Of a stretch of DNA of 64,000 nucleotides, positions 1 through 64,000 are shown one piece after another; the first letter of the stretch is position 1; each line of letters starts with the position of its first letter. This DNA is from Flammula alnicola (lineage: Eukaryota; Basidiomycota; Agaricomycetes; Agaricales; Strophariaceae), in NCBI GenBank assembly GCA_015499995.1, contig JADNRV010000200.1, forward strand, positions 1-64,000. The letters are read 5' to 3'. Below the pieces are notes generated by a model that saw only the letters and a program-made list of their open reading frames with translations, made no database searches and had not been told where the DNA came from. The position numbers were made by a program, and so were the translations under genes.

Positions 1-1
1 T

Positions 2-910
2 GTGTGCATCCGCGTCGGCAACTCTCTACAACTACTAGACCCACAAACGCTACAGACATGCGATATACCTGCCCAGATCTACTGGCGGGCACCCTTCGAT
101 TCCCTGGCCTCCGTCACCGACCTTGTGGAATTCACCGTTCTCGATATCGAGCCAGACTTCACACGGCAGAAAGGCAAACTCGTTCTGGCAGACGCCCAAG
201 TCGCTCTCGGCGGTGCCTTCACCTCGACCGGGACTGTGTCAGCGGAGGATGACAACATGATGGACTATGAATCCTCCGGCCTCACGAACCAGGTCTTCCA
301 CACCCGTACACACCTCGGCGCCATCCTCCAACCGGGCGACACTGTGCTCGGCTATTTCCTCACGAACGCGAACTACAACTCGGATCACTTCGCCGAACTC
401 CCTCAATCACGGATACCCGATATCATCCTCGTGAAGAAGACGTATCCCAATCGCCGGAAGAAGAGCAAAGCTAGAAACTGGAAACTCCGCAGTATCGCGA
501 AAGAGGCGGGCGAGGACGGCGAGACGAGTGGGGCGCGCGGTGCTATCGGCCGTATGGGAGGCAGAGATCAGAAGAAGGTCGAACAGGACTACGAGTTGTT
601 CTTGCGCGATCTTGAGGAAGACCCCGAGCTGCGTTCTGGTATTAACCTTTACAAGGCACCAGAAGTCACAATGGCACCGCCCGAGCCGGTAACTCGTAAG
701 CCCAGGAAGAAGGCGCAGTTCGCTATGGATGTCGACGAGGTGGCGGTTCCTGCGGAACTCGTGAAACCGAGTGCCGTGGCTGGCGTCGAAGAAGATGCCG
801 AGGAGGAAGAGCCTGACTTCCCTGATGTCAAGCTGGATGAGCTGTTGGAGGGCTTCGATGAGATGACGCTTGGTGCTGGAGATGCAGATGGCAATGAAGA
901 GACTACCTAG
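2..910 (+). CDS. NMD3: 60S ribosomal export protein NMD3, C-terminal part (5' truncated by window edge)
   Basis: NMD3 is the adaptor that binds the 60S pre-subunit and carries the nuclear export signal read by Crm1. The visible 302 codons cover the C-terminal third. A beta-rich segment is followed by the conserved basic stretch KKTYPNRRKKSKARNWKLR (about residues 145-163), typical of NMD3, then the 'QDYELFLRDLEEDPELR' region and an acidic tail where export signals lie in this family. The reading frame is open to the first base, so the start codon and the N-terminal zinc-binding Cys motifs lie upstream of the window. No intron is visible. The stop is TAG at 908-910. Family assignment is confident from the C-terminal motifs; the gene is incomplete only because of the window edge. 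Confidence 0.93.
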   Translation: MCIRVGNSLQLLDPQTLQTCDIPAQIYWRAPFDSLASVTDLVEFTVLDIEPDFTRQKGKLVLADAQVALGGAFTSTGTVSAEDDNMMDYESSGLTNQVFHTRTHLGAILQPGDTVLGYFLTNANYNSDHFAELPQSRIPDIILVKKTYPNRRKKSKARNWKLRSIAKEAGEDGETSGARGAIGRMGGRDQKKVEQDYELFLRDLEEDPELRSGINLYKAPEVTMAPPEPVTRKPRKKAQFAMDVDEVAVPAELVKPSAVAGVEEDAEEEEPDFPDVKLDELLEGFDEMTLGAGDADGNEETT

Positions 911-3858
911 GCTAGATGGGTGCTTAGATACTGGCATCAGGGAAAAGGGAGAATGGAAATTGTAGGAAATAACTTGGAGATTACTCTCAATTGCCGGCAA
1001 TAACCCTCAATAACCTCAATTACTCAATTACCCAGAATTACCGAAAATCGGAGAGGTTCCCAGTTTATGACAGGTAATTGTGGGTAATTGGATCACAATT
1101 AGTTGGGGTTACTTCACAATTTACAGCATTTCCACTCAGTCTGATCATTTTCCATACTATTATTTATTGATATTCACATTCAAGGAGAGAAAATCAATGA
1201 TATATTCAAACTACTACTGACAAATGTAGGTACAATCGGAGACAGACATATTCTGACCAACATCATCCTACATACACCAATCTATCATGCATATTATGCA
1301 CGAAAATCTTGTCATAGTTATAAGCAGGGATTTTCGACCAAGACAAGCAATTACTTACCACTCCTCCGCACATGTCTTCCAAGATAGGCTTTATCCTTAG
1401 TTGCTAGTGTTCTAAGATTCGGAACTGTGTAAGCGCTAGAGAAGTCGAGTGAGATATTAAGCACTTACATTGACGCCATGATGGGCTCACTATATTGCAC
1501 CGAGGTACGTAGTTGGGTACAGGTTGCGAGGGAGGCCCCGGCTGCTTGGTGTTGGCATTCCGGGGTTTGTGGCATTGGTGGCGGTCCTGGATGTTGATTT
1601 ATTAGTGGGGTCGTCAGTGCTGATGGGTTGGTGGTGGCCGCGGTTGCTCATGGATCCAACAAGGGACTAGGCGAGGTGACAGTCACCAGCCCTGTTATCT
1701 GCACAAAAACAGTTGTGCATGGGTTAGTGTCATTGCATAGAATGGGCTGGGTGCCTGCTTACCGGTTGTTGTCATATCCTTGCTTGAATTCTGGCTGCTG
1801 AACGTAACGATGTTCACCGCCCTCGTTCGTGGCCTTTGCGCTTGCCTATGGGGTAGTGGACAATCTCGCAATGGAACAAGGTATGGCGGGACTAGCGACA
1901 GCCTCCAGGCCACGCATCTGCACAGAAAGGGTGGATGGACAGTCAGTGGCGTTGTACGGGGTAGTTTGCCACGTACCTGGGGACCCTCATCCTCTTCCTC
2001 ATCCTCCGTGTGCCCTTTCTTGCTGGCGTTGCTAGGCATGTGGTTCGCTGGCAACTTGCAACGTACAATATTGACGACGAACGGTCGTGCTTGTGTTTCT
2101 TGCGTCGTTGTTGTCTTCGTGGGGCTGTGGGTAAAGCAAGAGTGTGTACTTAGTCGTCAACATTGATGGTGGATTGGGTGAACAGACAGCATTCGGTGGC
2201 GGAGCGAGCGACTGGAAGATGGTGTTGATGGTAAGAGGACAAGTTCAAGTTGAACGTTGAACGTTTGAACGGAATTCAACCACGATCAACAATGTCACGT
2301 GCATCGGAGTTTGAACTGACTCGACACAATTCTCGAAATTTGTGTCAGCCACTGTGTGCGCACTGTGTCATGGTTGATAGCGACATGAGCCTTCACTCAG
2401 TGCTGATGTCTCCTGTGAGTATGCAAAACTTCTCATTCTATTCTACATTTTGCTGCATACAGTTAGATGTATTGCATCCAGATAAATTCACTATTCATAT
2501 TGAATCCCAGCATGCATCCAAGAGCCTAGTTACTTAATTTGTACCTCTGTAAAACCTCTGGATGTGCTTTAGGGAATATCAAGTAATGGAAAGAAATTCA
2601 AGAGTAATTCCCTACCTGACAAAGTATTTGAAGGAAATCAAATCAAATTTCCTCGTTATTACTCAAGCATTACCTCGGTTTCCCTAAATTACTCACAATT
2701 ACCCACGACTACTTTGGTTCCAGGAAATGGATGGAAATAAACTTGAATTTCCATTTCTCGTTTTCCCTGATGTGCGGGCGATTGGTCGGATCGTACCAAG
2801 TACTGTCGCCTTTCAAGTTGGCGAAATTGCAGTGCAATAGGATGAATACCATTCATGCATCGTGCATCAAGGCCGACGGCTCCTCGAGCTAAACAGTGAG
2901 AATAGGTAAACGCCACGCTGGCTGGGGTTGAAAGCCGTCCCATTACAGGTCGCCTGCCAGTTTGAATTTCGCTGTGAAGTATAATTGTTCAATGTTACCG
3001 AGTTCGTTCCCGGCCGGCCTCGCCATTGCAGCGAAGAGAACGTGACCCTGACTGGCTCCAGAGAACACCTCTATATGTATCGGATAAAGAAATGCATACT
3101 TACAAGGCAGATGGAAACTAGGTACATTCGCGAGTTGTCACTGCGCCACGTCTAGAGCCTGAGGTAATAGGCGGGACCGCGCTCAAGATAGTTTTATGGG
3201 AGCCTCGCCACACCTATCATTAGTACATATAACGAGAGGGCACACGAGACACGTCTGATGAAGCTGCCATAGAGTACTTCGACTGTTCTAGAGTACAGTA
3301 CTGCTGCTGGGTCATTGCCTCACCCTTTCATCGCCATCATTTCCATACTAGGACATTCTCGGCGCATTCCCTCTTTGGGTATTACCACTCAAATGGGCTC
3401 CATTCGTCTCGATTAGTGGGGTGTATTTAGGTACTGTATACTGGTATGTATTCACGTTTCACTATTACTGAATCTACCTGGATGCAGAACAACATATCTT
3501 ATTATCTATTGGGAACCAAGACGTTGCCAAGACGTTTAGCGCTCAGCCGAGTCAGCACAGCCTTGACCCAGCCAATGACCTCTAGACTTGAGAGGCCACC
3601 CTATTTCAATGTTCCCAATTACACCCTGCTCTCATTATCCTACAATGAGTTGACTGCGGCGTTATCTGTGTTCTCTGTCAATGGAACTGGAAGAACTGTC
3701 ATGGATCAAGAAACAAACAGTGAATTTTTATCCCTAATGAATGACTCCAGTGAACGCTATAAAGCTAAGAGGAAGTCGGAGCTTTGCAAGGTTCAACTAA
3801 CCCTTTATCCCAAATATTTTGTGGCCAGTACCCCGAGCCCATCGTGCTCTCAAAAACT
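911..3858. other. Long intergenic stretch without a supportable gene
   Basis: No reading frame here has coding character or recognisable homology. The stretch contains the hAT-like inverted-repeat relic listed separately, many copies of short AATTACC / GGTAATTG words near 985-1110 and 2650-2710, and a GTTGAACGTT word near 2250. From about 2780 to the lectin start at 3859 I see only the lectin's presumed promoter and no clear motif. Confidence 0.6.
935..2772. mobile_element. Possible non-autonomous hAT-like element bounded by 27 bp imperfect inverted repeats
   Basis: Bases 935-961 and the reverse complement of 2746-2772 match at 23 of 27 positions and both start CATCAGGGAAAA. A CAGGG-type terminus is common in hAT transposons. 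Inside each end are subterminal repeats of GGTAATTG / CAATTACC words, also a hAT-like habit. No transposase is encoded in the roughly 1.8 kb between them, and I could not find matching 8 bp target duplications, so this is an old or rearranged copy or a chance pairing of two related fragments. Confidence 0.4.
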
Positions 3859-4872
3859 ATGTCTGAAATTTTATACATTCCTCCCACTGGGATCTCGTTC
3901 CGCCTTATCAACTATAATAGCGGATACGTTATCGTCTCTCGCAATTCTGACCCTCAGGTCCTTCATTATGATCCTGCCAAGGGAACGCATGACGAACAGT
4001 TCTTTCAGCTCCTCCACGGAACTGGGGGTCATGCTGGCGAAGTCGCCATCAGGGGCAACGTCACTGGAAAGTTCCTGTATGTGCCGGCAGATAAAGATCA
4101 CTCTGTCTATCACACCAGTGGGGATGGCTCTGCCGAGTATAGGTTCACATTGGAGGTAAGCGTACCATCTTTATCACGGACATTATGGGTGACCAATTAA
4201 ATGCAGCCAGGGTCTGGAAAGTTGGCCAACTATTTCCGTCTCCGCGACATAGCGACTAACCAAGTTATTTACTCGCGTCGTTCCCCGGATCCGACGTTCC
4301 ACAACTATAATGCCAACAAGACAAGGTACGATGACCAATACTGGACATACCTCTTCGAGGATGTCGAAGTCGTCGACGTCCATTACAATCTCGATGCTGG
4401 GAAGATCCTGTCCACCACGCCCATCGTTGTTGGAAACCAGACTCTCAAAAACGAGACCGACGAGGAACAGACGATGTCGTTGGCGATCAATGACACCGAG
4501 AGCCAGACGTCTACTTTCCAATATAGGGTTGGCTTTACAGTCAGTGTCGGAATGAAGTTCAAGGCGGGTATACCCTTGGTCGCCGATGCGGGATTCAGCA
4601 TTAACACCTCGCTCACGAATGAGTGGACCATGGGCGAGAGCACCACGTACACCAAGAGCTATATCGTCACCTTCCCGGTGAAAGCCGGCCCTCACCAAAC
4701 CATCAAGGCAGTCTCGACGGTCAGCCGCGGTGTTCTGGAGGTCCCTTTCACAATGATCCTTAAGTCGAAAGCTACTGGATTCCAGGTCACTATGGATGGG
4801 ATCTGGAGTGGTATCTCCACCTGGGACCTTCGCCACGCCATTTCAAAGGTCGTTGAAGGCGACTACTACTAG
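3859..4872 (+). CDS. Pore-forming hemolytic lectin of the LSL / aerolysin-like family
   Basis: Two exons (3859-4155 and 4207-4872) joined over a 51 bp GT...AG intron in phase 0 give 320 residues, close to the usual length of the Laetiporus sulphureus lectin family. The N-terminal half (about residues 1-150) has the beta-trefoil lectin pattern with repeated 'YFRL' / 'FRL...Y' and 'DDQYW' / 'DEQFF' blocks. The C-terminal half is rich in alternating Ser/Thr beta strands, as in the aerolysin-type pore module, including an amphipathic stretch around 'GFTVSVGMKFKAG'. There is no signal peptide, consistent with cytosolic storage in fungal fruiting bodies. In known relatives the trefoil binds galactose-type glycans and the second module oligomerises in membranes; activity of this copy is inferred. 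The reading frame is intact. The first ATG matching the conserved N-terminus (3859) was chosen over upstream in-frame codons. Confidence 0.85.
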
Positions 4873-5379
4873 CTACTCGATTCAACTAAGCAGACCCGTG
4901 GTGAGTTGACTGCATAATCAATCAAGATTCGAGACATGTTGCTGATCATGGCACCGTTGGACCTACATATTCAAGTATTCTCCGAAAGCTTCAGAAAAGA
5001 AAAGAAATAAAAGAAATATTTAGCTTTGCAATGGACTCTCTGGTAGTGTAAGTCAAGTGTAAGTAGTACGTTTACAGTGAAATGTGCATCTTGTAGTTTG
5101 TAAAATTTTGGTAAAAATCTGAATATAATTATTCGAGGTGGTACATGTGTATTTAAACCGCATACAACACATCGGATTTGTAGCGATTGCAATACATGGA
5201 TGGTTGAAATGCGACAAGAAATTTTGGGACGTCCACAACAAGTCCACAATGCACATGCCTCAATTTCATTTCTGGCATGATAAGACTCAGTTGTCAGGTT
5301 CGCTTGATAGCGGCCTTTGAAGCTCTGTAGCAAAGGTAGGTGTACAAGTCTACTTCGCTATGAGCATATGGTAGGATGC
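4873..5379. other. Intergenic, no gene seen
   Basis: AT-rich sequence between the lectin stop and the first recognisable tyrosinase-like codons. It probably holds the lectin 3' end. No conserved frame, repeat or RNA structure was recognised. Confidence 0.5.
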
Positions 5380-5642
5380 ATGGGGTGCTATCAATACATT
5401 GATAATGCCGGTGCTATAAATATCGGGCCAGAAAAGCTGATTACCGATCACTGTCTCGTTCGCGGAGTTTCTCAGCGCGCACGCAGTCAATGGTGCCTTG
5501 AAGCAGCCCACATCTATATCTATATCTATACTATAAATCGAAGAGGGTCTTTCACACGTGACAGACAAAGACTGGTCACAGTTGCTCACAGACAAACATG
5601 TCACGTCTCTCTGCCGTTCGGACATCTAGGCCTAACGGCACG

Positions 5643-5659
5643 CCCGTGCGAAGCACGGG
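5643..5659. repeat. Internal Helitron-type palindrome
   Basis: CCCGTGC-GAA-GCACGGG repeats the hairpin of the Helitron 3' end but is not followed by CTRR. It may be a relic 3' end of an older nested copy or a subterminal element. Confidence 0.7.
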
Positions 5660-5933
5660 TCACGCGCTCGTGTATTATAAAACGACATGGGGGACAAGTT
5701 ACGTAAGACATAACTTATGTCATACACAAACGAGTGGCGGTGCACTGACGCGTCAAGCCGATTTGGAATCGATGGGCGGTCTAGCAGGTCTAGCCGATGC
5801 CTGGCGCATACGGCTCGATCTCGCACGCGCAGGTCTCGCCGTCTCGCGTTCTCACGTCCGAGTGCATCCACTACTGCACATCTCTGGGTCACGGGTAAGG
5901 GGTGCTAAACATGGGCCAGGGTAGGGTCCCGGT

Positions 5934-6015
5934 ATGCATGTAGGAGTCCTATGCATGGGTAGGTGTACTATGCATAGCCCCACGGGTAGGGGTACTATGC
6001 ACAGGTAGGAGTACT
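5934..6015. repeat. Degenerate minisatellite inside the Helitron
   Basis: Four or so imperfect units of about 20-25 bp built around TATGCATG/A and GGGTAGGNGTACT. Tandem repeats are common internal filler in non-autonomous Helitrons. Confidence 0.6.
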
Positions 6016-6860
6016 GGTTATTTCTTGCAAGTCTTTCTGCTTTAATTTAGTTGGAAATGAAACCAGGTGTTTTTTTTATAAATCTTGATTAGTTTCATAA
6101 CACACATTTTGAACTCATTTCAAGGATCAAGCTCATACACTCCAACATTGAAACATTGAAAGACCGTGCGAAGCACGGGTCAACTGCTAGTACGAGAAAT
6201 TCCGCATCGAGCTTGAAGGAGGGGATAATCGTCCCGCAGAACACGGATCAGGGCGCGTCGCTATTGGGGCGCGAGTTGGGTAATTTGTATTCTAGTCCAG
6301 GAAGTTCGTCGCCCTTGCGTTTTTCAAAGGAGGAATTCGGCAAAATTTCAGCAGTGAAACTCATATCTCTATCTCATTCTTTCTCCAGATCCTCTCTTCT
6401 TCTTGCACCACAGCAACCTCGACCGGATATGGTGGAAATGGTAGTCAATGGATTTGGACCGACGTTTAGCAGATATCGAACATAGAACGCATTGCAGAAA
6501 GCTAGAAAACAACGAAATCGCACTCGATTGTCCCCTGGATTTCAAATCTCTCGTCCCCACAACACCCATACGTGATATATAAATGGATATCAGAGAATAA
6601 CCACTGTTACATTTATCAACGAAAATAAAGATTTGCCTGTCTATCTTTTAAACGCAAACGCTCGGGTTCCCCATCCTCGATATCAATATGATTTAAACGC
6701 ATGGTTCGACGGCATATTGAAGAAAGTACCCCCACGAAGACGAAGTCGAGGTTATCATACATCCGTTCGCTGGTTATCGGATAATTCACATTGGATTCCC
6801 GTGGAATTCTGGAGGGGCCATCAGGTCAAGGAGTAAACAGGACTCAGAACGTTCTTGGCA

Positions 6861-7047
6861 TGACGACATCGCGCGCGCCACATCCCATATTTAGCTAAAG
6901 GTATCGTTCTGCCATTGACTGCGCTCTGTGAACGTTTGAACGTTGACGGGAAACCCTACTCGACGTGTTTACGTGCCAAGTACAGCGGCGCAGGCTCGTA
7001 AGACCTCTTTCCTACATCACCGCTCTCGCTCACTCATAAGACAATAA
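6861..7047. other. Short intergenic region
   Basis: Contains GAACGTTTGAACGTTGACGG near 6931, one of several dispersed copies of this word in the window. No gene seen. Confidence 0.5.
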
Positions 7048-7642
7048 GTGTCCGTGTATAAATTGGAAGGATCCAATGGGCGACTAGTGATAAAGACAGA
7101 GAAGATCTCGCAGAGGTCCTTGCTGGAACATGAGTTCGAGGTCTACACTCAGCTTAAGAATGTCGCTGGCATTCCCCGCGTAAAATATTTCAAGACATTT
7201 AGACTCTTCCGTGCCATCATCGTGGAGAACACGGGGCTGACCTTGCTTTCCTTTGTCCAGAGATACTCCGAGTTTTGGCCTGGAAAGGTGACCAAATTTC
7301 ACGTTGCTTTCTTCGCTCAACAGATGGTAAGACATTGTTCCGTTGGGTGATTAAAACTGCCTTCATGCCCCTATAGTTCAGTTGACCATCATCGAGTCAA
7401 TCCATTTGAAGGGTGTCGTGCACGGCGACATCTATCCGGCCAACTTCACCATTTCCAAGCTGACGGACTCAGAGTTGATGGTTCGATTAATTGACTTCGG
7501 AGCTGCAATGGTGTTAGGATTCGGAAGACCGAGTGTCTGGCGATGCGAGGTCCCTCTCAACCATTACTTTGCTAGCGTGCTCAGATATTGGCTGAACAAC
7601 CGATTATCCCAACAGATTGAATTTCCTCCAGTCCTGGAATAA
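7048..7642 (+). pseudogene. CK1-like protein kinase fragment
   Basis: Two exons (7048-7326 and 7382-7642, 55 bp intron) encode the middle of a protein kinase catalytic domain resembling the casein kinase 1 group. The second exon has the catalytic loop 'HGDIYPANF' (in place of HRDxKxxN: the D and N remain, the Arg and Lys are changed) and 'LIDFGAA' with an intact DFG. The ATP-binding glycine loop and any start codon are missing at the 5' end, and the product stops about 40 residues after DFG, so the activation segment and C-lobe are absent. I read it as a truncated pseudogene. A short pseudokinase cannot be fully excluded, since both exons are open. Confidence 0.65.
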
Positions 7643-8229
7643 CGCATCACCGGCGCTTGCTGCTACCATTGTGTCATACCCAGACCCATTACAAAAATCT
7701 CAATGATAATAAGGACTTGGCACGTGAAATGATGGAGAAGTGCATGAGAGTGTGCAGAGGCGGGCAGAGGCGTGACTCGGAGTCGGAAGAGGCGTGCAGT
7801 GGCGTGCAAGAAGCGTGCATGGCGTGCAGTGGCGTGCAAGAAGCGTGCGTGACGTGGTTCAGCGAAGGATTCGAATAACCTAATGATACATTTGCTCTGG
7901 CACATCAGTGAGTTAGCTAGACTATTATTGGAGTCAAACATTCGAACTCGCTTTCTCGAATCCAGCTGGCTTCAGAATCCAGATGGTTTGCATAATGAGC
8001 TGCTTCGAGCCTCGGAACTGATTAGCGCCGAGCTGATCATACTTCAATGACCAAGTTTATTTGACGTACTGGGTCAGATGGGCAGCAATCGCATTGAAGG
8101 TAAGGTTCGAACGTTTCAACGAAACAGGGATTGAGGCTCTTTGAAAAGGATTAAAAGGTGAGGATATTCTGCGAGGACCCTTCAGAGCAGAAACTCAGTA
8201 CTCAACCTCAGCTCGCTAGTTTCTTCACA
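7643..8229. other. Intergenic region upstream of the jelly-roll protein gene
   Basis: Holds the 30 bp tandem repeat listed separately and a GAACGTTTCAACGAAAC word near 8108. No gene seen. Confidence 0.5.
7791..7850. repeat. Two tandem 30 bp units
   Basis: 7791-7820 and 7821-7850 are identical except for one base at position 29 of the unit. Each unit is itself built from GCGTGCA words, so this is a young minisatellite. Confidence 0.9.
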
Positions 8230-9462
8230 ATGTTCAAGCCTTTCAAAGGTAAAGAACCTAATCACCGCACCATATAGTATTGCTGAACTCGACATATTAA
8301 AGCGCTTTTGGGCCTCCTCGTCGCCGTCAACATCGCCAGTTTTGCCGCTGCACTCGACTTCACTGGGGCGCAGTGGATTTGGATTCCAGGCCGTGCTGCA
8401 GATGGCATTACCTACCCTCCCGGCAACGCGACTTTCCGCAGGGACTATTATCCCGAGGCTGGCAAAACACCTCTCTCTGCCAACATTCTCATCACCACCG
8501 ACGACGCGTACACCTTGTATGTCAACGGCTACGAGATCGGCACAGGAGTAGACTTCACCAAGGCACAGCGATACTGCGTCCCTCTCGTGCCTGACTGCAA
8601 CGTGTTCGCCGTGGAGGGCCAGAATTATCAATATACCGGAAGCAATGTCGGCAATGCCGCTGGAGTTCTTAGCGCAATTGAAATCCGATTCACCGACGGC
8701 TTCACCGAGACCATCGTGACCGACGGAGAATGGCACGGTGTCTCTGGTGTCCCAGCCGGCTTCGAGCAGGTCGCTTTCGACGACAGTGCATGGCCCGCTG
8801 CGTTCGTCGAGGGACCATATCCGACTACCGCCCCCTGGAACGCGCCTCAGAATGCGATTACCATCCCGCCTGCTACACAGAACCCAGGCCCTAGTCTCCC
8901 GTCCGCCAGCTGGATTTGGACAAATGAGGTCGACAGTGCCGGAAATGCGCCCATTGGAGGTCGTGCCTTCCGCAAAACCGTTACTCTCCCCGCCGGCCAA
9001 TTCGTAGACACCGTGACCATGGATATCGTAGCCGACAACGCGTACACCCTCTACATCAATGGGCTCCTCGTCGGGTCCGGTCAAGATTTCCACACCGCAC
9101 AACGCTATCAAGTCAACTTCCCTCCCACTTCCACCGTCACCATCGCCGTCTACGCTGCGAATGACGGTGGGCCTGCCGGACTTCTCGCTGCAGCAGAGCT
9201 TGAGGGCTGTGCCTGCGGTTGCGCTGAGAACACCTTCATCATCACCGACGGGAACTGGAAGTACAGTACTGGAAACAGTACTGGAATCCCCGCCGGTTTT
9301 GAAAATCCTGGCTTCGACGACGCTGCCTGGCCCGCGGCTATCGTCGAAGGTCCGTATGGACAAGCGCCGTGGGGACAGGTCGCCACTCCCACAAGCAACT
9401 CTCCTCAGTCCGCTGCGATTTCGGGCGCTCCTGCTGCCCCGCCTGCTAGCGTCGTCGCCTGA
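8230..9462 (+). CDS. Secreted protein with two galactose-binding-like jelly-roll repeats
   Basis: A 19-base first exon (8230-8248), a 54 bp intron and a long second exon (8303-9462) give 392 residues. Residues 1-23 form a signal peptide. The mature protein has two homologous repeats (about 25-190 and 205-370). Each begins with 'WIW', continues through a 'DNAYTLYINGLLVG' / 'DDAYTLYVNGYEIG' strand pair, and ends with 'FDD(S/A)AWPAA(F/I)VEGPY..APW'. This pattern resembles the jelly-roll module of bacterial alpha-L-rhamnosidases and other sugar-binding domains. No glycosidase catalytic domain is present, so it is probably a secreted or wall-bound carbohydrate-binding protein. A Ser/Ala/Pro-rich tail follows. 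The function is inferred from fold resemblance only. Confidence 0.8.
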
Positions 9463-10278
9463 AAGAGAAATGGATTTCTTTCAAAGTAGACACTGAATTA
9501 GCTATTGAAGTAGGCGTTTTGAAATGTGCAGTGTTGTGATTTACCTTGTCAACTTCTGATATAGAACACGTTTCTCTTCAAAAAGTGCATGTATGCGCAT
9601 TGTCTTCACGGATGCATCGATGGCAGCCTTCTGAACCGTGAAGCGACGAATGCCCGAATATGGCAGTCTGCAGATAGTTAACCTGTGAGAATGTAAGCGT
9701 CCGCTGACTTGTAGATTTGCATCAGTTCAACGCACCAACACTCTTCAAGTTATTCGAGTCTTTTATTGATCCTAGTTCCTTCCTGTAGTGCAGAAAACCA
9801 TGTAGGAGTCATTAATAGCTTGATAGAGCGACGAGATCGGGCGTTTTTCTAGAGCATATACGCAGGCTCTAAGCTGGATCCTGTTGAGAATGAAGTAGCA
9901 GATGCCAGTTGGTAAGTCGGTGTTAGGAATGGCTAATGACGGGAGATCTGGAAGACTTGGTCGTGGAGGGAAAAGATCCTGTCATTCATCACTGAGCACA
10001 AAATGCGAGATCATAGCAAAAACGATGACAATGCATATTGGAGAGCCTCGTCATTGGAACCACATGGTTTAACACTCGCTGCTATTCATTGGACGATTAC
10101 ATACTTTGCACGAACGAATTATTGATGGAGACGTTCGGCGCAACAAGCGCCGTTACAACGGCTCATGCGTGCTATCCATTCCCGTATCTAAGAACTGGAG
10201 ATTAGTTAGGACGACGAACAAGTAAGCTGCCACCTCGACCGTCAACTCACTGAGTCACCGTCTTTCTGAGAATAGCTC
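9463..10278. other. Intergenic, no gene seen
   Basis: 3' flank of the jelly-roll gene and the region before the minus-strand hypothetical gene. No homology, repeats or RNA structures recognised. Confidence 0.5.
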
Positions 10279-10978
10279 TCAAGGCTTCTCTTCTGCAAGC
10301 TTCGCCAGGTACTCTTCCAATATTTCTTCCAAATCGAGCCCTAACTGACCTTCGTCGAGCTTCTCACCGAGTCCTACGAGAAACGGATGAGCCCTCATCC
10401 AAAACTCGTTCCAATCTTCGAGAGCAATCTCCGGATCTCCCAGGTGAGAGTCAGATAGTATAACAAGGGCTCCGTTTATATTGAAGACGTCAGGATATTT
10501 TTCGCGAACAGGGGAGGAAAGCGGAATAGACGATATGAGGTTGACCATGGCGTGGATCATGAGGGCTACCACACGTCGAGCACGTCCAATGTCGGACGTA
10601 GGAGGGACGGGGCCGTTGTCAAATTCTTTCATGAAATATATATTCAACGTTAGTATGCGGGCGTACATGGGTACTTGAGGACACGCACAAACACGAACTC
10701 GATCGCTTCCTCTACCAGATGTTGTGATCTTATGAAGAGGACGACCTGCAAAAAGAGAATGTATGCGCAGCGGAGCCGGTCTTCGTGGTCGGGTGGTTGA
10801 TAAAAGGACAAGAGGCCATGCGCGCGAGAGCTGGCAGGAGCCACATTTCCTCTTCAGATGGGGGTTCCTTGGTCGCATCCGCCGGCCAGGCTTTGTTTTC
10901 CTGGGGCGGCTCCACGCCAGAGGTTGAGTACGAGTCGCGACATTCAAAGATGTTCGTACGCCTTGGAGGGTTGTCCAA
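10279..10978 (-). pseudogene. Hypothetical protein gene, probably frameshifted
   Basis: Three coding-looking blocks run from right to left but sit in different frames. They are an N-terminal block starting at ATG 10978 and reaching 'WLLPALARM'; a helical block containing 'HEDRLRCAYILFLQVV' and 'HLVEEAIEF'; and a C-terminal block with 'REKYPDVFNINGALVIL' and an acidic end, stopping at 10279. The last two could be joined across a short intron with an ACTAAC branch site near 10645-10650. No clean splice joins the first two, so a single-base indel (or sequencing error) is likely near 10800. I do not recognise the family; the content is mainly predicted alpha helix. Confidence 0.35.
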
Positions 10979-11196
10979 TGTTATTGAAAGAAATTGCCGT
11001 ACGTCATTGATATTGAATTAGTAGTAGGCAAGAGTTGGGGAAGAGCGCAATTTTGGGACGTCTCGACTCTCAAACCGAGACGTGACAAATCCGTCACACA
11101 GTCACCTGGAAGGTATGTCACTGTCACTGTGTCTACTTTCCTCTCAGCGCGAACTACTCATAAAGTGTCGAATTAACCCACAGTTCGATCGTCAGT

Positions 11197-14099
11197 ATGC
11201 AAGACGGGCGTGCTCCCAGGTAATTTTGGCATTTATTAACTTATTATCATACTAAAGCCTTTTCAGAATCAAAAATCGGGCACCCGCTGCGGTTCAGGTG
11301 AAAGAATCTGCATGCAAACCTTGATGTGGCAGTTGCTCATTACCCTTATTTCTGTAGATCACAGCGGAGCAGCTCTTACGCGAGGTATTTATTAGGATTA
11401 AATTATCTTGTTAACTCACATGCTGAAACAAAGGTTAGGCTCAAGAACGACAAGAAACAGCGTTTCGTGCGCCGAAGCAGAGGGTTGAGGACTTCGAAGA
11501 ACTACATGAATATCGAGGTCGTAAAAGAAAAGAATTCGAAGAGAGAATTCGTAGAACGAGAGGAAGCATGTGAGGCCGTTTATTCTTTAGCGGCGTATTC
11601 TGTCTAATATCACTGGCGATACAGAAAAGAATGGCTACAGTACGCCAATTGGGAGGTACGTATCTAAATTCCTCCTGCAGAGACACACCTACCTAACCTA
11701 TATCAAGGCTTCACAAAACGAATTCGCGCGTTCTCGGTCCATCTTTGAACGAGCCCTCGATGTTGACCCACGGAGCATTCAACTATGGTTATCCTACACC
11801 GAAATGGAACTCAAGTCGCGCAACGTGCAGCACGCCCGAAACTTGTTCGACAGAGCCGTCACCCTCCTCCCGCGAGTCGACCAGCTGTGGTATAAGTACG
11901 TCTACTTGGAGGAACTCCTGCAAAATGTCCCTGGAGCCCGACAAGTTTTTGAACGGTGGATGCAATGGGAACCCGATGACAAGGCGTGGCAGGCGTACAT
12001 CAAGCTTGAGGAAAGATACCAAGAGCTCGACCGGGCGAGTGCGATATACGAGAGATGGGTGGCGGTCAGGCCGGAGCCGCGTGTGTGGGTGAAGTGGGGC
12101 AAGTTCGAGGAAGACAGGAGTCGCGTGGATAAAGCACGAGAGGTGTTCCAACAAGCTTTGGAGTTCTTTGGGGATGAAGGAGAGCAAGTAGAGAAGGCGC
12201 AAGCTGTTTTCAGTGCCTTCGCTAAGATGGAGACACGGCTGAAGGAGTACGAGAGGGCAAGAGTCGTCTATAAGGTAAGTGTCACAACATGACCACTGAT
12301 GTTTTTTATGACTTTTCTAATCAAAATTTCTCTTTCACAATTCTTAGTTTGCCCTTTCTCACATTCCGCGAGCGAAATCTGCGGCTCTATATGCTGCCTA
12401 TACCAAATTTGAAAAGCAACACGGAACCCGGAGCACGCTCGAGAACACTGTGCTGGGAAAGCGTCGCATCCAGTATGAAGAGGAGCTCTCGCATGATGGA
12501 CGGAATTATGATGTATGGTTCGACTACGCACGACTTGAGGAAGGAGCCTTCCGTGATCTCAAGGAAGAGGGTTCGACGCAGGAGGAAGTTGACGGTGCCA
12601 TTAGGCGTGTTCGTGAAGTGTACGAGAGGGCCGTGGCTCAGGTGCCTCCAGGTAGCGAAAAACGGCATTGGAGGCGATATATTTTCCTATGGCTTGACTA
12701 TGCGCTGTTCGAAGAGATAGAAACGAAGGTAAGCATCAAACACGCATGCTCTACTTCCTGCCGTCTGAGCTCATTACTTGCTTTTCCGTTTAGGATTATC
12801 CACGAACTCGGCAAATATACCAGACCGCAGTCCGACTTGTCCCTCATAAACAATTCACTTTCGCCAAGCTGTGGCTCATGTTTGCCAAGTTCGAGGTTAG
12901 GAGGCTCGAACTGCCTGCGGCTCGCAAAATCCTAGGCACGGCTATCGGTATGTGTCCCAAGGAAGCGCTGTTCAAAGGGTATATCGATCTCGAGATTGAG
13001 GTAAATCTTGTTTGTTCCACTCTGGTCGAATATGCTGATTTTTGGTTGATGTAGCTTCGTGAATTCGACCGAGCACGGACACTGTACGAGAAGTATCTCG
13101 AGGTACGCGATTTTCATGTCTCCTTTCTCTTCCTACTCAAACCTCTTCCTCTCCTTTTTTCTTCTGAAATTTAGTTTGACCCCTCCAACTCAACGGCATG
13201 GATCAAATTCGCGGAACTGGAAGCCCAGCTACAAGACTTTGCCCGTACACGAGCCATCTTCGAGCTCGCTGTCGCTCAGTCGCCTCTATCCATGCCCGAA
13301 CTGCTGTGGAAGGCCTACGTCGACTTCGAGGTCGAGGAGGGCGAGCGCGAGACAGCGAGGTCACTGTACGAGAGGCTCATCGCCCTGAGTGGTCACGTGA
13401 AAGTATGGATCTCGTATGCCCTGTTTGAGGCTGAGCCGACTCCGTTGCCGAGAGCTGAACGCGACGAAGAGGAGGAAGAGGAAGAGGAGGAAGAGAGAAA
13501 GATGGTACCTGGCGATCCGATACTTGCCAGACAGGTCTTCGAGCGTGGATACAAGGATCTGAAGAGCAAAGGCCTGAAGCACGAGGTATGTTTCGTAATT
13601 TTATGTTGCACGTTCTGTACGATTCCTGACGGACGATCGACGTTATTTCTTGTTTCTTTAGCGCATTGCTTTGCTACATATCTGGAAGACCTTCGAGGAG
13701 AATCACGGTTCGCCGGAGGACGTGAAGAAGGTGGAGGGTATGATGCCCATTCAAGCTCGGGTACGCCATGTCGACCAAGAGACGGGCCAGATGGTTGAAG
13801 GTTCGTTACTTTTGGCGTGAATTGCGTTCACTTATACTCACATCGCTCTTGCAACAGATTGGGACTTCGTGTTCGCAGACGACGAGAGAGAATCCAACCC
13901 AACGTCATTCAAGTTCATGCAAATGGCACACGCATGGAAGCAGGCACAGGCCAAAGGAGCTGCCGGGGGTGCTGCAGGTGGGGCTTCTGGCGTGCTGTCC
14001 GGTTTCACGGCGGCGAAAGCTAGCCGGAAAAACGAAGACGAGGAAGAGGAAGACGCACAGAGCGATGTGGCGAGCTCGCAGGATGAGGAAGAGGAGTAG
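11197..14099 (+). CDS. CLF1: Pre-mRNA-splicing factor CLF1 / Crooked neck (HAT-repeat protein)
   Basis: Clf1/Crn is a scaffold of the NineTeen complex needed for spliceosome activation. Twelve exons join in phase: 11197-11219, 11267-11297, 11358-11384, 11439-11569, 11625-11655, 11708-12274, 12348-12728, 12794-13000, 13055-13102, 13175-13585, 13662-13800 and 13858-14099. They give 745 residues, the usual size. The N-terminus carries the conserved '[13 protein letters not shown]' element, followed by a run of half-a-TPR (HAT) repeats with W...Y/F...E patterns such as '[14 protein letters not shown]' and '[14 protein letters not shown]'. A Glu-rich insert from a GAG/GAA microsatellite lies near 13467-13500. 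The C-terminus is Ala/Gly- then Glu-rich. Introns are dense at the 5' end, with several exons under 35 bp. Assignment is firm. Confidence 0.95.
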
Positions 14100-14842
14100 G
14101 CATGTAATCTGGCATGCGTGTACTTGGTCTCGTTCGTCCTCTATTTGTATACTTCGACGATTTTTATCCCGTGCTTTCCATCTGTGTGTCTAGTTTGTTA
14201 AGTGTATCCAAAGCGTGTTTCTGCTTTTTTTGGCCATTGACTGGGTTCTTTCTGTTTCGAACAGTGAGAACAAGTTATACCTGGAAGGATGTCTGATTTT
14301 CTCATTAATAGACAACCACTTACTAGGCACCGCGCAACAGGCGCCTGATGAAATCATACAATTGATCCTGATTTAAAAGCACTGTCTTTTCAATCGTTCA
14401 TTTTGCTCTTCTCCTAAGCTCCAAAAATTCTTCTGCTTTGTTTTGATTTTCAAATACGTTACAGATATCCAGTTTCTACTCGGCGGCAGCCTTATACTGG
14501 ATATGCATAGCCACATCGTAACCGTCTGTCTGCTATTTTTAGCGCGGTTGACGGTGTTTGGAACCGTGAGAGCAACTTGAGGACCTCTCACTGTGACTTT
14601 TGAGCGCTTGAGCGCTTGAAGCTTAGACTTGACAGGCGGAGACACCCGCTTGCTTGGAAACACCCAACTCAAGGCGGCAGATGCCTGATGAAATCACACA
14701 GATGGTTTCGATGGGTTACACTGTATCTTGTCCTCAACCAATCCTCAACCATTCATCGCCGTACTTTTGTTTACAAATTACGAATAGTACACGACACATA
14801 TCCAACTTCTACCACTCTTTAACTTGAGAAACCAGCTGCACA
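14100..14842. repeat. Intergenic region with a degenerate direct duplication
   Basis: Two stretches about 340 bp apart resemble each other. Both have GTGAGA(A/G)CAA(G/C)TT (near 14265 and 14566), GATGAAATCA(T/C)ACA (near 14345 and 14685) and a 'CATATCCA' type word (near 14465 and 14800). This suggests an old tandem duplication upstream of TM-P1. No gene seen. Confidence 0.4.
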
Positions 14843-16577
14843 ATGTCGTGGTCTGGGACGATGGTGGACGACTCCGACCCAGCGATAACCTATACCGCGG
14901 CAGGCCCCGCGGTGTGGTTTAGTGAAACAGCTGCAGACTTTGTCAGATTCGGTTCAGACAACCCAGGCGACCCTTCAAGTCTGGCTGATGCATTCCAGGG
15001 CACTGCACATGTATTACGGGTGTCAGGGCTGGCACCGAGTGCCAACGGAAGTCTCTCATACAACTTTAACGGTAAGTTCCTGTCTCGTCATCATGCTTCT
15101 GCGGAAGTGAACATTTATTTAGGTTCCAGAGTGGCCGTTTATAGCGCGTACTCCGCTCTTAATGCTCTGAACTTCGGTCAGCAGGAGCCCATGCCATCTT
15201 GGGAGTGTTTTGTCGATGGTGTTAGCATCGTCCCCAACCAGGCCTTCAACAGTTTCCCATGGAAAAGCTACTGCGAGACCGATGGATTGTCGCCTGGCTC
15301 CCATCTCATCAACATGAACATCTTGCTCTTTAGTGCAACTAGCGAGTTTTGGGTTGATTTTATCAAGTATGGCCCTAGCCAGAACACATCTGCGTCGGAA
15401 CCTCGGGTCAGGTTTATTGACTCTACGGATCTACAACTGCAATATACTGGTGATTGGACGCCGCTAGGTTCGGCGAATGTGACAAACCCTATCAACCAAA
15501 CCTCAACGGTGACCATACCTTTCGAAGGTATTTAACCTGACTTCATGTTGTTTCAATTTTTATGCCTAGTACCTGACGTCCCTATTGCCAGGCACATCTC
15601 TTGCTTGGTATGCGCTGTCAAGGAGTTCTATCGTTACAATCGACCCCGGATCCTTTCAAAATATAAGCTCGGGCGCTTTCATTGATGGGACCTACACGAT
15701 TGACGGGGATAACAAGTCCAGTACACATTTTTCAGCGGCATACGCCTCGCCGAGCATAAACTCGCCATACAACACCATGCTATTTAACACCCTAACATTT
15801 CCTTCTGGTCAGCACAACCTCACCGTCTCCTTCGATTGTCAGGCAGGACTAGGCGTAGAATGTCCACCTATTACTCTCGACTACTTCATAGTCGAACCAG
15901 GTTTCTTGGCGGCCGCGACTCAGTTGGCATCGCCTCCCAACAGGAATACTAAGATCATTGTTGGCGCTGTTGTGGGAGCGGCTATTGGGAGCATCCTGCT
16001 CGGCGTTTTCACAGTTCTCTTCCTGCGTCGACATAGCCGTAATCGGCGCGGTAAGCAGACCGAAGTCGAGGAAAATTCATCTTCAATGGCTGCAAATACC
16101 GTCCACCCTTTTGTTGATATCTCGGACGGAAAACCCAGGATTCCCGAGGCCGACGACTCCTCGTCTTCAACCGCTTTCGCTACAGCCTATGCAAGTCGTC
16201 GTCCACGTCTTGGACAATACGCCGTCGAACCTTTCATCGATGGTCTACAAGACAAGGTGCCCGTTAGAGATCCTAGTACCGTCGAACCTTTCATCGACTA
16301 CCCCGCATCAAAGACGGTTAATACAGCTTCGAGTTCTGATCTGCAACTAATGCTCGATCCAAGTTCCAACTCCACAGAGGCGTTAGTCGTCAGTAGCCGA
16401 TCTGTTAACTCTTCAACACGGGCTCAAGAAACCCAACGAGACGGACAACCCGGAAACGAGGACGATAGTTCTGACCGTCCGATATTCGTGAGGCACGAAG
16501 ATAGCGGGTATCGACTACCTGCAGCCCGCCAAGGCCAGAATGTTTTCGAGTTACCGCCGGAATATACTATAGAATGA
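14843..16577 (+). CDS. Single-pass membrane protein TM-P1 (two beta-sandwich ectodomains, PPxY tail)
   Basis: Exons 14843-15071, 15123-15527 and 15592-16577 give 539 residues. There is no classical signal peptide; the N-terminus starts with 'MVDDSDPAITY', as in its paralogues. Two ectodomain modules follow: the first has 'SWECFVDGVSI' and 'FWVDFIKY', the second 'SLAWYALS' and 'LDYFIVEPG'. They look like galactose-binding-like sandwiches and carry many N-glycosylation sites. A transmembrane helix at about 332-358 (AAIGSILLGVFTVLF) is followed by RRHSRNRR. The approximately 180-residue cytosolic tail has repeated (V/I)xPF motifs (VHPFVD, VEPFID twice) and ends with 'RHEDSGYRLP' ... 'LPPEYTIE'. 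The paralogues at 27321-29110 and 32552-33758 share intron positions. Function is unknown; a surface receptor or adhesin role is inference. Confidence 0.8.
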
Positions 16578-16737
16578 ACGAGTATTTCTTGCTTATCTTT
16601 CGTACGACTTCCACGATGATATTAGCCTGCAGTATTGTTTGAATTGGGGACTATGCTACAAATTATTTCTACACCAGTGCGGTATTATACAGACGATGTG
16701 ATCATCCAGCGGCAGCATGGATGGTGGCGGGGTCGAC

Positions 16738-17192
16738 TCAGACGCTGCGGTTGACGGTCTGCTGCGCTTCTCCCTTGTCGTCTCGGGCATTTCCTATTTA
16801 CATAGGGAGGAAGTCAGTCCTTGTGACCTTAAGAAAAAATATGCAAAAAATATACAAACCTGCAGCCTGTTGCGCCTTGTCGCCTGTGACAGCGCCGACG
16901 ACGGAATCTTTCTTGCCTCCGATGCGGTCGGCGGTGCCCTCGGCATAGCCCTTTGCCTGAGAGGCCTTGTACTCGCCCTCTCCTGCGGCGTGTTCCTCCT
17001 TTCCGGACTGTTGCCACGTAGTAGCACCGGTGACGTTGCCGATAGTCTCGACGACGGTGCCCTTGGCGGAGTGGAATTGACCAGAAGCCTTGCTGTAAAG
17101 ACGAGACGTACTCGAGATCGCTCCGGATGGATATAAATTTGTCAAACTTACTTGGGCTCTCCTGAAGCGGTGTTACTGGCGGAAGAAGACAT
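16738..17192 (-). CDS. CsbD-like stress-response protein (copy 1)
   Basis: Exons 17192-17152, 17092-16860 and 16793-16738 give 109 residues. The central exon encodes a CsbD-like repeat pattern: '[17 protein letters not shown]', '[12 protein letters not shown]', '[16 protein letters not shown]'. CsbD-like proteins are small, hydrophilic and often induced by general stress in bacteria and fungi; the molecular role is unknown. It is transcribed divergently from a close paralogue at 17608-18062. The two have identical intron phases, the same middle-exon length (233 bp) and nearly identical DNA over that exon, suggesting an inverted duplication kept similar by recent origin or gene conversion. Confidence 0.85.
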
Positions 17193-17607
17193 TTCAAATT
17201 TGGTTGTGAAGTTGGTGCTAGTTTAGTCGTTTAAGTTGAAAACTGAATGCTGTCCTCCAAAAATTTGAGGCGGCTTATATACCACTTACAAGCAGTAGCG
17301 TCATGTATACGATCGAAGACTACCTGTGGAGTAGTGCGTACGGGCGCCACCAAAGCGTCACTGCGCGTGTGGCTATGCTATGATCTTGACGCCCACAACT
17401 ACGTCATCGCGTCATGATGTCATCATTCTTGCTTCGATCTTCAATCGCCTTCGCATGCTTCTGGCCTTTCGCTGGAGTACGGATCATATTTCAAAATAAA
17501 AAGTATATAAAGAGGCCACTAATCCTCTTCTCTCTTCATTATTACAAGCCCCACATCTTTACGCAACTTGAAAATCATCTTCACCACCAACTTTTTCAAT
17601 TTATCAA
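17193..17607. promoter_or_regulatory. Shared divergent promoter of the CsbD pair
   Basis: 415 bp between the two start codons. TATA-like sequences lie near 17275 (CTTATATACC, read towards the minus gene) and near 17502 (GTATATAAAG, read towards the plus gene), each roughly 80-110 bp from its ATG. Co-regulation is inferred from the arrangement. Confidence 0.5.
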
Positions 17608-18062
17608 ATGTCTTCCACTTCCACCGACAACAGTACACCCTCCACAGAGCCCAGGTACGTTCAAAAATTGTCTGTACTGATCTACCAACGTATTTACTAA
17701 AATCGTTTTCATTTTCAGTAAGGTCACTGGGCAATACCACTCCGTGAAGGGCACCGTCGTCGAGACTATCGGCAACGTCACCGGTGCTACTACGTGGCAA
17801 CAGTCCGGAAAGGAGGAGCACGCCACAGGAGAGGCAGAGTACAACGCTGCCCAGGCTAAGGCCTATGTTGAGGGCGCCGCCGACCGCATCGCTGGCAAGA
17901 AAGATGCCGTCGTCGGCGCGGTCACTGGCGACAAGGCCCAACAACTTGCTGGTGAGCCTATCCCATATGCCCAGACACACCTGCGACACGACGTTCATGG
18001 ATATTTCAGGAAACGCACAACATGATAAAGGAGTAGCGCAGCAAGAACTCAACAAGTTCTAA
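17608..18062 (+). CDS. CsbD-like stress-response protein (copy 2)
   Basis: Exons 17608-17654, 17719-17951 and 18010-18062 give 110 residues, beginning with a Ser/Thr-rich leader. The same conserved middle segment as copy 1 follows, with '[12 protein letters not shown]' and '[16 protein letters not shown]', and the end is '[16 protein letters not shown]'. The last exon differs most from copy 1, so selection or conversion has mainly kept the middle exon alike. Predicted soluble, highly hydrophilic and helical. Confidence 0.87.
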
Positions 18063-18433
18063 GCGCTTTGTTGGACAGACTTTACAGCAATACAATAAGG
18101 CAATGCCCTTGATTCCTTGTCCATTGTAAATTATACCACTTTTTACATCGAATGTATTTGTAACTTCGGATGAGGGTAGAAAGGAATAGTTCTAAGGGTT
18201 TTAGTTTATTGTGCAAGATATCAATACCGGCGCCGTTATGTACGTTATATGCATTGACATCCGTGATGCACTCATACTACGCGGACAAAATGCTCGAAAA
18301 CATTCCGAAAAGCTAGCCACATTGTCATATGCAAATCTCACTTTGCAATGCGGAAGCATAGGACTGCTCCAAGCGCAGTCGTACAGGCGATATTAGTATT
18401 CGCAGTTCGATTGATCGAATATTAACCGGGATT
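18063..18433. other. Intergenic, no gene seen
   Basis: 3' flank of CsbD copy 2. Nothing recognisable. Confidence 0.5.
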
Positions 18434-19480
18434 TTATTGGTTGGGGGCGGTGGGGTCCCGTTCAAATCTTGGAAAGTCGCTGCGCAGAACTAAATATGCA
18501 TATGGGATGTGCGCCACACGCGTCATCGCTCGCGTGATGTCGTCATGCCAAGAACGTTCTGACTCGACTTCGTCTTCGTGGGGTACTTTCTTCAACATGC
18601 CGTCGAACCATGCGTTCAAATCATATTGATACATATCGAGGACGGGAAACCCGAGCGTTTGCGACGTGCGTTTAAAAGATAGACAGGCAAATATGTATCT
18701 TTGTCTTCATTGATAAATGTAACACAGTGTGATATCCATTACATCGCGTATGGGTGTTTTAGGCTGAGAGATTTGAAATCCAGGGGCAATCGAGTGCCAT
18801 TTCGTTATTTTCTAGCTTTCTGCGGTGCGTTCTATGTTCGGTAGACGTGAGATACTGTATCTCTTCGATATATGCTAAACGTCAGTCCAAAACCATTGAC
18901 TGCCATTTCCACCATATCCGGTCGAGGTTGCTGTGGTGCAGGAAGAAGTGAGGATCTGGAGGAGAAAGAATAAGATAGAGATATCAGTTTCACTGCTGAA
19001 AATTTGCCGTTATGTCTCCTTGTACATGCGAAGCGGCGGTGCCAAGGAAGAAAATGTTCCTTAATTCGAAGCGCATGCTCTAATCTTCCAGTGGCTATTA
19101 CTTACATTATTATCATACATATACTGGACTTTCATCGGCTGAGTGAATGTGTACGGCTTGGAAATCGTCAAACCGGGATTATACGCCAGGGTGGGAAGTC
19201 ATGTTTCGCAAGGCCTGAGTGGATTTGATAGCGCTGATGTATTCCTCCTTGTGCGTCGCACTCAGGTTTCTCCTATCCGTGCGCATGTATACGTTGTGGG
19301 TTAGTCTGATGTGTATCAAGTGGATGCCGAGATCGACCATTCCTGGCGGACAATGAGGTGCATCGCCCTTGAGCGACGAATTCAGCACTACTGATGTATA
19401 ATTGGCCAAGAATGGAGGGAGGAGCTAGTATGAGAGGCGCAGCCAACGCTAGGGGCTCCAAGATGACCGGGAACATAGTG
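18434..19480 (-). pseudogene. Tyrosinase pseudogene B
   Basis: Reading right to left, about 19265-19190 encodes 'RRNLSATHKEEYISAIKSTQAL', homologous to exon 2 of the intact tyrosinases. About 18960-18895 encodes the CuB motif 'LHHSNLDRIWWKW'. About 18634-18434 encodes a C-terminal part ('YQYDLNAWFDGMLKKVP...') shared with pseudogene A. The CuA exons and the whole segment between CuA and CuB are missing, and stops and frame changes follow CuB. At the DNA level the 3' parts of A and B are close, so they come from one duplication in opposite orientation. B lacks both the Helitron and the approximately 100 bp extra segment of A. Confidence 0.8.
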
Positions 19481-20174
19481 TTATACTCACACCCGAAGTT
19501 TGTGCAACATGCGCAGTTATGAAGCTTTTTCGATGAGGTAGTAAAGAGAGTGATCGACAGGCCCGAGGGATAGAATCAGGGCTTCTTCTTGGTACAAATG
19601 CGCTTGCAGATCTTAACGCGAAATGTCTAGTGCAGAGCAACGCTATTCGGGATAGGCCCCTGGACAGCGCGGCTTTTTCGGTTGATGTAAGCTCATGCAT
19701 GCAACTAGAAAAAGTTTTTTCCATACTGGTAGCGTCTGCATTTGGGATATCTTGCAGGAAAAATTCATTTGCAGGTCTCGAAAGTGAGTTGTCGACTTTA
19801 AGCGCCCGAAAGCATTAGCAAGCCTTGAGTTTGTGATGCATAAGTATAAGAGGAATTGTAGAATTCAAGTACAGGTTTAACTTTATTGGCCCGTAGTTGT
19901 TCACAGCAGCATCTGGGCTGTACATGCAGAATTGACATGGACGTCTGAAGTTAGTAAGGTTGAGAATGCCAAATTTTTGCGCGTTAAATTTCCGGCTCGT
20001 TCGGCCCGGAGTCGGGAACAGATATCATAGTATTAGGGATAAGAGAATGTATAAAGCAAGCCGTAAAACTAGGTAGCAAATCGGAACTATCATAAAGAAA
20101 ATACTAACATCCAAAATAACATCCGAAGGAAATAGAGAAACATAAAAAAAGTGAAAAGGTATACGGGTATCAAA
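19481..20174. other. Intergenic, no gene seen
   Basis: 5' flank of pseudogene B and 3' flank of tyrosinase C (both on the minus strand). No homology recognised. Confidence 0.5.
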
Positions 20175-21519
20175 CTAAACGTAGGTATAGCAGTTGGGTT
20201 CGCTGTGGATGTCCATAACCTCGCCAATGGGCACGGTGGAACCGAGGCTACCCATATGCAATGTAAAATCAAGGGTGACGTTGTGCAACGGAGGAACAAG
20301 AGTGGACCTTCCAGAAATCTCGTAAAGGCGCGAAGGAAGCATCCGTTGCCAGTTCCACCAGATACGGTCTAAATTGGCGTGGTGGAGATAGAAAAGAGGG
20401 TCTACCATGATATATTGTTAACACCAGAAAAATGAATGACTGAGAGTATGCGTACCTCCTGGGCTAGAATAGAAATTTCCCATTTCTCCTCCGATGCCCC
20501 AGTGGCCGCCATCGTGTACTCTGAAACCATTCGTAACGGGTTGTCCTTCCAGCTCGACGCGGAATAATTCGAAGGTCGGGAGCTTCATGATATTGGCCAC
20601 AGCGGTGGAATTGAGGTAATTCCTGGCAGTGGGTCTGACATGACGCGTGAGGCAATGGTCGGTGGTCAATTTCCCAGGGCCACAATGGAGGGTGTAGTTC
20701 GCAAAAGGGCCATCGCGAACACAGCCGTCGAAGCCTTGAGGATCCACCCTGTGGTCCGCCGGTATATTTGGTGGGAGGGTGTAAGTACCAGGAACACCGT
20801 TACCACCAAACCCAGTAATAGGATCGAAAACTGGTGCGTTTGAAAGACTGGAAACAGGAGAAATTTTATAGTGAGCCATAATCAAAGTGTCGATGGTAGG
20901 AATCCAACATACGAGGATAGCGAATCGCTGTCCAATGACCAGTCCCAATAGCTATCGAAATATGTATTAGTTTGCGAAGGGGATTTAGAATCGCAAAAAA
21001 AAAACTTACGGAGTAGCGCCTTTATATCCACACTCGTTTTGAAGAGCGAGCTCGTAGCTCCTCACGTACTGTCTGTGCCATGGAAGAAATTGGCCCTGAG
21101 ATACTGATATTAGCAATATCCAGTGCATGAATTATATAGGAACGGCATACCATAATGTGGACCTTATCCGCCTCAGTGATATGATAAGCCTGGAATTCGT
21201 CGAATCGCGTTTTCGCAGCTTTGAGCGCAGGATCACGAGCCGGACGGGCTTGAAGACATTTGACCGCCGTGATATAATTGGCCTTCTCGGAGTTGGTCAT
21301 TGCTCTCCTGCAAAAGGTTAGTCATGGAAATAAAGAACATAAATAGAGTTTGTACCATTCACGACGCAGAAGCAACTTCCCGCAAGCTCTCTGGGTACCA
21401 CCATAGACACGACCCGGAGTAGAAGAGTTAAAAGCTTGATCATTCGCCCCGACGACTTGGGTATAGATCGCGTTGACCAGGACAAACAAGGCGAAGACCA
21501 GAGAAGAAGCTGAACGCAT
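20175..21519 (-). CDS. Secreted tyrosinase (copy C)
   Basis: Six exons (21519-21356, 21307-21151, 21095-21010, 20951-20913, 20847-20456, 20401-20175) give 354 residues. A hydrophobic N-terminus (to about residue 25) looks like a signal peptide. The type-3 copper sites are visible: CuA with '[15 protein letters not shown]' and 'LPWHRQY', and CuB with '[18 protein letters not shown]' then '[16 protein letters not shown]'. The enzyme class oxidises phenols to quinones and catechols. It is short, without the C-terminal regulatory domain of classical mushroom tyrosinases, resembling the smaller secreted fungal type. Gene structure is exon-for-exon equal to copy D (157, 86, 39 and 392 bp internal exons), so they are tandem duplicates. 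Confidence 0.93.
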
Positions 21520-22532
21520 ATTGGGAATACGGTAGGCTGCTCTGAAGCGACGATGCCAACTGGAGAAAGTTGGCATATTTATATGCCTGTGTTTGGGTGT
21601 TATAGGGGCTTCCGGAAAGACCTCAGTCGTAACGTTATTGGATCGAGGCCAAAAGGCCAGTCACTTGCCGTGATCGACGTTCTCGAGCTCATACTTAGGA
21701 GAATAAGCCGCTGCGTGCAAGGAGATGGTTGGACCCCCACAGGCTAATCGAACGAAATCGAACGAAGGGATCGACTCTTCCAAGAGGGCAAAGGATAGGA
21801 GTCACGAGATTAACCACTTAAACTTCTCCTAAAACATACCTTTTATAAAAATAGAGAAGAGGGGCAGTTCCCGAGAGCGTATGCCAGATTCAGAGCACAA
21901 AGCATAAACATGAACGATCAGATATACCGAGAACCAGCGGCGGCTGGGACTGGCTGGGAGTTAGGAGTCCTGGCGCGGCGCTGGACATGAAACGCTAGCT
22001 GAATATTTCCAGTCTCAGACAGCACCCCTTATCATCAACTTCCAAGTTGATCGACTATTACCATCGAAGGTCGGCTCGGGAGACTATCAATAACTGGAGC
22101 TGCTAATTGGAGGTGTCCGATTCGAGTCCAAGCAAATCCAAAAACGCAAGATGCACACTGCAGGGGGGTCCAGGGAGCTGGCAAACCTTCCACGAGTAAT
22201 GAAATGGTTATAGACTCATGATAGCGCCGGCGCCAGTGAGGATGGGGTAAGGATGGGGCAACTATCAGTACGCATACACTCCGCTGGTGAAGGAGACGCA
22301 GTGGTGCTCCGAGTGAATTCATAAGTCGGAACTTGAAAATTCCGTTCTCCTCACGTGCAGTCGTCGCTAGCGTAGACATGAAATGGTGTTTTGCTGCTCT
22401 CGTTCTCACTATCATGAGAGCGAGGCAGGAAATATTCTATTTTGAAATATGCGGAAATTCTATTTATTTCCATTCTAATTATTGGCGTCGGGGGGTAGGT
22501 ATGTAAGAAAGTCCAAAATCTTCAGAATCAAA
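21520..22532. other. Intergenic between the two intact tyrosinases
   Basis: Contains the promoter of copy C. No supportable gene; an open frame at 22035-22415 on the minus strand lacks coding character. Confidence 0.5.
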
Positions 22533-23888
22533 CTAAACGTAGGTATAACAATTGGGTCCACTGTGGATATCCACGACCTCGCGAATCGGAACTGTCGGGC
22601 CAAGGGCACTATCCATCTGTAACGGGTGGTCAAGGGTAACGTTGACAAAAGGAGGTACAATAGTGGACCGTCCAGAAATCTCGAAAAGGCGCATGGGGAG
22701 CATCTGCTGCCAGTTCCACCAGATGCGATCTAAATTGGCGTGGTGCAGGTAAAAGAGCGGATCTACCAAAATATTTGGTTGGAAATTAAACAATTGACGA
22801 GGCAAAGGATACGTACCTCCTGGGCTAGAGTAGAAGTTGCTCATTTCTCCACCAACGGCGATGTGCCCGCCGTCGTGCATTCTGTGATCACTGGTGATAG
22901 GTTCCCCCTCCAGTTCGATTCGAAATAGTTCAAATGTCGGTAACTTCGTAGCATTCGCCATTGCGGAGGAGGTAAGGTATTTTCTGGCATCGTTATTAAT
23001 GCCACGCGTTAAACAGTGCTCGGTGATCAGTTTTCCGGGGCCAAGGCGAAGGGTGTAGTTTGCAAAAGGACCATCGCGAACGCAGCCGCGGAAAGCGGGG
23101 ACAATGACCCTATTATCACTTGATATATTTGGCGGAAGGGTGTAAGTCCCTGGAACACCATCGCCGCCGAACCCAGTAATAGGATCAAAAACTGGCGCGC
23201 CTGAAATTCTAGAACGGTGCAAATTATATGGTCAATTTCTGTCAAAAATCTCGACCATGGCAATGAAACATACGAGGAAGCTTCGTCAGCATCTTGAGTC
23301 CAGTCCCAGTACCTAAAAAATACACAAATATTAGCTGCCGACTGATATGAAGGGTGTTAGAAAACTCACGGAGTCGCAGCTTTATACCCACATTCGTCCC
23401 GAAGGGCAAGTTCATATCTTTTCACGAAATGTCTATGCCATGGAAGAAATTGCCCCTTTGGTATTGTGATTTGTGATCAATATTCACGAAGTACAATAAG
23501 TAGAGGAAGGAACGCCCAACTTACCGTAACATGGACCTTGTCAGCTTGTTGAATATGGTACGCTTGAAATTCGTCGAATCGCGTTTTCGCGGCCTTGAAG
23601 ACAGGATTAATCGCTGGATGTGCCTGAAGACACTTGACTGCCGTGATGTAATCAGCCTTCTCGGTATCACTTAATGTCCTCCTGCGGGAAAAAGTCAGCG
23701 GTGCAGGATAGTCAGAATTTAGAGAGAATATACCATTCACGACGCTGGAGCAGGTTTTCACAAGAGCCTGGATGATAACCATGGTTCGAAGAGTTATGTC
23801 CTTGATTCCCTTGAGCGAGAACTGGGGTAGAATAGATCGTGTTGATGAGAGCCAATAAGGCGAAGATGAGAAAGCGAGTCGAAGGCAT
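22533..23888 (-). CDS. Secreted tyrosinase (copy D)
   Basis: Six exons (23888-23734, 23681-23525, 23455-23370, 23312-23274, 23208-22817, 22762-22533) give 352 residues with an N-terminal signal peptide (MPSTRFLIFALLALINTIYS). CuA: 'FQAYHIQQADKVHV' and 'LPWHR'. CuB: 'HDGGHIAVGGEMSNFYSSPG' and '[18 protein letters not shown]'. It has the same exon plan as copy C and sits in tandem with it and with pseudogene B. All metal-ligand histidines that I can place are present. A role in phenolic or melanin chemistry outside the cell is inferred from the family and signal peptide. Confidence 0.93.
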
Positions 23889-25280
23889 GCTAAAACTGGG
23901 ATTGCTGTGAAAGAACTGACGACTACAGGAGGAACACGAGCCTATTTGTATTATTCCAGTGTTAGGATTTCGTCAGAGTTTGTGTGTAACGTACGAAGGA
24001 CATCCACTGACATGATTGGATCAAGGCCAGATGAAAGCCTAAGTTACAGTGTCCAGTCATTCACCGATCACGGATCGAGGGTATGTGTCTGAACTTGTGA
24101 GTGATGGATATGACTTGGTAGTACCTAAAAGAAGGGCTACTGACATCCTTAACAGGGTGGTAGGGCGCCCGTTCCTGATGCGTCGCGGGACAAATGTGGT
24201 TCGTGAAATGTTAATTACCGCTTTACAAATCGGTCAATATTGTAGTTCTTGCGATTGAAGATCGTAACTTGTTTTCTCACCTCTGATAAGCTGTAAAATG
24301 TTCTAGTCGCGATTGATGGTGGCCTCTGCATAAATCGCCCATGAGTTCACGAGAGCTTATCCACTCGATAAGATCTAGATGGGGTCCTCTATGGTCGGGC
24401 TTGTAGTATAGCCCCCCGTGTGGAACGCCGAGTGTCAACAAAGCTGAATGATGTGTTTCGTGTTGACCAGTGACCCCATGAAACAAAGGACATACAAAAA
24501 GTTGGTCAAAGAAAATTTACAGATCAAAAAAGCATTTTAGGACAAGCAGGAGTCATTATTGGGGGTCCAGGATAGTGCCAAAGATCAAACTCATTGTAAC
24601 CCAAGTAAGTCCAAATCATAAAGAGGTCAACAGGGTCCTGACGGTCGTTGTATGGTAGGCGTCGAGATAGAACCATCCAAACTAAGCTTCAGGCTGAGGT
24701 AGATTCAGGCTAAGGTAGAGACAATGTAAAGCTGTGATGACGAGTAAGTTTGTACGATAGAACCGCTTGGCTCCAGGACAAAATCTATCGGCAATTCCCG
24801 CGAAATATTTATTTCTTGCTCAGTCCTTTCGTTACTTACACACAGAATGGTTCTATCTCTCAGGTCCTCTTCACTTCGTTGCCTACAATAAGTCGTTTAG
24901 CTCAAGAAATTCAATGACAAACTTGCTGGCTTCTGCGTCCCGTTGCAACTCTTTGCCCTCCCCTTCGCATCCCCGATTCGTTCCCGACACAGCCCCGCGA
25001 TCCTGATTCGTGTACATGCCATTGAAGGTACGCTGGCAGTTGGATGTTGAAAGTTGAACGTTGAACGTTGAACTTCGACCCCTTCGCCTTCTACAGCTGC
25101 ATGAGCGCGCCGTATCTGACTCAGAGGAATGCCACATGGATGAACCTGAAACTCTCCAAAATGCCGAATGTCTGAATGATACAGAGCTAGGTAAGTTGCT
25201 ATGTATTACGCCAGAAAATCGGAAATCGATCGACACGGCCTTCACACCTTAATTCAGGCAATGTCTCTGAGCGCCGAGCG
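23889..25280. other. Intergenic, no supportable gene
   Basis: Promoter side of tyrosinase D and the region before the NACHT relic. Around 25045-25070 is a triple GTTGAA(A/C)GTT word (three units in a row). No recognised coding homology. Confidence 0.5.
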
Positions 25281-26580
25281 ATATTTGCAACTGGAGGCAA
25301 CTTCGGTACAAGTTTCTTTTCTCAAGGGAAGGTCGGGGTTAAGGTCATTACTTGTTTTTGACAAGTGCCTCTCAACTTGAGCACAACACACCTGGCCTAC
25401 GAGAACATATCAATCACATAATGACTTCAGACCCACCTTTATGCATGCTAAATCCCTCGACATCCAACTACGAGCTCTCATCATCGAACCCTTCTTCAAT
25501 TTGACTCCTCATCCACACCTCACTCCGACCATGATCATAGATGGGTTGGATGAACGTGAAGCACACGACATCCGGCGACTTATTCTGACGCTCAGTGCCG
25601 AAGCCTTGGCTAGCTGCCCCGGTGGGCGTATTCGTGAATCTTTCGATTCAAGGACTTTATATTTTTTCGTGCGACGCGTCGTGCTTGACGAACCAATTTC
25701 CGAGATGGCTTCGACGCCATCTACAGAAAGAATGAACTCCTTTCGCGTGCAGATAAACCATGGTCATCGGAAGGAATCGTTTGATCTCGCATCCGGTCAA
25801 TTTATCTACGCTGCAACTGTGCTAAAATTCGTTGGGCAGAATGGCATCACCCAAACAAGCCGCTTCAAGTCGCGTTAGAATCTAATCCTCGACGCTCGAC
25901 TGTTTTCGCGGACTCGATGACCTGTACAACCACATCCTGTCAGTTTGTCTATATACAGACACCCTTGACCTCGTCCTTAGAACTCTTCTAGCTCTTCACT
26001 GTCCTCAACCCCCGCGCGTCATCGAGGATATCCTAGAATTGGAGCAAGGCCAAGTCTATCTAATATTGCGCGGTCTTCGGTCTTTAGTGCTATTGAAGGT
26101 GGTTGCTCTGGTGATGATGATCATGAAAACGTTTCGGAAGCTGAAGATTGAATGCGCTTTTACCATGCTTCGTCTGCCAATTTTCTCACCGCTCAGGGCC
26201 CTTCTACAAGAAGCACAAGCGCGGTTGAGGCTAGACGGATTTCGGTTGACTACCAAGCGGATATCATTGTCTTCATGAAGTTTCTGTTCTGTTCTAAGTT
26301 CTTAGCATAAATCTTACGCTTAAACCTTCTTCTACAGCTCTGGATACTCTCGACCGTCCGTGTCTTAGAACTTGGGGATACCTGAAATGGCCTCTCTCGC
26401 CAGTGCCACACTTCTGGTCGTGCTCCGATGAAGTCCGTGGCAAAATCGTTCAAGACTTATGAGATTCTGAGCAGTATTTTTGGAACAAACCGAAAGTGAA
26501 AATTATGGATGTCATTTTTGAGGCTTTGCATTGCGATGACTGCCCTGCCTCTTTCTATCTGATTTCGTAGGCTACTGTTG
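25281..26580 (+). pseudogene. NACHT-domain NLR-like protein relic
   Basis: Degraded pieces of a basidiomycete NACHT NTPase appear in order. 'TSFFSQGK' (post-P-loop region) is followed after a stop by 'PGLREHINHIMTSDPP', then after a frame change by 'KSLDIQLRALIIEPF' and Walker B 'TMIIDGLDE' (about 25530). 'SGQFIYAATVLKFV' follows near 25800. 'LYNHIL', 'YHASFADFLT' (about 26160) and a 'LDRPCLRTWGYLKWP' type segment continue to about 26400. At least three frameshifts and several stops interrupt it, and the P-loop and the repeat domain are not recognisable. In fungi such proteins act in nonself recognition and programmed cell death; this copy is dead. Confidence 0.75.
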
Positions 26581-27320
26581 ATGTTCCTTATTAGCGTACG
26601 ACGTACACCAAAAGAAAGTGGTACTTATGAGTGTTGGGGACACAATTCAAACCCTGGCAATGATCGAACCTGGATTCTCTCTGATTGGCGCTTCGAGTCC
26701 TCATGTAGATTCAGCTAGGGACATCATCACTTGGTTAGAGGCAAGTCGCCCCGAGTTGCCCATTGCCTATATCCGCCTCATTTTTGGTATGACGGGCCTT
26801 CCAGAGCCATCTCTGGATGTTTATCTGAGGTGGCAAAATACACTTCTAGACGTGGAAGATTTTGAAAAAGAAAAACCTCGACAATCATCGACTTTGCCAC
26901 TGGGCAATAACATGAGCATTTGAAAATCTCCCCTCCCCCCGATGGTTCTCATCTCGCTTCTATGAATGGGAATCGACGGCTCGGAGAATATTTGCATTCG
27001 TTAGCAGTATCATCCCAACACTTACCGCACATGTCTTGGTGCTGGTCCGCCACTGTTCCTGTTTTACTTGGTCTGCTTTTGATCTGTAATTTTGCGCAAC
27101 TTTAAAATGAGACTAATGAGTGTATAAGCCTGTAAAGATAGACTAGACGCATACGAAAAGTGAGATAAAGCGAGTGTGAGAAGTAGATAAAACGAGTGTG
27201 ACTACTAAGTCCAAGATAAATCCTAACACTCTGGACATCTCTGAACGAAAATTAAACGATATGGATACAACAATATTAGTGGATATTACACTTGAAGAAA
27301 AAAATTGACACCTCTATCAT
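26581..27320. other. Intergenic, possible further NACHT debris
   Basis: An open stretch at 26618-26923 (plus) may be more of the NACHT relic, but I cannot show homology. The last 200 bp are the 3' flank of TM-P2. Confidence 0.4.
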
Positions 27321-29110
27321 CTACTCCGCCGAATACGTCGGAGGCATCTCGACAACGTTAACGTGCGAACGATTCAAATTGGCATGTTGAGGTAGCCGCA
27401 CCCCACTGTCTTCATGTATCATAATCACCGATGGGCCGTCGCTAGCACTAGCACTGCTAGGTGAAGACACGTGGGGGCGCGTCGAACTTGATGTTTGGGA
27501 AGCCTCCGATGGTCCTGCCGCCAATCTCCATGGTTTATTTGGGCTCATCGACGACGGGGTACGGACATAAATGTCGGAGCTTCCTACGTCTCTGGCTTGC
27601 TGCCTCTTCGAGTCGAAAGGTGGATTGAAAGATGAGAGAGGAGAATGGCTAGATGATCTCTCAGCCATTGATGGGCCGACGTTGAAAGGTTCAACGACGT
27701 CGACGCCCGAATCCTTGGCCTTCTCGCGCAATCTTTTATTGCGTTGCCGTAGGAAGAGAAAGGCGAATATTAAAAGAGCAAGGGCCAAGACGCCTATGAT
27801 GCACCCTGCTATGATGCCGATGTGGTTGGAACTATGACCTTGATTTTGATTTGACGCGGCACTCGAGGATCCGTCAGAAGCTACTTGGCCAGGAATTGAA
27901 GATCCTGCAGAAGAGGCGGCTGGAAGTCCGGACAATAATGACGGCGACGACGACGACGAGGACCGTGATGACGATGGGGTACTCGAATTGAGACTAGAAT
28001 TGGAGACTCCTGAATTGGAAGGGTTGGATGGAAGTGCTGGAAGTCCAGCCAGAGATGCCGATGATATGCCTGAGCTTCCACCAGTGGATCCGGACGGGAC
28101 TATTGGAGTTCCACCAGAGGATGCGGTTCCACCAGAGGATACGGTTCCACCAGAGGATGTAGTTCCATCAGAGGATGCGGGCTGTGAAGCTACTGCCCCT
28201 GTGCCAGTCTGAACGATGACGTTGTAAATCGACAGCGGTGTGGTGTTGCTATTTCCCTGGTATACGACTTTAATGTTGTGTTGTCCATTAGAAAGTTGTC
28301 CCGTTGAAAAGAAAATTTGGTTGAGTTCTACACCAGTATTCTGCGAAGCAACTCCGTTGAGGGTGAACGAGACGGGATTTCCACCGTCGATCGAATAGGT
28401 TGCAGTTGTGGCCGCAAACGGGAGTGCCGAGTTGTAAAAACCGTACCAGGTGAGGGATTCGCCTATACATGCTTCATCAAAGGGAGTCGGAGACACAATG
28501 AAGACGAACTACGAACCATTGAAGTCCATACTGTATACCGAGCTTTGTTGCCTCGTTATATACCCCGGAGCATATTGCGCCCATCCAGTTCCGAATTGCA
28601 TTGCTGGATCACCGGTGTTGATGAAGATGGCAGCGTTATCCAACGAAACGCTCGCCGAAGGAATATAGAAGAGGAAATCGAACCAATAAAAACTGGGGTT
28701 TGGAGCGGTCACAGTGAGGGTGATTACATGGGGCCCATCCGACAACCCATATTGTTGGCACTGTGTTACCCGATTCTCCGCCGCAGAGAGGACGGCGCTT
28801 TCGATTTTGACCCCGTCGATGAAGCAGTCTCGCGATGGATTTGATGAATCCATAGTTGCACCAATGACACCCACATAAGTACCTAGTTTGCGGGGGCTTT
28901 TGTCAGCTTCAATTTCGGGGGAGGCAGCGACGACAAGAACATACCCTGGAAAGAATACGAAAAGCTCCCTGTCCCTTTTGTGTAGTGCATGGTGCGCAAG
29001 TACGGAGCACCATAGTTGCCGTTGTTGTCTTTGCTGCCTTGGTCTGCGATCCATTGCCCGCTATAAACTAGGCCAGGATCTGTGTCGTCGATCATAATTG
29101 CTCGCGACAT
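27321..29110 (-). CDS. Single-pass membrane protein TM-P2 (paralogue of TM-P1, PPxY tail)
   Basis: Exons 29110-28945, 28882-28517 and 28462-27321 give 557 residues. The start 'MSRAIMIDDTDPGLVYSG' matches TM-P1 and TM-P3. The ectodomain has 'DCFIDGVKI', 'FYWFDFLFYIPS', 'SLTWYGFYN' and a Cys-poor second sandwich. A long Ser/Gly/Thr/Pro-rich stalk with tandem SSGGT units follows. The transmembrane helix (IIGVLALALLIFAFLFL) is followed by basic RQRNKRLR. The cytosolic tail has one VVEPF motif and ends 'MIHEDSGVRLP' ... 'MPPTYSAE'. Intron phases and the first intron position agree with the paralogues. Surface location is predicted. No enzymatic domain is visible. Confidence 0.8.
28103..28178. repeat. 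18 bp coding minisatellite in the TM-P2 stalk
   Basis: Four imperfect copies of a unit around GTTCCACCAGAGGATG, read on the minus strand as Ser-Ser-Gly-Gly-Thr repeats. In-frame unit changes would alter the length of the extracellular stalk. Confidence 0.85.
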
Positions 29111-30433
29111 CTCTCTGCGTTATCCGGGTATATGAGGAGAGGGTATACGAGTCGAGCAGATACGACTTCTCAATGAAGATCGTGGTGGGTGTTGGGAGAG
29201 TCAGAATCCTCCAACAACCCCGACGGCCCTCGCGGGCAGGGATATACCGAGCGTGTGCGCCCCGGACAAGATCGTCCCTGGCAAACGTTAGCGAAAATGC
29301 TAGTTGCCAAATGATGGAGCTGTCGGAGAATACAATCCTGCGGCCATTTGATTTTGTCTGATGGAACCACACTCGGCGAGTAGGAATCACAGCTAGACTT
29401 CAAGTTGAGGACTATTGCACACAGGGAATCCTGCATAAACTACGGCGGTGAGCAGTCTATGGCCTTCAGATGAACTCTCTGACACAAGGAATATAACCAG
29501 TGCTCGAATGAACTTGAGATCGCGAGAGCTACAGGGGCGCCCCTGATGGGTGTTGCCTGGGGAATATTGAATATATTCCTCGGTAAATGGCCTCACATGA
29601 TTCCACTTGGCATTGATTTTGAAGGAAGAAAAAATCGGCTGGCCAGCAACTTCAGCAATGAGCATTGTGAATTGTGAATCGGGCACGAGAGGCGCGATGG
29701 ATGGCATGATCCTTACAGCTGATTCCGAAAACTATGTCAGTGTTGGTTTTTTTTGTGTCGGTCCATCAGCAATATAAGATATTCAGGCACTGACCGAAAT
29801 GGTAAGGCGGTCACAATGCATCTCGATTTGGAGCATACCACCACCGCGTGCAAACCACGTGCAAGTCACACTTGAATACTGCTTTCAACTTATTCTTCCA
29901 CTTTCTACTGTCCTTTCTGAGATGTTTCCTCATAAGAATAGCAACCCGCCTCCCTATAATAATTCTATACTCCTCAGTCAAGCTGGATTTGTATTTGTGG
30001 ATGATCTTCCACCTTCTCCTTCTCTCAGCGCAGCTACTCGACAATTGTGACATGTGACTCCTCCACAGCAGGCGCTCCATTCTCGAATCAAGACACCTCG
30101 CGACGGCTTACCATTTTGGACAGTGCCTGAATATCTTATATTGCTGATGGACCGACACAAAAAAAACCAACACTGACATAGTTTTCGGAATCAGCTGTAA
30201 GTTTGAAGCTAAGCAACTCGGATAAATCATGAGGAACGGGTTCGGCGCCAACATAAGTTTGTCGGGTTGATCCGGCTACCAAAAGGCGTCGTGAGTATTC
30301 CCAGCCGTTGACAACTTTGACGAGAACATTCTCCTAACTTACCAACATATATGGACCCCTCGAGGCTTATGACGGGCTGGTCTGGTCTTTGAGAGGTTAT
30401 CTCTAGCTGTGGAAGTCTACAGCGTGGCGCAAT
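29111..30433. other. Intergenic between TM-P2 and HEM14, with possible minus-strand coding debris
   Basis: Both genes are transcribed away from here. Minus-strand pieces with some coding look ('DQPVISLEGSIYVG' near 30390-30345, 'TYVGAEPVPHDL' near 30260-30225 and 29707-29393) are separated by splice-like borders, but I recognise no family and cannot build an intact gene. The inverted repeat at 29712-30201 overlaps them. Confidence 0.4.
29712..30201. repeat. Inverted repeat, arms about 97 bp, loop about 295 bp
   Basis: 29712-29808 is nearly the exact reverse complement of 30104-30201. Both contain CAGCTGATTCCGAAAACTATG and a poly-T run in GGTTTTTTTTGTGTCGG. It could be a short fold-back element, but no target duplication is obvious. 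The arm may derive from a coding exon of the minus-strand debris. Confidence 0.85.
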
Positions 30434-32102
30434 ATGCCTCCAGGAAAAATTGCAGTCTTGGGTGGTGGACTCACGGGACTCTCGTCGGCCTATCACCTTT
30501 CACGAAGATTTCCAACATCACAAGTCGTCCTGCTGGAAAAACAAGCTCGACTAGGCGGCTGGGTACGTTCTGAACGTGTTACTTTACCTCAAATCGGAGC
30601 TTCGGTGCTTTTGGAAGCGGGACCACGGTCATTGCGACCTAATGGCAAATCCGTTCTCGAGTTGGTGAGTCTTGATATAATCTTGTCGTAGTTTTATTCG
30701 ACTAACGACAACGGCTAGATAAATCTACTGAAACTTGAAGACAAGGTGATCACAGTGCCACAGACATCCCCTCCAGCCAAGGCTCGTTATTTATATATCC
30801 CGAAATCAAATTCATCCACGGTTTATGGCCTGCAACGGCTACCCTCTTCCGTTCTATCCCTTCTGGGTTCTCCATTTCTGTCAATAATGCTGCCAGCAAT
30901 CCTTCGCGAGCCTTTCAAAAGGGCTAATCGGCCCCCAAACTCTCAGGACGAGAGTGTGGATGCATTTCTTTCCCGACGTTTCGGGGAGACGTTCGCGAGG
31001 ATGTTTGGTAGCGCACTGGTACATGGAATCTACGCTGCAGATTCTCGGAAACTGAGTATTCGAGCTGCCTTTCCGAGCGTGTGGAAAGCGGAGGAGAGGG
31101 GCTGTGGAAGCATGGTTCGAGGGTTACTGATGCCAGGAAAGACGAGGAAAAAGGACGAGGAGGTTTATGACCTTGGAAGGACGTTGGATATGATGCATGG
31201 AGTTTCGGTCTATTCATTCCGAGACGGGATGGAGACATTGACCAAGGCATTGGAGGACCACCTACGGTCCGCCTTAAATGTCAGCATTCTGGAGAATACG
31301 GCAATTTCGGGCTTCAAGCAGCTACAGGACCGTTCATTCGAGGTCGGTTTGCTTATAAAACCTTCTCATTATTTTCTGACACGTCTACTAGATTCTGCAT
31401 TCTCGTGGAGATTCCTTGAGAGCAACTCATGTTGTTTCTGCTCTGCCTCTTCCCATATTGCAAGGCCTCATCTCAGAATCTACCTCTGGCACCCATCCTC
31501 TGCCTCAAATCCCCCACCTCGCTGACAATCCGACATCAACAGTGCGCGTCGTCAATCTCGTCTTCCCATGCCCTCCTAAGGATATCCACCCTGAAGGTTT
31601 TGGTTACCTGATACCCCGCCCTGCCACCGGATATCCGAACCCCTCTGACTCATCCTCGTCGGGCATCCTCGGCACTGTTTTCGACTCCTGCTCACTCCAC
31701 GAGCAAGATCTTCCTCCCACTGAGGATTACTACAGCAAAGCACCGCACACGAAGCTCACAATGATGACTGGCGGTCCATATCCAAAACTTCCACTGCCAC
31801 CACAGCTCGTCTCTTCAGAAAGCACGAGCATTCCGCCCTTCATTCGATCTCTTCTTGACAAGTTGGAGGTACAACTGGGCCGCCACATTCCGGATCCGGT
31901 ATATTGGCGTATATGGAATAACGAAGCCTGCATACCGACGCTCTTGCCTGGCCATCTGGAGCGTATGGAAGAGATGCAGGCGGTTTTGCGTAATTCCGTC
32001 GGGTGGAATGGAAGACTTGCTGTTGTCGGCGCAGGGGTCGGAGGTGTTAGCGTTGGCGATTGTGTTGAGGCTGGAAGGAGGGTTGGAAGGGACTGGACTT
32101 GA
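30434..32102 (+). CDS. HEM14: Protoporphyrinogen oxidase (heme biosynthesis)
   Basis: Converts protoporphyrinogen IX to protoporphyrin IX, the penultimate heme step, on the mitochondrial inner membrane with FAD and oxygen. Exons 30434-30664, 30719-31342 and 31392-32102 give 521 residues, normal for the family. The N-terminus has the dinucleotide-binding fingerprint 'AVLGGGLTGLSSAYHL' and an acidic 'VVLLEKQARLGGW'. Further family motifs are 'GPRSLRP', 'RRFGETFARMFGSALVHGIYAADSRKLS', 'SVYSFRDGMETL' and the C-terminal FAD contact 'GRLAVVGAGVGGVSVGDCVEAGR'. No long presequence is evident, as in other eukaryotic enzymes with internal targeting. It is divergent from TM-P2 with 1.3 kb between. Confidence 0.95.
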
Positions 32103-32551
32103 CGTGAAAGAAGGAAGAAGGCAGCTTTCATGTCAATACCTTGAAGCCGATCTTTCTACATGCTTAATAACGCTTCAATGCAGCAACTGTGTTCCGGACA
32201 GTGCGATTGATTACCGCCATTCCGAAATAAGTACCATAACTCTTGCGCATTGTGACTACCAACAACAGCCAACAACCCATTCAACATCCGGTGGTGCCAT
32301 TATGGATGCATTTCATCAGAATACGCCGAACGTTCGACGTTGGAAAGCTTGATGATTTCTGATCACGTCAAGAACGTTGGCCAGGTGCATTTGCTCTTCT
32401 GCATAGCCAAATTGCGATAACAAGATAATTTTAGACGAGGCCCTCACGCATATAATGTGAGGCTTCTCTCACTCTTCCTCCACTTCCTTCAAGTTCCAAA
32501 CTTGGAGCCACATATTGTCCTCTTCCAAGTTCCCAGAGCAACTAGTCAGAG
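32103..32551. other. Intergenic between HEM14 and TM-P3
   Basis: Contains a GAACGTTCGACGTTGG word near 32328 and the TM-P3 promoter, with TATAATG near 32451 about 100 bp before the ATG. No gene seen. Confidence 0.5.
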
Positions 32552-33758
32552 ATGTCCCAGTGGGTGAGGGTGGATGACTGGGATAGCGGCATACACTATT
32601 CCGGACAATGGGTTGACAGTCAGATTAACACTGGATCCGGTGACGGGACCGATGAAACATATTTGCAAGATGCATTCCAAGGGACTGGACATTATATGAA
32701 TCCCATTGATAGCAGTCCATCGAATCTATCATTCGCTTTTAATGGTGAGTACACTTTAATTCTCTGTAGAGCGATTGTCCTAGAATCTGAACAGGAATCG
32801 ACTCACAGGTTCCGCGGTAGCGCTCTATGGCATGTTTGCTGCACTTAACGCTTCCGGGGACCCGATTCCATCTTGGGAGTGTTTCATTGATGGGGAGAGC
32901 ATCGCGGCCAATAGGGCATTTGGGCAATTTCCATGGCAAAGTTATTGCGAAAAGGATGGACTGGACGACGGGCCGCATACTCTTACCGCTAATATTCGAT
33001 ATAAAAACTTCGATATCCACAACGCAACAGCTGCAGCCGAATTTTGGCTGGACTTCATCCAATACATTCCGAGCGCCTCTGCAATCACTTCGCTCCTCCC
33101 ATCCTTACCCTATTTCTTTGTTGATTCGACGGATCCACGGCTTCAGTATCAGGGAGATTGGGAGCCGTTCGGTACAGCGAATATGACGCTGGCTGCCAAT
33201 GCATCATTCTTCTTGGATTTCAGTGGTATTGATCCTGGCTTCATCCTGTTGTAGGCTGCATATATCTGACTTGATTGATATTTAACAGGTCAGTCCCTCG
33301 CCTGGTACAGTCTCTCGACGAGTTCAGTCCTCAACACAAATGAAACGATATTCCCGGACGGTATTGACATATTGCGCGCCCCAACCACGTGCCAATACTT
33401 CGTTGATGGAATATCTCCTGTGCATTTCACTGCCTCAACAGCCTCCATAACTTCTACCTATAACCACATATCATTTCAGACTAGTTTACTCCCGCCGGGC
33501 CAGCACAACATCACTGTCCAGTGCTATGCAGTAGGACAACCATTCACTCTGGACTACCTCATAATTCAAAGCGGTACTTCACTTTCTGAAAATGCTTCGA
33601 CTGGAACCTCGACTACCTCACCCTCAACCAGTGGACCCCCGATTCCGAGACCGAGCGGAAATGTCGACATTGGCGCTATCGTGGGAGGAATAGTCGGCAG
33701 TACGCTGCTAATCATCCTTCTCATATTTTTCGTCCTCCGCCACCGCATCAAGCGCTAG
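32552..33758 (+). pseudogene. Membrane protein TM-P3, 5' part, truncated by a transposon
   Basis: Exons 32552-32744, 32809-33225 and 33289-33758. The ectodomain matches TM-P1 closely ('PSWECFIDGESIAANRAF', 'FWLDFIQYIPS', 'SLAWYSLSTSS', 'LDYLIIQSG'), then comes a transmembrane helix (TLLIILLIFFVL). The frame ends after 'RHRIKR' in a TAG whose bases are the first bases of the inserted element. The lost cytosolic tail lies 6.7 kb away at 40471-41225. The truncated frame could still make a 359-residue tail-less membrane protein, so a residual product is possible, but relative to its paralogues the gene is broken. Confidence 0.85.
33747..33755 (+). repeat. Left 9 bp direct repeat (probable target-site duplication)
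   Basis: ATCAAGCGC, the last TM-P3 codons (Ile-Lys-Arg) before the transposon. The same nine bases recur immediately after the right terminus at 40471, followed by the rest of the TM-P3 tail. Confidence 0.85.
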
Positions 33759-33824
33759 TCTCCCGTAGTCAGACTATTAAATTCGTGACTTTTGTTGTTT
33801 ATGATAGAGTCACTCATATATAGT

Positions 33825-34688
33825 CAGGCTCCTAAACCATCCTCTCGTTCGAGAATCCTCTTCATATAGGGTAGATAGGATGTTATCTAATCTTTGTTAT
33901 CTAAGGACAAATAAATGACAACAGAACTTACGATGGGGATTCTCGATAGAGAGGCTGGCCTATTTTGGATTCGGTGATCTCGGGCATACCTTCTAACACC
34001 CAACGTAGGGTTTATGTTTAGTAGATTCAACTTCATTATATTTTGATGTGTCAGCACATATCAACAGACGTTCGCGTCAATACTATCACGTGTCGGGTGT
34101 TTAAAAATCGAGAATATCAGAGAATATCTCAACGGCTACTCAACCTACAGGCTTGAAATTTGGCACGAATATTTTAGTATGCACCTTAAGTGCCTCTGAG
34201 AAGTTTCATGCTTTTTGAGTGAGGCCACGCAGCACTAGGGCAGAAATAGGCCTTTTTTGACACATCTTTCATGAATGGCAGAGTCAAAACCTAAGAAATC
34301 TGCCCCGTAATTTTATGAGAGGTCCAAATACATTCCTAGAATATATATAACCTGGTTTTATTGTCATTATTATGCCAATGAACCTCCTGGGCAAGCAGAA
34401 TGTGGCTGGTCTCCTTTTCCGGATGTGACCAAACGGTGACCTTTGGTGATTGATGTGCTGACACATCAAAATATAATGAAGTTGAATCTACTAAACATAA
34501 ACCCTACGTTGGGTGTTAGAAGGTATGCCCGAGATCACCGAATCCAAAATAGGCCAGCCTCTCTATCGAGAATCCCCCATCGTAAGTTCTGTTGTCATTT
34601 ATTTGTCCTTAGATAACAAAGATTAGATAACATCCTATCTACCCTATATGAAGAGGATTCTCGAACGAGAGGATGGTTTAGGAGCCTG
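33825..34688. mobile_element. Long-TIR MITE nested at the left end of the transposon
   Basis: Two arms of about 235 bp (33825-34059 and 34453-34688) are nearly perfect reverse complements, with about 390 bp between. The ends read CAGGCTCC...GGAGCCTG, and both flanks are the same 9 bp, ATATATAGT (33816-33824 and 34689-34697). Long arms plus a 9 bp duplication fit a Mutator-like MITE; the CAGG start would also fit hAT. No coding capacity. Near-identity of the arms points to a recent insertion. Confidence 0.9.
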
Positions 34689-34693
34689 ATATA

Positions 34694-34748
34694 TAGTCTG
34701 ATTTGACGCGCGGTGGTCAACCCGTAGCTCGATTTTGCGTCACGTGTA
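34694..34748 (+). repeat. Left inner terminal inverted repeat of the DUF6589 transposon
   Basis: Begins TAGTCTG and includes CCGTAGCTCGATTTTGCGTC and CACGTGTA. It pairs imperfectly with 40416-40470 in reverse complement. Its first bases overlap the MITE target duplication. Confidence 0.8.
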
Positions 34749-34778
34749 ATATCCCGTTATGGTAATGGGTCAGAATCG

Positions 34779-37700
34779 ATGCCTCATTTCGTTATCTCTC
34801 ACACCATGTCATCGAGCAACCATGTCTTTCGTGGTACTCCTCAGACCACCCCCGGTCCCAAATCCTCTCGTTACAGCTTGCCAACCACTCCATACCCCCC
34901 TGCACCATTCCAACCATCCACTCCTTCCACGGCTACCTATCAGTTCACGATGTCAACTCCTGGCAATTACTTCAACGAGACACCAAATTTTGGCGCTTCG
35001 GGATCTCGGACATCGAAGCGCAAGTTCGACGACAAGGAAAATGTCCCTCTGCCCTTCTTCTCGCTGACTGGAACACCACAACCCCCGAAAAAGAAGAAGA
35101 AAAAGCCCGCCGCCTTCAACGACATCCCTGTGCCGCAGTCAATTGCCGAAAAACTCGATTTGATTTACGATGCCATCCAGCACGCCGGATGGGCATTAGG
35201 CCACTTCCAGTACTTCGCATTCGCGACAAAGGACGAGGACGGCAACAAACTCAGTCGATCAAAGCGGCACAGCGGGTTCGCTTCAACATTTCTGCAGGGC
35301 AAAGGAACGTACACGCCAGCGATGGTGCTTCAATTGTGGCAGGAAGGTCCAGATGGCAGGGCAGTTGCAGGATCGTCAGAGGATGCACTCATGTACTCTA
35401 CAACGGTACCGTATTTTCAAATGCATATTGCTCGTGTTGCGCTCTCTGCCTTTGCAGCTCAGATTGTTGAAAAGAAACTCGTGAAGGAAGCAAGGGAAGC
35501 TGTTAAAACGACAAGTGGACTTCATGCTACGTCAAAGAAACGGGCCACCGAACGCATGGAATGGGCAGATATTGGTGCAGCCACTGTGGCTCGCGTCGCG
35601 GGGGTTATCCAAAAGTACCAGCCACTTACTTGGGTGTATGTTAATCGGATTGCTGGATGCAATGGCAAACAATCCGAGGACACAGAAAAGAAACGACGGC
35701 CGACAGAAACAGTGCGTTTATTTCGTCCAGAATAAATGCTGTTAACTGAACTCCTTTTCAGGTCGCCACACATGCAATCTCGACGTTGAATTTCACACGC
35801 AATAACGAAGCTCGTCTTCTTCCCCTCGCGCGTGGTCTCCTGTACTTCGCGTTCTCTGCTCCAGCCGATCTCATGGCGTATGGAAGCCGGATTGGTGATA
35901 TGCCCGCCTACAGCACTGTTCAAAACGCTCTGAAGGGCCTCGCCATCCACGAAAGCCGGGTTACCGCAGATCATGCATCCGATCTCCAGAAATGGGGCTC
36001 GCTCCAACTCGACAATGTGCAGAACTATCACCGAGTGCGAGATGCCTGCATAGGCCGGAGCAATAAGATGAACATTGGCACTGCTGGAATCTACTGCGAG
36101 CTCGGTGACGACATTGACCTCACGGCGGCTGATTTGGACGACAAACGTCGACGAGTTGCGGAGAACAAGCGCGCCAATGTTTCCGTTGATGACCTACTTG
36201 CCATGATCGACCAAACCCACCTCGATACAGTCTTTTCTCTCCACTGGCTACGCGTCCTCATTAACAGCATTCCGGCGTTGGAAAAGTGGAAGCCACATTT
36301 GGCAATGCTGTTTAAAGAGAAGGCTACGAAGCTACAGCTACCAGCAAAAGCCACGAAGGTCCATCCTCTCGCATCAAATGGCAAGAATGAGACGATCACG
36401 ACAGAGCTCAAAGACTGCATGTTCGATTTTCTCGGGCAGATGGGACAAAAGGATGGCAATTACGCGCGGCGGTTGGTCATTGCTGGCGGTGATGGATTGA
36501 CATTCCAGAAGATGATCGAGCTCCAGCGCTATCTGCAGTTCCACAAGGACCCCTTCCAAAGTCTCGAAATTCTCGAACCTGTGCTTTCGTTATGGCATAC
36601 AGAGTGGACAGATGTCAGCCGGATCTTCGAGACCCATTGGGATGGTCTGTTGAGCAGTGATCCTTCCTCTATCGGCCATAGCGCTGCTCATATCAATCGC
36701 TCGGAGCCTTCTAACCTAAAGAAGGTGGATTATGATGCAGCCTCTGCACTTATGTATCTGGTTCTCGAGGTCCGAATGTTGGACTGTTGGCGGTATGTCT
36801 CACACTATTTCAGACATAAGATAGCTACTAATAAGCTACCTCTCTATTCCAGGAACCATTTCGAGTGCCAGGATCTCTTTCTGCACTTTCAGAAGCTCGC
36901 TGTGGATGACAAGTCACCTGACATTGAAGACCTATTACTCAGTGCACGCAAACTCCACCGCGCCTTCTCGAGCACCCGCGCAATATATTTTGCCCTGAGT
37001 GACACGACTTCCAGCACCGAATGGTCCAATTCTGTGCCACTTGGCCCAGCCTGGATAAAGGACGACGACCCTCCTACCAACGCCATCGATGCAATTTTGA
37101 CTGCAGATCCCACGAAGAAGGCCAAAAGCTCAAAAAAGAAACCGCCTGTCTTTGTCCGCCATCCGAACGGTGATCGAGTACTCGCCAACTCTATCACTTT
37201 CATGCGTGATGCCCTCACTTCACGTGAAATGTCTTACGCCATTGCCAACGGCGATGTTGGTCGTGTATATGAAATCATGAAAGTATGTGTTCCTTTCACA
37301 GCTTATGTCTTTGGCAAAATCTCACGGACTTCCAGATCTTGTTATTCACGTTCTCGGGCTCAAGTCACACAAAGTACTCAAGCTATCTACTCGAAACAAT
37401 CTGTCGCCTTGAGCTAGAATCTAGCCCTTCTCTCCGTGAAGCTATCCTGAAGACAACCATTGTCAACCTTTCAGGGCGTGCAGGTTCGTTTTCGGCAGCC
37501 GACTTGATCCAGGAATTCTTCAATCGCCTGCTGGAAGCCATCGTCGAGAAGAAAGGAGTCGAATATGGCAATACATTCATCCGAGACGTGGTCTCTCGCA
37601 ACCTACACCACTTTGCACGTATCAAGCTTGATTTACGTGCAGGCGTCGGACTTTCGAAACGCAGCGGGCGTCATACCGCGCCTCATCTCAACCCCGAAAT

Positions 37701-38109
37701 CAGGACATTGCTGGATGTATACCTTGACTGCAAACTTCACCACCGCTGTCCTGGCCGCGTTTACGACAACAAGGACAAGGACAACTTTCAACACGGGGTT
37801 ATCAAACTCCGCGGAGGTAAGTTAAAAAAGTGGATTTTCGACACGACAAATACGCGAGGCATTCAATCGAAGGGGATGTCCAGTTCAACACCTAATGACG
37901 AGCCAGATAGTGACATGTCAGAGGACGAGGAACCTGAAGACGACATCGAATCACCGCCACTTGCATCACTCGCTCCGATCGCTTATCGTGAAATAATTGA
38001 CGGAGAACTTGTTCTTGGGACTTTCGATGTTCTGGAAGACGTCGACACGTGGATTTCGGAACTGGCCAAAGATATTGAACCATCAGACGATGAGATGGAT
38101 GTAGATTGA
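34779..38109 (+). CDS. DUF6589-family protein, candidate transposase
   Basis: Four exons (34779-35711, 35762-36792, 36853-37282, 37336-38109) give about 1055 residues; an in-frame ATG at 34806 is an alternative start. The first 100 residues are Ser/Thr/Pro-rich with a Lys run (KKKKKK), plausibly a nuclear localisation signal. The DUF6589 core has 'LQLDNVQNYHRVRD' (Asp about 395) and 'IAGGDGLTFQKMIELQRYLQ' (Asp about 555). These are spaced like the first two catalytic Asp of an RNase H-fold transposase, with an acidic 'LEILEPVLSLWHTEW' block after. The C-terminus is acidic. I recall DUF6589 as a family expanded in basidiomycete genomes. The transposase role here is inferred from the TIRs, direct repeats and these motifs, not proven. 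Confidence 0.75.
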
Positions 38110-38128
38110 CACGGTAAATGTATGATCT

Positions 38129-40264
38129 CTATTCTACGATGGTGATGTTTCCGTTTCTGACATTTATTTTCCAGATGATCGATGTAGATGGTGTTTTTTC
38201 GGATGGTGCTGGGAGTGTAGACTCTGAATCAGGTTCTTTGAGGTCCTCGCAAAGGTCCGCAGTGACATTTTCGGTTGGCTCGGTTGTGCGTTCGATTCCT
38301 TTTTTCTTCGCTGTGGCTTCTGTTCGCATGATATTAAATTGCTCGCGCAGGTTTTTGCACAGGATCAAGAGGTCGCCTTTGTATGGAACCAAATACTTCT
38401 TTTGCGCAGCAATGTTATCGAGATCATGCAATTCTTGAATTGAGTAGATCTGATCTATTATGCTTTTGATTGTCTCGTCTGGTAGAAAGGCCTGAGGAGG
38501 GAAAAAGCCATGTGTTTGCGATGACGCGTTGCTGAATAATAGCCATCGGAAACCCTCCAATTCAGTTTTCGCTTTTTCGCGCATTTCCTTGCTGATTCCT
38601 TCGCCTCGCTTGGCTCTATGTGCTGTAGCTGGTCCAGCTTCTGTGCCAGTATTTGTCTCGGGAGCTGGCTCGGAGGTGGTTTGCGATGGCGGGCAACACT
38701 TGACTCCGTTGCATGTGCACTTTTTGGGTCGATGAACAGGGGGAGTTTCTTGGCAGATAGAACACAGGCAAGGGATATCTTTGGTCGGATTTTGATATAT
38801 ATTGTCAAGGAAGGTGTTTTTGCACTCTGCGAGAAGTAAGAGTGCGATGCTGACATCCATTTTATCTTCTTCTTTAGTCTTGTCGCTTCTCTTCTTTCCG
38901 ATGGTGGCAGATGCTTCTAGAATGCTATTTGCCTCGATCTCGATGCCTTCACGTGCTGCAACTCTATGTGCCGTCGCCAGAGCTGTTTGGGTGTAGTATA
39001 AGAAGCCTCGAGGATGGGGAACAGCCTTTTGATTGCGGCCAACACGCCCAATCTTCTGGACAAACTCGTCGATGTCTGAGGGCTCGCCGATAATAACAGC
39101 ATCTCGTGTGTATTTGCTGTCCCATCCGACACTGAGAACATCTGTTGCAATCGTTATTGATGCTGGATTTCCACCAGCATTCAATAGATCAAGCGTGTCA
39201 GAATTGTATGAAGGCCAATTTAGGGAGTTAAAGAGCCGTATCCGTTTATCGAGGCCAAGGAGACCTTTTTCGCTGGCTCGCTTCCAAAGATAGCTGGCGA
39301 CACGGAATCCTAGGCTGATGGTTTTGCAGAAAATAACAGTATGTTCTCCCTCATCGAGAATCCAGTCCAACTCGGGGAACTTATTGCCTCCTATCCCAGA
39401 TTTCATCTGGCGGAAGATTAACTGGATGTCGTGACGCATATTGGTGCGTCGTAGAATGCTGTATTTGCCTTCTTTGAGCCCAAGGGTCTCGCAAACATAT
39501 TCTGTTATTGGCCCAGGTCGCAATGTAGCACTGGTTCCGAGGATTTGGATAGGTTGTCCTTCTCTTGTTGGCAGACGAGCGCGAACAAGACCGATTTGAC
39601 GAAAGCAGGGGCGGAAGGACTTTCCCCACCAATGGAGAAGATGTATTTCATCGATTCCAAACATGGATATGCGAGCCGTGAAGTCTTTTTGCTCGAGAAG
39701 GCGTCCAAACTCTGCGGACTGGAGTTCTTCAGGAGACAAAAGGAGCATTGTCGGCACTTCCTTTGCTTCAGCCCATAAGTCAACCTTTTGCGCCCTTGCT
39801 ATTGTTGATGTATCTGAATTGATAACCAGTGTCTTGAGGCCAAATCCGACCATGTTTCTTCTCTGCCGGTTCAATGTTATCTTATTAGATCATGGAAGAA
39901 TAGTCAGTAAAATATTGCTTACCATATCTTCTTGTAATGCTTTTGTCGGACATATAAGTAACATACAAGGGTTTTTGGAGAATTTCCGTTCTCCAAGACA
40001 GAGAGAGGGATCTTCTGCCAGGGCAGATATGACCAGCATCAGGAAACTATAAAACCCTGTCTTTCCTGTACCTGTGGCCATTGTTACCAGGAGATCACCT
40101 CCGTCTAAGGCCTTCCCGATCCCTTCACATTGATAGTCGTGGGGCTGAATGGGCCGCGGTTTACATTGCTGAAGAATTTCACGAATTAAGACATGCCCTA
40201 GGGGTGTGTCATATATGGCTTGAGAGCGGAGAGGGCCTTCTGGGAGATTATTTGGGGGAGGCAT
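38129..40264 (-). CDS. Superfamily 2 DNA helicase (RecQ/DEAD-like) carried by the transposon
   Basis: Two exons (40264-39923 and 39880-38129) give 697 residues. Walker A is 'ATGTGKTG' (about 63-70), motif II is 'DEIH' (191-194), and motif III is like 'LGTSATLRPG'. The C-terminal RecA-like half has 'TVIFCKTISLGFRVASYLW', 'TIATDVLSVGWD' and 'VQKIGRVGR' (arginine finger region). A Cys-rich block 'CLCSICQE...CTCNGVKCC' follows, possibly zinc-binding. The order resembles RecQ-type helicases without a clear HRDC domain. It is convergent with the DUF6589 gene, 19 bp apart. It may assist transposition or repair of the donor site; this is inference. Confidence 0.85.
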
Positions 40265-40415
40265 GATGTTAGAAGACGATAAGATCGATCAGATAATAAA
40301 ATTTGTCTAAGATACATGCTTGCGATCACTCTAGGACTGCAAATTTGAATACTCATTCGCGTTAATTAAAGACCGCGTCGGCGTTATTTGGTTTGGATTG
40401 GCACATCACATGAAA

Positions 40416-40470
40416 TACACGTGACTCAAAATTGAGCTACGGTTCCGACCCCCTACGTAGAAACAGACTA
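40416..40470 (-). repeat. Right terminal inverted repeat of the DUF6589 transposon
   Basis: Ends CAGACTA. In reverse complement it shares TAGTCTG, CCGTAGCTCAATTTTGAGTC and ACGTGTA with 34694-34748. Confidence 0.85.
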
Positions 40471-40479
40471 ATCAAGCGC
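40471..40479 (+). repeat. Right 9 bp direct repeat (probable target-site duplication)
   Basis: ATCAAGCGC, identical to 33747-33755. It resumes the TM-P3 coding sequence with GAAGGACAC. Confidence 0.85.
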
Positions 40480-41225
40480 GAAGGACACAATCAAGCCTCC
40501 GCGGACGTATCTGGTTTAAGAACCCACATCGAACCTTTCCGAGATACCCTAGACAACAAAACGGGCGCCCTCAAATTTGATGCAGCCCGCCCATCCAGAA
40601 TGTCATCACCCCTTTCGTCGATGCCGAGGAAAAGTCAGCTGTCTCCGATTCCCTCTCGTCTGGCCCTACATCCTTCCAACGTTCGCTCCTCCACCTACGT
40701 GCTGGAGCCTCGTCCATTCAAAATATCATCGACCCGTTCACAGAACCCGACGCCCAGGAAAAGTCAGCCGTCCCCAACTCCGACCTCTTGTCTGGCACTG
40801 TCTCCTCACCACGGCTATATATCCATCTGCGTGCTAGAGCCTCATCCATCCAAAATATCATTGAACCGTTCATAGACCCGCAGGATGAAAAAGCGACGGA
40901 TATTAACCCATACCGGGATCCAGTGCCGCTGAACACGAACATGAACGAATCACAAACTACCACCGCACGCCCGCCGCTCGAATCGAATAACGACGCGATC
41001 GACGCTCAAATGAATTTATCGACGGACCGAACTCATGAAAGCGAAGCCGATGCAATCCAAGGAATTGGAGGACGAGAACTACCTCAGGGACCCCCAGTTC
41101 TTTCTTCAAGCAATAATCGCCAACCTTCGAGGATTGTGAGACACGCAGATAGCGGAGCGCGCCTGCCACAAATTGAAGAATCAGATGAAGTCTTGGAGTT
41201 GCCTCCCGAGTACACGGTTGAATGA
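40471..41225 (+). pseudogene. TM-P3 cytosolic tail, separated from its gene by the transposon
   Basis: Encodes the tail missing from TM-P3. Short repeats around '(I/V)(I/D/T)PF(V/I/T)(D/E)' appear: HIEPFRD, VITPFVD, IIDPFTE, IIEPFID. The longer unit 'SSIQNII(D/E)PF' with 'EKSAV' is repeated. The end is 'RHADSGARLP' ... 'LPPEYTVE', matching the TM-P1 and TM-P2 C-termini. A frame change between about 40550 and 40610 separates the first PF motif from the rest, so even without the transposon the tail would need one correction or an unseen intron. No promoter or start codon of its own is evident. Confidence 0.8.
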
Positions 41226-41491
41226 AGTATAAAGGGCAATTGAGCGAATCATGAGTGCAAAATGCACCGGGAAAGGGGCTCTGGAAGCAGATGCCCTTCT
41301 TAACCTACATCTTCCAGCGCGTGTAAGGGGGAGCTACGATTCCTCTTAAGAAATACTTAGAAACTAATATTGGCATATCGACGGCCCTTCTTCCTGCAGC
41401 GCGTATCTCATGTCGACGTCATACTCTATTCTCCTATAAATATCCGCATGGCTAGCATCCTACCTCGTCCATCTTGTTCTTTACGACCGCC

Positions 41492-43057
<1,566 letters not shown>

Positions 43058-43261
43058 GGCATAGAAAATCGATTCGGCTTTAGACTACAATATCGACGAG
43101 CCTGTATGATTTGAGCTTGTACAAGATTCGCACAATAGAATTTGCGTCGGAAGGAGAAGAAGTCGCATAAGCAGAAGCAAGAAGAAAAAGGAACGAGACG
43201 TCTCCGCCTCTGGCCACCTCGCCAGCGTCCCCGATGTCGTTCTAGATTGATGTCGCGACGC

Positions 43262-44885
43262 CTAGGTCGTGACCGGGTAGAGGTAGGCGTTGGGAAAGTG
43301 CTCTTTGATACGCTCGTCAAAGAGCCAGTAGAAGGGCGTCGCGTACGTGACGTCGATGGAATCTGTCTGGCCGGCACCGCCAGTGAGGAGGCCGACGATA
43401 CGTCCCTTGCCGTCAGCGATGATGGCGCCGGAATCACCCGGGGCGGAGAAGGCGCCATCCTTGTTACCGTACGGGTAGATGGCCAGCTCCATGGACGTCT
43501 CGTGAGCGCCGTCCTTGAAGTATTCGCGGATGAAAGACATGATGCCGGTAGCGCGACCGATGGTCACGCCGGTGCTGTTACCGTTCTTGACAACTAAGAG
43601 ACACTGTTCGCCGTTCGCGTCGAGCATTGTCGGGTGGCGCAGCTCGTCTTCCTTGATGACGTCTCGAAGCTGCAAGAGGCGGCCACGCGGATATTTGCAG
43701 GAGGTGCGGGCCGTGGGATGGGGGTACATCTTCAACGTAAAGTCGGCGACCGAAATCTTGGTGCCTGGATATAATAGTTAGACTAGACGACCTTAGTGAG
43801 ATAGATCGAAACGCACCTAGGTCGATCACATTGCCCTTAAAGGCCTTCCAGTCGATCTTCTCACCGTCGAGCTCGATGAGAGCCCAGTCCTCGATGAAGC
43901 GTTTGGGGCCGGTACCAACGGAAATAGGAGGGGAGTGGGCGACGTGGCCCAAGACGCGCTGGCTCTCTGCGCTCCAGTACTTCGTGACCTCACCGTGGAA
44001 CTCGTTTAGGGTGTTGATCGCCTCCTCCGCCTCCTGCAACAGGTCCTCAAACCTCTTCCGCTCCTTAGCCTCGGCCTCCCCCAAACCCTTAAGCTCCTCT
44101 TTGTAGTGGTCGACCAAAATAGCCTGGCGCTCGATCCCGAGCATGATGGACTTGAGTTCCTCCTGGAACGCTTTACTGCCGAGGAGGAGGACATCACGAC
44201 GAACCTGGCTGGCTTTCGTGCGGGAGTAGAGCTCATTACGGATAACGACATGCCGGGCCGTAAGGACGAAGACCTTAGCGCCTTCGCGGATGTAGATACC
44301 TCCGGTGCCCTCCAAGTGAGGAGTGGCTTGGGCAGCGATGTGCAGACCGAGTGCGGGAGTGAGTGGACTGCGTACGTCGGCGGTTGCGTGTACGGAGGAG
44401 ACGTAATTGAAGAGCTGCGGACCGGCGGACCGGGTGAAGAGCGACTCCCGGAACGCGACCTCGATGTCGGTGAGCTCAAACCCCTCGAGAAGTTTCTTGC
44501 AACCGACGGCCGCGACCTTGGCGTTCTCGCGGGAGAGAGACCCAGGCTTCACGCCCACCCAAAGAAAAACGGGACCGGCGTCCTTTTCGACCTCGGCGAA
44601 GCGGGTAACGTCGATAGTTGTCCACTTGACGTTAACGGAATCGAGGTACTCGGGGAACTGTGAACCTAGTTCGTCCCACACGTCTGCGATGGGATGTTCG
44701 CAGATTGGCCGAGCCTCCTTCGGCACGCGCTGCGCTTCGGGGCCGGTGGGCCTCTTCCACGGGGCCCCCGTATGGTAGACTGAGATGGGTTTGGAGGGCA
44801 AGCCATAGTAGTAAGACTTGGCCTCAAAATCGGCGTCAGAGTCCTGGGGCGAAGGAGGGGGAGTTTCGTCTGCGACGTCCATCAA
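43262..44885 (-). CDS. Trypsin-like serine protease with a coiled-coil insertion
   Basis: Exons 44885-43817 and 43764-43262 give 523 residues. A PA-clan triad can be placed: His212 in 'TARHVV', Asp333 in 'EDWALIEL' and Ser468 in 'PGDSGA', with 'GRIVGLLTGG' after the nucleophile. Between His and Asp lies a long charged helix (about 237-310, 'EELKGLGEAEAKERKRFEDL') predicted to form a coiled coil. The first 190 residues are a separate N-terminal domain that I do not recognise. There is no signal peptide, so it is intracellular. This architecture is unlike secreted trypsins; substrate and role are unknown. A second ATG (44882) directly follows the first. Confidence 0.8.
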
Positions 44886-46013
44886 GGTCGGAAATCAGGG
44901 TGGTGGTAGGAGAGAGAGGGGGATCCTGTGCTGTCTTGCTGAGCGACGACAATGCACGTGCTAAGGAAGGAGTAAATACGAGAAGGTGAGTACGGGAAGA
45001 TAGCAAAAAGCTAAAGGACTGACTTGCGAATAGTAATACGGGTGAGAGAGGCGACTGTGTATCGATATATCATTTGGTGGCGGAAGGAGGGGAAGTTTGG
45101 GCAATTCTTTCATGATTCGGAAGCCTCAAGGTTTCCTTTACTATAAGAACCGTTCAAAACCTACAAATGAGACAACCAATGTCAATTCTGCTGACTTCAT
45201 GTTGGTAGAACCTACACTCACAGCATATATCCCAAATGATGACTACAAATGCAAAAGGTTAACGCCATACCCGAACTTGATTTCGTCGCTAGTCTGCGAA
45301 AGGCCAGAAGGAGAAATTTTCAGTGAGAAAGAGGAGGACGATTAGAGGGAGATAAAAATTTCAATCAGGATTTGCTGACACGAAACGTCATGAACAGCGG
45401 AGTCTGCAGGAGTTGAGTCGGAGCATGGCCAGTTTATTTCTCCCGAATCAGTGCCTCAAAAGCCCATAGAAAAATTAAATTTCGACTATTTTCGTTGGCC
45501 ACGATTATCTGCTTATCGTAAAACATGCATAACCAACACGCCGTATTCAACGTTCATGACAAGCATTGTTCAAAGGACAGTCACGGTGTGCACGGGCCAC
45601 GGGCCTAAATCAAATCCAGGCTGGTTATTCACACGCGCTGTTGGCGCCGCTTGCGGTTCTTTTCTCCCCATATCCCTGATATTTTCCTTTCTAACCTGAA
45701 AAGCTCCTCTAGAAACGTCACTTGGCTCAAGAAAACTGACATTCGACGGAACCAGAGCATATTTACGACCAAAGAGGCCTACACCAGCAAAGTCTGACCC
45801 AGAGCGGACATTTGAGTCTGAGCTCGGAATCTTGAATCGGAGTGAGCTTTTTTCCTACTCCCTCCCGACCCAGGTTCTTCACTTTCTCTTTCACCGTCGT
45901 TTTGCGCTGACTCGTACTGATATGTTTTCTTCAATGTCGCCAGTAACGTCTTCCAGCGCCCGTGCCACGTATCGACCGTTGTCGGCGTGTGGAAGTTTTG
46001 CTGAACTACAAGG
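44886..46013. other. Intergenic between divergent protease and zinc-cluster genes
   Basis: Both genes are transcribed away from this region, so it holds their promoters. An open frame at 45097-45345 (plus) has no homology I recognise. Nothing else seen. Confidence 0.5.
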
Positions 46014-47333
46014 ATGAGCGACCAAGCAAAGCCGACGCCTCCGACGCAGGAGCACCCATACCCGCCTCCGGCCATCGTCCAATACCCGCACCAAGCATAC
46101 AATGGCGCGCCGTACCCGCCTCCGGGGCCACCTGGTAGCTACATGCCGCCATTTTTCGCGTATCCGCCGCCGCCCGACGGTAGTCACCCAGAAGGCACAC
46201 AGAACGGGGTTCCTGGCCCACTCATCTTTGGTCTGCCTCCTGGGGTCATGTACGCCTACCCTCCTCACCCTCAAGCACAACGTGAGTTGAATTGGTTATG
46301 ATCTTTCTATCGCCGCTGAATTCTCACGTAGCCTTTGGTGCTCCGCCAGCGAACCCTGCTCCCGCTGCTTTGTCGCGTCCAAAGCGAAAACAGGTCAAGA
46401 TGGCTGTGAGTTTGGTTGTATGGCTTTTTCTTTGTTAAATCTGATTTTTTTTTTCGGTGATAGTGCACCAATTGCGCTGGTGCTTGCAAGCGCTGTGACG
46501 AGAATCGACCTTGCGAAAGATGCGTTAAATACGGCGTCGCGGACACTTGCGTCGACGGTCAGAGAAAGGAGAGGAAGAAAGGCATCAAACGTGGTCCGTA
46601 CAAGCGCAAGAGCAAGGGCGAATCGGACGGCAACAGCTTCAATGGTATTTTATTTTATTCCTTCTCCGTCATAACAAGTATTCAATTTTGCTTAGGTGAA
46701 TGGACTCCTGGTTCACAAACGCCCTCGACGTCTACAACCGCCGCTGCCATACACGCAGTAGCTCAGTACGCCCCGGAAGGGTACTACCCTATTTATTACC
46801 CTCCGCCTGGAGCTTTCATGCCCCACCCCCACGAAGGCCAACCTGGCCCCGACGGCTCTCCACCCCATGCCAATGGCCAACCCATCATGCCGTATTACAT
46901 TCACCCCGGTTCATACCCGCCATTTCCACACTATCCTCCGATGTACCCTCAAGCCGGCCCTCCGCCACCTGGTGCTCCGCAACAATCGCCTCCTCAGCCC
47001 CCACAGCAGCCAGCAGCCGCCCAGCCCCCAGAGCAGCCGCAGCCTCAGCCTCAGCCGCAGACGATCAACCCTGCTGACGCTGCGCGGAAAGCAGAGGATT
47101 CTCCACCGTCGGCGGAGCGAAATGGCGTCGAGGGCACGGGCACGGGCAAGAAGCGATCGAGGACAATGAAGAATGGAGAGCCGAAGGCAAAGAAGGCCAA
47201 GGTGGTGGTGGCGCCTGCCACTCTTGCTGCTGCTGTTGCTGCTGCGGTGCATGAGAAGGGCAAGGAGGATGAGGCAGCGACTGCCGAGCAGCCAGTCCTC
47301 AACGGCGAGGGTGATTCGGACAAGGGCGCCTGA
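46014..47333 (+). CDS. Zn(2)-Cys(6) transcription factor, Pro-rich
   Basis: Exons 46014-46281, 46332-46405, 46464-46644 and 46696-47333 give 386 residues. The binuclear zinc cluster begins the third exon: Cys at 115, 118, 125, 131, 134 and 143 (CTNCAGACKRC, RPCERC, DTC). A basic linker 'GIKRGPYKRK' follows. Both flanks are low-complexity and Pro/Tyr/Gln-rich (N-terminal 'YPPPGPPG', C-terminal 'PQPQPQPQ'), a common activation-domain composition. A bipartite basic stretch 'KKRSRTMK...KAKKAK' is a likely nuclear signal. There is no fungal-specific middle homology region. Target genes cannot be told from the sequence. Confidence 0.9.
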
Positions 47334-48321
47334 GCAATTTCCGACGGTGATTCCCCACCTCCTGCTCCTCCGTTTATTAAGTAATATCTAATTCGCTATT
47401 ATATTATAGCACAAGCCGTAATCTGTCTGTCGTGTCGCGTCAATGATGCTTTTTTTTGTTAATGTCCATTGTGAAGTCCCTCCCCTCTTTCCCTCTCCAA
47501 AGTCTTTCTTGAACCATGGAAGCACTCACTGTGGGTTTGAACTCTTTCCGGAGACCAATTGATAACTTCTCTCTTTTTTTTTTCATCCAATCAAAAAGAA
47601 AGGTCAAAATTTCTTTTTGCACACCCTGTTCTATTAATTTATGGGTGTCCGCTGGCTTTTTGACCTTCAACTTGGCCCGGATCCCTCTTGGACCTTGTTG
47701 ATAGCCTGTCAAATGACCTCCGGAAATCCGATGCTATGTAGTTTGAGTTCTTTGACTTTCTTTGCCCTCTACTTCTTTATTTCTTGTTCGTCTTGAACCC
47801 CCTTCCCCTCCTGTCTATCGCTTCTTTGAAATTGTGTTTCATATTTATTTCGGGCTTAGTTGTGTCTGTGTTTAGTATTCCAGAATTGTGTATATATGTT
47901 CTCTTCGCTTCTAAGTCCTTTATTTATCATCTCAATCCCTGTTTTTCGCAGGTCTATGCCCCCCTTTTTCTCTCTTTCTACTTGCCTTTGATCTTGCTCT
48001 AATTTATGTGATGTCTTGAGTTGTATGCCGTAGCAGATGTATTTCGAGTGTACTAGCTGTACTGTTGTTGTCTTTTGGGAGTTGTAGATAGTCGAAACAT
48101 TTTGTTGAAGAGAAGATTGAGTGTAAAAAATGAAGTGTTTTTTTTATTTGACTCGACGGAGCTGTTGTATGTGTGAGTACTACACTACGTATGTAGGGTG
48201 TTTATGATAAACATAAATTGAACTTCTCCCTCTACCATCACCCACCACCATTACCGCTCTCGCCGCCCAACATCGATCGGACCCTCCAAAAGTCAATTCC
48301 AGCTACTGACGGTTCTGCGAC
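47334..48321. other. Intergenic, pyrimidine-rich
   Basis: 3' region of the zinc-cluster gene and promoter of the RRM gene. Long T/C-rich stretches (47560-48000) on the plus strand; no gene or structured RNA recognised. Confidence 0.5.
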
Positions 48322-49101
48322 ATGGAAGAAGGCACAAAATCAAAGAAAACCGTCTTCGTCGGTGGTATAAGCGACGATACGGACGAAACGACACTTTATG
48401 AGAGCTTTTCAACATTCGGTTCGTCTTCACTCATGCGTGCACTCTCCACGATGCTCGTATTAACAAATAGTCCTACGGTACAGGAGACATCCTCGAGGTC
48501 CAGCTCCCCCCTCCAGTGACGCAGCACTACCAAAATCAGAACGCCAGTGGTATGTTTTACTTTACCGTTCGCCTGTCCTCGTCTGCTATGAGTAAACTCA
48601 CCAGCGATTTCGTTTCGTTTGAATGCATAGCTCCTAAGCATCGAGGCTTTGCGTTCGTCACTTTTAGCTCTTCGGCGGATGCACAGGACGCGATCGACAA
48701 TATGGATATGAACGAGCTGAAAGGGCGGGTGCTGAAAGTGAACCTCGCCCGACCGATGAAGGCTGCGTTGAACCTGACAGGGAACAGAGCCAGTGCGTTT
48801 GCTTTCTCCTTGCTCTTTGATGACTGCTGAGTTGCTAATGTTCTCTCTTTCTCGCCTTTTCCACTTTTTTTCCCTTTGGATGCAGTTTGGGAGTCGGAAG
48901 AATGGTTGAAGGAGCATGTAAAACCTTTAGCACAATCTGGAGGTACGTTTTCTGCTTCGTCGATCCTTTTTTGCCCTTGTCACTCATGTATACGATTCTA
49001 TGGCAGGCGTTCAAGGCCGCCATGCCCGAAGTCAATCGCCAAGCGCCGAACCAGAGGAATCGGAAAAGAACAAGGACGACGACGAGGCCATGGAAGAATA
49101 A
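48322..49101 (+). CDS. Single-RRM protein similar to the RRM of cyclophilin E
   Basis: Five small exons (48322-48418, 48484-48549, 48631-48792, 48886-48942, 49007-49101) give 158 residues. The RRM has RNP2 'KTVFVGGI' and RNP1 'RGFAFVTF', plus '[22 protein letters not shown]', which resembles the N-terminal RRM of PPIE/Cyp33. No peptidyl-prolyl isomerase domain follows; instead there is a '[10 protein letters not shown]' segment and an acidic end. Likely a nuclear RNA-binding protein. The gene may be a fungal form that lost or never had the cyclophilin part. Confidence 0.87.
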
Positions 49102-49640
49102 GCGTTCCTTTCGCAAAACTTTTTGCTCAGTCGATGTGGTCGGTCGATGTTTTAGGACGCGGATGCCAGACAGCAGCAACCTTGGTTATATGCAACTGAT
49201 ACGATGGAAGGGCATATACTGTACATGAAGGCTATTGTAGTCTACATATTATCTACCTCTATCTAGTAGAGCACACTATCCTGCGTCGTAGGGTTGCTTC
49301 TGGTGAGGCCTGTGCTAGCACGCGGACGTAGGGTTGTCCGGCGGCTACCAAGGGTGTAATATAATCCAGAGATGCGGCGAACTGTCGAGTCCTTCGATGT
49401 AGATCGTGCAGGTGAAACAGTGTGTGTAGAATGACAGCTCGTCTTGCTTCTGTTTCGATAACGCCCATTGCGAGGGACTCGAAGAGCACAACAATCATGG
49501 ACCCTGGGATCTTTCACGACGATGGCTTGGACTGGATGTACGGACGTTTTTCTGGTACGGGGGTCCAGATTCAAAAGGCAAGGCATGGCGCAAATAGATA
49601 GAACGAGTGGCTGGTAGTGGTTATGTCGGATGCGTAGGCT
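49102..49640. other. Intergenic between convergent genes
   Basis: 3' regions of the RRM gene and TAF13. No gene seen. Confidence 0.5.
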
Positions 49641-50486
49641 TCAAAGACCTTTGGGGTTGTGGATATCGGACTCTTCGAACTGCGCCCTTGCACGCTTGAT
49701 GTCTTCTTGCATGAACAGCAACTCTTCCATCCTTGCAAGCTTTTTTGCATCTGCTGGCCGAGAAAGAGCGCGTCGTAGGTCGTCGATTGACAGTCGAGCT
49801 TTTTTGGATGGACCTGTCGCAGTTTGGCACTAGACGTCGTCGATCCGAAATGATAAGTTTTTGGTTCAGAGGAAGAGCAAGGGCGGAACGTACGATGTCT
49901 GTTATATATTCTATCAAAATCTCCTCCATCACATTCACAGTATCGTTTGCTGGATTACGGTCATCGCCGAAACCGTACATCAGGTTCTTCACTGGAATTG
50001 CTGCGTTGAAAGAACATTCTTCACGATGAAACAAGAACAAGACCACTCACATTCTTTGGTGAACAGTCCCTTGAGGTTCGACTGCCGTCTTCCTCCACGA
50101 CCTCCAGTGTGCACGGATGGTATGCTTTCTCTGGCGTAGCTCGGCGCATACGTGGTAAAAGTGGCTGCCCTTTGAGGCGTAGGTGCTGGCATCGTCGGTG
50201 TGTGTGGAGTCACCGGCGTAGCAAGTGGCCTCTGGATATGTTGGGCCACCGCTGCCGCAGCTGCAGCTGTCACCTGTGGATGGGGTTGCGGCACGTAACT
50301 GTATGGATACGACCAGCCATAGCTCGTGACTCCGGCCTGGTATGCGCCTGGAGGATATGTGTAAGCTCCTGGAGTTGACGGGTGTCCATAGGGTGAGGGG
50401 TGGTAGGCGCCGTATGGGTACGCCGGTGCCGTTGGTGTTGCTGATCCTGGAGGTGGTGGCGTAGGTGTGTAGCCGGGGTAAGACAT
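49641..50486 (-). CDS. TAF13: Transcription initiation factor TFIID subunit 13
   Basis: Exons 50486-50051, 49991-49894 and 49829-49641 give 240 residues. The C-terminal 100 residues are the TAF13 histone fold: 'LKNLMYGFGDDRNPANDTVN', 'EEILIEYITDICQTA', 'KARLSIDDLRRALSRPADAK' and 'ARMEELLFMQEDIKRAR'. It pairs with TAF11 in TFIID. The first approximately 140 residues are a Pro/Tyr/Ala-rich low-complexity extension ('MSYPGYTPTPPPPGSATP') with a short poly-Ala. The acceptor for exon 2 was chosen as the downstream AG because it restores the conserved Leu-Lys-Asn-Leu start; an upstream AG would add a few residues. Confidence 0.93.
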
Positions 50487-51067
50487 AATCAATGTTCTCG
50501 TTCAAGTGAAGCACGGTGTTGGAAGAGATGTGTGGGGCGTGAGAACTTTCGAAGACCCAATTCAGCCGCAAGCCTGGCCCAGCGCTTAGCGCGCGTCTCA
50601 ACTCTAGCGTCTCAGATGCCATGGGGGATATTGACTGCTTCCAGAGATGCAAGTTTTATATATCATTCATAAGCGTCCTTATACTTTTCCATTAAACTAA
50701 GTACTACCAGTACAGTATTGGTAGTAACGTATGCAAAGTTCGAGCTCAAGTTCAAGTAAAATCCGTCCACATGCCACATACCGCATACGTTAGATAGAGG
50801 ATGAAATACGGGAAGTATCTCTACACGTCGCAGTAAGGTAGGTAGGTTCTGTCCATGATCAGCTTCTCGAATGTTATTAATTATGTCCATGTCCATATTT
50901 TCGGAACACCAAACTTGATAGGAGAACAGAACAAGTGTCGAAGCCCTAGACGAAATAAATCCAGCAATATTGTGAAAAGAAAGTTCGAAAGCTCACCACA
51001 GTATACCTCATCCAGTGTATATTGAGGTCAAGTATGGAGGTGGGGAATTTGGGATACGATACTGGAG
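50487..51067. other. Intergenic, no gene seen
   Basis: 5' flank of TAF13 and 3' flank of the cyclin gene. Nothing recognisable. Confidence 0.5.
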
Positions 51068-51703
51068 TTAGTCCGGAAGCGCTGGGAGAAGCAAGCGGAG
51101 GATCGGCTCGCTCTCTGGTGCTACGAACACGTTCCCATCGAGCTTGTCATAGATTTGATCTCTAAGTCGCGCAATATTTATGGGAGGGTACCCCGATGCG
51201 CGACTCCAAAACTCATGATCGAAAACTTTCTCTCCTCCGCCTCTATTGCATGCCATCTGCTGCACGCCGAGTATGAAAGCGGATAGGAACAGGAGGTGGC
51301 CAGAAAACTGCAACCCGTCCAACGACTCTGGGAGCTCCGAACGGAAGCGGTCGAGGAGAACGATTGCGGATGCGACCGCAATATGGGAAGCTCCGCTCGC
51401 GTGAAGGACTTTCTCGATGAAGTCCCGAAGGGGTGGTTGGTCGAATTTCGCGGACATGGGTGTTTGGTCGGGGCAGTGATATGTGTCGACCATGTATCGG
51501 TAGCATATTTCTGTGATCGACCATGGGATCGGGCCTTTAGGATGCGATGGAATTCTGCGAAGTTTGCGGAAGATGGACCGTGAGACGCTCGCAGGTGCAG
51601 AGTGTCGTCTCGGACTGGCGTTAGGACAGGTTTCCTGAGCAGACGATCGCTCGGAGTGGTTGGGGAGTGTAAATCTGCGTCTGATGTTTCGCAGTATGGC
51701 CAT
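51068..51703 (-). CDS. Cyclin-like protein (PHO80/PCL-type)
   Basis: Intronless, 211 residues. After a basic Ser/Arg-rich N-terminus comes a cyclin box: 'LRDFIEKVLHASGASHIAVA' (helix 1), 'ALVLLDRF'-type 'AIVLLDRFRS', then 'SGHLLFLSAFILGVQQM' (helix 3) and 'FDHEFWSRASGYPPINIARL' with 'LRDQIYDKLDGNVFV'. The order matches Pho80/Pcl cyclins that partner Pho85-type kinases. The approximately 15-residue insertion 'ACNRGGGEKV' between helices and the short C-terminus are typical of basidiomycete members. No start alternative is nearby. Partner and phase of action are not evident. Confidence 0.8.
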   Translation of the reverse strand: MAILRNIRRRFTLPNHSERSSAQETCPNASPRRHSAPASVSRSIFRKLRRIPSHPKGPIPWSITEICYRYMVDTYHCPDQTPMSAKFDQPPLRDFIEKVLHASGASHIAVASAIVLLDRFRSELPESLDGLQFSGHLLFLSAFILGVQQMACNRGGGEKVFDHEFWSRASGYPPINIARLRDQIYDKLDGNVFVAPESEPILRLLLPALPD

Positions 51704-52317
51704 GGTTTGGGATAAGGACTTGGGACATGAAATACGAGGCTTTATATCATCCCATAGCCCCTCTGCTCCTGAAACGACGTATGTCAGATACCGACGGTTA
51801 TTTATCCCCAGGACGCATCGAAATCTGCAAATCTAGGTGTAAAATTCAAGACACTTTATACCGCATTTGAAGGGATGCGGCGATGATCGTCATGGAACAC
51901 GGCTTTTATGGACTACTAGACACACCTCCAGCCCGGACTGAAATTCCAACCTCGACTTAACGCCCCTGGAATTAATGTTACAACGCCGAGAAGATAGGCG
52001 TCCATAATTACCAAGAACTAGATCCTTGAGGGGTGAAATTTGGCTGATGCCAAGCTAGAGCAATGCGATGTAAACATGGACCCACTAGTCCAGGGAGATC
52101 GAAGTTCTGATGGCTATCAACAAGAGCAATTGATTAGGTTTCGCACAAGGTGGAAAGGTTTACATACTGGCAGCTCAGCTTCTGGTTATGCACAGGACTT
52201 CCGAGCTCCCAGAGACAACCTTAAGGGGGCCGATTGGGACACAAATGGCACATCTCTACAACCGGGGGTTCCCTTGAAAGGTTTCATTTTGCTGTAATAA
52301 ACACTACACACATACCG
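51704..52317. other. Intergenic, no gene seen
   Basis: 5' flank of the cyclin gene (minus strand). An 85-codon open frame at 52040-52297 has no recognisable homology. Confidence 0.5.
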
Positions 52318-52949
52318 TCAGGTCTGATTCCTTTCCTTGTTAAGCTCCTCGTCTAGCGTCTCTGGGATCTGTGGGCTGCTGTCCTTATGCTTTTCGAATT
52401 TAGGAAGCCCGTCTTTCACGTCCATTGCACGCCTCGAATAGAAAATATGACAGCTATGGAAGTACTTAAGCACAAGTGTTTTCCAATAAGTAAACCACTT
52501 ACGTCGGATAAAACTTTTGCTTATCCTCCAAATTCTCGAAGTGAATTAATGTAGGGAATAAAAGGAGCATGTTCCTGCCCTCGTCCATAATTGGCGTCCG
52601 ACAGTTTTTGCAAGAGATTTTGCAGGGAAGAATATACTCTTGCGACATACCCTCGGCGTTCCAGAATATCAATTGGTCTTCACCTTGTGTGAAATGTACG
52701 TCGGTTTTCTCTACTATTGCTGCCTGTATGCGAAAATGAACGATTCTAGTTCCATTCAACATTCGATACTCAACTTACCCATTGGAAAGGTGCCCCATGC
52801 AACTTCTGGCACGTTGGACAATGACAGAACTTGGCGTCGAGTGGCTTGTCTCTTGCGACTTCAAATTTCACCTTTTCGCAGAAGCACGAGCCTCTGTACC
52901 TTTTCTTGAACGGCTTAGTTGGGTCTAGGGAATAAGGAGGACGGTTCAT
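52318..52949 (-). CDS. GFA / CENP-V-type zinc-binding domain protein
   Basis: Exons 52949-52779, 52723-52503 and 52453-52318 give 175 residues. Zinc ligands are placed as in the glutathione-dependent formaldehyde-activating (GFA) fold: Cys22 and Cys24 ('SCFC'), Cys42, Cys44 and Cys47 ('CHCPTC') and Cys95 and Cys98 ('CKNC'). Conserved 'GAPFQWAAI', 'LIFWN' and 'MDEGRNMLLLFP' surround them. Members bind zinc and, in some cases, glutathione adducts; activity on formaldehyde is not established for most fungal ones. Spans an ordinary single-domain length. Confidence 0.9.
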
Positions 52950-54762
52950 TGAATCATGCGATTCCCATGGACGCGTTCCTTTTCGTGTTCAATATGCAAC
53001 TCGTTGTGTTCGTTTTGGTGGATATACTTAGTCGGGTACGTTGACGGAGGCTGATTTAAAAGTAAGTTGGTGTCAATGTGACGTCACTGTACACGGCATT
53101 TATACATGTGATGTGACTCTCGTCCGGCCGTCCAGGACAATCGTCCGGCCGGTATGGTACCCCGTAAGTAAAGTCACACTGGCAGTAGCTAGTCTTCGCG
53201 TTTCCAACCATGACCTTTGCATACTCAATTCACTGCGCTCCTCTGATGCTCGTCTTTCAGAAATTTCAGGCCTTATCGACATCTTTCTTTCATCTCTTTT
53301 ACGGACTCTTTTCCCGACAACCTGAAGTATCCTTTATCTACCTGTAGATGCCTTGCAAGAGCCACGTTCCAGCCTCCTGGCGTTATCCTTGCTCGACAGT
53401 CAAGAAAAACCATTGTTCGAATCGCAGTCGTTTTCTCTGCACGTGCATGTCAAGAATGAAGACTTTCCAATGGGCGAACAATGTCCACCGCTTCGCCTGT
53501 TTGGATAGCAATCGTAGCTGATCTGACGATTACATCAGGAAAAAGTCAATTTGGTCATAGTTTCCCGGTTAGCTCTGTTCACCGATATTGCATTGATTGT
53601 TCATCATAGACTCGGCCGATGGAAATATAGTTGCCTAGAGACCACGGCCAGACCTATGTTGGAAATATTGAAATATAGAGTGCCCTGGAAATGATCGAGA
53701 GCACTTGATTGTTTGCGAGGTTAGCTCTATTGGCTATATGTGCAATGAGATACTATGAGTTACTATATATTACTATGAGGCTTGAAGTCTGGACAGCAAT
53801 GACAAGAGGCTGATTATGTTTAATTTTATTTCAAAGTTCAGTGCACAAGTACATAAATGAAGAGTAAGTAACCTGAAGATGCACCAGCATTGGGAGGCAT
53901 TGGGAAGCATCCGGCAGAGACGCAATTGTGCTCCAGGTCTCCCAGAAATTGGAAAATATTCAAAGTCGCCAGAACTGAACGCGGCACATCACGTGATGGT
54001 TGATGTCCCAAAGTGGTAATTGTTGGACCCGCCACTTTTCGTTGCTTGCCTCCTGCTCTCATCTCCCATCTTGTCCACCACCAAACTTTCACCAATGCTG
54101 GCCACACTGGTTAGTTGGCAATACAGTACGGTGTCTTGTGATTCCTAATCTCTGGCTTCGCTCCCTATTCTGCAGATGGTGTGCAAGCCAAGATAAGAGA
54201 ACCGTCATTCACGCCATGAGCAGCGCCGTAAGCACAGCTGACCGTCTTCACGTTCTTTTCTGTTCTTAATTGTTTCTGCATGCTACCATCATGGATTCCC
54301 CCACAGTGCCCATCCTCTTGCGAATCTATGATGGCTTCCACAGTTTGCATAGAGCGGTATGTTTCAATTTCTCTATTGTAGTGCCAGTATTGATACGTTG
54401 TGTGGTTAGGTTAATATCTCCTGTGCTGCGATGGCAGTGGAACATTGCGATGACCATGATTGTTGGAATGGAAGCCATCGTTGTCTGGGATCCCCAGACA
54501 ACATAGGCTGTAGGTGGCAGTATGTCGGAAGACCTCGGAAGGGAGATATCAATGATTGGAGAGCGAACCTCATTCAACTTCGGAAGGTGGAGTTTTTTTT
54601 TCATATTCTATGGCTCTGCTGATGCTTTTTCTTTCAATGCAGGATCTCGTCGACTATCTCCACGGATGATCCTATGTTATCTTTTGCTGCTGCCACCCCT
54701 CTGCGCCGCCATAGGCATTCGAATTTCATCCGCTGTGTGCCTTTTCTAGTCCCCTTGCTACC
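52950..54762. other. Intergenic, no supportable gene
   Basis: Short open frames at 54270-54506 and 54522-54749 (plus) have no homology I recognise. A CGTCCGGCCGTCCAGG-type repeated GTCCGGCCG word occurs near 53122-53149. Otherwise nothing. Confidence 0.5.
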
Positions 54763-55260
54763 ATGACTAGCACTTCCGCTTGGGCCGCGCTCACCAGCCT
54801 TCTCGTCACCCTTTTCCTGTGGTTTCGAAAGCCTAAAGCTTCCTCGGCACCTCTTCCCCCAGGCCTGAAGCCCGTCCCGCTATTGGGCAATGTCAGGTAT
54901 CTCACATTGAAGGAGCTGTGGTTGCCCGCGTCCAAGTGGGCGAAGCAGTACGGTTAGTCTTTTGACCTTCAGCATATGCGCGCGAGTGGCTGACGGTCTT
55001 CCCCCTTGCCCCCTGTTCAGGCGATGTTGTGTACTTGAACCTTCTTGGGATTGGCCTCGTCTTCGTCAACAGCCCCGAGGCTGCCTCTGAGCTGCTGGAC
55101 AAGCGTGGGTCCATCTATTCTGATAAGTCATCCATGGTCATGCCAGGCGAGCTGTGCGTATTCCTTTCACCCATGCCACTGTTAGTTCTCTAAACTTGTG
55201 TGCTTCTTCCCGACAGATGCGGGTGTAAAAACATGGTGAGATTCCCTTCCTGTCCGATCC
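54763..55260 (+). pseudogene. Truncated cytochrome P450, N-terminal part only
   Basis: Two exons (54763-54952 and 55021 to about 55155), then a degenerate third. They encode a membrane anchor (AALTSLLVTLFLWF), the proline hinge 'PLPPGLKPVPLLGN' and 'DVVYLNLLGIGLVFVNSPEAASELLDKRGSIYSDK', typical of CYP5144/CYP5150-like basidiomycete P450s. Sequence ends after 'VMPGEL'. The I helix, ExxR and heme-binding Cys motifs are absent from the following kilobase. It is a 5' fragment of a gene of about 500 codons, probably cut by deletion. Confidence 0.85.
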
Positions 55261-56186
55261 ATTTCACTTCAATCCTATTCCCCCGGGTCGAACCAAGATC
55301 GCCACAGCGAACTGAGTAACGTCATTAGACTGGCGAGGATTTAGATTAGTACTAATTCATGTATTCATCCCCCCTGAAAAATATACAATTGCCATTTTGC
55401 TTTCCTTAACAAATCTCTTGAGCACTGTCGAGGTCTATAGCTAACAATAAAGACAATGATACAATGAGTTTACACGTATGCCATAGAGCCTATGGCCAAC
55501 TCTATAGTTGTCCATAGCACTTCATTGCAAACGTGACAAACTATGGATCACAATATAACAAGGGGCTTGCAACGGAGCTATGGGCGCTATGTAGGCTATG
55601 TTGGTCTCAATATACTTCTGACTTTTTCCTGATGTACTTCCTGCGCCATTGTCGTTTTACCGAGTCAAAGGCAGTGTGTATGCCCGGTTGCTTCAAAAAT
55701 CCATTCAGCTATGACACCTTCAGGATATTTCATTTATCTCTCATCTGGTTGGGGAGTCTAGCAATTGACTATGATGGTGCTCATTTCTCCTTCCGAACGG
55801 TTTGAATGATATCACATGGACAAGGACCGTGGACATCAAGGTAGCAAACTTATACAGCGCCATAGAATCCACTTCAAATGGCCAAAATTGGCGGTAAAAG
55901 GCGTTCCATTCTTCAAGGGAACCACCGGGAAAGACAACACAGGGTTTCCGTCTGCAACCCATTCATCAACAGCAAAATTGATCGAGACTTGACTGCCCTT
56001 GTTGTGTGCCACGCCGCCACTGCACAGTCGAGTACGCCCTTTGAACTTTTGCATTGTCCTTGTTACACTACTTAAGGTGCCAAAATCCATCATACAGAGA
56101 TTGTTGCTGCCCTCGAGAATAACCGAGAGCCTCCCCAGACTGCATTTTCGACCACCTACACTTCGAATCACTCGTTAATCGCCAAG
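55261..56186. other. Intergenic, no gene seen
   Basis: AT-rich sequence between the P450 relic and the Clp1-like gene. No trace of further P450 exons found. Confidence 0.5.
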
Positions 56187-57154
56187 ATGTCTGCACCCCT
56201 CTCGCGTCCACGGTCGTCTTCTTACCATTCTGGCGCCACTCGTCCGGGCGCTGTAAATCAGTATCCTGATGCACAGGGTACTGTGCAGGCGATGGCTAAT
56301 TTAAGTCTGCGCGCAGGATCATCTGGTCGCGCTAGAGCCACCTGGGTACCGGCTCATCGCAGAGCTTCAAGCTCTTCTTCAAGCTCTCAGGTACCATCTC
56401 ATGTGCCTCCAATTCCGAGAACCCTCCGAAGACCCGATGTCAGAGAGATCGACGCCGTTGCGTTCCATCAGACTTTCCCAGACTTCCGGGGTGCTACTGT
56501 GCGCTTTATTCGTGACTCGCTTCCAATGACATCGCAGGTGTGAGTTGCACAGTTGTATCGTCGTGAATAAAGAACATCGTTTCTCAACCTTATTTCCACC
56601 TTTACAGGATGCTTGATGGCGTAAACGGATGCCACATCGAGGTCCCTCCTCTCGTAGGAGGCATGATTCCAGATGAGCTACGGATAACTTTCCCCGTAAC
56701 TACAACTGGCGAGAGCGTATGCCCGACGCACATCCTCGCCTTCCCACCCGAGGGCCCACGCACAACATTCACCCTCTTCCCGGTACACCAACTCATGTTC
56801 TCCGTTAACTGCGCTTGGTTGCCACATTTCCCGTACTCACTAGCAGCAGACTCGACCGACACGTTACGCAGTGCGATTCTGCCTGTGGTCGTATTCACTC
56901 TGCCGTCAGTGCAGACCTTTAGGCTGTTGCAGACGTATCTGTACAACAAGAACGATCAAGAGCTGGCGGATGCGCTCCTCCCTACTCACCTGCAGTGGGC
57001 TGCAAATTTTATCACTATCGAGCGACAGGTGAAGATTATACATGGGTTTTGGAGCAACGCTTGCAATTTGGGCGTTGTGGATGAGCAAATGTATCAAGTC
57101 ATCAACCGAGCCTGGGCTGCTGTCTACGTGGCTCGTGCTCGTTTAGTGGGCTAA
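56187..57154 (+). CDS. Clp1-like protein (mating-pathway/clamp regulator family)
   Basis: Exons 56187-56539 and 56608-57154 give 299 residues. The donor GTGAGT at 56540 was chosen because it keeps frame. The N-terminus is Ser/Arg-rich and disordered. The second exon carries the Clp1-family C-terminal block: 'TFRLLQTYLYNKNDQELADALLP', 'RQVKIIHGFWSNACNLGVVDE' and 'VINRAWAAVYVARA'. In Coprinopsis and Ustilago, Clp1 is needed for clamp-cell formation and dikaryon growth under the homeodomain mating genes. Most Agaricomycetes have several Clp1-like genes, so this one need not be the mating-regulated copy. Confidence 0.75.
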
Positions 57155-57665
57155 GCTTTCTCCTCGTTCCAATTGACGGGAAAGCTTCCTAGAACTATCT
57201 ACACATTTGTACATCTAACAAGGCAATATATCAATGTACACGACCTCGAGCTCAGTATCTTTGTTTCTTCATTGCACATGCCCAGGAGCAGGCAGGAGTA
57301 CAACGGAAAATAATTTTTAAACTTTGAGCTTGAGTTTTGCGACCATAGGAGGGAAACGCAAACTCTGTATAACTTGCCCGGAATTGATTCAATACACCTC
57401 ATGTTTCTCGGCAACAAGCAAGGACCAGACAAAGAAACTCGATTGCCCTAGGTCTACTATTATGAAAATGATAATACAATCACAGTCCAGTCAAGATAAG
57501 AATGCGCAAGCCAGGAACTGAGTGGGGAAGAGGACGGAAGGGAAGTAGCAGCATAAAAACGAGAAGGGGTATGGTAACAGAGACTAGGTTTAAAAATTGC
57601 TCAAACAACATAGAACGAGGATGTACAGTATACCACTAAGACAAGGAAAGAATACCAAGCCAAAC
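57155..57665. other. Intergenic between convergent genes
   Basis: 3' regions of the Clp1-like gene and Yra1. Nothing recognisable. Confidence 0.5.
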
Positions 57666-59225
57666 TTAGGCAGCCGCGGCGGGCGCGTTGGCGGCCGTGT
57701 AATCCTACGTGATAGGACATGACATTAGAAAAAAGATGACAAAAAAACGTCGAGACAACTGACCTCCATCTCAGCATCAAGATCGGCGGCCGTCTTCGGG
57801 GGCCGCTCGCTCTTGCGGGCTCCACCTCGACCGCGTCCGGGTCGTCGTCCTCGAGGAGCGCCAGTCCTACATAACCGGAAGAATAAGAAAAGGTGTCGTT
57901 GGTTGCAACATGGTCAAACTATGACCGACCTTGGAGCTTGAGCCTTGGTGCCATTTGTGGCGGGCGCAGGTGCGGGTGCAACTCGGGAAGCCAAAGGCAG
58001 GGGTTTCGATGGGTCGACGACGATCTCGATTTTCATGGGCCGTTCTAGATGAATAGCGAGTCGGAGAGAAGAGCGGGACATGTTAGTCGGCTGTTCAGTT
58101 CATTGAGGAGGAAGACCATGCAAAAGGGAAGAGGTCAAAGTGAATGCACGAGGCATCCAGAAACCACCTTATTACCACGAAACCGTGCTGTGTCTCTGTC
58201 GCTTTGAGTTTTGCAAATTCCGTCCATGCTTCTAACCTTTGAGATTGTCGCCGCTGCACTGAGAAGGAACCATGGCTTGGAATGAGTTTGTGGAAAAGTC
58301 GACCGTCTCCTCAAAGCATTCCAATATGCCTACGCTCAACATTCTCCATACAACTCTCCCATTCCTTCATCAAGGTGTATCATAGACACATTGTTCTCGT
58401 CGCATAATGCATCACATGTACGACGTGCCTCGAACCTGCTCGAACCATCAGGGTGATCAGTCCTGAGATAAGGAGCAACTGTCTGCATTTGCAGCTCGAC
58501 AGAGGTTGAATAGCACAAGATGGCGACATTGCCCCTTTCGAAGGACAACGCACATCTGAGAAGGTCATATCGCTGTCGGGTTATGCCACGCAGGTTGGAC
58601 AGAGACAGCAAGCGAACGGTTCCGCTGCAAGAGGAAGGTCACGAAGCAGGAAATTCCCCGTTCCATGGAGAAAAACAGGGCGATAGGATGCGAAAGGTGA
58701 GAGGAGAGGCGGTACTAACTGCCATCGATAAGCCGGTTGTTGTATTGCTGGAAGGCCTTGGTTCCGTCACCCTTCTTCTGGAAGGTAACCGTGGCGACAC
58801 CCTTAGAGCGTCCTCCAGCGTCATAATGAAGGGTGAGGTCTCGGAGAGGACCAACGGTGGTGCTGAAGAGATCCTGAAATGAACGCCGAGTCAGATGATG
58901 GACACGCCAAATTGGAAAGCAGCATGACTAACCTTAACTTGAGCCTCGTTTACGTCTCCTGGAAGGTTTGAGACGATGATTTTCTCTGATCCCTGGGCGA
59001 CTGCCTTGGCGCCCTCAGTGGCGGGGTTGGTGGCGGCTGCACGGGCGCGCTGAACGGGAGTGACCACAGGCTTTCCGAGGACCTGGGCACGAGCAGAGCC
59101 ACGACGTGTGGCACCGCGGCGGCCACCCTTGGGCTTGGAGGAGATGATCTATGGAAATTTTCGGTGAGACAGTGGCACCGGACATGAAAGCGATGGAAAC
59201 CAACCTCGTCAAGGGACTTGTCCAT
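57666..59225 (-). CDS. YRA1: mRNA export adaptor ALY/REF (Yra1)
   Basis: Exons 59225-59205, 59148-58933, 58873-58720, 58044-57930, 57866-57764 and 57704-57666 give 215 residues. It begins with the UAP56-binding motif 'MDKSLDEII', followed by an RG-rich stretch. The central RRM has 'KIIVSNLPGDVNEAQVKDLF' and 'GVATVTFQKKGDGTKAFQQY'; a second RG-rich region 'RGRRPGRGRGGARK' follows. Yra1/ALYREF recruits the export receptor to mRNA as part of TREX. Four introns are 56-63 bp, but the intron between exons 3 and 4 is 675 bp. The gene is divergent from RPC31. Confidence 0.93.
58045..58719 (-). promoter_or_regulatory. Unusually long (675 bp) intron of the Yra1 gene
   Basis: Starts GTTAGT and ends CATCTAG, read on the minus strand. 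All other introns in this gene are about 60 bp. In budding yeast the single long YRA1 intron is spliced inefficiently and mediates autoregulation; the same role here is inferred from size and gene identity only. No open frame in it looks coding. Confidence 0.55.
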
Positions 59226-59467
59226 TGTTATTAGTGAAATTAGTAGTGGTTTTGGTGGATGGAACACGTAAAAGCAACGGGAGGCCGCGATATGAGTGTT
59301 GTGGGGGAAAGAAAGAAGTTGCCCTGGCTGTGCACACAAATGATTCCTTATGAAGTCGTCGGAGCTCGAATTTGATCACATTCCGCTTCAGGGTCATTGT
59401 TGATCGCCTTCCTTGCCTGACTCGATAAAACACAAAAGCTTAGCCTCATCCTTCCAAGCTAGTTGTA
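59226..59467. promoter_or_regulatory. Divergent promoter of YRA1 and RPC31
   Basis: 242 bp between the two start codons. No clear TATA box on either side. Confidence 0.5.
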
Positions 59468-60399
59468 ATGTCTCGTGGTGGCGGAAGAGGTGGACGCGGC
59501 GGTGGGAGAGGCGGTGGGCGAGGAGGCTTTGGTGGCGCCAGCGCCCTCCCACCAATGGGTCTGACTTTCGCTGATTTACAAAATTTATCAAGGGAGGCTA
59601 CAGCTCTGTACCCCGTGTGTTGCTGTATACTCTCTTCCTTTCAATACACTCATTGACTGCTGCGTGCCTCGATAGCAAATTCGTGTCCCGGTACTCACAG
59701 AACCCTCAAATGATGAGAAGCGCATCGCTGAGCTACAGTTAGGATATGCCGCCCGCATGAGGAAATCACAATATTACATTGTGGAAAAAACGAAAACGAC
59801 AGGCGAGCAAAGTATACCTCGGTAACGCTCTGCTGTGGCTGAAGAGAATTTTATTCTCAGAGCTTGAACGATATTCGGACAAGTACAGACCATCTCCGGC
59901 CTCTCAACCTACGTTGAAACGGAAAGATCTCCATGCGCCATTCTTTCCTACCGAAGTTTTCGAAGACTACTTCAATCCAAAGAGAAAGAAAAGGGTACGT
60001 CCATTATCACTTGCACATGATCAAAGCAGCTAACACGTTCTGCAGCAACATCGCGACTAGGCACTGGTAAAGTTAAAATGAACCTAGACGAGTTAGCAGA
60101 AGACGGAGAAGATGCAGTAAGCATCCTGCAACGTGTCAATTCCAACCATCTAAGTCTTTTTTCCAGGAAAAATCATCTGAAGAGCGGTCAGATGCAGGCT
60201 CACAAGCTGCTGAATCAGATTACGATGTTGACGAAGAATATGACAACGATTATGCAGAAAATTACTTCGATAATGGTGAAGGAGATGATAATGATGATCT
60301 AGGAGGAGGAGGCGATGAAGGTGGCGGTAAGTCTCTACATTCATCGCGCCGCTATTCCTATTCACGATAGATTCGATCATAGGGGGCGATTATGATTGA
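59468..60399 (+). CDS. RPC31: RNA polymerase III subunit RPC31 (RPC7)
   Basis: Exons 59468-59614, 59676-59811, 59861 to about 59994, about 60049-60116, 60167-60326 and 60383-60399 give roughly 210 residues. It begins with the Gly/Arg-rich 'MSRGGGRGGRGGGRGGGRGG' and 'FADLQ'. Family features follow: 'VPVLTEPSNDEKRIAELQLGYAARMRKSQYY', 'SDKYRP', 'LHAPFFPTEVFEDYFNPKRKKR', then 'MNLDELAE' and a strongly acidic Asp/Glu/Gly tail. Rpc31 helps form the Pol III-specific initiation subcomplex. The donor after 'KRKKR' is uncertain: the consensus GTACGT at 59995 does not keep frame with the next exon, while a poorer GT a few bases on does. Confidence 0.85.
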
Positions 60400-61316
60400 A
60401 CATTCAGGGAAAGTAATTTATTTCGCATCGCATTTTGTATAATCAGCATCACAGTACCACCATATTGCAACTTTGGAAGGAAGCAGTATAACATTCTACC
60501 TGGATTCTAAATTTTGGAACAAATTGTCCCACGAGTCTTCCCTGCCAGTTCTCGCGAACCTAATCCTCCCTAGTCTCTTACGCTCTTTCGCATGCTGCGC
60601 AGAAAGACATGAATTCCTCAGCCAAAACCACATAAACTATGATATGCTCTTGACATCTGTCTACCCTGCCAACGGTCTCATGATGATGCACGCATGGTTG
60701 GAGAATAACTGTTGACTGCACGGCCGCCGTCACTCCCACGTGAGCGTGTATCTGGCTTTATTTCCTCGCGAAAGCACTTACGATGTGCCATATGCACATA
60801 GCTCGAACGTTTGCCCTTCGTGCAGTAGGAGCGTCGGGATCTTCGTGTGGTTCAATGAAGCAGTGAGAACCAACGTGGCAAATAAGGGGCATCCTTTCTT
60901 CACACTACACCGTATGTCGCATGATTCACGAAGCTATTTTGTAGAACGTTTTCTGACCAGTGTTTGTCAAGGACAGTCCGAAATTGGAACCGTAATGATA
61001 CCGGACGCTCGTGATTATCTGGTGATTGTTGTAAACCTGCAGTCATTATTATTGGCCTGATTTTCATTTTTTAAAGATCAATGTGTTCCCGTCCACATGG
61101 TTAGTTCTCCAAATGTCTAACGGTAGTAAGTATTCATTCTATCTCTATCTTCCTTCCCTATGAACGTGGGCTATGAGAGGGTTTAACGTGTGATTTTCTA
61201 TGATTCTCTGTTAGTATCTCAATGGGCTTTTCGAGTTCCCCGCCACCTTTTAAGGGCATGATAAATTGCGAATCTTCGTTCTGAAGCTCCCGTCGATACC
61301 CCTTATTGTCAACATC
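60400..61316. other. Intergenic, no supportable gene
   Basis: Two adjoining open frames (about 60473-60715 and 60740-61060, plus) have weak coding look but no recognised family and no clear ATG for the first. I leave them unannotated. Confidence 0.45.
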
Positions 61317-63522
61317 ATGTTGATATTGGCTCGATTTGCAGTTTTGCTGACTTTCAGTCTTTTCGTCCGCGCTAGCATTGTTACCGAGATCCTCGATGCT
61401 ATTGAACAGGCAGTAGACTGTGCTTCCTGCCATACTCTTGTGGGGGTCCTGAAAGGAGTTGCTCTCCTCGGCAATACTATCTTCTCGGATGCTCTCATTA
61501 CTGTCTGTGAGACAGTCAAAGTACGCCGCACTTCTCATAGAACTCTCTTATTGATATAAGCTAAACTTATTGGACTTATTGGACAGGCTGAAGACAACGA
61601 CGTTTGTTCCGGGCTCTTGGGAGAGCAAGGCCCTATCATTGCACACGACTTGCGCAAGATCTCTCCTACTGGTCCGACGTCGACGAAGCTCTGCGAAGCG
61701 ATTATCGGTCTCTGCCCATCCCCTGCCGTGAACAAATTCACTGTTCCTATCCCAAAAGCTGCTCCTGCGAATCCCAGAACTTTCACCTCTACCGGCAAAG
61801 CACCATTTCAGGTCGTTCATTTTAGTGATGTGCACATTGACCGGTCGTATACGGTATGCTGTTCAGCGAGTCTCTCTTGGTAACGCGCTCATTTATGTAC
61901 AGCCAGGCTCAAAGTCAAGGCTGGACTGTGAGCACTTCTTTTATTTATTTATGGTCGTGCTATGAGAGGTTAAAGACTTTGACGCCGGATAGCAATGGAT
62001 TGGCTCTACTGCCGCAGGTGAAGTTCGGCATATGTCTGGAAGTTACTCTGCTATCGCACCCGGCACTAACCTCAGGTACTACCCAATCCTCCGTATATTT
62101 TCATGTCGTTCTCGCAGCTGAATAGAATCATCTCATTAAATACTATCTATTGGTACAAGGACAAGTCAGTTCACGGCTTTCCGGCTTATATCAAGTTGCA
62201 TCTCAACCCGACCTCCTAGCTTCTGGCTGTACGATAGCGATACCCTCCAGTAAGTATTGTTGCTCCTTCGCTGAAAGTTCATTGCCTGAATTACCACGGA
62301 AATAGATCCGATCCGAATGGTGTTTTACCATTTGCTGTTGAGCAGCTACAGGCCGCTGAAGACGCTGGACAGCGTGCCTGGATTATCGCCCACATGCCCC
62401 CAAGCAGCGGAGATGCATTCCATGATCAAGTATGTTTATGCTTTCTTCTATAGTTATATTATTATCCTTATGTTTATTTTCACCTTTCTAGTCAAACTAT
62501 TTCGACCAGATTGTCCAACGATACAAGAACACGATTGCTGCCAGTTTTATGGTCATTCGCACGTGGTTCGTCAATATTTTCTTCCTTTACATCTTTTAAA
62601 CGTGCTTATGAGTGAATGAAGGATGAGTTCGCGATCGCGTACACGGACTACAGCAACCAGACTGCTGCCAATGCTGACAGTATTGCATGGATCGCGCCAT
62701 CTTTGACGCCCAGAGGTATGCTTCATTTCTCTCAACCAAAGTACAATCTCAAATATTTTTAGCTGCCAACCCTGCTTTCAGAGTCTATGATGTTGATCCC
62801 GATACATATGAGATTATGGACTCGCGGACTTTCATCAGTATGTGTCTCCTGTCTATAAGGTCGTTGATTCTAATGCGCATCTCCCCAGGTGATATGTCCG
62901 ACTCCACATTCCAAACTTCTCGTAATGCTTATCATTTACCGTTGTCCTCGTATCACACAATTGACCCAAACACTCTCCAGCCACCTGGAAGATGGAATAT
63001 AGTGCTCGCGATACTTATGGTCCTGCCATTGGTGGCTGGCCAGCCACGCAGTCATTGGGCCCTGCCTTCTGGCACAAAGTGACCGAGGCTTTCGTTTCTA
63101 ACGACGTCCTCTTCCAGCAGTTCATTTCTTTCAAGACGCGCGGTGTTGGTGTCACCCCGTGTACCGGATCCTGCAAGACCACCACGATATGCAACTTGCG
63201 TGCCTTACGCGCTGAGAACAACTGCGTAATGTGATGTCATTTTAAGCGTAATTCCGAGCTTATTCGTTGTCATACAGGATGTCGTAACTCCTGGCTTGAA
63301 TTTCCGAAGGAGTGAGGGAATTGATACCACACAACGCGGCCATGCCGACCACTGCGAAGGAACAGGCGTACGCTCAATTCTCAGCAATATCGCCATGAAA
63401 GCGGTAAGGATCTCATATATAATTGCTTCTATTTTACAAATGATGTCTTCTAGCAAACGATGAATCCAGAGCTGCTGCGCAAGCGCCTCGACAGTGAGGA
63501 GTTCACAGCCATTAGGCTGTGA
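61317..63522 (+). pseudogene. Acid sphingomyelinase-like phosphodiesterase with a missing core
   Basis: Exon 1 (61317-61520) and exon 2 (61587-61853) encode a signal peptide (LILARFAVLLTFSLF), a saposin B module ('VDCASCHTLVGVLKGV', 'CETVKAEDNDVCSGLL') and the first metallophosphatase motif 'VVHFSDVHIDRSYT'. After 'PGSK' (61903) the sequence jumps within about 130 bases to 'MSGSYSAIAPGTNL' and 'ISLNTIYWYKD'. Later come 'FWLYDSDT', 'AWIIAHMPPSSGDAFHDQ', 'YDVDPDTYEIMDSRTF' and the C-terminal domain, ending in TGA at 63520-63522. The central motifs expected between (GD and GNHD metal ligands) are absent, so the enzyme cannot be active. The remaining splice sites look preserved, suggesting a recent internal deletion. 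Confidence 0.75.
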
Positions 63523-64000
63523 GTTATATTGGCACATCCAATTCGGCTGAAGACATGAAAAACTCACTCAAATCATCCGAAATAGCTCCAAGCGAGACGA
63601 ACAATTGTATTGATAATGCACATGTACATGTGGGAGGGCACAGTTGTACTTATGATATCTGGAGATCAACCAAACATATCACATAACTGTGTGCTATAAG
63701 TAGTTCATTAAAGCCCGTATGTTGCAGCTCGTATGCGACTTTTCACCGAATTGTCATGGCCTAAGATGTCAACGACTGGTCAGTATGCTTTACTTGTCAG
63801 TTACCTACATATGTGAAAGAATGCGCAAGCCGCAGATCGCGCGAGTCGACGCGTCTGAGGGCGGGGCTATAATCTATTTGTGTTCCGTGACTAAGCGCCA
63901 TCACACGAGGGACGCGGAGTCTTGGATAAGAAAAACCTGAGGAAAACCAACTTCTGAACTCAGATCAGTCGGACCACGGACCACGGCGCCAAAAATGCGG
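63523..64000. other. Intergenic to window end
   Basis: No gene or structure recognised. A minor ACATGTACATGT palindrome lies near 63618-63632. Confidence 0.5.

Follow-up and report, generated by a model that had tools for sequence, protein, structure and literature searches.

The window, the whole 64,000-nt stretch of Flammula alnicola DNA that was analysed, contains a transposon that we read, with a probability of roughly 85%, as an AcademH-type DNA transposon in which a DUF6589 protein is the DDE transposase and a RecQ-like helicase its partner. We infer the name AcademH from described features (the helicase and the target-site duplication, TSD) and not from the sequence of the transposase. 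The kind of element, which the original prediction did not assign, is already known, as a helicase combined with 9–10-bp TSDs is reported for AcademH. The role for DUF6589 and a palindrome close to the tips are possibly new.

Borders, interrupted gene and nested element

The outer transposon spans 33756–40470 (6,715 bp, including a nested element), as defined by its borders, its TSD and an aligned empty paralogue. The exact 9-bp repeat proposed in the original prediction, ATCAAGCGC, was found directly on either side of it (33747–33755 and 40471–40479). A third copy of ATCAAGCGC is present at 42678, beyond the outer element. The insert interrupts a gene for a transmembrane protein (TM-P3, + strand), whose last intact reading frame (33279–33755) meets a TAG stop formed by the insert's opening three bases (33756–33758), and whose tail resumes at 40480. 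Joining the flanks through one copy of ATCAAGCGC allowed the membrane-protein frame to continue in frame, and an insert-free paralogue of this gene (C846, L070) aligned across the junction. The paralogue was taken for the empty-site comparison, and a copy of the flanks at C110, which is 96–98% identical, was set aside; its insertion site has been lost, so that C110 is uninformative on the empty allele.

The original prediction omitted a second, nonautonomous element of 864 bp (33825–34688) nested within the first. Its tips start with CAGGCTCCTAA, it has inverted arms of ~235 bp that are near-perfect, and it is flanked by a 9-bp TSD of its own (ATATATAGT at 33816–33824 and 34689–34697). Its CAGGCTCC tips are of the helicase-transposon sort, and a copy at C324 was reported to be 100% identical. 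The left tip of the outer element, on the DUF6589 side (33756–33824, + strand), consists of a TAGTCT cap followed by a palindrome, of which arm 1 lies at 33769–33790 and arm 2, split by the nested element, at 33808–33824 and 34698–34701. This palindrome scored 13 (p ~0.001, with the nested element skipped in scoring). The 55-bp imperfect inverted repeat that had been proposed as the two ends exists (75% identity between its arms) and is terminal at the right (40416–40470, − strand, reading TAGTCTG inward), but its left arm (34694–34748, + strand) lies away from the left border.

A convergent gene pair and its relatives

Two long genes lie tail to tail between the borders, as predicted. The DUF6589 gene (34806–38109, + strand) encodes 1,046 amino acids with a match to PF20231 (E=2e-132), and has four predicted exons (34806–35711, 35762–36792, 36853–37282 and 37336–38109, with introns predicted from the DNA alone). 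The second gene (38129–40264, − strand; 691 amino acids, one predicted intron at 39863–39922) encodes a RecQ-like SF2 helicase, as anticipated. It contains DEAD (E=4e-15) and Helicase_C (E=2e-6) Pfam domains, its best PDB sequence matches were to RecQ1, and its best NCBIfam match was to the RecQ family TIGR00614 (E=7e-19; 67.9 bits, below the cut-off of 219.8). The window element was probably once autonomous.

The two genes were co-located at further loci in the genome, and the divergence of the DUF6589 proteins correlated with that of the helicases. Some of these pairs appear divergent. Exact 9-bp TSDs flank the window element, the nested element, seven relatives with TAGTCT tips and two with CAGRCT tips, and copies of an apparently recently active 5,208-bp family have TSDs of 9, 9 and 8 bp. 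No TSD pair with matching tips was found at C545 (L064), C64 (L066), C323:308500 (L068), C779, C112, C113 or C261. Judged by its helicase half, the window family is single-copy in the genome, and DUF6589 overall occurs at 36 or more loci, most of them of other families (a lower bound obtained by merging 74 hits by hand). Co-location, correlated divergence, TSD-flanked relatives and a DDE-like predicted fold together uphold the proposal that these two genes make up the coding set of a transposon group, with DUF6589 very likely its transposase. The stop codons of the two genes are 19 bp apart in the window element, and this shared terminator zone had been suggested to be a fixed module. However, in the 5,208-bp family the stop codons abut (0 bp), and in eight other loci, several of them degraded, they are separated by 300–2,000 bp as judged from naive ORF ends, which rules out the 19-bp zone as a constant feature.

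DUF6589 as a candidate transposase

Pfam labels PF20231 (DUF6589) as of unknown function. The domain was present in each of the 120 relatives listed, out of 159 found, and the names shown among those listed were hypothetical, uncharacterized or DUF6589-domain protein. The fold was predicted from a relative (P0001, from Amanita, 60% identical) standing in for the window protein, and gave structural matches to DDE enzymes. Together with the conserved acids, this DDE-like model is consistent with the earlier suggestion that the acids of LDN and GGDGLT belong to an RNase H-fold nuclease. The candidate catalytic residues are D386 (codon 36011–36013, + strand), in the LDN motif on strand β1; D546 (36491–36493, + strand), in GGDGLT after strand β4; and, putatively, E849 (37513–37515, + strand), in a DLxQE helix. 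The catalytic glutamate would probably lie ~300 residues past GGDGLT, after a mostly helical insertion. Its neighbour D845 is likewise conserved. The PF20231 match begins at residue 437, past D386. That DUF6589 is catalytic, and that this glutamate is the one that acts, is suggested by the computationally predicted fold similarity and conserved acids.

The PDB sequence search with DUF6589 gave no match at E≤1 and a term search found the word DUF6589 in none of the papers covered, both of which would suit a DDE superfamily of its own that gained a RecQ-like helicase independently of AcademH. We consider this unlikely. Passages of PMC10045372 and PMC10799480 report AcademH with a superfamily II helicase and 9–10-bp TSDs in fungi including Basidiomycota, all of which the window element matches, and a second, unrelated superfamily with an identical feature set is less likely than AcademH itself.

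Conserved motifs between the second D and the last E bear on other superfamilies. Presuming E823 to be the last acid, no column between D523 and E823 showed C/DxxH in more than 4 of 44 sequences, and CxxC occurred in none of the 44. CMC/Transib elements have CxxC in this region and were rejected on its absence; a passage of PMC12730594 also shows an H(3-4)H motif. According to passages of PMC9587614, C/DxxH occupies this region in hAT, P, MuDR, Kolobok and Dada, and it is not conserved here; hAT, P and MuDR were rejected on this ground. KolobokH, a fungal Kolobok lineage, resembles the window element in combining a DDD/E transposase with a RecQ helicase (in passages of PMC9587614). However, Kolobok is described there with 4-bp TTAA TSDs and C/DxxH, whereas the TSDs found here are of 8–9 bp, none of them TTAA. 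This assignment is already contradicted, and we regard it as highly improbable.

End structure, proposed mechanism and known systems

A tip-proximal palindrome was present in all eight helicase-transposon families scored, beginning 11–15 nt from the tip; in some TAGTCT families it occurs at one end only. Across the genome, a loose palindrome pattern gave 14 matches against 16 for a reversed control, which is uninformative as a raw count, and the weight of the pattern rests on the 14 matched sequences, from two related families. A specific pattern gave 11 matches against 0 for the control. Helitrons also have a hairpin close to the 3' tip, and if the 9-bp repeats were accidental, an element driven by its helicase, Helitron-like or otherwise, would account for this and for the helicase gene. 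Helitrons lack TSDs and carry an HUH Rep nuclease. In contrast, TSDs flank several independent copies here, inverted repeats are present, the predicted fold is DDE-like, and Pfam scans of the DUF6589 protein and the helicase revealed no Rep domain. Such an element is therefore already contradicted, and the least credible of the readings.

For the AcademH-type element, we propose that the DUF6589 protein would act as a DDE transposase with an RNase H-like core and a long helical insertion. It would bind TAGTCTG-type ends, excise the element and insert it at a target site cut with a stagger of 9 bp, which would give rise to the 9-bp duplications. The helicase may travel as a partner that opens or resolves the ends or post-insertion gaps, and the palindrome may serve as a recognition or hairpin-forming end signal. 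More tentatively, and rather doubtfully, the palindrome could be the defining working part, with the helicase melting the end, a hairpin or cruciform forming, and the DDE enzyme acting on that structure. If so, ends would be chosen by structure as well as sequence, movement would be helicase-coupled and not plain cut-and-paste, and TAGTCT families with a one-sided palindrome would have functionally unequal ends, perhaps comparable to RAG 12/23 pairing.

The analysis makes transposase the probable role of a large family of 'unknown function' and accounts for the helicase next to it, which would allow genome annotations to be revised. Why a helicase should be needed by a DDE transposon could be tested with the end structure and the 5,208-bp family, and the hairpin-like repeat near the tips may be a clue to how such elements move.

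Among known systems, hAT transposons usually have 8-bp TSDs (in a passage of PMC12730594). The window element differs from the hAT/Hermes and P element transposases in having no conserved C/DxxH. We know of no helicase partner for either. The AcademH type was reportedly described by Kojima in 2020 (Mob DNA 11:15), within the Academ superfamily, for which terminal inverted repeats are general. The window element has such repeats, although they match imperfectly and the left one is offset from the border. A passage of PMC9587614 places Academ among the DDD/E superfamilies, as the fold matches and conserved acids predict for DUF6589. The helicase is of superfamily II (DEAD and Helicase_C), the TSDs are of 9 bp, with 8 bp in one 5,208-bp copy, and the host of this single-copy family is an agaric, in keeping with the low copy number of AcademH in Basidiomycota described in a passage of PMC10799480.

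Insertion site and anatomy of the element

The window lies on an 88,847-bp contig (C114) of the 74.4-Mb assembly of the agaric Flammula alnicola, and the element at 33756-40470 is a real transposon. Its borders had been placed correctly in the original prediction: the two copies of the target-site duplication (TSD), ATCAAGCGC, occupy 33747-33755 and 40471-40479. As also predicted, a membrane-protein gene is interrupted, its frame stopping in the first codon of the insert and, when the flanks are joined through one copy of ATCAAGCGC, reading on in frame. A paralogue of this gene, rather than an allele, served for the empty-site comparison; it lies on contig C846, lacks the insert, and spans the junction in an alignment that has small gaps (73 and 81% identity in two pieces, or 78% in another comparison). 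The interrupted region also has a copy of 96-98% identity at C110:27502-27874, from which roughly 0.9 kb surrounding the insertion site is missing, and a Flammula protein (P0200, 226 aa, on a 91,393-bp contig) matches the front half of the gene at 97% identity.

From left to right, the element consists of a TAGTCT tip, a split palindrome, an inner terminal inverted repeat (TIR) arm (34694-34748), the DUF6589 gene encoding 1,046 aa in four predicted exons, a 19-bp gap, the oppositely oriented helicase gene encoding 691 aa with one predicted intron, and the right TIR (40416-40470). The match of the DUF6589 protein to PF20231 begins at residue 437, beyond Asp386, the first of the candidate catalytic residues; this may help to explain why DUF6589 went unrecognised as a transposase. 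In the helicase (38129-39862, minus strand) the core is followed by a cysteine-rich stretch, CLCSICQE...CTCNGVKCC, for which no match was found in Pfam. RecQ proteins have a zinc domain after the helicase core.

Pairing of DUF6589 and helicase genes

The DUF6589 model gave 74 matches in this genome, merged by hand into 36 loci, and no matches in 14 control genomes. With the window helicase as query, 29 matches at 28 loci were obtained. The predicted adjacency of the two genes recurred here and in other fungi: 19 of the 28 helicase loci (and so 19 of the 36 DUF6589 loci) had their partner within 6 kb, where chance placement would give 0.2. Fifteen pairs were convergent and four divergent. Head-to-head pairs were seen on contigs C112, C261 (two) and C113, and element ends were not found for these four. 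Four of the nine unpaired helicase loci (L044, L048, L051 and L060) are short derived elements, bounded by TAGTCT ends and flanked by 9-bp TSDs. The DUF6589 loci on C201, C223 and C323 (54616), which had no called helicase, are copies of one element, and the C201 copy (L011) proved on reading to contain a convergent helicase frame that the window query had missed because of its divergence (Helicase_C, E=1.7e-13). The count of 19 is therefore too low.

For other fungi, pairing drew on the best 120 of 159 DUF6589 matches, with about 8,000 candidates scored per search. Among the listed helicase homologues, 26 of 79 (25 of 48 in the fungal-named subset) matched a listed DUF6589 homologue in exact contig size and source label, and seven pairs had consecutive locus numbers (for example BN946_scf185013.g159/.g160 and NLJ89_g10800/g10801). 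Helicase and DUF6589 distance matrices were correlated (r=0.77, 26 pairs, 0 of 2,000 permutations). This does not reflect the species tree alone, because two Agrocybe pairs are farther from each other (0.72 for helicase, 0.60 for DUF6589) than one of them is from a Pholiota pair (0.41 for both).

Related families and a nested element

Flanking repeats of 9 and 10 bp, with at most one mismatch, were sought at 365 TAGTC...GACTA end pairs drawn from 37 stretches. Seven had them, all exact 9-mers (0.0014 exact expected), and these elements (C243, C323:75272, C623:54304, C279, C443, C335 and C334) form three families; in that of C623:54304 and C323:75272 the second tip is TAGTCC. The 259 CAGRCT pairs tested, a set that included the window, yielded three that combined 9-bp repeats with at least 16 of 30 TIR matches: C623:76441-82237, C667 and the element nested in the window. 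Of 13 stretches of at least 6 kb with both genes, six (window, C279, C443, C335, C623 and C667) showed TSD-bounded ends; none turned up in the remaining seven, C64 showing just its DUF6589-side end. In C443 (L069, 2144-7043) a second end, TAGTCTCGGACC, seemingly lies 13 nt from the tip of the helicase-side end; it resembles that of a 5,208-bp family and is perhaps another nested insertion.

That family is the cleanest case for TSD-bounded ends. Its three DUF6589-helicase copies, sized from their end positions, lie at different sites (L011-L013; C201:144282-149489, C223:363089-368296 and C323:53379-58586), with TSDs GGAAGGGGT (9 bp), TCCGTTGCG (9 bp) and CAAGCACC (8 bp). Over the 3,940 bp compared, the third copy shares 99.87% identity with one of the other two and 99.90% with the other, and identity begins exactly at TAGTCT. 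The stops of the two genes abut in L011, the one copy read. The family is likely active and looks recently so. Paired matches to its ends on C131, C852 and C445 suggest shorter derivatives.

The nested nonautonomous element (33825-34688, 864 bp) has tips CAGGCTCC and inverted arms roughly 235 bp long; it is flanked by a 9-bp duplication of its own and splits the palindrome of the window element's left tip. A copy at C324:12382-13242 was reported as 100% identical over its length (861 vs 862 bases), so this family moved recently; many partial copies exist elsewhere in the genome (58 aligned segments, its own arms counted in). Apart from a length difference of one base, its first bases agree with the tips of a DUF6589-helicase element of 5,717 bp on C667, which likewise has a 9-bp TSD. 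Thus, the window element, a member of one helicase-transposon subgroup, contains a nonautonomous element whose tips are those of another.

Tip-proximal palindromes and relation to known transposons

In four TAGTCT families (window, C335, C279 and C623s) the DUF6589-side end reads TAGTCT plus 5-8 nt, palindrome, TIR body, and the opposite end TAGTCT, TIR body. The search for arm 1 covered nucleotides 11 to 36, and 1,000 mononucleotide shuffles served as the background for its score; in the window the nested element was passed over (flanks joined). The DUF6589-side palindrome had p of 0.001-0.002 in all four families; at the opposite end p was 0.11-0.95. Two gene-bearing CAGRCT elements and the nested element had palindromes at both ends (p 0.001-0.009), although C667 and the nested element, with similar tips, may not be independent. 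In an eighth family (C201) the DUF6589-side palindrome had p of 0.011 and is probably two-sided, since the ends are 87% identical over 118 bp. Arm 1 started at nucleotide 11-15 in every case. Scores at ends were 10-18; among 1,425 windows over the loci, which may contain element ends themselves, 33 reached 10 and 4 reached 13.

When eight TSD-bounded TAGTCT elements, same-family members not being independent, were folded with DNA parameters, 0 to 6 of 400 shuffles were as low at the DUF6589-side end (weakest, the window). Opposite ends were unremarkable in six (55-153 of 400) and low in C279 (24/400) and C443 (4/400), the latter apparently due to another inserted end. The arms vary in sequence among families, yet pair beyond the fixed CAGAC/GTCTG outer pairs. 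This regular end structure may be new.

None of the papers searched contained the word DUF6589, and PF20231 gave one unrelated optics paper. Beyond a probable role for DUF6589 as a transposase, which may be new, our analysis adds a measured gene pairing, a seemingly recently active family and a possibly novel arrangement of the ends. KolobokH, as described in the Background of PMC9587614, does not fit, failing on both TSD and C/DxxH. According to the parts consulted of two papers citing Kojima 2020 for AcademH, TSDs are 9 or 10 bp for AcademH and 3 or 4 bp for AcademX, a difference tied to helicase and nuclease (PMC10045372), and in Basidiomycota, Ascomycota and Mucoromycota AcademH occurs at low copy number (PMC10799480). 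Putative nonautonomous Academ elements are described as widespread in another agaric, Marasmius oreades, in the part consulted of its genome paper (PMC8290104). The window element belongs to an already described kind of transposon, agreeing on the features compared with AcademH as the citing papers describe it.
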